Virus record (IMG/VR): IMGVR_UViG_3300020179_000100
Span: 1-33,435 of that record
Reading direction: 5' to 3' (one strand)
Length of the DNA: 33,435 bases
DNA from: a virus
This document shows, piece by piece, positions 1 through 33,435 of the stretch; the stretch's first letter is position 1; every line of letters starts with the position of its first letter. The translations under genes were made by a program, and so were the position numbers. Under the pieces are notes generated by a model. It saw only the letters and a list, made by a program, of their open reading frames with translations, was not told the origin of the DNA and did no database searches.

Positions 1-132
1 CGTTTGAAGAAACGTTTTGCTGCTGTAGAAATGATGAAGAAGAAACAAGATAATAACGAGGTCGTAGACCAGCCGAAGCCAAAGAAAACTCGAATTAAGT
101 TAAAAGTAGAAGACGGTGAAGCTATCGATTAG
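1..132 (+). CDS. C-terminal end of an unidentified protein (partial)
   Basis: The frame is open from the first base and stops with TAG at 130-132, leaving the last 43 residues of a protein whose beginning lies outside the window. The visible part is rich in lysine early on (KKK and KPKKTR) and ends with a short acidic tail (EDGEAID), so it is a charged, probably flexible C-terminus. T4 carries rnh and dsbA upstream of gene 33, but this fragment is too short to match to either. Function is not assigned. Confidence 0.6.
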   Translation, partial: RLKKRFAAVEMMKKKQDNNEVVDQPKPKKTRIKLKVEDGEAID

Positions 133-155
133 TTGTGTACATTAAATGTTTATTA

Positions 156-164
156 TGATATAAT
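156..164 (+). promoter_or_regulatory. Predicted extended -10 promoter for the 33-59-32 operon
   Basis: The sequence TGATATAAT fits an extended -10 element (TGnTATAAT). It sits 26 bases before the first start codon of the replication operon. No good -35 box stands at normal spacing (TTGTGT at 133-138 is about 20 bases away), which is tolerated for extended -10 promoters. A host sigma70-type early or middle promoter is inferred; no MotA-box-like element was seen. Confidence 0.45.
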
Positions 165-189
165 ATAATTTTAAATCAAGGAAAATGAA

Positions 190-447
190 ATGAACGTGGC
201 ACAACATATCAATCACAGTTATCAAACAGGCAACAAGCAAGAACTAATAAGAGTCAAAGGTGAACTAGAAAAGAACTTAAAAGAAGTAGACATATTCTTT
301 GACGAGTACTTAGAACTATTCTCTGAGCAGATGAACTCTGCTAATAAATCAGATCCAGTTTGGAAAGCATATAACGACCAGTACAAAGCTTATGAGAATA
401 TTAAGCATAGCCTTAAGTTAACTAATCATTATATAAGTATGCTATGA
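190..447 (+). CDS. Conserved small protein upstream of gp33 (dsbA position)
   Basis: This is an 85-residue, largely helical, charged protein with an AAGGA ribosome site at 178-182, seven bases before the ATG. It has no cysteine, no signal peptide and no membrane segment. In T4 the gene just before 33 is dsbA, a double-strand DNA-binding protein of 89 residues, so length and place agree, but I cannot claim sequence homology. Its stop overlaps the first possible start of the next gene (ATGA at 444-447), so it is co-translated with the late-transcription coactivator gp33. A role in late transcription or DNA binding is only positional inference. Confidence 0.7.
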   Translation: MNVAQHINHSYQTGNKQELIRVKGELEKNLKEVDIFFDEYLELFSEQMNSANKSDPVWKAYNDQYKAYENIKHSLKLTNHYISML

Positions 448-458
448 TGGAAGGTAAG

Positions 459-674
459 ATGTTTAAGAACACCAATGAATTTTCATTATTCATTGAATCC
501 ATCGTAGCCGAAAAGCGGATATCCCATATGGACGCAATATTATTGTACTGTGAACAAAACTTTATAGATCCTGAGGACATCTCAGGTATGATCAATAAAA
601 ACCTCAAGCAAAAGATAGAAAACAACTTGATAGAACTTAACTACTTGCCAAAGAAGGGTAAGCTAGACATATGA
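459..674 (+). CDS. 33: gp33-like late transcription coactivator
   Basis: In T4, gp33 bridges host RNA polymerase and the sliding clamp gp45, so that late promoters (TATAAATA) recognised by gp55 are activated on replicating DNA. The protein is about 71 residues (T4: 112). Its core, EKRISHMDAILLYCEQN followed by DPEDISGMINKNLK and LNYLPKKG, matches my memory of short gp33 proteins of marine T4-like phages. I chose the ATG at 459 because GGAAGG lies at 449-454 with four bases of spacing; an in-frame ATG at 444 would add MMEGK but has no ribosome site. The gene overlaps gp59 by four bases. Several late-promoter motifs in this window agree with a gp33/gp55 system. The family call is fairly safe; the start is less so. 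Confidence 0.75.
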   Translation: MFKNTNEFSLFIESIVAEKRISHMDAILLYCEQNFIDPEDISGMINKNLKQKIENNLIELNYLPKKGKLDI

Positions 675-1306
675 ATGGATTTAAGGCATATCGTTATTAC
701 CTTGCCTTAAAGCTCCATTTTACAACAGATAAGTTTAATGTATTTGAGAACAAAGGCCATGTTAAAGGATCGTACGAGTCGTTTAATGCTCGTAATGATA
801 GACACCTGTTTGAAAAGCTTGGTTGTAAGTTTAATGCCGACAAAGAACTCATACAGTTCATAGTAGCACAGTTCGTCTACAATAACCCTAACTTCATATA
901 CGAGTTAGAGCAAGCAGACGATCATTATAGGGAATGGATCAAGGTTAAGGAAAGCCTGTCAAAGGTATTTGAGGATGACCTCAATGAACTGACACTAGAA
1001 GCAGAAAAGAACGGATACAAATTATCTGAGCTTTTTAATTGTACATTAAATGACTTTCCTGTTATAATTAAACTATATCTTGGAAAACGAATACACCCTC
1101 AGACACTATCGATATTATCTACCATGGGTACACCTGTGGCAGAACTATGTAATAATGATCATATCGACTTATTACTAGGCAACGAGCTGAGGATCATATA
1201 CAAGATGGCTGGATTTATCAAGATCCAGAACAAAGAAAAGATCAATAAGATCTTTAAAGAATTTATCGAAAATAACAACATGGGCATGATAAATAAAGAT
1301 GAGTAG
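671..1306 (+). CDS. 59: gp59-like replicative helicase loader
   Basis: In T4, gp59 loads the gp41 helicase onto gp32-coated forked DNA and coordinates leading- and lagging-strand start-up. This protein has 211 residues against 217 in T4. The N-terminus FKAYRYYLALKLHF corresponds to the YKLYLMIKQHM stretch of T4 gp59, and NARNDRHLFEKL corresponds to YQKRRDKYFFQKL. The rest is helical and charged, as expected of the all-helical gp59 fold. The start ATG overlaps the gp33 stop (ATGA), and gp32, its physical partner in T4, follows after 47 bases. The call rests on sequence pattern, length and synteny together. Confidence 0.85.
   Translation: MNGFKAYRYYLALKLHFTTDKFNVFENKGHVKGSYESFNARNDRHLFEKLGCKFNADKELIQFIVAQFVYNNPNFIYELEQADDHYREWIKVKESLSKVFEDDLNELTLEAEKNGYKLSELFNCTLNDFPVIIKLYLGKRIHPQTLSILSTMGTPVAELCNNDHIDLLLGNELRIIYKMAGFIKIQNKEKINKIFKEFIENNNMGMINKDE
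1288..1295 (+). promoter_or_regulatory. Possible late promoter motif ahead of gp32
   Basis: GATAAATA differs from the T4 late consensus TATAAATA at one base. It lies at the end of the gp59 gene, 58 bases before the gp32 start. T4 gene 32 is served by both middle and late promoters, so a late element here is reasonable, but the motif is inside coding sequence and AT-rich DNA, so chance is likely. Two TATACT hexamers (1311-1316 and 1318-1323) could serve as host-type -10 boxes but lack a clear -35. Confidence 0.25.
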
Positions 1307-1353
1307 AAGTTATACTCTATACTACGCAATATTAACATACAAAGGAAAATACG

Positions 1354-2280
1354 ATGGACATTAATACACTCCGCGCTTCGCGCAATCAAGACTTCAGCAA
1401 GATCTCATCTGCATTCGAATCAGATAACAATAAGAACTATGAAGACAATCGCTTTTGGAAACTAGAGCGTGACAAAGCAGGTAATGCAACTGCAGTGATT
1501 CGTTTCTTACCAAGAGTCGAAGGTGATGAACTACCATGGGTTAAAGTATTCTCTCATGGCTTCAAAGGTCCAACAGGTAAATGGTACATTGAAAACTCAT
1601 TGACCACTGTTGGAAAACCAGATCCAGTTGGTGAACTCAACACCACACTTTGGAACTCAGGTTCTGATGCAAATAAAGAGATCGCACGTGATCAAAAGCG
1701 TCGCTTAACATTCATCTCAAACATTGTGGTCGTATCAGATCCAGTACATCCAGAAAATAATGGCAAAGTAGTGCTGTTCAAGTATGGTAAGAAGATCTTT
1801 GACATGATCATGAACAAAGCACAACCTACATTTGAGGATGAAAAACCAGTGAATGTGTTTGACTTATGGGAAGGTGCAAACTTCAAGATCCGTATGCGTA
1901 CGGTCGAAGGTTATCCTAACTATGACCAATCAGTGTTCGCGGAGCAAACACCAGTGGCTCCAACTGATGAAGCGATCTTAGCTATCGTAAATCAACAAGT
2001 TAAGCTAGCTGAGTTCATTGATCCTAACAACACTAAACAGTTTAAGTCTTATGACGAACTTAAAGCTAAGTTAGATTCAGTGTTAAGTGGTGGAGTTGCT
2101 GTACCTACGGCAGAGTCAATGAGTAATGATCCATTACCATCTGCACCACCACCATCATTCACTGCCAAAGCTGAACCAACATTTACTGCGGCACCAGCTC
2201 CAGTATCTAAAGCGCCAGAGATCAATGATGAGGATGAAGACATGATGGGTTTCTTTGCAAGTATCGCTAACGAAAACTAA
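1354..2280 (+). CDS. 32: gp32-like single-stranded DNA-binding protein
   Basis: gp32 coats single-stranded DNA during replication, recombination and repair. This protein has 308 residues (T4: 301). The OB-fold core is plain: AVIRFLPR at 47-54, HGFKG...GKWYIENSL at 68-83, and GKVVLFKYGKKIFDMI followed by LWEGANFKIRMRTVEG further on. The C-terminus is proline/alanine-rich and ends in an acidic tail (INDEDED), the part that in T4 recruits replication partners. The T4 zinc ligands are mostly gone: H68 remains, but the equivalents of C77, C87 and C90 are absent from IENSLTTVGKPDPVGELN. The ribosome site is AGGAAAA just before the ATG. Identification is secure. Confidence 0.95.
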   Translation: MDINTLRASRNQDFSKISSAFESDNNKNYEDNRFWKLERDKAGNATAVIRFLPRVEGDELPWVKVFSHGFKGPTGKWYIENSLTTVGKPDPVGELNTTLWNSGSDANKEIARDQKRRLTFISNIVVVSDPVHPENNGKVVLFKYGKKIFDMIMNKAQPTFEDEKPVNVFDLWEGANFKIRMRTVEGYPNYDQSVFAEQTPVAPTDEAILAIVNQQVKLAEFIDPNNTKQFKSYDELKAKLDSVLSGGVAVPTAESMSNDPLPSAPPPSFTAKAEPTFTAAPAPVSKAPEINDEDEDMMGFFASIANEN

Positions 2281-2292
2281 GAGTAGATGTAG

Positions 2293-2316
2293 AAAAGGGA
2301 CCGAAAGGTCCCTTTT
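2293..2316. terminator. Bidirectional hairpin terminator between convergent operons
   Basis: GGGACC (2297-2302), a GAAA loop (2303-2306) and GGTCCC (2307-2312) form a six-base-pair stem, extended by AAAA (2293-2296) pairing with TTTT (2313-2316). On the plus strand the stem is followed by a run of six T, on the minus strand by four T, so it can end transcripts from both the gp32 operon and the opposing tape-measure operon. The last T residues of the plus-strand tail are part of the minus-strand stop codon at 2317-2319. Confidence 0.9.
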
Positions 2317-4248
2317 TTATGTAGCATACCTAGAGTTATAGTAAGACCTAACAGAATGGTCTTGATCTCTTATAGGTACTTTAATAGAATTATTTGTTGA
2401 TGACTTACTAATATTAGTTGGAGCATTAACGATAGTATTTGATGGAGCTGCATTAGATGGTAACTTAGATGTTGCGTTATCTGCTGATCGTGCTGAAACT
2501 TCCGCCGCTTTTTGACGATCAGCATAAATCTGCATCTTAGCTTTATCTATTGCAATGTCTTTTGAAATTTGAGATTTACTTGCTGGTTTATAATACTTCG
2601 ATTTCATAGCTTGTGTATCAGTTACTGCGCCTTCATCTTCAGCGTTATCTGCAGATCGTGCTGAAACTTGATCAGCTTTATTTGATGCTGCAGTTATGGC
2701 TTTAGCTTGATCGCGTAAGTCTTCAATGTTTTGCAACCTCATGTATTCATCAGCACTGATCTCTTTATCATCTACGAGGTATCTTATATTGTTAGGATCA
2801 CTAGTATCCATGCGTAAGCTGTGTGTTTCTTTATTTGATGTAGCCTTTGGAGCACCTTTGTAATAGTTATCATAGATGCCTTTACCTAAACCTATAGCAC
2901 CACCGATACCCGCACCGATAGCAGTACCAACACCAGGAATAACAGAACCGATCATAGCTCCATAACCAGCATACTTAACTGCTGTACCACCAGTTCCTAC
3001 AGCTTTACCAGTCTTTTCGTATCCTGCTTCTTTAAGCTTATCACCACCCCATTGCATACCTTCACCAACTGCAGCTCCAACTGCACCTATGCCGACACCT
3101 TTCATGAGCTTACCAGCACCACCTACTTTTGATAGGTATCCAGCTCCCTTTTTAGCAGCTCCAATAGCACCTTTTCTGCCGATAAGATCGGTTGCAACAC
3201 TAGCTAGTCCTCCTAAAGATCCGCCTTGACCTGCCGACGCAGCAACGTTGTTTAAAGCAACTAACATGTCAGAGTCGGCTTTAGCCTTACGTTCATTCTC
3301 TATCTTAGTGATGGTTATCAGTTCATTGAGTGGTTCTGTAGAAGCTGTTAATGCTTTTAGTGTATCACTCTCTTCTTGCGATACATTTAGTTCATCTTGT
3401 GAGACATCTTCTTTAGCAGATTTAATTGCTCCCTTTTTCTCACCTTGTTTTGTAGGATCAATATCAATTAGCGCTTGTGCGGCTTTATCTCGGGCTTCTA
3501 TATTCTTTCGACCACCAGTAGTCCTAGCATACTCTTCTTCTGACATTAATCCTTGAGCTGTGTCTATCTTGTATTGTTCTGTTTGAAGGTTAGCTTTAGC
3601 TTCTTGTACCTTTTTACCTCTTTCAGCGTAATAGTCTTCTACAGCAGCATCTGTCTTAAACTGCTTTAGGTTTTTCATAGTAGAGTTTGCTTTAGTCATC
3701 TCATGAGCAGTTCTCAAACGCTCTTCTCGTACGTCTAGCTTTTTATCTAACCAGCTTCCACCTCCAGCTTTAACCAACCCAGTAGTATGTAATAAACCTC
3801 TGATTGATCCAAACTTCCAAGCCATGCCGCTTGGATCAAACTTATTACCAGCTCTACCTGTAAGTCTTTCTTTAAACTGTTGTCCTATCCCGCGATAGTC
3901 CTTCTCTTGCTCTTTTGCTAACTTTTCAGCTTTTTCTCCAGTAATACCTTTTCCTTTAGAAGTATCACTGATAGTTTTTGTTAACTTTTCTATGTTTTTA
4001 TTTAATCTTTTATTTTCATCTATCAAGTATTCTGTATTTTTATTAGAATCTTCTTTAAGTTTAGTTTCTTTAGAGTCTTTGATAATCGGTTCTGCAGCAA
4101 GCGTTTTCGTCTTGACACCTTCAGCTGATAGGTTATGCGAACGTAACTGTTGGATAACCTGTTTAAGAGCTCCTTCGCCCATCCTTTCAGGTTGATACTC
4201 TTTCTGAAACTCTGCTTCAGATTTAAAAATTAATCCGCTTTTTGCCAT
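2317..4248 (-). CDS. Tape-measure-like tail protein (gp29 position)
   Basis: A 643-residue protein that follows the gp26/gp51 pair, as a tape measure follows its chaperones in many tailed phages; T4 gp29 has 590 residues. The N-terminal half is charged and helical with coiled-coil stretches (about 65-95 and 150-330). The centre (about 340-480) is glycine/alanine-rich with glycine-zipper helices such as GVGIGAVGAAVGEG and GVGTAIGAGIGGAIGLGKG, a common feature of tape measures that may act in membrane passage. The C-terminus is disordered and repeats VSARSADNA twice. If mostly helical (1.5 angstrom per residue), it would span about 96 nm, near the T4 tail tube. Its ATG overlaps the upstream stop (TAATG), giving translational coupling. 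I recognise no sequence motif proving gp29; the call rests on synteny, size and composition. Confidence 0.55.
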   Translation of the reverse strand: MAKSGLIFKSEAEFQKEYQPERMGEGALKQVIQQLRSHNLSAEGVKTKTLAAEPIIKDSKETKLKEDSNKNTEYLIDENKRLNKNIEKLTKTISDTSKGKGITGEKAEKLAKEQEKDYRGIGQQFKERLTGRAGNKFDPSGMAWKFGSIRGLLHTTGLVKAGGGSWLDKKLDVREERLRTAHEMTKANSTMKNLKQFKTDAAVEDYYAERGKKVQEAKANLQTEQYKIDTAQGLMSEEEYARTTGGRKNIEARDKAAQALIDIDPTKQGEKKGAIKSAKEDVSQDELNVSQEESDTLKALTASTEPLNELITITKIENERKAKADSDMLVALNNVAASAGQGGSLGGLASVATDLIGRKGAIGAAKKGAGYLSKVGGAGKLMKGVGIGAVGAAVGEGMQWGGDKLKEAGYEKTGKAVGTGGTAVKYAGYGAMIGSVIPGVGTAIGAGIGGAIGLGKGIYDNYYKGAPKATSNKETHSLRMDTSDPNNIRYLVDDKEISADEYMRLQNIEDLRDQAKAITAASNKADQVSARSADNAEDEGAVTDTQAMKSKYYKPASKSQISKDIAIDKAKMQIYADRQKAAEVSARSADNATSKLPSNAAPSNTIVNAPTNISKSSTNNSIKVPIRDQDHSVRSYYNSRYAT

Positions 4249-4385
4249 TACCTACTCTCTAGTCTTTGTTTTTCTTCTTCTAAATACTTAATCAACATAG
4301 CAACATAGATCTCGCGTTCAAATGGGAACATCTCTTCAATCTCAGTCAACGAATACTTGTGGTATTGCATGAGAGCGAAGTTCAT
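4248..4385 (-). CDS. 51: gp51-like hub assembly protein / candidate frameshift extension of gp26
   Basis: The frame after gp26 encodes 45 residues from the ATG at 4385, including MNFALMQYHKYSLTEIEE, MFPFEREIYVAML and a charged helical end (EEEKQRLESR). The NFALMQYHKYS...PFERE pattern resembles the small protein that marine T4-like phages carry at this place, usually named gp51 (hub assembly catalyst; T4 gp51 is much longer, 249 residues). No ribosome site precedes the ATG. The frame is open upstream through LVNLSHESLSNYYK to the gp26 stop, so it can be reached by a -1 shift at 4426-4433, adding 59 residues to gp26 (296 in total). Its stop overlaps the tape-measure start. It probably acts as a chaperone that binds the tape measure; whether it is made alone or only as a fusion is open. 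Confidence 0.7.
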   Translation of the reverse strand: MNFALMQYHKYSLTEIEEMFPFEREIYVAMLIKYLEEEKQRLESR

Positions 4386-4423
4386 CTTATAATAGTTGGA
4401 CAAGCTCTCGTGACTGAGATTAA

Positions 4424-5137
4424 CTAAAAAAAACTTGCCAGGCCCTCCATAGACTTAACATGATGCTTGCTACATACTGGGCAATCATATTCTACTGTCT
4501 GCTTTAACTTAGGTACAGTTAAGAAAAAGTTTTCAATCTTCTTAAACTGTTCTTGAGTTAAGTTTTCAAGGAAGTCTAATACTTCTTGTCTTGTTTGATC
4601 TTTAGTATTAAACACCTCATCAGTGTTGTATATTGATTCTATACAATCAACTACTACATCAAATATACTGTCTATATCTCCGTCTCGTATCTTCTCTAAC
4701 TTATCTAAAGTATCTAGCGACGGGTTTTTCATCATGATCCCAACATCATCAAATAAAGGGATGTTAGTGTCATGTCCTTCTGGAAACTCTACCTTAAACT
4801 TTGTTATATCTAACTTAACGTTAGCCTTTGCCTTTTCGTCATCGCATGTATCACAAAGGAATATTAACTCTACTATCTCGCCTACAGACTTTGCTCTGAT
4901 CTGTGTAAATAAGTATTCATAGTCAAACGTAGCTAAGTTATCTATGTCTACGTCTCCGACTATGCAAGACTGTAAGACGTTCTTTAATGTGTTGATCATT
5001 ACCTTAGGGTCTTCAGACTGCTGTGCTAAGAGTAATGCTTTCTCTTCTTTGACCAAAAACGGTCTAAACTGTATCTCTCTCTTTGTAGATGGCACCGTTA
5101 CATTATATAACGGTGCCTTCATCATAGGTAGTGCCAT
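4424..5137 (-). CDS. 26: gp26-like baseplate hub protein/chaperone
   Basis: A 237-residue relative of T4 gp26 (208 residues), needed for central baseplate hub assembly. The N-terminus PMMKAPLYNVTVPSTKREIQ and FRPFLVKEEKALLLA are typical of this family. Two CxxC pairs, C95/C98 (CDTC) and C219/C222 (CPVC, followed by HH), could form a zinc ribbon. The gene ends GLASFF with codons AGT TTT TTT TAG, so a slippery run of eight T touches the stop codon. It lies one base after the gp16 stop and is followed by the gp51-like frame and the tape measure. Family assignment is good; the mode of action (assembly chaperone rather than virion component) is inferred from the lambda G-like arrangement. Confidence 0.8.
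   Translation of the reverse strand: MALPMMKAPLYNVTVPSTKREIQFRPFLVKEEKALLLAQQSEDPKVMINTLKNVLQSCIVGDVDIDNLATFDYEYLFTQIRAKSVGEIVELIFLCDTCDDEKAKANVKLDITKFKVEFPEGHDTNIPLFDDVGIMMKNPSLDTLDKLEKIRDGDIDSIFDVVVDCIESIYNTDEVFNTKDQTRQEVLDFLENLTQEQFKKIENFFLTVPKLKQTVEYDCPVCSKHHVKSMEGLASFF
4426..4433 (-). other. Candidate -1 programmed ribosomal frameshift site (T_TTT_TTT)
   Basis: In the gp26 reading frame the codons are AGT TTT TTT TAG, giving the classic slippery heptamer T_TTT_TTT with both P- and A-site tRNAs able to re-pair after slipping one base back. The stop codon directly after the heptamer would slow the ribosome. After a -1 shift the frame reads L-V-N-L-S-H-E-S and runs 59 residues through the gp51-like sequence. 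Only a weak hairpin (TCTC, six-base loop, GAGA) follows, so no strong stimulator is evident. The run of eight T could also allow polymerase slippage. Confidence 0.6.
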
Positions 5138-5138
5138 A

Positions 5139-5570
5139 CTATTCTCCTTTATTCATATCTTTGATCATCTTGCTCAATTCGGAGGTTGACCCCACAAAAA
5201 TCGCATTATTATTTGTTACTTGTTTATTTGGCTGCCCTTCTTGTTGCTTAGGCGAATCCAACTTCTGCTTACGTTCACTCAATGCTAACAGCTGCTCGTT
5301 AGTGTCAGCTAGTTGTTTCATTAAGTTACCTACTACTTCAAAAGCTCTTGGGTGTTCTGATTGTTTTGCAATCTCTAACGCATGATACAATGCATCTTGG
5401 CCTTGATTCAACAACTTATGTAGGTTATTACGAGCTGAATCATAGTCGTAATCTACGTTCTCTTCAACCTTAGTAGAAGCTGGCACTATCTCAGCGCCAG
5501 TACTAATCGTTTCCCCAGGTTTGAGAGGCTCTACGTTAAAAACCTTTGACAAATTATCATCAGACTTCAT
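5139..5570 (-). CDS. 16: gp16-like small terminase subunit
   Basis: gp16 binds concatemeric DNA and stimulates the gp17 packaging motor. This protein has 143 residues (T4: 164). The central segment DYDYDSARNNLHKLLNQGQD, then LYHALEIAKQSEHPRAFEVV and a long helix with LMKQLADTNEQLLALSERK, is the family's coiled-coil oligomerisation core, with disordered ends on both sides. AAAGG lies upstream of the ATG. Its partner gp17 is not in the window. Lying between a membrane protein and the hub gene gp26 is unlike T4, where 16 and 17 are adjacent, so the packaging genes have been separated here. Confidence 0.8.
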   Translation of the reverse strand: MKSDDNLSKVFNVEPLKPGETISTGAEIVPASTKVEENVDYDYDSARNNLHKLLNQGQDALYHALEIAKQSEHPRAFEVVGNLMKQLADTNEQLLALSERKQKLDSPKQQEGQPNKQVTNNNAIFVGSTSELSKMIKDMNKGE

Positions 5571-5584
5571 GATATACCTTTATG

Positions 5585-6085
5585 TTAAGTTATCTTTCTT
5601 CTTGGTGTAGCACGTTCAGCACTAACTTCAGGCTCACTATAATCCTCTACACTCGGTGGTGCTGGTGGAGCAGGAGGTGGTGGAGCTGATGGAGCTGGTC
5701 TTTGTGGGATTGGCATCTGCATCTGTTGTGGTGCATCATTCTTTTTAGATGCTGAGTATGCATTAGCACCAAAGAATGCTGCCACCAAAGCTGAGATGGC
5801 TACAAAGTATGTAGGAGCGATATTACCAATGATAGTTGCTGCATCGTCTACGTCTAACCATGAAGCGATAACGATGGTCACTGGATATAATAACATACCC
5901 CATAGTGCAAACCATGTCATCTTACGCATAGCATCACGTTGAGCATCTTGGTCTTCAAGCTCTCTACGCTTAAACTCAAGATACATAGCTAGTTCTTGGC
6001 TACTCACATAGCCGTCACCGTTTGTATCCGCCTCTTGTAAATGTTGGTAAGCATTATCGCTTACACCTTGTTTTTTGTATTCCAT
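5585..6085 (-). CDS. EF-hand protein with two membrane segments
   Basis: A 166-residue protein with three parts. Residues 20-31 (DTNGDGYVSSQE) are a complete EF-hand calcium loop with ligands at D20, N22, D24, Y26, S28 and E31. Residues about 57-77 and 85-107 are two hydrophobic segments long enough to cross a membrane. The tail is proline-rich (about 129-144) and ends basic (TPRRKIT). AAGGA precedes the ATG. The gene lies inside a late tail operon. A holin-like or other late membrane role is possible from the topology, with calcium as a potential ligand, but the product could also be a virion component. I do not recognise a named family. Confidence 0.65.
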   Translation of the reverse strand: MEYKKQGVSDNAYQHLQEADTNGDGYVSSQELAMYLEFKRRELEDQDAQRDAMRKMTWFALWGMLLYPVTIVIASWLDVDDAATIIGNIAPTYFVAISALVAAFFGANAYSASKKNDAPQQMQMPIPQRPAPSAPPPPAPPAPPSVEDYSEPEVSAERATPRRKIT

Positions 6086-6094
6086 TTTAAGTCC

Positions 6095-6787
6095 TTAAGT
6101 TAATATTGTTCCGCGACCTGTAGACGCTGTTTCTGAAGAGTATAATGAATTTCTAGAGTTCTCAAAAGAATTATATCCTGTTTGATACTGATCAAAGTTG
6201 GTAAAGTATGTGTCTGGCACCTCTACAGTATCACTCAAGAATGATTCTGTAGTGTTTGTTGCTGGTGAAGATCTCCAATACTTGTACTCCATAGCTACTG
6301 ATAGCTTCATCACGTCTTTGTTTGCATAGTCCATTTGGATAGCGTTTATAGCTTTTGGATAGGCATGATATAATGTTACTTGATAACGACTCTTGTCTTT
6401 TATATCAAATATATCAATGTTTATGTCTGTCACATAAGTCCAATAGTAATTAAAGTTACGAGTTACTGGGTCTTGAATAGCATTCATCCACTTATCAAAC
6501 AGTTCTTTAACTGTCATCGAGTTATCTACATAGAACCCCATGTTTATGGTCTCGTATTGTTTTTGGTGTGGCATCTGACGCTCTTCGCCAAAAGTCTTTG
6601 CTGCCGTGGTCTCTAATGTTAACCCAGGCAAGCTTATGGCATCACAGTATAATAGTATCTTACGTAAATCTGCACTATATAGTCCTGCAGATAGAGAGCT
6701 TGGTAAAGCAAAAGATACCGCGAACCTAGATGTTCGCATCAACCCTTCGCCAGCTACTTGTGATATGAATTCGTTTAAAGTTGCCAT
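6095..6787 (-). CDS. Tail-tube-fold protein, probable gp54-like tube initiator
   Basis: A 230-residue protein with features of the gp19/gp54 tube family: an early FAVSFALP strand, then LLYCDAISLPGLTLETTAAK, GEERQMPHQKQYETINMGFY and VKELFDKWMNAIQDP, a pattern seen in tail-tube subunits of contractile phages. T4 gp54 (320 residues) starts the tube on the baseplate beside gp48, and gp48 is encoded nearby in this window. The C-terminal 40 residues are Ser/Asn/Tyr-rich and probably disordered. The start overlaps the upstream stop (TAATG). It could instead be a true tube protein (gp19), but gp19 normally sits with gp18, which is not here. gp54 is therefore the better guess. Confidence 0.55.
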   Translation of the reverse strand: MATLNEFISQVAGEGLMRTSRFAVSFALPSSLSAGLYSADLRKILLYCDAISLPGLTLETTAAKTFGEERQMPHQKQYETINMGFYVDNSMTVKELFDKWMNAIQDPVTRNFNYYWTYVTDINIDIFDIKDKSRYQVTLYHAYPKAINAIQMDYANKDVMKLSVAMEYKYWRSSPATNTTESFLSDTVEVPDTYFTNFDQYQTGYNSFENSRNSLYSSETASTGRGTILT

Positions 6788-7371
6788 TAGTATCCCATTG
6801 AGTCTTTCCAGACCCTGTTCTTATTTGCACCAACAAACTGCTCTACAGGTAACATGATCGCCGTAGCCCAGTCGTTTGCATCTATCTTCCTAAAAGTTGT
6901 CTTAACATGATCAATCAAATAATGCTTAACACATGGTTCTGCTGATTTAAATTTACTGACTCCGTTTATTAGGCTCCATGAATATCGTATACGAGTGTTT
7001 TCGTTCATGTTCCTGTCAGACACAAAGTCCATCAGCCTTTGTAATAGTATCATCCTAGGCTGATAAGGTAAGTAGTGTAAGTTTAAGCCAAGAAACCCAC
7101 CAGCAACCTTCTTAAAAGGTAACACTAACGGGAACTTATCATAGTATGGCAGTTCATCTTTACCCTTAGGATCATATATAAACATATACATCGATCCTGG
7201 AACTATAGTGTTCTTAACCCTTGCAGAATCAGAATTCAGTACTTTAGCAGCTGTAAGGTTCTGTCTTCCAAGGAGCAAAGCTTGTTGTTGAAACCATGCC
7301 TTAGACTTGATAGCAGCTTCTTTTAAGTTATACTGATTGTTAGCAAATACGTCTTTAATCTGTTGAGCCAT
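6787..7371 (-). CDS. Conserved marine T4-like phage protein of unknown function
   Basis: A 194-residue soluble protein with MYMFIYDPKGKDELPYYDKF, then PLVLPFKK and GFLGLNLHYLPYQPRMILL, a pattern I associate with a conserved protein of marine T4-like phages but cannot tie to a proven function. It has no signal peptide or membrane helix. It lies directly after gp4 and overlaps the start of the next gene. In T4 the neighbour of gene 4 is gene 2 (DNA-end protector, 274 residues), so a head-completion role is possible by position only. A perfect TATAAATA stands five bases before the ATG, with no ribosome site. Confidence 0.6.
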   Translation of the reverse strand: MAQQIKDVFANNQYNLKEAAIKSKAWFQQQALLLGRQNLTAAKVLNSDSARVKNTIVPGSMYMFIYDPKGKDELPYYDKFPLVLPFKKVAGGFLGLNLHYLPYQPRMILLQRLMDFVSDRNMNENTRIRYSWSLINGVSKFKSAEPCVKHYLIDHVKTTFRKIDANDWATAIMLPVEQFVGANKNRVWKDSMGY

Positions 7372-7376
7372 TTGAT

Positions 7377-7384
7377 TATTTATA
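7377..7384 (-). promoter_or_regulatory. T4-type late promoter motif (TATAAATA)
   Basis: A perfect TATAAATA on the minus strand, with its last A five bases before the ATG at 7371. T4 late transcripts start roughly six bases after the motif, so this would begin at or beside the start codon. Either it drives a leaderless message or it is only an AU-rich leader. Confidence 0.45.
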
Positions 7385-7386
7385 TG

Positions 7387-7824
7387 CTAATTTAAGCCTA
7401 ATTCATTCTCGGTTATGATCACGAACTCATACCCTCGATCCTTACACCATTCTGTAGCTGCCTTCCATTTTGCTTGGTTCTTGATAAAGGTGACTGACTC
7501 CATCAAGTAGTGTCTTGTCTTCTTGCCTGGAAACACTGGTGGCTGGGTCTGTTTGGCAGGTTTAACCTCTACGAGGTATGTCTTTGTTTGGTTTTCTTTG
7601 GTCTTAACTCGTATCTTAAAGTCTATGAAGTACCTGTGAAGCCTATTGTCGGTGGGGCATTTATAAGGGATGACCGTCTCTTCTGAACACCATTTTATGA
7701 TGGATGGGTTTTTATCACACCATGCAGCAAACCTGGTTTCCCAACTAGACCTCATGATGATGTTAGTAGGATCCCCTTCATACTTCTCTGGGAACATTGG
7801 TTTATATCTTCTTTTATGAAACAT
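7387..7824 (-). CDS. 4: gp4-like head completion nuclease
   Basis: gp4 acts at head completion, before head-tail joining, and carries a TnsA-like endonuclease fold. This protein has 145 residues from the chosen start (T4: 150). The N-terminus KRRYKPMFPEKYEGDPTNII and RSSWETRFAAWCD are family hallmarks. A PD-(D/E)XK-type set is visible: E29 in SSWE, D68 in YFIDFK, and E86/K88 in VEVK. I chose the ATG at 7824 because relatives begin about nine residues before this K-P motif; ATGs at 7839 and farther upstream are in frame but have no ribosome site. AAGG lies only two bases before the chosen ATG. It is the first gene of the minus-strand late operon. Confidence 0.8.
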   Translation of the reverse strand: MFHKRRYKPMFPEKYEGDPTNIIMRSSWETRFAAWCDKNPSIIKWCSEETVIPYKCPTDNRLHRYFIDFKIRVKTKENQTKTYLVEVKPAKQTQPPVFPGKKTRHYLMESVTFIKNQAKWKAATEWCKDRGYEFVIITENELGLN

Positions 7825-7829
7825 ATCCT

Positions 7830-7837
7830 TATTTATC
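7830..7837 (-). promoter_or_regulatory. Divergent late promoter motif for the minus-strand operon (GATAAATA)
   Basis: GATAAATA, one base off the T4 late consensus, ends six bases before the gp4 ATG at 7824. It overlaps back-to-back with the plus-strand TATAAATA at 7839-7846, forming a near-palindrome that would fire both tail operons. Confidence 0.4.
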
Positions 7838-7838
7838 A

Positions 7839-7846
7839 TATAAATA
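7839..7846 (+). promoter_or_regulatory. T4-type late promoter for the gp48 operon (TATAAATA)
   Basis: A perfect TATAAATA placed 25 bases before the gp48 ATG at 7872, leaving room for a short leader that holds AGGAA at 7861-7865. Position, sequence and the presence of gp33 in this genome all agree with a true gp55/gp33-dependent late promoter. It opens the plus-strand run from gp48 to gp5 and possibly beyond. Confidence 0.75.
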
Positions 7847-7871
7847 ATCAATAAACGTTTAGGAATATAAT

Positions 7872-9086
7872 ATGCCAGATTTAAAATTATTTGGGAAAAA
7901 CTTCGGTGACCCATTTAAATCTAAAAGTACTCAAACTAAAGAAGATAACATTCCGTCAGGAAATAAAAACTTTTTTGGTAGTGAGTTGTTTTCTGCAAGA
8001 GGTGGTCAAGCAACATTTGATAGCAACAAATACAGGATCAACGAACACACTTATCCTTCAGACTTGATGGGTAATTTAGCTGAATATGGAAGTAACTACG
8101 TAGTGTTTTATATCAACGCTGCAGTAGATTCAAAGCTAATCAAAGATCAGATAGAAGCTACTGTAGAAGACAATACTCCCAGAGATAACGGTGAACTATT
8201 AGCTTTATCAAGAAAGTTTGGCACTGGAGTTGGAGGAGCTATAGCTGCCCCAGCAGGAATAGCCATTGGCGGATTAGCATTAGGCGGCAGCTTAACAACA
8301 TCTTCAGTGGTGAATGGAGTAGCAGCACGAGGCTTATCAAAAGAGGCGTTAACCACTGCTGCAGCCATAGGATTAGGTGCTGGTGCAGTAGCAACAGCTG
8401 CTAGCACTTTCTCAGGTCAAAAGAAAAGATTAAAGACAGCCATCGCTTTACACTCTCCTAATAACATGAGTACTACATACAGCATGAACTACGACGAAGA
8501 AGACCTCGACATCTATGCTATGGGTGTAGCTGCAGCTGGAGGTACAGCTGCGGGCATTGAAGCCCTAGCCCAAAAAGGAGCTAGCAATGTATCTGGAGAA
8601 GGCGCGTTAAGTTCTATAGCCGCGGCAGGTTTAGGCTTAGGTTTATCAAAACTACCAGGAACCGCAGGCATAAGCAAGCTTACTGGCCTAGCACCTAACC
8701 CAAGAAAAGAACAACTATTCAAGCACGTATATTTTAGGACTTTTAACTTTGACTACCAGTTTTATCCAAGAGATCATATAGAAGCAGAAAAGGTATTAAA
8801 CATCATCTATGAGTTCAAGCTACACATGCATCCAGAGTTTAAAGACGCAAATAACTTCTTATACATATACCCATCAGAGTTTGATATATTCTATTATAAT
8901 GGTACACAAGAAAATAAAAACGTAAATAGACACACATCATGCGTACTTACTGACATGACAGTAAACTACTCTCCAAACGGTCAGTTCACCACGTTCGAGA
9001 ACGGTATGCCTACACAGATCAACATCACGTTGACATTTAAAGAACTTGCAACTCTTACAAAAGAGAAGATACAAGACGGGCTATAA
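7872..9086 (+). CDS. 48: gp48-like baseplate tail-tube cap
   Basis: gp48 sits on the baseplate hub and, with gp54, starts the tail tube. This protein has 404 residues (T4: 364). The N-terminus MPDLKLFGK, the LMGNLAEYGSNYVVFYIN strand and the conserved C-terminal half (HVYFRTFNFDYQFYPRD, then FLYIYPSEFDIFYYNG and VNYSPNGQFTTFENGMPTQI) match marine T4-like gp48. Two glycine/alanine-rich hydrophobic stretches (about 118-180 and 215-275) flank the IALHSPNNMSTTYSMNY segment. AGGAA lies six bases before the ATG. gp53 follows within three bases of the stop. Confidence 0.8.
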   Translation: MPDLKLFGKNFGDPFKSKSTQTKEDNIPSGNKNFFGSELFSARGGQATFDSNKYRINEHTYPSDLMGNLAEYGSNYVVFYINAAVDSKLIKDQIEATVEDNTPRDNGELLALSRKFGTGVGGAIAAPAGIAIGGLALGGSLTTSSVVNGVAARGLSKEALTTAAAIGLGAGAVATAASTFSGQKKRLKTAIALHSPNNMSTTYSMNYDEEDLDIYAMGVAAAGGTAAGIEALAQKGASNVSGEGALSSIAAAGLGLGLSKLPGTAGISKLTGLAPNPRKEQLFKHVYFRTFNFDYQFYPRDHIEAEKVLNIIYEFKLHMHPEFKDANNFLYIYPSEFDIFYYNGTQENKNVNRHTSCVLTDMTVNYSPNGQFTTFENGMPTQINITLTFKELATLTKEKIQDGL

Positions 9087-9089
9087 TAT

Positions 9090-9584
9090 ATGTACTTTAA
9101 AAACTTCCCTACATTTTTATATGACTATGATATCAATGGTACGACCCAGTACAAGCTAGTCAAGGACATCACACAGAACGTTAGGTTGCGTAAAGAACTA
9201 CTATCTAACATAACGTTGTATGATGAATATGACTTCAGAGACGGAGATACACCTGAAATCATAGCAGAGAAGGTATATGGGTCTCCACTATACCATTGGG
9301 TCGTCATGCTGGTTAACGAAAAGTATGACTACATCAATGACTTCCCTCTCCCGGTATATGAACTAGAGAAGCATATCACTGCAAAGTATGGCGCAGGTAA
9401 TGAGTACGATACGCATCATTATGTAGATAGCAACGGGTTCATAGTACACTCATCATACCCTGGAGCAACATCTGTATCTAACTATACGTATGAGTCAGAC
9501 GTGAACGAGAGTAAACGCAGGATCAAGCTAATATCACCTTCACTACTAAACACCATCCTTAAAAACTTTAAAGACCTTATATAA
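9090..9584 (+). CDS. 53: gp53-like baseplate wedge protein
   Basis: gp53 clamps the inner baseplate wedges together and joins wedge to hub. This protein has 164 residues (T4: 196). Its pattern is characteristic: MYFKNFPTFLYDYD at the start, then NVRLRKELLSNITLYDEYDF, GDTPEIIAEKVYGSPLYHWV and LVNEKYDYINDFPLP (LysM-like region). The C-terminal part (SSYPGATSVSNY, then SKRRIKLISPSLL) is shorter than in T4. It lies between gp48 and gp27, and its stop overlaps the next ATG. Identification is secure. Confidence 0.88.
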   Translation: MYFKNFPTFLYDYDINGTTQYKLVKDITQNVRLRKELLSNITLYDEYDFRDGDTPEIIAEKVYGSPLYHWVVMLVNEKYDYINDFPLPVYELEKHITAKYGAGNEYDTHHYVDSNGFIVHSSYPGATSVSNYTYESDVNESKRRIKLISPSLLNTILKNFKDLI

Positions 9585-10873
9585 TGCCAGCAGATTCTGA
9601 AGTAATACGGTTCGCGGGAGACGTCTCGATCGACAAGATTGAGATCATCTCGTCTAATGGGTTTGGTCAAGACGTAACCAATCAAGTCATAGCCATAGAG
9701 ATGTACGAGGACATATTCTCTCCGTTCATATCTGGAGTACTGGCATTAAAAGACTCGTTAGACTTAGCAAACCTGTTCCCGTTTGTAGGTGAAGAGTTCG
9801 TCAACATCAAGATGCATACTCCTTCCTTCGAAGGTAAGGATAACATAATCAGCGACCAGTTCTATATCTTCAAGATGTCAAATCGTATCAAGAAGGGTGA
9901 CAGGAACCTTATCTATGAACTACACTTCATATCACGTGAAGCCATAGTTGACTTAAACAAGAAGGTCAGTAAGTGTTATCAAGGTAAGTGTTCTGACATA
10001 GCTCAATCGATAATCACAGATAAGATCAATGGCTTGGAGACTGTTAAGACTCCTATCATAGAAGAGACGCCTAACGGGGTCAAGTACATATCAAACTTTT
10101 GGTCTCCTGTAAAAGCATTGAACTATACGGCAGAGATCGCTGTTAACAGGAACGGCAACGCTTCTTATCTGTTCTTTGAAAATAAGTACGGGTTAAACTT
10201 CGTATCGCTCGAGACGTTGTATCAAGCAGAGCCCACACAATACTTCACTTATGATGCTTTCATGAGGGAGTTTACTCCAGACGGCAGGTCATTCAGGAAC
10301 ATAGAAAAAGAATACCAACGTATCATAGACATCAACATGCCAACCATATTTGACTACATAGACAGGGCAAAGAGCGGCATGTATGCTTCTAAGATGATCA
10401 ACTATGACCTAACTACCAAGAAGTATGTGGTCAAAAACTTTGATATGCTCACCGAGTTTAGTAATCAAAAACACCTAAACGAGTTTGCTGGTGCCTCTAA
10501 TAATGTCATTCGTAGGTCAAACTCAATGGTGTTTGCTATGCCAAAATACTATGGAAACTTTAATAACTTTGGTGACGTGACTAATGCTAGGTCGATCCAA
10601 AGAAGGATGTCATTGATACAACAAGCAGAGATATCAAAGGTGGAGATAGTCGTCCCAGGTAGGACAGACTACACAGTAGGCAAGAAGGTTTACTTGAACT
10701 TGAATAAGTTTAATCCTACCGATAAGGAAGACATGGATACGGCTGATAACATGTTTTCGGGTAACTATATAATAGCAGCTATAAATCATTTTGTAAATAG
10801 AGAGAAGCATGAGTGTCATATGGAGTTGATCAAAGACACGTTCATAGTTGATCTAAATAAAGGTGGAAGATGA
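9584..10873 (+). CDS. 27: gp27-like baseplate hub protein
   Basis: gp27 forms the trimeric ring of the hub that holds the gp5 spike. This protein has 429 residues (T4: 391). It begins with a short disordered stretch and strands (FAGDVSIDKIEIISSNG), then YEDIFSPFISGVLALKDS, FYIFKMSNRIKKGDRNL and HFISREAIVDLNKKVSKCY, the gp27/VgrG N-terminal hub fold. The C-terminal part VVPGRTDYTVGKKVYLNL and SGNYIIAAINHFVNRE fits the second hub barrel. It ends ATGA with the gp5 start, so hub and spike are co-translated. Assigned from pattern and from adjacency to gp5. Confidence 0.78.
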   Translation: MPADSEVIRFAGDVSIDKIEIISSNGFGQDVTNQVIAIEMYEDIFSPFISGVLALKDSLDLANLFPFVGEEFVNIKMHTPSFEGKDNIISDQFYIFKMSNRIKKGDRNLIYELHFISREAIVDLNKKVSKCYQGKCSDIAQSIITDKINGLETVKTPIIEETPNGVKYISNFWSPVKALNYTAEIAVNRNGNASYLFFENKYGLNFVSLETLYQAEPTQYFTYDAFMREFTPDGRSFRNIEKEYQRIIDINMPTIFDYIDRAKSGMYASKMINYDLTTKKYVVKNFDMLTEFSNQKHLNEFAGASNNVIRRSNSMVFAMPKYYGNFNNFGDVTNARSIQRRMSLIQQAEISKVEIVVPGRTDYTVGKKVYLNLNKFNPTDKEDMDTADNMFSGNYIIAAINHFVNREKHECHMELIKDTFIVDLNKGGR

Positions 10874-13149
10874 AGTTATACACTGGATGCGTAGAGAACA
10901 GGAACGACCCGCTCAAGCTTGGTAGATGTCAAGTTAGAGTCGTTGGTCTACATAACCATGATAAGAACCAGCTAAAGACTGAAGACTTACCATGGGCATA
11001 TCCTATGCAGCCGATAACTTCTGCTGGTATATCAGGCATAGGTCACTCTCCATTAGGTCCAGTTGAAGGAACCTGGGTCCTCATCATGTTTAGAGATGAT
11101 GACGAACAACAACCAATCATATTAGGTTCTATCGGCGGTATCCCACAAGCACAAGGTGCAATAGATCAAGATAATGATCAGATGATATTAAAAGAAGATG
11201 GTATGATCGCGCCGGCCGATCAACAATCAATCACAGATTCAAATGGAAACATAATAAGTAATGATTCTCCTGAAGATAAAATAGAAGAATTAACTGGGTT
11301 AAATCCAGCATCATCATATACATTATCTCAAGCTGGTATCGATGAGATCAAGAGAAACGATCCAGCATTATCAGATACAGAGATACAAGACTATGTAGCA
11401 ACAAATATAGCACCAGCAATCCAATCCACGGTCAAAGCTCCTATCAGTCAATCAATGTTTGATGGATTATGTGCTCTTGCATATAATACTACACCAGAAA
11501 CTGTAACTAATTCATCAATGATGGTTGATCTTAATTCTGCAAAATACTTAGATGCAGCCACTGCATTCAATGGTCTAAATCCAGATACTACACAGAAAGA
11601 CTTATTCTTAAAAGATGGTATACCAAATGTTGCTGGTGAACTATCACCAGTAGCTTCCGCTACTCCACCAGTCGACTCATCAACTACTAGTTCGGGATTA
11701 ACTAACGACGGTATAGCTATGGTCCTCGGATTTAAAGATCCAAAAGGTAAGTACCCGCTATACTTAAACGAACCAGATACCAATAAGCTTGCAAGACATG
11801 AAGACATCAAGAAGACCATAGTTCGTAAGAAGGAACTAGCGAGGGAGAAAGGTGTCATCTCTGCATTTAACGTGACATGGGACCAATCTCCCGTACCATA
11901 CAACTCATTGTACCCGTATAATCATGTGTTCATGTCCGAGTCTGGCCATGTCATGGAGTTTGACGATACACCAAACTCAGAGCGCGTACACATCTATCAT
12001 AAGTCTGGTACATACACAGAGATCGACTCTAACGGTACAGAAGTCAAGCGTATAGTAGGTGACAAGTACGAGGTGCTTGAACGAAACGGTCACCTATATG
12101 TTAAAGGCACTGCTGACGTCACCATAGATGGTAACCATAATGTCAAGATCAACAATGCATTAAATGTTGAGGTCATTGGTGACGTTAAGATGCACGTTAC
12201 TGGTAAAATGGACGTTGATGTTGCAGGAGTCTATAACTTAAAAGCAAAAGGCATTAATATCGAGACTAGCACTGATCCTATTAACATATTATCAGGCAAT
12301 AGTGTAAACGTACAATCTGCTGCAGCGCAAAACTTTAAAGCCGCAGCAACATTTAACGTTGATGCCGTACGAGTAGACATGAACAGTGGTACAGCTGGTG
12401 ATGCAACTGGTACAGGGTTAGATACACTAGAGATAGCAACTCCTGAACTACCAACGTTTTCTGAACTAGTAGTGTTAACTCGTGGAGTAGAAGCTGCAGC
12501 ACACTATGAAACACCTGAGGAAGGTGATCCATCAGAGTACATAGACAAACAAATCTCAGATGGTACATTAGACCCTGCCGACAAAGACTTTGGTACTTCT
12601 CAAGGCTCTGCTTCCGCAGCAGAAAACAACGTTGCTCCTTTACCACAGAGCTGTAACATCATCAGTTCTATGGAGAAGTTTACTCCAGACCTAATACTAT
12701 CTCCACACTTTAGCCTTGGCGGGTTAACAAAGGGTGGATCAAGGATGCCTGTGAACCAACAAGGATTAACTGCACAAGAGATCGTATGTAACCTTAAGGG
12801 TCTTGCTGAAAACTGCCTTGAGCCTATCATCAACTTATACCCAGGTATGGTGATAACTTCAGGATACAGGAGACCTGGTGATGTACCTAAGTCGTCTGCT
12901 ACATCACAACACTATTTAGGTCAAGCAGCAGACATCATCATCCCAGGGTTTAACAGAGAAAGACACTATGAAGCTATACAAGCCATCCAAAAGATCATCC
13001 CGTATGACCAATTGATATTAGAGTATTCTGGTAAGACTACTGTATGGATCCATGTGTCGTTTAAGTATACGGCAAATAGGTTGATGGCGTTTACCATGAG
13101 GGATCATGCAAAAGTTGGTGGCACAGGACAATTTACACTCATAGCATAA
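10870..13149 (+). CDS. 5: gp5-like spike with degenerate lysozyme and C-terminal M15 peptidase
   Basis: The trimeric central spike that pierces the cell envelope; 759 residues against 575 in T4. Domains in order: OB-fold at 1-95 (MKLYTGCVENRNDPLKLGRC, PLGPVEGTWV, PIILGSIGGI); a remnant of a GH24-type lysozyme at about 150-236 (LSQAGIDEI, APISQSMFDGLCALAYN, LNSAKYLDAATAFNGLN) without the catalytic lobe; a linker; a beta-helix at about 350-505 (GHVMEFDD, KSGTYTEID, then VTIDGNHNVKINNALNVEVI and similar strands); and an M15-type D-Ala-D-Ala peptidase at about 600-745 with SGYRRP at 664-669, H681 and D688 in SQHYLGQAAD, and H728 in WIHVSF as likely zinc ligands. Peptidoglycan cutting has thus probably moved from glycan to peptide bonds. 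The next gene overlaps the stop. Confidence 0.85.
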   Translation: MKLYTGCVENRNDPLKLGRCQVRVVGLHNHDKNQLKTEDLPWAYPMQPITSAGISGIGHSPLGPVEGTWVLIMFRDDDEQQPIILGSIGGIPQAQGAIDQDNDQMILKEDGMIAPADQQSITDSNGNIISNDSPEDKIEELTGLNPASSYTLSQAGIDEIKRNDPALSDTEIQDYVATNIAPAIQSTVKAPISQSMFDGLCALAYNTTPETVTNSSMMVDLNSAKYLDAATAFNGLNPDTTQKDLFLKDGIPNVAGELSPVASATPPVDSSTTSSGLTNDGIAMVLGFKDPKGKYPLYLNEPDTNKLARHEDIKKTIVRKKELAREKGVISAFNVTWDQSPVPYNSLYPYNHVFMSESGHVMEFDDTPNSERVHIYHKSGTYTEIDSNGTEVKRIVGDKYEVLERNGHLYVKGTADVTIDGNHNVKINNALNVEVIGDVKMHVTGKMDVDVAGVYNLKAKGINIETSTDPINILSGNSVNVQSAAAQNFKAAATFNVDAVRVDMNSGTAGDATGTGLDTLEIATPELPTFSELVVLTRGVEAAAHYETPEEGDPSEYIDKQISDGTLDPADKDFGTSQGSASAAENNVAPLPQSCNIISSMEKFTPDLILSPHFSLGGLTKGGSRMPVNQQGLTAQEIVCNLKGLAENCLEPIINLYPGMVITSGYRRPGDVPKSSATSQHYLGQAADIIIPGFNRERHYEAIQAIQKIIPYDQLILEYSGKTTVWIHVSFKYTANRLMAFTMRDHAKVGGTGQFTLIA

Positions 13150-13667
13150 TGCCATTCTCACCGTCAACATCGTCATTAAATACACTAAATGAGTTTAAGA
13201 ACTTAAGTCATACTATAACGTATGTGTCGAGCGGAGGAATTAGTTATCCTGTAACTATAACTGCAAGTGAAAGCAATCCAACTATAGTAATTTCTGGAAA
13301 CACTATATCTGGATATTATTCAGATGTTTTTGTTGGAGAGATAGGATATAGAACAGTTGACGATCAATTTATTACTGTAGACAATTGGCAAGATGTTGAA
13401 GATGCAGTAAATGATGGTTCATTGTCAGAAATATATTACTATTATGCAGATCAAGCAATCAATTATGTTTATACATATACCGCATCTGCTAATAACGAAA
13501 CTCAAATATATACTATTACAGTTACTAATGATTGGACGTATGGAAGAGATCAATTATTACGATATATTAATCCATCACAAATTTCTGGCATCATATGGAT
13601 AAATAATAACGGACAGACAATTACATGGAAAAATTCTGCTGGCAACAATATTACTTGGGCTAATTAA
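13149..13667 (+). CDS. Unknown beta-rich, probably virion-associated protein
   Basis: A 172-residue protein rich in Ser, Thr, Asn, Ile and Tyr, with few charges and many predicted strands ([30 protein letters not shown]). The C-terminus carries a short repeat, [13 protein letters not shown] then [10 protein letters not shown]. There is no signal peptide or membrane helix. Its ATG overlaps the gp5 stop (TAATG), so it is made with the spike, and the collagen-like gene overlaps its own stop. Composition is like phage adhesins or tip proteins. No family recognised. Confidence 0.6.
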
Positions 13668-14008
13668 TGACTATACCAAATACACTTGCTAACTTATCAG
13701 GATCGATCCAGTTATCATTACTGGATGAAAACTTTACATATTTAGATGGTGCTGTAGCTACTGCTGTAACTGGAGCTACAGGAGTTCAAGGCGCATCTGG
13801 AGTAAATGGAGCTACTGGTATTCAAGGCCCAACAGGTGGTGCATCTGGACCTCAAGGTGCATCAGGTGCATCAGGTGCAAGCGGTGCCACAGGTGCTACC
13901 GGACCAATTGGTGCGACAGGTCTTGGTGCTACAGGTTTAACTGGTGCAACTGGAGTTGCTGGTATGCAATTTACTGTATCAGGCAGCAGTTTGTACATTA
14001 CTACATAA
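13667..14008 (+). CDS. Collagen-like short virion protein
   Basis: A 113-residue protein: an N-terminal segment (1-35; [20 protein letters not shown]), about 64 residues of Gly-X-Y triplets (36-99, mostly GAT, GAS, GVQ, GPT, with two register breaks at about 57 and 87), and a short strand at the end ([14 protein letters not shown]). Such repeats form trimeric triple helices and occur in phage fibres and spikes. It starts inside the previous gene's stop codon. A trimeric stalk at the tail tip or on a fibre is the natural inference; which virion part carries it is unknown. Confidence 0.75.
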
Positions 14009-14016
14009 AGCAATAT

Positions 14017-14508
14017 ATGCCTACTCAGCAAATAGATTTTAGTACAATCCAAAATATATATCTAAATGGTAATGAAATTTTTGAATTACAATTAGATAAT
14101 CAAGTATTATGGAAAAAGTATCTATTTAATGGTACGACAACTTTTACCACTTCATATAATACATCAGTATCAAATACGACTAGTGCTATAACAAATTATG
14201 CTACAAATTATACAACATCAGTTACAACTTCTAATCTGACAGCTTATTCACAAACTACGTCTAATACTACATCGATCGCTACTATTGTTGGGCAGGACAA
14301 AAAACTCGGACCAATATATGCAAATACTGCTTATTTGACGTATTTTATTACTTCATACAATGAAACTACTTCATATACTACTTCATGGTCTACAAGTAAC
14401 ACAACTAGTAACACGACTTCATATTTGACAAATTATCTAGCTTCTACTTCTAACCCAACAAGTTTAAATTATAGTACGTATTTGATAACATATATTGGTA
14501 AAGTTTAA
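14017..14508 (+). CDS. Thr/Ser/Asn-rich low-complexity surface protein
   Basis: A 163-residue protein. The first 35 residues are ordinary (IYLNGNEIFELQLDNQVLWK), a small beta segment of a type seen at the start of some marine phage structural proteins. The rest is dominated by Thr, Ser, Asn and Tyr in short irregular repeats (TTSYTTSWSTSNTTSNTTSY and similar), interrupted once by VGQDKKLGPIYANTAYL. It contains many hydroxyl and NxS/T sites and few charges. It directly precedes, and overlaps by one base, a glycosyltransferase-like gene. It may be an adhesin or a carrier for glycan; neither is proven. Confidence 0.6.
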   Translation: MPTQQIDFSTIQNIYLNGNEIFELQLDNQVLWKKYLFNGTTTFTTSYNTSVSNTTSAITNYATNYTTSVTTSNLTAYSQTTSNTTSIATIVGQDKKLGPIYANTAYLTYFITSYNETTSYTTSWSTSNTTSNTTSYLTNYLASTSNPTSLNYSTYLITYIGKV

Positions 14509-15392
14509 TGGATACAATTAACAGTAGATGGGAAGATGAATCACGGATAGGTAATAATGTACCGCTTTATGATAAAGAAATCTTTTTAGAGATTGAAAAA
14601 TATATTATAAAAACATGTGCTAAGTACGACTTAACCTGTAAGTATAATGTTGGCCCATTAATAGGAGGGGTTCCTCCTATCGAAGATAATACAATCATAG
14701 TTAATCCGTTAGTTAATGCTATAGCATATCATGATGTTATGGGTGGTATCCTGATAAGTACTAGAAACGCTGAACTAAACTGCAGAAATGTTGACACAAT
14801 ATTAGCTAATCATATGACAGATGATATATCTGAAATTGTTATTTCTAAATTAAAAGACAAGTATGTATTAAATAGTAGTGATAAACTATATGATAAAGTT
14901 GCATTTATGCCGGGATCTAACTTATTTCATACAGTTAATTGGGAAAAACTAAATGAAGCTATGATTGATAATCCATCTGCTATGATTAAACTACACCCAG
15001 TTATAACTGAAAAGTCTGCTAAGTCAATTAAGAATAAGTGGCCTGAAAGAGTTATAGATGAAAAAACTAGTGGACTACAGCTACTTAATGCTTCATCTTT
15101 AATTTGGACTTCTTATAATAGTGAATTTGGTTTAATAGCTAGTTTAAAGAAAATACCATTTTCAAATTTAAGTAAATGGAATGATGTATTTTCAATGGTA
15201 TATGCACCAATATATAGAAATTTAAAATATAAAGATTTAGAGCATAATAAAGATGTAGTTTCAAAAGTAATTTCAAGTAAGAGAAGTGGATACATATTTC
15301 CTTGGCAAGATGATTGGAAACAGCGAGTTGAAATATATTTTGAATCTATACATAAGTTTAATACTGGAATGGAATATCCATATGCCGAGTAA
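14508..15392 (+). CDS. Glycosyltransferase-like (GT-B / capsule-transferase type) protein
   Basis: A 294-residue soluble protein whose C-terminal half resembles the donor-binding domain of capsule or CDP-glycerol-type transferases: KVAFMPGS opens a Rossmann-like strand, IKLHP gives the K-x-H-P motif, and LLNASSLIWTSYNSEFGLIA matches the signature in which a Ser-rich loop and an acidic residue bind the sugar nucleotide. The N-terminal half is less clear, though IIVNPLVNAIAYHDVMGG may be part of the acceptor domain. The gene overlaps its neighbours at both ends and is AT-rich. It may glycosylate the Thr/Ser-rich protein beside it or modify a host surface polymer. The fold call is moderate; substrate unknown. 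Confidence 0.5.
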   Translation: MDTINSRWEDESRIGNNVPLYDKEIFLEIEKYIIKTCAKYDLTCKYNVGPLIGGVPPIEDNTIIVNPLVNAIAYHDVMGGILISTRNAELNCRNVDTILANHMTDDISEIVISKLKDKYVLNSSDKLYDKVAFMPGSNLFHTVNWEKLNEAMIDNPSAMIKLHPVITEKSAKSIKNKWPERVIDEKTSGLQLLNASSLIWTSYNSEFGLIASLKKIPFSNLSKWNDVFSMVYAPIYRNLKYKDLEHNKDVVSKVISSKRSGYIFPWQDDWKQRVEIYFESIHKFNTGMEYPYAE

Positions 15393-16191
15393 AGTAATAT
15401 CACAACAATTAAAAATATATTCTGAAAATATAGATCATCATTTAGCCATCAATAGTATACCAAATTGTGGGCTTGTTACTTTATTAGATGATGCTGATAT
15501 TATCTTAGATTCAACAAATAAATTAGAATTTAAAAATATAGATATAAATGCATATTTTTCTAATAAAAGGACTAATATTAAAAGCATGCCGGCTTATGTA
15601 AAATATATTGATCAACAAAGTATGTTATATCATATTAATAATAAGCAAGTATTGTATTCAAAGATCTCCGTGGTTCCATTCCATGAATTTATTAATAATA
15701 CTTCATTTAAGTATTTTGTTGATATGTATAAAGATCAAACATTTGACTTAGTTAAGCTTGATAAAGATGATGAAACTGTTTTAACAACTGATACGCTAGA
15801 AAATATATTAATCATTCATGATAATTTATTAGAAACAACATTGATAGAAGATGTAATGTTTAGTTCAAACTCAAAATATATGGTCAGAAAAATAAAAAAT
15901 CCTCAAACAAAATATGTTTATGGAGCTATTTCTTTTGATGGTACATCACTCCATATTGCTACTAATGTTAGGATGCCTAATCAAATTTTATCATTGGTTA
16001 AATTATTATTTGCGGCTTGTGCCGGGTTTTTTCAAATAGAATACTTTGATAATGTTAATAAGTATGAAATTTATAGTTTTAAATTTTCAATGGATCTAGA
16101 TATTTTATCAGATAATATAATTAATATACCTCAAGTGCAAAAAGCTTTTGAAGAAATTTCAAATCAATATGAATTTGGAATGGATGTATGA
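15382..16191 (+). CDS. Unknown protein of the AT-rich cassette
   Basis: A 269-residue protein from the ATG at 15382, preceded by GGAATGGAA. Starts farther upstream lie deep in the previous gene and are unlikely; even so the two genes overlap by 11 bases. It has an acidic N-terminal half with mixed strands and helices, an YVYGAISFDGTSLHIATN strand region, and a hydrophobic segment LSLVKLLFAACAGFFQIEYF near the C-terminus that looks like a buried helix rather than a membrane anchor. No motif recognised. GC is about 27% in a sampled line, far below the tail genes. It is coupled to the PP-loop gene (ATGA), suggesting the two act together. Confidence 0.6.
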   Translation: MPSKVISQQLKIYSENIDHHLAINSIPNCGLVTLLDDADIILDSTNKLEFKNIDINAYFSNKRTNIKSMPAYVKYIDQQSMLYHINNKQVLYSKISVVPFHEFINNTSFKYFVDMYKDQTFDLVKLDKDDETVLTTDTLENILIIHDNLLETTLIEDVMFSSNSKYMVRKIKNPQTKYVYGAISFDGTSLHIATNVRMPNQILSLVKLLFAACAGFFQIEYFDNVNKYEIYSFKFSMDLDILSDNIINIPQVQKAFEEISNQYEFGMDV

Positions 16192-16844
16192 GTAAATTTC
16201 TATTGTCTCTTTCAGGTGGAAAAGATAGTTTAGCTGCTTATCTTAAATTAAAAGAAACTTTTGGTTCTAGTTGTATTAAAACGTTTACCATTAAATCAAA
16301 CAATGATGTGGTCTGGAATACAGATCTAGATTTAATAGATGAAATGTATGAAAATAATATAATACTAGATTCTGGCGATAAAGTCTATTATGATGCATTT
16401 GGCCAAATGCTAAATGATCATGATATTAATCCTAATGAATATTATTTTTCATCAGGAGAATTAGATTCTATAAATGAAACAGTAGACTATTATCCTATAA
16501 TAAGTAAGTTTGGGTTTAAAGGATTTGTTACTCCATTCTATGGTAAACCTAAACAACTTGTATTTGATATCTTGCAAAAATATAATTGCGAGTTTATTAT
16601 AACTCAAGCCTTTGTAACACCTACAGCTAATATTGATGAAGTTTATTCTAATATTGGTCGTATAGTAACAGCCGAGCAGCTTAAAAACATGTATCTGGAT
16701 AAGAATTTTAATTATTTTTTTGCATATCAGACTTTTGCTATTAAATGTGATTCAATAATAACATTAAGCCAAAACAAAATAACAGGTTTATATGAATCTA
16801 TTAATATGTCTAAAGATAAAAATACATCAATATTTATTATGTAA
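16188..16844 (+). CDS. PP-loop ATP pyrophosphatase (Dph6/ATPase alpha-hydrolase type)
   Basis: A 218-residue protein opening with FLLSLSGGKDSLAAYLKLKE, the exact SGGKDS PP-loop of N-type ATP pyrophosphatases, which adenylate a carbonyl or hydroxyl group and release pyrophosphate. The later stretch FKGFVTPFYGKPKQLVFDIL, followed by CEFIITQAF, resembles diphthamide-ammonia ligase (Dph6) relatives more than tRNA thiolation or QueC enzymes, and no cysteine motif of thiolases is seen. The substrate cannot be told: amidation of a sugar, protein or nucleotide is possible. It closes the AT-rich cassette and overlaps the previous gene by four bases. Such an enzyme is out of place in a phage tail operon. 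Confidence 0.7.
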   Translation: MSKFLLSLSGGKDSLAAYLKLKETFGSSCIKTFTIKSNNDVVWNTDLDLIDEMYENNIILDSGDKVYYDAFGQMLNDHDINPNEYYFSSGELDSINETVDYYPIISKFGFKGFVTPFYGKPKQLVFDILQKYNCEFIITQAFVTPTANIDEVYSNIGRIVTAEQLKNMYLDKNFNYFFAYQTFAIKCDSIITLSQNKITGLYESINMSKDKNTSIFIM

Positions 16845-16846
16845 TT

Positions 16847-16854
16847 AATAAATA
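16847..16854 (+). promoter_or_regulatory. Possible late promoter ahead of the PAAR gene (AATAAATA)
   Basis: AATAAATA differs from TATAAATA at the first base, lies in the gap after the cassette, and is 21 bases before the ATG of the 35-residue protein, leaving room for the AAGGA ribosome site. It would restart transcription of the tail genes after the inserted genes. Confidence 0.4.
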
Positions 16855-16875
16855 GTTTATCTATAAGGATATAAA

Positions 16876-16983
16876 ATGCTTGAATATATTTTGTGCTATG
16901 CCTGGTCTTTTACTTTAGGTACCATTTTTGGCGCAGCCTTAACATGGTACCTATTTTATTTACAATCTAAAGATAGAATATAA
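16876..16983 (+). CDS. 35-residue single-span membrane protein
   Basis: ATG at 16876 with AAGGA eight bases upstream, TAA at 16981-16983. The product begins MLEYILCYAW and has one hydrophobic span of about 22 residues (through TIFGAALTWYLFYL), ending with a short charged tail (QSKDRI). The PAAR gene starts three bases after its stop and has no ribosome site of its own, so translation of this small gene probably delivers ribosomes to PAAR. Small late membrane peptides of phages can take part in lysis or host take-over, but no function can be assigned. Confidence 0.6.
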   Translation: MLEYILCYAWSFTLGTIFGAALTWYLFYLQSKDRI

Positions 16984-16986
16984 GAT

Positions 16987-17271
16987 ATGTCAGCAGCTAC
17001 TAGATTAGGAGATATTTGCACAGGACATGGATGCTTTCCTCCCAGAGTGAATGATGAAGCATCTGACAATGTATTCATCAATGGCATAGGAGCTCATAGG
17101 TTAGGAGACCATTGGGTAACCCATTGTTGTACTATTATATGTCATGATGGAGTAGCAGCAGAAGGTTCATCTACTGTCTTTATTAATGGTAAAGCTGCAG
17201 TAAGGATAGGCGACATGATCTCATGTGGGTCAGCTTCTGCAGAGGGTTCACCTAATGTGTTCTTTGGATAA
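16987..17271 (+). CDS. PAAR-repeat spike tip protein
   Basis: A 94-residue PAAR protein, the sharpened cone that caps the gp5 beta-helix (as gp5.4 does in T4). Repeats are clear: AATRLGDICTGHGCFPPR, VFINGIGAHRLGDHW, VFINGKAAVRIGDMISCG and a closing GSPNVFFG. His and Cys residues in GHGC, VTHCC and SCGS are candidate metal ligands at the tip. It normally follows gp5; here six cassette genes and a small membrane gene stand between them. The identification is secure from the motif alone. Confidence 0.92.
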   Translation: MSAATRLGDICTGHGCFPPRVNDEASDNVFINGIGAHRLGDHWVTHCCTIICHDGVAAEGSSTVFINGKAAVRIGDMISCGSASAEGSPNVFFG

Positions 17272-17276
17272 AGTCA

Positions 17277-17284
17277 TATAAATA
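17277..17284 (+). promoter_or_regulatory. T4-type late promoter motif next to gp25 start
   Basis: A perfect TATAAATA with its last A four bases before the gp25 ATG at 17289. There is no ribosome site in this interval. A transcript from it would start at or beside the ATG, so it would be leaderless or would miss the first codon; otherwise it is only an AU-rich leader. Confidence 0.45.
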
Positions 17285-17288
17285 AGAC

Positions 17289-17681
17289 ATGGCGCGAAAT
17301 ACCAGAACATTTTCTGATCTAGACCTTAACTTCACTAAACACCCGGTGACTAAGGATGTCGTACGTAAGTTCGACGAAGAGGCTATCAAGGCAGCTGTCA
17401 AGAACTTAGTCTTAACACAAAACTACGAGAGACCATTCCATTCAGAGATTGGGTCTCAGATACGAGGCCTGCTGTTTGAGCCAGCGACGCCTATGTTAAA
17501 CATAATGCTCAAGAGAGCTATCGCTGATACCATCATTAACTTTGAACCAAGGGTTAAGCTTGATGAAGTATTGGTGACTTTCTCACCAGACAATAATGAA
17601 GTCTATGTATCGATATACTTCACCATAGTCAACACAGTTCGACCATTACAGGTTGATCTTATTTTAACGAGAACAAGATAA
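17289..17681 (+). CDS. 25: gp25-like baseplate wedge protein
   Basis: gp25 links the inner baseplate to the first sheath ring and is the lysozyme-like baseplate family shared with type VI secretion (TssE). It has 130 residues (T4: 132). FSDLDLNFTKHPVTKDV, LVLTQNYERPFHSEIGSQIR and LLFEPATP are diagnostic, including the E-R-P-F motif. The start fits relatives, which open shortly before the SDLDLNF motif. It is followed two bases later by gp6, its partner in the wedge core. Confidence 0.92.
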   Translation: MARNTRTFSDLDLNFTKHPVTKDVVRKFDEEAIKAAVKNLVLTQNYERPFHSEIGSQIRGLLFEPATPMLNIMLKRAIADTIINFEPRVKLDEVLVTFSPDNNEVYVSIYFTIVNTVRPLQVDLILTRTR

Positions 17682-17682
17682 T

Positions 17683-19521
17683 ATGGAAAATAAAAACATA
17701 ACCACTGCTGAGTTAGACTTTGATGCGATTAAATCCAACTTAAAAACATTCTTACAAGGCCAAGCAGCTTTTGCTGACTATGACTTTGAGGGTGCCGGCC
17801 TTTCCGTACTGATGGATATACTCGCATACAATACCCATTACAACGCTCTATATACAAACTTAGCTGTCAATGAATCTTTCTTGGATTCTGCTAGCAAACG
17901 ATCAAGCGTCGTTTCAAGAGCTAAAGAAATTGGGTACGTGCCTCATTCAGCCACTGGTGCTGTAGCTACGGTCAACATAACTGTCACAGGGACGACTTCA
18001 TCACCTGCTACCTTGACACTACCAGCATACAGCTCGTTCTCTACCACCGTGGATGGAGTCCAATATACATTTTATAACACCGAAGCCGTATCGACGAGTA
18101 AGGTAGGATCATCATACACGTTTACAGGTATTAACATCAAAGAAGGTACACCATTAACGTTCAAGTATACGGTGGCTTCTGGAACTAGGTACATACTACC
18201 AAACGCTGAAGTAGACTTATCTACCTTAAGCGTACGTGTCCAAGATAACTCAACGTCGTCAGTTTTCAACTCGTTCGTCAACCAAGAGCTGATCTTAAAC
18301 CTAGACGAAGAGTCAAAGGTATTCTTTATAAAAGAGATCGAAGGTGAACTCTACGAGCTAGAGTTTGGTAATGACACCATAGGTAAAGCTTTGGTGACAG
18401 GTAACGTGGTCAACATATCATACATGGTCACAAACACGATCGAAGCCAACGGAGCTAGACTATTTAACTATACAGGATCAAGCTTATTAGGAGGCACAGT
18501 AGCAGTGACTACCACGACTCCTGCGGTAGGTGGTGCTGACATCGAGTCCATAGAGTCTATCAGGTACAACGCTCCTCGTTCATACTCATCACAAAACCGT
18601 GCAGTCACAGTAGAAGACTATAAGGCATTGATATTTAGGTTATACCCAGAAGCAGAGACAGTCAATGCATGGGGCGGAGAAGACAACGTGCCACCAGTCT
18701 ATGGTAAAGTATTCTTGTCTATCAAGCCTACTAACACGACTGTACTGACTGCGGCTCAAAAGAACTTCATCATCAACGAGATCTTAAAACAAAAGAACGT
18801 TGTATCGATCACACCTGAGATTGTTGACCCAGAATACATCCAGCTAGATATCAACACCACCGTATACTATAACCCTAGGTTAACATCTAAGTCTGAGAGC
18901 GAGATAAAGACTTTGGTCGTTGATACTATCAAAGCTTACAACACAGAAAACCTTGAGTCCTTCACAGGCATCTTTAGGTTCTCTAACATAACAGCTGACA
19001 TAGACAACACTGAAGACTCGATCATAAGTAACATCACGACCATAAAACTACACCGAGAAGTCGAGATCCAGTATAATACCAACGCAAACTATAGCATATA
19101 TCTAGGCAACCCGATATACAACTCAACTGTACCAGAACAATCATTGACATCTACAGGCTTCTATATCGCAGGTAACGAGAACCTCATGTACCTTGAAGAC
19201 TTACCATCAAATTCTAGGTACGGTGTGTTGAAGATGTACTACTTCAACGTAGACGTCAAGACATACTTCAGGACGTTTGGTACGATAGATTACCAAACAG
19301 GTACTGTCAACATGCCAGAGCTAGAGATCACAGGCATCGACCAAGCTACAGGCACCCTCGAGTTGATCGTTAAACCCCAATCAAACGACGTAGTATCTAT
19401 TCGTAACCAACTGGTCACCATACCTGACGAGCAGATCAACGTCGAAGTCATACTAGATAAGGTAGCAGTGGGTGACCCTGCTGGTGGATCTAATTACCAA
19501 TTCACGTCAAGTCGTAACTAA
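17683..19521 (+). CDS. 6: gp6-like baseplate wedge protein
   Basis: gp6 dimers form the continuous ring of the inner baseplate (baseplate J family). This protein has 612 residues (T4: 660). The N-terminus LDFDAIKSNLKTFLQGQ, then DYDFEGAGLSVLMDILAYN and THYNALYTNLAVNESFLDSA, is the family signature. The central region (IRYNAPRSYSSQNRAVTVED) carries the core baseplate J strand motif. The C-terminal third is beta-rich. Its stop overlaps the next start (TAATG). Secure. Confidence 0.92.
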   Translation: MENKNITTAELDFDAIKSNLKTFLQGQAAFADYDFEGAGLSVLMDILAYNTHYNALYTNLAVNESFLDSASKRSSVVSRAKEIGYVPHSATGAVATVNITVTGTTSSPATLTLPAYSSFSTTVDGVQYTFYNTEAVSTSKVGSSYTFTGINIKEGTPLTFKYTVASGTRYILPNAEVDLSTLSVRVQDNSTSSVFNSFVNQELILNLDEESKVFFIKEIEGELYELEFGNDTIGKALVTGNVVNISYMVTNTIEANGARLFNYTGSSLLGGTVAVTTTTPAVGGADIESIESIRYNAPRSYSSQNRAVTVEDYKALIFRLYPEAETVNAWGGEDNVPPVYGKVFLSIKPTNTTVLTAAQKNFIINEILKQKNVVSITPEIVDPEYIQLDINTTVYYNPRLTSKSESEIKTLVVDTIKAYNTENLESFTGIFRFSNITADIDNTEDSIISNITTIKLHREVEIQYNTNANYSIYLGNPIYNSTVPEQSLTSTGFYIAGNENLMYLEDLPSNSRYGVLKMYYFNVDVKTYFRTFGTIDYQTGTVNMPELEITGIDQATGTLELIVKPQSNDVVSIRNQLVTIPDEQINVEVILDKVAVGDPAGGSNYQFTSSRN

Positions 19522-21047
19522 TGAGCATTGATCTAAAGACGGTAGTCTCGAAACAAATCCCAGAGTTTATACGGGAAGACAACCCAACGTTCGTAGCTTT
19601 CGTTGAAGCATACTATCAGTACTTAGATCAGTATGAGAAGCGAGACTTATACGAGATCAGGGATATCGACCAGACGGTAAACTCATACATCCAGTTTTTT
19701 AAGAACGAACTAGATATATTTGGTGAGAAGTATGACTACATAGACCAAAGGTTGTTTTTAAGGAAAGTTAAAGAGCTATTCGTAGCAAAAGGCGTTGAGG
19801 CTTCCTATAAGTTCTTACTCAAGCTACTGTTTAATAAGACTGCCGAGATATCGTATCCATGGGACTCAGTATTAAAGGCTTCTGACGGTAAATGGCAACA
19901 AGAGATGTCAGTCTTTGTTGAGTTTACTTCTGGAGATGCTAACTTGCTACCAGGAAATAGGATCAACATAACAGCCACGAACATCATCATCAAGGTATTC
20001 GTAGATCGAGTCAAACATATAAGAGGTAACATCTATGAAGTATTCATAGATAAAAACTATTATGGTGACATACAAGTAGATTACACACTATCATACGATG
20101 GTATAGTCGGGACTATCATCCCTACAACAGTGTCATACAGCGTCACCCAGCCAGGATCAGGATACAAGATCGGAGACCTAATCACTGGTACGACTATATC
20201 TGGTGGAGAGACTATCACCCAGCTTTTAAAGGTCACAAAGGTGGATTCTAACGGCGGGGTAGTTAACATAACCACCCTTAGGTTTGGTGCTGGTTATACT
20301 GCTGGATTTTACTTATTAAAGTCAAACGAAGCCATCACTACGTCTTCTACGATATCTATTGAAAAAGAATCAACGCCACAATATACTATACCGACAGAAT
20401 CTACAGTAGATCAATATGAGGACTATGGATATGTAGTAAACCCAAACTACTGCGATGTGACCTACGATGACCCATCGTACAAGGGTACACTACTACAACA
20501 GTTCTATGATGAGTCTTTATCAGGTCAAGGTACAAACCCTGACTACCTATTGATTAGATTTGATATAGGAGCTGTAGCAAAGTATCAAGGCCATTGGACA
20601 TCAAACGACGGGTTCTTAGATGACATCATCTATATACAAGACAGTTACAGATGGCAAAAGTATTCTTACTTGATCACGATCGACGAGAACCTTGAAAATT
20701 ACAAGTCATTGATCAAGTCATACTTACACCCTGCAGGCACAGCATTGTTTGGCGAGTACAGGATACAAAACATATTTAACGTTGATGCCACCGCTGTACA
20801 AGAATTAACACAATGGAGATCTAAAGCTACATTCCTCACTATAAATAAAGACATGGGTACTGAATACGTGTATCCTTCAGATCAAGGTGGACACATCTCT
20901 ATCGAACCATATAGCTCTGAAGATTACTTTGTACCAGAAGAATTTTATAATCCACCAGTAGTTATCCCATTCTTCGGTGATGGTAGAAACAACTTGCAAT
21001 CTAGTATAACAATAACAGATGCTTCACCCAGCATCGTAGAATCTTAA
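19521..21047 (+). CDS. Baseplate wedge protein in the gp7 position
   Basis: A 508-residue protein beginning VVSKQIPEFIREDNPTFVAF, then VEAYYQYLDQYEKRDLYEIR and LRKVKELFVAKGVEASYKFL, a conserved start of a marine T4-like structural protein between gp6 and gp8. The middle is beta-rich with a G-S-G-Y-K-I-G-D motif; the C-terminal part has YLHPAGTALFGEYRI. T4 gp7 holds this genome slot but has 1032 residues, so this is half its size, and I assign it by position and not by clear similarity. It probably joins the wedge core to outer baseplate parts. Confidence 0.6.
   Translation: MSIDLKTVVSKQIPEFIREDNPTFVAFVEAYYQYLDQYEKRDLYEIRDIDQTVNSYIQFFKNELDIFGEKYDYIDQRLFLRKVKELFVAKGVEASYKFLLKLLFNKTAEISYPWDSVLKASDGKWQQEMSVFVEFTSGDANLLPGNRINITATNIIIKVFVDRVKHIRGNIYEVFIDKNYYGDIQVDYTLSYDGIVGTIIPTTVSYSVTQPGSGYKIGDLITGTTISGGETITQLLKVTKVDSNGGVVNITTLRFGAGYTAGFYLLKSNEAITTSSTISIEKESTPQYTIPTESTVDQYEDYGYVVNPNYCDVTYDDPSYKGTLLQQFYDESLSGQGTNPDYLLIRFDIGAVAKYQGHWTSNDGFLDDIIYIQDSYRWQKYSYLITIDENLENYKSLIKSYLHPAGTALFGEYRIQNIFNVDATAVQELTQWRSKATFLTINKDMGTEYVYPSDQGGHISIEPYSSEDYFVPEEFYNPPVVIPFFGDGRNNLQSSITITDASPSIVES
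20840..20847 (+). promoter_or_regulatory. Internal TATAAATA motif, uncertain late promoter
   Basis: A perfect TATAAATA inside the gp7-position gene, 212 bases before the next gene. In AT-rich coding DNA a chance match is quite possible, and the following gene has its own strong ribosome site but no closer promoter. Confidence 0.2.
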
Positions 21048-21058
21048 TAGGAGTAAAC

Positions 21059-21766
21059 ATGTTTAAAGACGGCATTAAATTAACAGGACGTTTGTTAATA
21101 CAAAAATTTAACGTCAATAAGGAGCTGGTGTATTCTACAGAAGTACCTAACTTGATAGTTACTGCTGGAAAAGAATTCGTTGCTTCTAGGATAGTTGGAT
21201 CAACATTAGATGTTATGGGTTACATGGCTATCGGTGACGACGCATCGACTAGTGCTTTAGCACAAACAACATTGGTCAACGAGTTAGCTAGAGTTGCTAT
21301 TACTTCCGCGACAGCTTCAGGTGTAAACGCGACGTTCACTGGTACTTTTGGTGCTGGCGTTGGTACAGGTTCTATAGTAGAAGCTGGTATATTCAATGCT
21401 GACGACTCTTCAGTGCTCGTGTTTGACGGCGATAACGACGTAGATGATGCATCAGACGAGATCACCTACAACTCTCATGGTCTAGTGACAGGGGACAAAG
21501 TAACTTATACAGATGGCGGCGGTACAGCTATCACAGGTTTAACAGATGGTGGTACTTATTACATCATCCGTGTAGACGCAAATACAGTGCAGTTGGCGTC
21601 CTCATATGCAAATGCTGTAGCTGGTACAGAACTAGGTTTAACATCAGGTTCAGGTCTTAATCATAAGTTGACTTATGGTACTATGCTTTGCAGGACAACA
21701 TTCCCAGTCATTACTAAATCAAGTTCAGAAACTATTGCTATATCTTGGGTTGTTTCTGTAGGATAA
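21059..21766 (+). CDS. Small virion structural protein with inserted beta module
   Basis: A 235-residue protein. The frame is LIQKFNVNKELVYSTEVPNL, then ASRIVGSTLDVMGYMAIGDD, TFGAGVGTGSIVEAGIFN and, after an insertion, GTMLCRTTFPVITK and ETIAISWVVSVG. This scaffold is a phage structural family I recognise in broad outline, in which the IFN and GTML parts are normally adjacent. Residues about 121-205 are an extra module (DEITYNSHGLVTGDKVTY, DGGTYYIIRVDANTVQLA) also found in the gp8-like protein downstream. AGGAG stands before the ATG. Its place between gp7-position and gp8-like genes suggests a baseplate or tail-edge protein. Confidence 0.65.
   Translation: MFKDGIKLTGRLLIQKFNVNKELVYSTEVPNLIVTAGKEFVASRIVGSTLDVMGYMAIGDDASTSALAQTTLVNELARVAITSATASGVNATFTGTFGAGVGTGSIVEAGIFNADDSSVLVFDGDNDVDDASDEITYNSHGLVTGDKVTYTDGGGTAITGLTDGGTYYIIRVDANTVQLASSYANAVAGTELGLTSGSGLNHKLTYGTMLCRTTFPVITKSSSETIAISWVVSVG
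21419..21673 (+). repeat. Shared beta module, copy 1
   Basis: Encodes residues about 121-205 of the small virion protein: an EITY..HGLVTGD.V.Y..GGGT.I.GLT...TYY.I.V..N..QLA pattern. A second, diverged copy is at 23304-23570 in the gp8-like gene. It interrupts a scaffold that reads through on both sides, so it is a mobile protein domain and not a tandem repeat. Confidence 0.65.
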
Positions 21767-21770
21767 TAAA

Positions 21771-24536
21771 ATGACATCATCATATTCAATATTTAAACAG
21801 AAGTTCAAGAAGACGATAGCTGATGCTATCTATCAAGAAGTTACTTCTAATACTGCGACTTACTATCATTGGTTTGGTAAAGAAAATAGTTGGACAGACT
21901 TCTTAAGCCCGTTCATACCATCTTCAACCACTGATATACCAGGAGCACCTTCAGAAAACTTCAGGTATGAACTTCATGTTCGTCGAGACCTACTAACCGC
22001 AAAGAAGATTAAACCTTCAGACGTATCTTATGTGGTCAGACGTATCGACTGGACATCAAATACTGTTTATGATATATACGATGACGCCATCGAGACTACT
22101 ACAGGATACGGATACGGCCCAGCATATTCTGGAGCTACACGTTTAGAAGATGCAGACTTTTATGTATTGACTACAGACTATAACGTCTATAAGTGCATAG
22201 ATAACAACGAAGATTCACCTTCACTATACATGCCTACTGGTACGACGACAGACGTGTTCTCTACATCTGACGGTTACAGATGGAAGTTTATGTACTCTAT
22301 CCCGGTATCATTAAGAAATAGGTTCTTGTCTTCTGAACATATGCCAGTCTCTACAGCTTTAAAAGCACAGTTCTATTCGAGCGGTACTATTAACTTTATA
22401 GCTATAGAAAATGGTGGTGGAGGATATAATCCTGCCACGACCACTGCAGTCATCACCGGTGACGGGTACAAAGAATCAAACCCATACTTAATTAGTTCTT
22501 TAACATTAGAAGAAGCTGGAGATGGTTACTCTACTGTTAGTGCTAGCATATCATCACCGTTCTCTTCATTTCTTGTATGGTCTTCAGAGCTTAACGTATC
22601 TGTTGGCACTTATATTAAGCACACAAATCCTGCAACTTTAGATGATAACTTTTACTACGTAGTCACTGGCACTAAGTTAGGCACTAGTGGACCAATCCAT
22701 ACTTCAGGAACAATCAATAATGGGTCAGCACAGTTAAAATATGTAGGTACTACAGCAACGATATCTGTTACATTATCAGGATCTGAAGTTGACTCAGTGA
22801 CTTTAGTTGATGGCGGCTTTGGTTATCAAGATACTCCTACTATCACTGTTTCAGAACCGGTCACAAAAGATGATAATTGGGAACCATTAGTCACAGCTAC
22901 ACTTGGAGATATACTCTATCATTCAGGTAGATACTACGAGGTCACTACTGGTGGTAGCACAGGAACAACTGGTCCGACACATACTTCGGGTGCTGTAGCA
23001 AACGGCGCTGCAGTATTAACATACGTAGCTACACTAGCAGAGATCACTGCTGTCATCGTGAAGACAGAAGCTGAGATAGACCTCACCATATCTCCTGGGA
23101 TTGATAGTGTGTATACTCTATTACTAGGTTCACAAGGCACAAAATACGTAGAGGTGCCTAACGTCACGATAGCAGCTCCAGGAACTGGCACTACAGCGAC
23201 GGCGACAGCAGCCATAGATGCAGGTAAAGTAATAACACTGTCAGTGTCAGATGCAGGAAACGGATACACATCAGCTCCTGCAGTTACTATATCTTATCCA
23301 AAATTGACATTTAATGGTGCTACTGCTGTAAACGATGTGGCCGAGACGATCACATATACTGGACATAGACTAGTCACAGGAGATGCTGTTGTATACAATA
23401 ACGGTGGAGGTACATCTATTGGTGGACTAACATCAACTAATACCTACTATGTTATCAAAGTAAATGATAACATTATTCAACTTGCAGGTTCATCTGGCGA
23501 CGCATCGTCTGGTACATACATAAACTTAACAGACGGAGTCGGATCAGCTCATACATTGACATTGACTACAGGTCAAGCTACAGCTACTGCAGTATTAGGT
23601 ACTGGTGGTGAGATAGTTGGGTATACGATCGTGGACGGAGGAGTTGGTTATACTAATGCTAACATCGAGGTAGTTGACTCATCATCTTCCGGAAGTGGTG
23701 CAGTATTGGCAGCAGACTTTTCTATAGGAGCGATCGATACGCTTCAAGCAAACGTTGAGTTGCTAGCTGTACCAGGTTCAGTAGAAACCATAAAGATGGT
23801 AGAAAATGGTACAGGTTATGGTGCTGCGACCGTCAACATCCTTGGTGATGGTACAGGAGCCACAGCAACAGCTACATGTTCTGGTGGTCAGGTAACTAAG
23901 ATAGAAATAACTAATGCTGGTTCTGGATATACATGGACTGAGATCGAGATCACTGGTAATTCTGGATCATCTGGTGCTGTAGCAAGAGCTATCATGTCAC
24001 CATTAGGTGGTCATGGATCAAACGCTATCGACGAGTTAAACGCTAACTCTATAATCTTCTATACATCTATCTCAAGAGATAAGAACCAAGGTATTGAGAT
24101 CAACAACGACTATCGTAAGGTTGGTCTTGTACGTAACTTAAAACAGTTTGGTTCTAACAGAAGGTTTACAGAAGACATTGGTTCTGGATGTGTGCTGGTT
24201 ACTGGCATTTTTAACCCTACACAACTACAGTATGATATGTTACTATTAAAAGATGGGTATAAAAAGTATCGTATAGTAGACTTTAATGATACACAGATCC
24301 TAGTATCAGTGTTTAATAACTTTACTATCGGTATAGGAGATGTTTTGGTCACAGACCCTACAAATGAAGGAGCTGTATCTGCACCTACGGTAGTAGCACA
24401 AAACATCATAGCAACAGCGGTTTCTGAAAGGACTATAGATCAGTTCTCTGGAGACTTCTTGATGTTCTCTGTGAGAGAAGCTTACGCACCGACGTCTGAG
24501 CAAATTATCACGGTAAGAACCACATTAACCATATAA
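21771..24536 (+). CDS. 8: gp8-like baseplate wedge protein with large insertion
   Basis: gp8 is an outer wedge protein; T4 gp8 has 334 residues, this one 921. The N-terminal 205 residues carry the family pattern: YHWFGKENSWTDF, YVVRRIDW, ADFYVLTTDYNVYKCIDN and FSTSDGYRWKFMYSIPVSLR. The C-terminal part (from about 745; GSNAIDELNANSII, then SISRDKNQGIEINNDYRKVG) would complete the core. Between them lie about 540 residues of beta repeats: G-x-G-Y units (GGFGYQDTP, GNGYTSAP, GGVGYTNA, GTGYGAAT, GSGYTWTE), two sugar-binding-like units (about 277-325 and 373-423), and the module shared with the preceding protein (about 512-600). AGGATAATAAA precedes the ATG. The core call is good; the insert's role, perhaps surface decoration or binding, is inferred. 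Confidence 0.7.
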   Translation: MTSSYSIFKQKFKKTIADAIYQEVTSNTATYYHWFGKENSWTDFLSPFIPSSTTDIPGAPSENFRYELHVRRDLLTAKKIKPSDVSYVVRRIDWTSNTVYDIYDDAIETTTGYGYGPAYSGATRLEDADFYVLTTDYNVYKCIDNNEDSPSLYMPTGTTTDVFSTSDGYRWKFMYSIPVSLRNRFLSSEHMPVSTALKAQFYSSGTINFIAIENGGGGYNPATTTAVITGDGYKESNPYLISSLTLEEAGDGYSTVSASISSPFSSFLVWSSELNVSVGTYIKHTNPATLDDNFYYVVTGTKLGTSGPIHTSGTINNGSAQLKYVGTTATISVTLSGSEVDSVTLVDGGFGYQDTPTITVSEPVTKDDNWEPLVTATLGDILYHSGRYYEVTTGGSTGTTGPTHTSGAVANGAAVLTYVATLAEITAVIVKTEAEIDLTISPGIDSVYTLLLGSQGTKYVEVPNVTIAAPGTGTTATATAAIDAGKVITLSVSDAGNGYTSAPAVTISYPKLTFNGATAVNDVAETITYTGHRLVTGDAVVYNNGGGTSIGGLTSTNTYYVIKVNDNIIQLAGSSGDASSGTYINLTDGVGSAHTLTLTTGQATATAVLGTGGEIVGYTIVDGGVGYTNANIEVVDSSSSGSGAVLAADFSIGAIDTLQANVELLAVPGSVETIKMVENGTGYGAATVNILGDGTGATATATCSGGQVTKIEITNAGSGYTWTEIEITGNSGSSGAVARAIMSPLGGHGSNAIDELNANSIIFYTSISRDKNQGIEINNDYRKVGLVRNLKQFGSNRRFTEDIGSGCVLVTGIFNPTQLQYDMLLLKDGYKKYRIVDFNDTQILVSVFNNFTIGIGDVLVTDPTNEGAVSAPTVVAQNIIATAVSERTIDQFSGDFLMFSVREAYAPTSEQIITVRTTLTI
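23304..23570 (+). repeat. Shared beta module, copy 2
   Basis: Encodes ETITYTGHRLVTGDAVVY, GGGTSIGGLTSTNTYYVI and DNIIQLAGSSGDAS, matching position by position the module at 21419-21673 of the preceding gene. It sits among G-x-G-Y repeats in the gp8-like protein. Confidence 0.65.
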
Positions 24537-24539
24537 ATA
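24532..24539 (+). promoter_or_regulatory. T4-type late promoter for the DUF4815 gene (TATAAATA)
   Basis: A perfect TATAAATA spanning the gp8 stop codon, 25 bases before the ATG at 24565. GGAAGAG at 24551-24557 provides a ribosome site in the short leader. Spacing is the same as for the gp48 promoter, which supports both. Confidence 0.72.
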
Positions 24540-24564
24540 TATAAAACTATTGGAAGAGTAAAAC

Positions 24565-27500
24565 ATGGCAATTAATTTTAATATAGAACCGTACTATGAC
24601 GACTTTGATGATACCAAAAATTATCATAGGATCTTATTCCGTCCAGGCTATGCAGTTCAAGCTAGAGAGTTAACTCAGCTTCAGACTCAACTACAAGACC
24701 AAATCAAGAAGTTTGGTAACCATATCTTTATAAATGGTGCTGTAGTTATAGGTGGTGGTAGATCTTTTGAGAATGACTTGCTATCAATCAAGTTAAACTC
24801 TTCATTCTCTGGTGCTACTGTAAACATCAATAACTTTGATGGTAAGATCATTACAGGATCTACTTCTGGCACAAAAGCTGTAGTTAAGTCTATCGCAGAC
24901 ATCACTACTACAGACCCTAAAACATTACTAGTCAAGATAATTTCAGGATCTGCATTCACTGCAGGTGAAAACATCGTGACTTCTCCAGGCACTGCATATA
25001 CTGCTACCATACAATCAACTAGCCCGTTCAATACAGGCATGAGCTTTGCGATAGATTCTGGAGTGTACTACATTGATGGTAAGTTCATATTCGTAGAAGC
25101 GCAAAGCCTGCCTGTTTCAAAGTACTCAAACACATCTTCGCATAACATTGGGTTTGTGGTAGAAGAAGAGACCATCACGACAGATGAAGATTCATCTATC
25201 TTAGATCGTGCACAGGGTACACCAAACTTTGCAGCTCCTGGTGCAGATCGTTATAAAGCATCGTTGACGTTAACAGTTAAATCTTTAGGTTCAGCTCTAG
25301 ATGACTTCGTTGAGATAGCTCGAGTAGTAGATGGTGAACTAGTAGTTAATCAATACAAGACAATTTATTCTGAGATAGGTAAAGAGCTAGCACGTCGTAC
25401 GTTTGACGAGTCTGGTGATTACACTGTTAAGAAATGGCCTATACAGATATTAGATCATCAAGCCACGACTCCAGACGCTACTAAGTTTACGGTAGCTCTA
25501 GATCCAGGTAAAGCATATGTCAAAGGCTTTGAGTTTGAAACCATTAACCAAGAGTTCCTGACTTTAGACAGAGCTAGAGACACAGAACAAGCAGATAACT
25601 TAGATGTCAACATCACATACGGTAACTATGTCATAGTGACAAGCTTATATGGTCAGTTCACTACTAACGCTGCATCAAGTCCATATTCATCAGTTGAGAT
25701 CCATGATGTCGTAAGAGCTTCAGTATCTGGAGCTACATCAAAGATCGGTTCAGCAAAAGTACGATTCTTAACAATAAACTCAGGAACACCAGGAACATCT
25801 GCGACTTATAAGATGTACTTGTTTGACATCGTCATAGATTCGGGTAAGTTCTTTAAGAACGCAGAGTCTATCGTCATTCGATCAGGAGCATCAGTATTAT
25901 CTGGGGCTGACGTAGACTTATTATCTAAAGATGGTGGTTCATCTGGCGGAGACGCTTTCTTATCAGGACAAGACTCACCAGGACTTGTGTTCCCGTTATT
26001 AAACCAATATGTCAAGACAGTAAGAGATTCATCAAACGCTACACAGTCTGACTACACTATACAAAGGACTTTCTCAGGAGTTTCATTCTCGGCAGGTACT
26101 GCTTCCATCTCTACTGCAAACGGGTTAGAAAGGTTTGTTGGTACATCTGGAGCTTTATCAGACACTGTTAAAGATGCTAGCTATCATGCTGTGATCACTG
26201 CAATCACGAACGCTGGTTCTACAGGTTTGAGCGTAGGTAGTATCATTAGATTTAATACAGCAGCATCTAGATCAATTACACTTTCAACTCCATCTGTAGG
26301 TGTTGCACATCAAGCAACGTTTAACATCAACGATGGGTCGTTCGCTGCTACGGTAACAATCATAGCTGGGATAAATGCTAATACACAAACAGAAAGACTT
26401 AAAACTCTATCTAATTATACGATCAAGATCTTAGGTACCGGTTCTGGTGGTGGATTAAACACTACTTTAGGTGGTAAAGACTCATTAAGTCTTTCAGACA
26501 TCTATGAAGTTGAAGGTGTCTATAACACAGGCGCTACAAACCCAACGACAGTAACTGTTAACGGCACTACAGGTGCATTAACATGGGGTGCTGTATCATA
26601 TACAGATGTGACTGATGACTACATAGTCGATGATGGTCAACGTGCAGAATACTATGATCATGGCAACTTAGTGTTATCTGGTACTGCTCCAACATCATCA
26701 CACTACTTACTAGTCGTGTATAGAAACTTCTCACATTCAGGTAACGGCTTCTTATCAGTCGACTCATATGGTATCGACTACACAGATATCCCACAATTTA
26801 CTGATCCAGCTTCTGGTACAGTATACGAACTAAGGGACTGTATCGATTTTAGACCAAGACGTACTGACGGAGCTTCAACACTATCAGGCGGACAAGTTCC
26901 TGATCCAGACGGTACATTTAACTGTGACTATCAATACTACCTTGGTAGGTTCGATAAGATCATTGCAACATCTGATAAACAGTTTGTTGTTAAACAAGGT
27001 GTCCCAGCTGTATATCCAGTTGTGCCTGTAGACGAATCGAATGGCATGACGATCTACATCGTTGCTATACCTCCATATACATCATATGTGTCTGACGTAC
27101 AGATCAAGTATATCGATAACAAACGTTATACAATGAGAGATATTGGCCGTCTAGAAAAACGTATATCAAACCTAGAATACTATACACAGCTTTCTCTATT
27201 AGAAAAACAAGCTAAGGATACATCTATCCCTGACTCTTCTAACTTTGAGAAGTTTAAGAACGGGTTTGCTGTAGACCCATTCACATCACAAGACATATTC
27301 TATAGCTCTGCTGCAGCATGGTCAGAGAGACGTTGGGGTTGGTGGAATGCATGGTTCAACGGATCAAATACCTGGAGTCAAGCAGCAACTAACTATAATG
27401 AAAATTCAATAGCAAACCCAGCTGATCCTGGTTTTAATGCTGCTATCGATCCATTAAACCAAGAACTTAGAGCTCCGTTTACAGTACAGTTTCATCAGTT

Positions 27501-29742
27501 CAACGTTAGTACATTAACAGATACAGAAAGAAACGGTGATCTTGTAACACTATCTTACACAGAAGAAGACGCTATAACACAAAACGTAGCTACTACATTT
27601 GTTAACGTTAACCCATTTAACGTTGTTCGATTCTTAGGTTCTATAGTCTTAGAGCCATCATTCGATCAATGGGTAGACACAGAGTTCTTACCTGCGGTAA
27701 ACAGAGTCGTTGATGTACAAGTACCTGATGCTGCAGACTTGGTCATTCAAAACTTTAGCGGTGGTGGTAATCGTGTCAACATCACAAGTAGAACTACATC
27801 AGTAGTATCTAACGTCATAGGGTCTACAACGTCATCATTGGGCACAAGTGTGGTCGATGTTCAATACATCCCGTTCATCAGAGCTAATACTATACTTGGT
27901 GTAGGTAAAACATTTAAACCTAATGCTGAACTATATCCATTCATTGAAAACACCGACATCAGTTCATATGTTAGACCACTCACATTAGTTGAAGTTCAAA
28001 ACTTTACTGGTACTTTATTGAACACCAACCAAGGAGCTTATGAATCATTATCATTTAGGACTGGTTCTGCAAGTGGTGTAGAGACTGGTACAGCTAAAGC
28101 AGCTATCTTTACACAAGCGACAACTGCTGATGCTACAAAACGACTATTAACGATCTACGATAATGCTGGCACCATAGCAGTAGGTAAGTATGTAGTTGGA
28201 TTAGACGGCGGTGGTTCTGGCTTAGTCACAGATGTTACTACTTACAGCTTAGGTGACTCATTAGTCCCTGATGAATATGGTCATATTGGCTTTGAGTTCC
28301 AGATCCCAGCTAATACGTTTAAGACTGGCGAGAGGACTATTCGTCTAATCGATAATACATTAAACGATACAGAAGCTCAAGAGTCTATCGGCGAAGCTAA
28401 GTATACAGCTATCGGCACATTACAAACTAAACAAGAAACACTATTAACTACAAGAGCTATCCAAAATCAAAGAGTTACTGTAGAGACTGGAAATAGATTC
28501 TGGGTTGACCCGACAGCTCAAACATTCCTTGTTGATCCAAATGCATACCCACAAGGGTTCTACTTATCATCTGTGGACGTATTCTTTAGGACTAAATCAT
28601 CTACTATCCCAGTAACGATGGAGATAAGAAGGACCGCTAACGGTTATCCTGAAGCTAACAGGACAATCCCATTTGCCGAAGTCATACTAGAGCCTGAAAA
28701 AGTTAATACATCTACGACAAGTAATACTGCAACGACGTTTAACTTTGCAAACCCAATACACCTATCTCCTGGCGAGTACGCTATCGTGTTACTAACTAAT
28801 TCAGATGATTATCAAGTATATGTCTCTGAGATTGGTCAAACAGTCATAGGTGGTACTGCTAAGGTAAATAAACAACCATACTTAGGTTCATTGTTTAAAT
28901 CACAAAACTCTACTACATGGGAAGCAGATCAAAACAAAGACCTTAAGTTTACTATCCGTAGAGCAGAGTTTGCTGCATCAGGTACTGCTGAGTTTGATAT
29001 CATCGACCCTACGTCGACTAAAGACTATCAAACATTGTTTACTAACTCTTCAACGATCTTACCTACTGGCACAACGATCGTATGGGAAGCAAAAGCATAC
29101 AATGCAGACACTACGTTTGATGCTGATTGGACACCTATCAACATCAATCAAGACATCAACTACTCGTTCTTACGTAGGTTAGCACAAGAGTCTATCGCTG
29201 GTGATGTTAGCTTGAAACTAAGAGCATCATTAGCAACTACAAACACTGCTGTATCTCCAGCGGTAGACGCTTCAGCATTGTCTGTAGTTACAGCGTTGAA
29301 TACTATCAACAATGATTCTACTGATGAGTCTGGATTAAACGTTAATGGTAATGCGTTAGCAAGATACATCACTAACCCAATCAACTTAGCTGACGGCTTT
29401 GATGCATCTAACTTATGTGTTACTGTAGACATCAACAGACCAGCTGGTACAGACGTTAAAGTTTACTACAAGACTCTACCGACTGAGAAGACAACACCTA
29501 TATCTGATGAGTTATGGTACGAGATGACACTAGAGTCTGCTGTTGCATCTTCAATCAATAACTTTGACTTTAGAGAACATAGGTTCTTCCCGTCTGATGC
29601 ATTTGATTCTTATGGTGTACCACAAGACTCTCCGATCACGACAAGGTTCAATACGTTCCAGATCAAGATAGTGTTGTTGTCTTCATCAGAAGCAAGCACT
29701 CCTAGATTAAGAGACTTAAGAATCATTGCGTTGGATAGCTAA
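24565..29742 (+). CDS. Giant DUF4815-type virion structural protein
   Basis: A 1725-residue protein starting FNIEPYYDDFDDTKNYHRIL, then FRPGYAVQARELTQLQTQLQ and FGNHIFINGAVVIGGG, the signature I associate with DUF4815 proteins of marine T4-like and other tailed phages. The N-terminal third continues with that domain (ALDPGKAYVKGFEFETINQ). The middle has strand-rich repeats, LRDCIDFRPRRTDG, and a helical IGRLEKRISNLEYYTQLSLL segment. A tryptophan cluster (W-x6-W-G-W-W-N-A-W) lies near 918-935. The C-terminus has IYLSSVDVFF-type strands and ends with SSSEASTPRLRDLRIIALDS. Its place after gp8 is that of T4 gp9/gp10, so it probably forms the baseplate edge where fibres attach. It has a late promoter of its own. 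Confidence 0.75.
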   Translation: MAINFNIEPYYDDFDDTKNYHRILFRPGYAVQARELTQLQTQLQDQIKKFGNHIFINGAVVIGGGRSFENDLLSIKLNSSFSGATVNINNFDGKIITGSTSGTKAVVKSIADITTTDPKTLLVKIISGSAFTAGENIVTSPGTAYTATIQSTSPFNTGMSFAIDSGVYYIDGKFIFVEAQSLPVSKYSNTSSHNIGFVVEEETITTDEDSSILDRAQGTPNFAAPGADRYKASLTLTVKSLGSALDDFVEIARVVDGELVVNQYKTIYSEIGKELARRTFDESGDYTVKKWPIQILDHQATTPDATKFTVALDPGKAYVKGFEFETINQEFLTLDRARDTEQADNLDVNITYGNYVIVTSLYGQFTTNAASSPYSSVEIHDVVRASVSGATSKIGSAKVRFLTINSGTPGTSATYKMYLFDIVIDSGKFFKNAESIVIRSGASVLSGADVDLLSKDGGSSGGDAFLSGQDSPGLVFPLLNQYVKTVRDSSNATQSDYTIQRTFSGVSFSAGTASISTANGLERFVGTSGALSDTVKDASYHAVITAITNAGSTGLSVGSIIRFNTAASRSITLSTPSVGVAHQATFNINDGSFAATVTIIAGINANTQTERLKTLSNYTIKILGTGSGGGLNTTLGGKDSLSLSDIYEVEGVYNTGATNPTTVTVNGTTGALTWGAVSYTDVTDDYIVDDGQRAEYYDHGNLVLSGTAPTSSHYLLVVYRNFSHSGNGFLSVDSYGIDYTDIPQFTDPASGTVYELRDCIDFRPRRTDGASTLSGGQVPDPDGTFNCDYQYYLGRFDKIIATSDKQFVVKQGVPAVYPVVPVDESNGMTIYIVAIPPYTSYVSDVQIKYIDNKRYTMRDIGRLEKRISNLEYYTQLSLLEKQAKDTSIPDSSNFEKFKNGFAVDPFTSQDIFYSSAAAWSERRWGWWNAWFNGSNTWSQAATNYNENSIANPADPGFNAAIDPLNQELRAPFTVQFHQFNVSTLTDTERNGDLVTLSYTEEDAITQNVATTFVNVNPFNVVRFLGSIVLEPSFDQWVDTEFLPAVNRVVDVQVPDAADLVIQNFSGGGNRVNITSRTTSVVSNVIGSTTSSLGTSVVDVQYIPFIRANTILGVGKTFKPNAELYPFIENTDISSYVRPLTLVEVQNFTGTLLNTNQGAYESLSFRTGSASGVETGTAKAAIFTQATTADATKRLLTIYDNAGTIAVGKYVVGLDGGGSGLVTDVTTYSLGDSLVPDEYGHIGFEFQIPANTFKTGERTIRLIDNTLNDTEAQESIGEAKYTAIGTLQTKQETLLTTRAIQNQRVTVETGNRFWVDPTAQTFLVDPNAYPQGFYLSSVDVFFRTKSSTIPVTMEIRRTANGYPEANRTIPFAEVILEPEKVNTSTTSNTATTFNFANPIHLSPGEYAIVLLTNSDDYQVYVSEIGQTVIGGTAKVNKQPYLGSLFKSQNSTTWEADQNKDLKFTIRRAEFAASGTAEFDIIDPTSTKDYQTLFTNSSTILPTGTTIVWEAKAYNADTTFDADWTPININQDINYSFLRRLAQESIAGDVSLKLRASLATTNTAVSPAVDASALSVVTALNTINNDSTDESGLNVNGNALARYITNPINLADGFDASNLCVTVDINRPAGTDVKVYYKTLPTEKTTPISDELWYEMTLESAVASSINNFDFREHRFFPSDAFDSYGVPQDSPITTRFNTFQIKIVLLSSSEASTPRLRDLRIIALDS

Positions 29743-29948
29743 TGAAGATCAAAGTAGAAAATGAAAGTTTAGTCAGAGACACGAACTCTAACGCTATATT
29801 AGAGACTGATACAAGAAAGCTCCATAAACACAGAGCGATCAAGCAAGCTCTTAAAGATAAAGAAGATAAACTTGATTCATTAATGGAAAAAATAAATAAG
29901 TTAGAAACAATTATCGACAGGATGACACATGGCAACATTAACACTTAG
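29742..29948 (+). CDS. Small coiled-coil protein
   Basis: A 68-residue, highly charged protein; residues about 30-62 (AIKQALKDKEDKLDSLMEKI then NKLETIIDRM) form a clear heptad coiled coil. Its start overlaps the stop of the DUF4815 gene (TAATG) and its end overlaps the following fibre gene by 20 bases, so it is embedded in the tail-edge operon. A small trimerising adaptor or assembly factor for the fibre is plausible. No named family. Confidence 0.65.
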   Translation: MKIKVENESLVRDTNSNAILETDTRKLHKHRAIKQALKDKEDKLDSLMEKINKLETIIDRMTHGNINT

Positions 29949-31134
29949 ATCAGTTAAGGGTGCACCCCTTACTAACAATGAGATAGATACCAATTTTAGT
30001 AATCTTAATACCGATATAGGTACTAGATTACTTTCATCTGACTATACGGCTTCTGACGTCTTAACAAAGATCAAGACTGTTGATGGAACAGGTTCTGGGC
30101 TCGATGCAGATACACTTGATGGTCTAAACACATCAAGCTCAGATACATCAGGTAATAGTGTTGTGACTCGTTCATCTGGTAACTTTTCAGCTGGCACCAT
30201 CACAGCTACACAGTTAAACGGTCCATTATACTTAAACACTTCACAAACCATAGTGTTTGAGGGTACAGATGACACGAATGAAACTACTCTGACAGTAGCT
30301 GACCCTACATCTGATAGGACCATCACGCTACCTAACGTGACAGGTACTGTAGTGACTACAGGTGACACAGGCTCTGTGACTAACACCATGCTTGCAGGAT
30401 CTATAGCTAATGCTAAGTTAGCTAATGACTCAATCACAGTTGATGGTACTACCATAGCTTTAGGAGCTTCTGGTTCTATTACAGGTGCAGATCTAACATG
30501 GTCAGGTACACAAACATTCGTTGATAATAAACTATTGGTCGTAGATAATGTAGATACTTCTAAGAAGCTTGCATTACAGATATCAAACATCTCACCATCA
30601 ACAACAAGAACTCTAACTGCACCAGATGCAGATGGTACAATTGCAACTAGAGAATACGTAGCTGGTGGAGCAGGAGCCGGATCATTCACCACTTTATCTG
30701 CTAGCTCAACCACATCATTGACTGGTGATTTATCCATCAGTAACTTAATAACTGCTGGTGAAAAGACTACCGTATCAAATACTGCTGCTGCAAGTACAAT
30801 ACAATATGATATGTTAACTCAAAGTATCTTGTATTATACTGCTAACGCTACAGGTAATTGGACATTAAACCTAAGAGGTAATAGTTCAACTACATTAAAT
30901 AGTGTGATGGCGATAGGTGAGACTAGGACTATCACGTTCTTAGTTACTCAAGGTGGAACAGCTTATTATCAATCAGGTTTAACTGTAGATGGTACTTCTG
31001 TTACTCCTAAATGGCAAAATGGTGTAACTCTGACTTCTGGTAATACTAATGGTATAGACGTATATGTCTTAGCTATAGTCAAGACTGCTAACGCTACGTT
31101 CACTGTCTTAGAGTCAACTACCAAGTTTGCTTAA
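29929..31134 (+). CDS. Tail fibre-like protein, copy 1
   Basis: A 401-residue fibre-type protein. N-terminal attachment region: MATLTLRSVKGAPLTNNEID, then FSNLNTDIGTRLLSSDYTAS and DVLTKIKTVDGTGSGLDADT followed by LDGLNTSSS. The shaft has repeated TLPNVTGTVVTTGDTGSVTN and MLAGSIANAKLANDSI motifs common in marine phage fibres. The C-terminal part (from about 280) is a distinct beta domain (ILYYTANATGNWTLNLRGNS and later LTSGNTNGIDVYVLAIVKT) that could be the binding tip. The N-terminal 60 residues are nearly the same as in the protein at 32284, so both probably dock on the same site. Receptor unknown. Confidence 0.75.
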   Translation: MATLTLRSVKGAPLTNNEIDTNFSNLNTDIGTRLLSSDYTASDVLTKIKTVDGTGSGLDADTLDGLNTSSSDTSGNSVVTRSSGNFSAGTITATQLNGPLYLNTSQTIVFEGTDDTNETTLTVADPTSDRTITLPNVTGTVVTTGDTGSVTNTMLAGSIANAKLANDSITVDGTTIALGASGSITGADLTWSGTQTFVDNKLLVVDNVDTSKKLALQISNISPSTTRTLTAPDADGTIATREYVAGGAGAGSFTTLSASSTTSLTGDLSISNLITAGEKTTVSNTAAASTIQYDMLTQSILYYTANATGNWTLNLRGNSSTTLNSVMAIGETRTITFLVTQGGTAYYQSGLTVDGTSVTPKWQNGVTLTSGNTNGIDVYVLAIVKTANATFTVLESTTKFA

Positions 31135-31142
31135 GGGTTAAG

Positions 31143-31754
31143 ATGCCATTAATAAACACAGGCTCATTATCTGCTAGAGCATTTGGGTTTGCTGGTAGAG
31201 GTATAGTAACATTAACTACCGGTTCAGTACAAGAGATATTTGCTACAAGCTTGGGTAGTAGGTCTGCAACCATAACATTAGCAGACGGCAATATAGTGAC
31301 TGGATCTTATATCCATTCAAATAGTAATCAAGGCCTTCGTTACAGGTCAATAACGGCTGATAATTCTACTTTAGTATATGGATCACAACAAATATTCTCA
31401 AGAGGTACTTGCGGTGGAGAAACCATAGCAATAAGCTTAGCAGCAGGTAACGTCGTGAATGGTAGACAGATGGCACATGCCGAAGATAATACCAACACCT
31501 ACACCGGTAGCATAAACTTATACTATAAGACTCTTACGTTATCGTACTCTAATACTTTAGTATGGGGTAATGCTACACAATCAACAACAGTTCAATCTGG
31601 TTCTTGGGTAGATGTGCCTGGTACATTAGCAACAAAAGGATCTACTGTGAACATGATGACTGGACAAAGCTATTTTGTTGGTGGCGGCCGCTGCGGACGC
31701 TTGTGGAATCCTTTTAACCATTTTGTATGGTATAGGTCATTAACGGTATCGTAA
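31143..31754 (+). CDS. Unknown beta-rich virion protein between fibre genes
   Basis: A 203-residue protein starting MPLINTGSLSARAFGFAGRG, rich in Ser, Thr, Gly and Asn with short regular strands (ATITLADGNIVTGSYIHSNS, ETIAISLAAGNVVNGRQ). It closes with CGRLWNPFNHFVWYRSLTVS. No signal peptide. Starts eight bases after the copy-1 fibre stop, with GGGTTAAG as a weak ribosome site. Fibre tip or adhesin is likely from place and composition; no family recognised. Confidence 0.6.
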   Translation: MPLINTGSLSARAFGFAGRGIVTLTTGSVQEIFATSLGSRSATITLADGNIVTGSYIHSNSNQGLRYRSITADNSTLVYGSQQIFSRGTCGGETIAISLAAGNVVNGRQMAHAEDNTNTYTGSINLYYKTLTLSYSNTLVWGNATQSTTVQSGSWVDVPGTLATKGSTVNMMTGQSYFVGGGRCGRLWNPFNHFVWYRSLTVS

Positions 31755-31755
31755 T

Positions 31756-32019
31756 ATGTTTGCATTATATGATAAGAATACAGGATTTGTAAGGGTTACA
31801 TGCACTGAAAACCCAGTAATGAGCTGTAAGTTTGTTCCAGATTGGCATGACAACTATGTTTTAGAAGAGTTTCCATATACTGATATTATAAATTTACAAG
31901 AATATTTTGCTAAAGTTGAAAATAATAAACTAAAGGTCATAGGAAAAATAGATGATCTGCGAATTAGAGGGTTACAACATCGTTATGATGGTTTTAGCCC
32001 ATTGTTTGAAGGAGAATAA
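31756..32019 (+). CDS. Small protein of a tandem pair, copy A
   Basis: An 87-residue acidic protein starting MFALYDKNTGFVRVTCTENP. It shares the pattern MF-x2-[acid/Asn]-x-TG-x-V-x-[VL]-TCTE-x-P and a later KVIG/KVID element with the next gene, so the two are tandem paralogues. Position between fibre genes suggests fibre assembly chaperones or small fibre-associated proteins, but no motif proves this. It starts one base after the previous stop. Confidence 0.6.
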   Translation: MFALYDKNTGFVRVTCTENPVMSCKFVPDWHDNYVLEEFPYTDIINLQEYFAKVENNKLKVIGKIDDLRIRGLQHRYDGFSPLFEGE

Positions 32020-32021
32020 AT

Positions 32022-32270
32022 ATGTTTGTCATAGCGTGTAGAGAGACTGGATGTGTAAAGCTAACTTGTACTGAAGATCCAAGAAATGTCATGGCTCTAA
32101 GTCCAAACTTAGACGAACACTTTGATGTGTTAGAGTTTGATGATAACAATGATTATACAGATAAGCACTTAAAGGTAATAGACGGGTCTCTAGTAGACTT
32201 AGGGTATATAAGAGATATGGAAAGCACAGTAGCAGAAGACTGCAATAACTGTCCACCATTAACAGAATAA
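32022..32270 (+). CDS. Small protein of a tandem pair, copy B
   Basis: An 82-residue acidic protein starting MFVIACRETGCVKLTCTEDP, a paralogue of the preceding gene with extra cysteines at the ends (AC, GC, TC, and DCNNCPP near the C-terminus). GGAG lies at 32011-32014 with seven bases to the ATG. Divergence from copy A is marked outside the first 20 residues (HLKVIDGSLVDLGYI against KLKVIGKIDDLRI), so the duplication is old or under strong diversifying pressure. Function unknown; likely tied to the neighbouring fibres. Confidence 0.6.
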   Translation: MFVIACRETGCVKLTCTEDPRNVMALSPNLDEHFDVLEFDDNNDYTDKHLKVIDGSLVDLGYIRDMESTVAEDCNNCPPLTE

Positions 32271-32283
32271 ACTAGGATTAAAA

Positions 32284-33120
32284 ATGGCAACGTTAACACT
32301 CAGAAGCATTAAAGGAACACCATTAACCATCGCAGAGATGGATGATAACTTTTCTAACTTAAACACAGATGTCGGGACTAGATTACTATCATCAAACTAT
32401 ACAGCGGCTGACGTATTAACAAAGGTTAAGACTGTCGACGGTTCTGGATCTGGTTTAGATGCTGACTTACTAGACGGATTAAACTCTTCTACATCAAACA
32501 CCATATCAACCATAGTCGCTCGTGATAGTTCTGGTAACTTTGCAGCAGGACAAATCACGGCTACTACTTTCGTAGGCTCTGTGTCAGTTCCAGTAAGTGG
32601 CACCATAACATTAACTGGATCAACATCAGGTAATCTTACATTACAAGCTCCAGCTGCAGCAGGTACAAATACCATTACTTTCCCAGCTTCTACAGGTAAC
32701 GTGGTCACTACAGGTGATACAGGTACAGTCACAAACGCTATGCTTGCTGGTTCAATAGCAAACTCTAAGTTAGTTAATAGTTCTATCACGATCGACGGAG
32801 CTTCAGTGTCTCTTGGAGGTTCTGTAAACATCTCGACAGGTGACATCACATGGACAGGCGCACAAACATTTAGAGATAATAAGTTCACGATGACTGATAA
32901 TTCTGATACTACAAAAGCATTTACATTTGAAGCATCAGGTATCACTGCTGGTGCGACAAGGACTTTCACGATGCCTGACGTTAGTGGTACAATGGCTCTT
33001 CAAAGCTACGTGACTTCATACGTACAAACAGTAGGTCAAAACTCTCAAGGAACAAAGACAGTTTCAACAGCTAGCCCAACTGGTGGTAGCGACGGAGATA
33101 TCTGGTACAAATACATATAA
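32284..33120 (+). CDS. Tail fibre-like protein, copy 2
   Basis: A 278-residue paralogue of the fibre protein at 29929. Shared N-terminus: MATLTLRSIKGTPLTIAEMD, FSNLNTDVGTRLLSSNYTAA, DVLTKVKTVDGSGSGLDADL. Shared shaft: NVVTTGDTGTVTNAMLAGSI and DITWTGAQTFRDNKFTM. It lacks the copy-1 C-terminal domain and instead ends in a short tail (QTVGQNSQGTKTVSTASPTG, then GDIWYKYI), a W-Y ending seen on other phage fibre proteins. Two fibres with one docking end but different tips suggest either two receptors or a swap cassette. Confidence 0.72.
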   Translation: MATLTLRSIKGTPLTIAEMDDNFSNLNTDVGTRLLSSNYTAADVLTKVKTVDGSGSGLDADLLDGLNSSTSNTISTIVARDSSGNFAAGQITATTFVGSVSVPVSGTITLTGSTSGNLTLQAPAAAGTNTITFPASTGNVVTTGDTGTVTNAMLAGSIANSKLVNSSITIDGASVSLGGSVNISTGDITWTGAQTFRDNKFTMTDNSDTTKAFTFEASGITAGATRTFTMPDVSGTMALQSYVTSYVQTVGQNSQGTKTVSTASPTGGSDGDIWYKYI

Positions 33121-33136
33121 CCTCGTGAGTGTTAAT

Positions 33137-33435
33137 ATGCTTGTTATATCCCCAAGTGAGATCAAAGTTAAACATAATGGTGTAGTGTATGACCTGATAG
33201 GCACGCCTTCTCTAGAGTTTAGTTTCGTTTACTTGTACTATGAACCTGAATCTAATAATCTAAAGAAAGTAATCCCGCTAGTAGACCAGTTAATATATCA
33301 AGACTTAATTCGCAGTGAAGTCTTATTGATCCAAGAGTTCTTATCAAAGTTAGACGACGAAGAATACCTAGAAGCTTTTTTAAAGCAATATCGTAAAGTA
33401 CACGATGTGTTTAAACACGAAGAGCTAAAGCTTGT
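33137..33435 (+). CDS. N-terminal part of an unknown protein (cut by window end)
   Basis: ATG at 33137 opens a frame that stays open to the last base (99 codons). It begins MLVISPSEIKVKHNGVVYDL and continues with FSFVYLYYEPESNNL and a helical acidic stretch (SKLDDEEYLEAFLKQYRKVH). An in-frame GTG at 33125 is a possible alternative start. No family recognised. It starts 16 bases after the copy-2 fibre gene and continues the same operon. Confidence 0.55.
   Translation, partial: MLVISPSEIKVKHNGVVYDLIGTPSLEFSFVYLYYEPESNNLKKVIPLVDQLIYQDLIRSEVLLIQEFLSKLDDEEYLEAFLKQYRKVHDVFKHEELKL

Follow-up and report, generated by a model that had tools for sequence, protein, structure and literature searches.

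A probable -1 frameshift site joining gene 26 to a 'gp51' extension in a marine T4-like viral genome

The DNA analysed here (the window) is a stretch of 33,435 nucleotides from IMG/VR virus record IMGVR_UViG_3300020179_000100, and all features described sit on its minus strand. Gene 26 (4424..5137), which starts at 5137 and ends with a TAG stop at 4426-4424, encodes a 237-aa protein corresponding to the short chaperone form (TAC-N), with matches to T4_baseplate PF12322 (E 4.8e-61; 206.7 bits, exceeding the curated cut-off of 24.5) and phrog_150 (E 7.1e-66); in an NCBIfam scan, no family passed its own cut-off. The 3′ end of the gene reads AGT TTT TTT TAG, with a slippery heptamer, U_UUU_UUU (4427..4433), immediately 5′ of the zero-frame stop (4424..4426) and a T8 tract at 4433-4426 that takes in the first stop base, as the original prediction had described. 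The -1 frame holds an extension (TAC-C, often annotated 'gp51'; 4248..4427) of 59 codons plus a TAA at 4250-4248, which matches phrog_634 (E 5.9e-25) and is predicted to give a fusion of 237 + 59 = 296 aa, the length first proposed. The TAA overlaps, as TAATG, the ATG (4248-4246) of a 643-aa ORF (2317..4248), an overlap that was also correctly foreseen.

The 643-aa ORF probably encodes the tape-measure protein, judging from its position and size. A long ORF begins no more than 20 nt from the extension stop in 78 of 94 relatives among the matches listed, and the equivalent ORFs of phage HTVC008M and of locus L073 match tape-measure families. The window's ORF had no significant PHROG or Pfam match, and BLASTP found no significant match between it and the HTVC008M candidate. 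Ten equivalent ORFs were scanned, of which one (L073) had a tape-measure match and nine had none, with L091 matching an endolysin family; the records of S-SCSM1 and ACG-2014b label the equivalent ORF lysozyme/endolysin.

Within the window, the T8 tract is the sole run of at least eight Ts on either strand, and the only other run of at least seven is a single T7. Among the 99 stop-to-stop frames of at least 60 codons, one has an in-frame U_UUU_UUN no more than four codons from its stop, while 22 are followed by at least 59 open -1 codons, so that an open -1 frame alone is not rare.

Relatives were compared at 156 loci, comprising 38 of 40, 79 of 80 (the best 80 of 596), 18 of 18 and, for named phage regions, 21 of 22; L031 and L032, where the end of gene 26 was not reached, and L064, from the same contig as L002, were left out, and L063 was treated apart. 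Some named phages may recur as contigs among these loci, and the relatedness of the sequences means that the ratios given here overstate independence. Among the matches listed, 132 of the 156 loci have U_UUU_UUN close to where gene 26 ends (counting L098, where it is eight codons ahead of the stop), and the extension is in the -1 frame in 131 of these 132; S-SCSM1 has the heptamer yet carries its extension in the +1 frame. Locus L002 is identical to the window at the extension. Clustering the 131 loci at 85% nucleotide identity, without gaps, gave 99 clusters, eight of which were used to build the extension profile.

In the cluster representatives, among the matches listed, TTT is the first slip codon in 99 of 99, against 69% at other Phe codons of the same genes, a T-ending codon precedes the slip site in all 99, and U_UUU_UU occurs in 5 of 99 internal Phe-Phe pairs; by these counts, codon choice at the slip site is non-random. 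The stop follows zero or one codon past the heptamer in 95 of 99 representatives, and 66 of 99 have TTTTTTC with no longer run (both among the matches listed). The pattern that the original prediction had set against itself, an ATG at the stop with no slippery run, was found in Dickeya JA15 and Vibrio K474, both distantly related, which have TAATG without the heptamer; in nt-1 and RHph_Y68 a heptamer is present and an ATG also overlaps the stop.

A Shine-Dalgarno (SD)-like GGAGG (4444..4448), 10 nt ahead of the heptamer within ATG GAG GGC (Met-Glu-Gly), is a proposed 5′ frameshift stimulator. In 90 of 99 representatives (among the matches listed), the sequence 8-10 nt upstream of the heptamer matches the SD consensus over at least 4 nt, versus 66 of 1663 control windows. 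This spacing is near the range that PMC5009743 gives for stimulators of -1 shifts, 9-14 nt, and the window's 10 nt falls within that range. The Glu codon of the element is GAG in 66 of 81 cases, whereas elsewhere in these genes GAG is used at 12 of 61 Glu-Gly sites (among the matches listed) and at 626 of 2185 of all other gene 26 Glu codons; the 12 of 61 comes from a repeat control restricted to gene 26, and the initial control (GAG at 112 of 570 Glu-Gly sites) had covered all six stop-to-stop frames of at least 100 codons, coding or not. By these counts, codon choice at the element is non-random, and it is proposed that the element acts as a 5′ stimulator of slippage.

The window's own RNA 3′ of the heptamer shows no unusual degree of structure (z -1.05 to -1.70). 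Across 98 sequences, segments directly after the heptamer had a mean z of about -1.2 versus dinucleotide shuffles, with most other offsets at -0.7 to +0.3 and a second dip of -0.96 at +216; versus synonymous recodings (95 sequences), mean z was -1.54 to -1.85, against -0.20 to -0.50. A hairpin scan of 26 registers in two groups, for which the best register is quoted, placed the pairing excess in the UUUUUUC group only and found no conserved hairpin in the window's group, while at register 54, at longer range, 6-pair runs were in excess in both groups (12 vs 6.6 and 7 vs 3.6 expected). RNAalifold returned no common structure in either group. The data are consistent with a signal for a 3′ hairpin in the cyanophage-type group, which is not established for the window's clade.

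The extension had been labelled gp51 in the original prediction, and this label needs correcting: the C-terminal piece is not a gp51 gene, as T2/T4-type gp51 is a 249-aa protein with both domains in one ORF. By hhalign, the -1 fusion (92 sequences) aligns with T2/T4-type gp51 (eight sequences) over 230 columns at E 2.3e-18, with the junction ungapped. Because the fusion aligns across the junction, the 'gp51' of this family is best supported as the C-terminal part of one frameshifted chaperone; a single uninterrupted two-domain ORF of the gp51 form is absent from the window, and a -1 shift is needed to produce one. A single PF12322 gene was found in each of four heptamer-bearing phages searched and two were found in T2, where the long form is encoded as a second, paralogous gene (T2 CDS0004, taken as gp51 by size and place). 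This copy-number rule is incomplete, since Ackermannviridae KN2-1 and Vibrio K474 have one PF12322 gene and no heptamer.

An AlphaFold2 model of gp26 (mean pLDDT 87.2) resembles a known tail chaperone in its N-terminal part, with residues 1-85 matching that of HK97, 2ob9, at Z 7.7 (rmsd 4.1, 83 aligned), a Z below the level that is safe alone. Further matches were 3fgx (Z 7.4), 3klu (7.2) and 5ir0 (5.4), with a fifth row at 2.6. Foldseek of the model against the PDB returned only E-values above 1 (E 1.7), the gp26 profile, searched against PDB sequences, matched nothing at E <0.07, and a fold search with T4-type gp51 gave no Z of at least 5, with 2ob9 ranking fourth at Z 3.7.

Separate annotation in many database records would suit a small ORF that is an independent gene, its 'gp51' hub catalyst being made as a free protein through translational coupling or reinitiation past the gene 26 stop, with an incidental T-run, as would the heptamer-free TAATG of Dickeya JA15 and Vibrio K474. 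The original prediction had proposed comparing the junction across relatives, and the outcome supports it: among the matches listed, conservation extends to the T-run and the open -1 frame (131 of 132) but not to an independent start, with ATG missing from the first nine extension codons in 57 of 99 representatives, the window included, yet 42 of 99 do have an ATG there, and reinitiation is possible in those clades. In 34 of 99 (among the matches listed), ATG, GTG and TTG are all absent from these nine codons, within which a His (77 of 94) and a Leu (84 of 94) are conserved among the matches listed. The earliest ATG in the window's -1 frame is codon 15, preceded by no GTG and by a single TTG, codon 9; these two codons fall within the conserved stretch. 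In the clade whose heptamer touches the stop (49 loci and 30 distinct sequences, 26 of these without ATG in the compared stretch, among the matches listed), substitutions at codon positions 1/2/3 of the first 14 -1 codons number 355/290/1051, a third-position excess that indicates -1-frame coding constraint on codons upstream of any ATG. By our count, the commonest early ATG is some 24-25 nt downstream of the SD-like element, far for initiation, and T2/T4-type gp51 is fused over the equivalent junction. An independent start in the window is disfavoured by the lack of an ATG before codon 15 together with the upstream constraint in relatives, and a separate gene is overall very unlikely.

Joining of the frames by other means is less probable still. 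Bacterial RNA polymerase can slip on tracts of about T8 length, so transcriptional rather than ribosomal slippage could operate on the T8, but the 66 of 99 representatives (among the matches listed) that have only T6 speak against it, as do the conserved codon phase and SD-like spacing, which fit ribosomal slippage, and we regard it as a slim prospect. Homopolymers are prone to error, and an indel in sequencing or assembly might have split what is truly one ORF; that 131 loci among the matches listed, from metagenome contigs and isolated phages, share the out-of-frame layout makes this barely credible.

On sequence comparison, gene 26 and the -1 frame after it very probably make up a cassette for tail-assembly chaperones like that of lambda G/GT. 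The pairing of gp26 and gp51 by a G/GT-type -1 frameshift, as first proposed, gains support from the comparison of loci (131 of 132 among the matches listed), gp51 homology and, more tentatively, the resemblance of the N-domain to the HK97 chaperone (Z 7.7). Most ribosomes would halt at TAG to give the 237-aa TAC-N, and a minority would slip -1 at U_UUU_UUU to give the 296-aa long form (TAC-NC) with its 59-aa C-terminal domain, possibly aided by 16S rRNA pairing with GGAGG 10 nt upstream. By analogy with lambda, both forms may coat the tape-measure protein, which the next gene probably encodes, and the domain added in the long form may recruit the tail-tube protein, whose gene lies at 6787-6095.

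Lambda is a siphophage, and its slippery heptamer, GGGAAAG, is different from the window's U_UUU_UUU. T4 gp26 is a PF12322 short form like the window's gene 26, and T4/T2-type gp51 is homologous to the -1 fusion, whereas in T2, unlike the window, there are two genes, oriented divergently, and gp26 is not followed by a heptamer. The E. coli dnaX-type -1 frameshift has an SD-like element about 10 nt ahead of its heptamer, as here (PMC5009743), and 3′ hairpins, as also indicated for part of the cyanophage-type group; unlike dnaX, 95 of 99 of the present sites have the stop directly after the heptamer or one codon further on, and the window's group yielded no conserved hairpin. According to passages in PMC12846349 and PMC10274946, Vladimirov, Gautam & Davidson 2022 (Virology 566:9-15) identified the TAC genes of T4-like phages, with polyT frameshift signals in TAC-N genes and, in some phages, a short gene and a longer fusion gene that replace frameshifting. 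The frameshifted-chaperone scheme is thus already described for T4-like phages, and the window is a clear new example, not a new kind; the link from T4 hub genes 26 and 51 to the G/GT scheme, as originally drawn, is supported, though not as a novelty. In the literature listings searched, no description was found of SD-like or 3′ hairpin stimulators at such genes.

There is perhaps an even chance that the chaperone genes of T4-like marine phages and cyanophages share a tunable cassette for recoding, built of three parts (SD-like element, U_UUU_UUN and 3′ hairpin) that are traded among clades, with the UUUUUUC phages adding the hairpin and the window's clade combining GGAGG with a slipperier U8 while lacking a conserved hairpin. 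In the T4 branch, the cassette would then have given way to a second gene in which the fusion is permanent, with Vibrio phage TDDLMA having a tandem short-plus-fused pair; no relatives of the in-frame Vibrio fusion were found in the viral contigs searched. If the stimulator signals are real, the ratio of short to long form would be experimentally adjustable, and the 296-aa fusion and its shift site offer a concrete protein and site to test. The results indicate that the 'hub subunit' and 'hub assembly catalyst' of marine T4-like phages, often annotated apart, are one chaperone in two lengths, from which it follows that records giving 'gp51' as a gene apart, or omitting it, would need correcting.

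The window is a 33,435-nt virus record from IMG/VR, and the junction genes are all encoded on its minus strand, where a small-terminase-like gene (5570-5139, phrog_445) is followed by gene 26 (5137-4424; T4_baseplate, PF12322, E 4.8e-61), a 59-codon extension in the -1 frame (4427-4248; phrog_634, 'baseplate hub assembly catalyst', E 5.9e-25), and a 643-aa open reading frame (4248-2317). The extension is also matched, at E 8.5e-6, by the C-terminal end of the gp26 family (phrog_150). Gene 26 ends in GGCAAG TTTTTTTT AG, read as the codons AGT TTT TTT TAG, and direct reading of the window confirmed the original observation that an open -1 frame of 59 codons follows. The T8 at this end is the sole run of at least eight T residues on either strand of the window, and of the 99 reading frames in the window that run for 60 codons or more from stop to stop, gene 26 is alone in having U_UUU_UUN in frame no more than four codons from its stop. 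A -1 opening as long as the extension is common by itself, occurring in 22 of these 99 frames.

Relatives were gathered from 40 viral contigs, the best 80 of 596 sequences from a profile search, 18 Ackermannviridae-type contigs, and 22 named phage regions, and 156 loci entered the conservation count after rows were dropped. The heptamer, U_UUU_UU followed by U, C, or G, lies 0-3 codons upstream of the gene 26 stop in 131 of the 156 loci listed and eight codons upstream in one more (L098), giving 132 heptamer-bearing loci. By profile search, 131 of these 132 keep the extension in the -1 frame, so the expected conservation of slippery run and reading frame held. The lone exception, S-SCSM1, has its extension in the +1 frame, either because the fusion was truly lost or through an error in the sequence; its record (L043 2990-3030) retains the heptamer, with the +1 placement arising via an 11-nt insertion relative to a related locus, L110, as judged by eye. 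The remaining 24 of the 156 loci listed lack the heptamer: all 18 Ackermannviridae-type contigs plus six of the named phages (T2, AB-Navy97, 0507-KN2-1, barely, JA15, and K474). The Ackermannviridae-type loci (L144-L161, L050, L051, and L060) are without a tandem slippery heptamer, carry the extension in frame -1 (15/18 contigs by profile match), and show a stop context of either TAATG (JA15, L159-L161) or TAATTTTTG, with ATT in place of ATG. The extension is unannotated in the records of ACG-2014d, ACG-2014b, Syn10, and S-WAM1 (L057, L061, L062, and L042), despite an open -1 frame.

Whether the extension is translated from the slip site or from its own start was addressed with 99 representatives, clustered at 85% from the loci listed. 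An independent gp51 start is not conserved among relatives: within the first nine extension codons, 57/99 representatives have no ATG (34/99 lack ATG, GTG, and TTG alike), and 42/99 do have one; reinitiation may operate in the latter, as it may in nt-1 and RHph_Y68, which have both the heptamer and an ATG overlapping the gene 26 stop. The same nine codons encode conserved residues (His in 77/94, Leu in 84/94). In the clade where the heptamer abuts the stop (30 different sequences from 49 loci), 26/30 sequences have no ATG in the first 14 codons, and substitutions there number 355, 290, and 1051 at -1-frame positions 1, 2, and 3. TTT serves as the first slip codon, and a T precedes it, in 99/99 representatives, compared with TTT at 69% of the remaining Phe codons of these genes. 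As an internal control, U_UUU_UU occurs at 5/99 other Phe-Phe pairs of the same proteins. Because the representatives share ancestry, these counts are not independent trials.

T4 reportedly uses separate genes 26 and 51, and several T4-like groups are said to conserve frameshifting, according to the 2022 abstract of Vladimirov, Gautam, and Davidson. In pairwise comparison with T2/T4-type gp51 (8 sequences), a profile of the -1 fusion (92 sequences) aligned over 230 columns (E 2.3e-18), spanning the junction without a gap, compared with E 6.3e-10 for gp26 alone and E 7.7e-7 for the extension alone. T2 carries a pair of PF12322 genes, namely gp26 and one taken as gp51 (E 1.9e-56); S-PM2, HTVC008M, ACG-2014d, and S-SCSM1 have one each, as do 0507-KN2-1 and K474, though without the heptamer. 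Because the fusion aligns across the junction, and given these copy numbers, T4-type gp51 is, as judged from sequence, the long form encoded as a separate gene; what is called 'gp51' in the marine phages corresponds to just the C-terminal domain of that protein. In Vibrio phage TDDLMA, two PF12322 genes lie side by side (L063 1311-1961 and 1964-2653), and the second is joined in frame to the extension, which makes the arrangement a tandem form of the two-gene solution of T2/T4.

The predicted gp26 model (mean pLDDT 87.2) had no significant match in the PDB by Foldseek alone. The best solved match of its N-terminal domain (residues 1-85) was the HK97 tail assembly chaperone 2ob9 at Z 7.7, which, being below 8, is not proof, followed by 3fgx (7.4), YqbN (3klu, 7.2), and 5ir0 (5.4), with the next at 2.6. 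Among predicted viral structures, named matches in the top 50 were mainly baseplate-hub/gp26 or baseplate and uncharacterised phage proteins. The T4-type gp51 model (pLDDT 82.9) matched 2ob9 at Z 3.7 only.

Two candidate stimulators flank the heptamer. A Shine-Dalgarno (SD) match of at least four bases ends 8-10 nt upstream in 90/99 representatives, versus 66/1663 control windows in the same genes; published spacing of -1 stimulators is 9-14 nt (PMC5009743). This SD-like element is encoded by a conserved Glu-Gly, whose Glu codon is GAG in 66/81 cases versus 12/61 at other Glu-Gly sites of the same genes and 626/2185 at other Glu codons of the gene 26 set. Predicted 16S rRNA pairing averages about -7.3 kcal/mol, versus -5.3 in synonymous recodings (98 sequences). 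The 55 nt 3' of the heptamer show more structure than their synonymous recodings do (mean z -1.54 to -1.85, 95 sequences), compared with -0.20 to -0.50 for the remainder of the extension. In the UUUUUUC group (65 sequences; best of 26 registers), runs of at least 6 pairs occur in 16 sequences, against an expectation of 4.5 from exchanging arms among sequences; runs of at least 8 pairs occur in 12. None of the UUUUUUU group (32, including the window) has such runs in that register, and the window's own RNA 3' of the heptamer, folded alone, gave no significant structure signal.

The long ORF 3' of the extension is likely the tape-measure protein, and it starts within 20 nt of the extension stop in 78/94 relatives. 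The window's 643-aa ORF had no family match in Pfam and PHROG scans; among equivalent ORFs, tape-measure families were matched by HTVC008M and by one of ten relatives scanned (L073), an endolysin family was matched by another relative (L091), and the S-SCSM1 and ACG-2014b records label theirs as lysozyme/endolysin. Elsewhere in the window, 10870-13149 encodes a gp5-like hub protein combining a Gp5 OB fold and a phage-lysozyme match (178-235) in one chain, with a weak Peptidase_M15 match (660-704) below cut-off. Three ORFs lie among tail genes at 14508-16844; the first has its matches in families of unknown function, and the third, which begins with an ATP-pyrophosphatase-like SGGKDS motif, matches PAPS reductases only weakly.

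G-T frameshifting is described as widely conserved among long-tailed phages 'except T4' (PMC5009743), whose gp26 and gp51 are hub assembly chaperones (PMC3004832). Rather than frameshifting, some T4-like phages carry a short gene plus a longer, fused one (Vladimirov, Gautam & Davidson 2022, via PMC10274946), and polyT frameshift signals are reported in their TAC-N, or short chaperone, genes (Vladimirov, Gautam & Davidson 2022, via PMC12846349). As such pairs and signals are already published, the window's cassette belongs to a published kind. The proposal that gp26 and gp51 form a G/GT-type frameshifted pair is supported by conservation, -1 coding constraint, and homology of the fusion to gp51, and is largely already published. 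The titles and abstract openings searched contained no SD-like element or hairpin for gene 26. The putative stimulators, an SD-like element and a 3' hairpin, together with a possible trade-off between clades, may be the new part.
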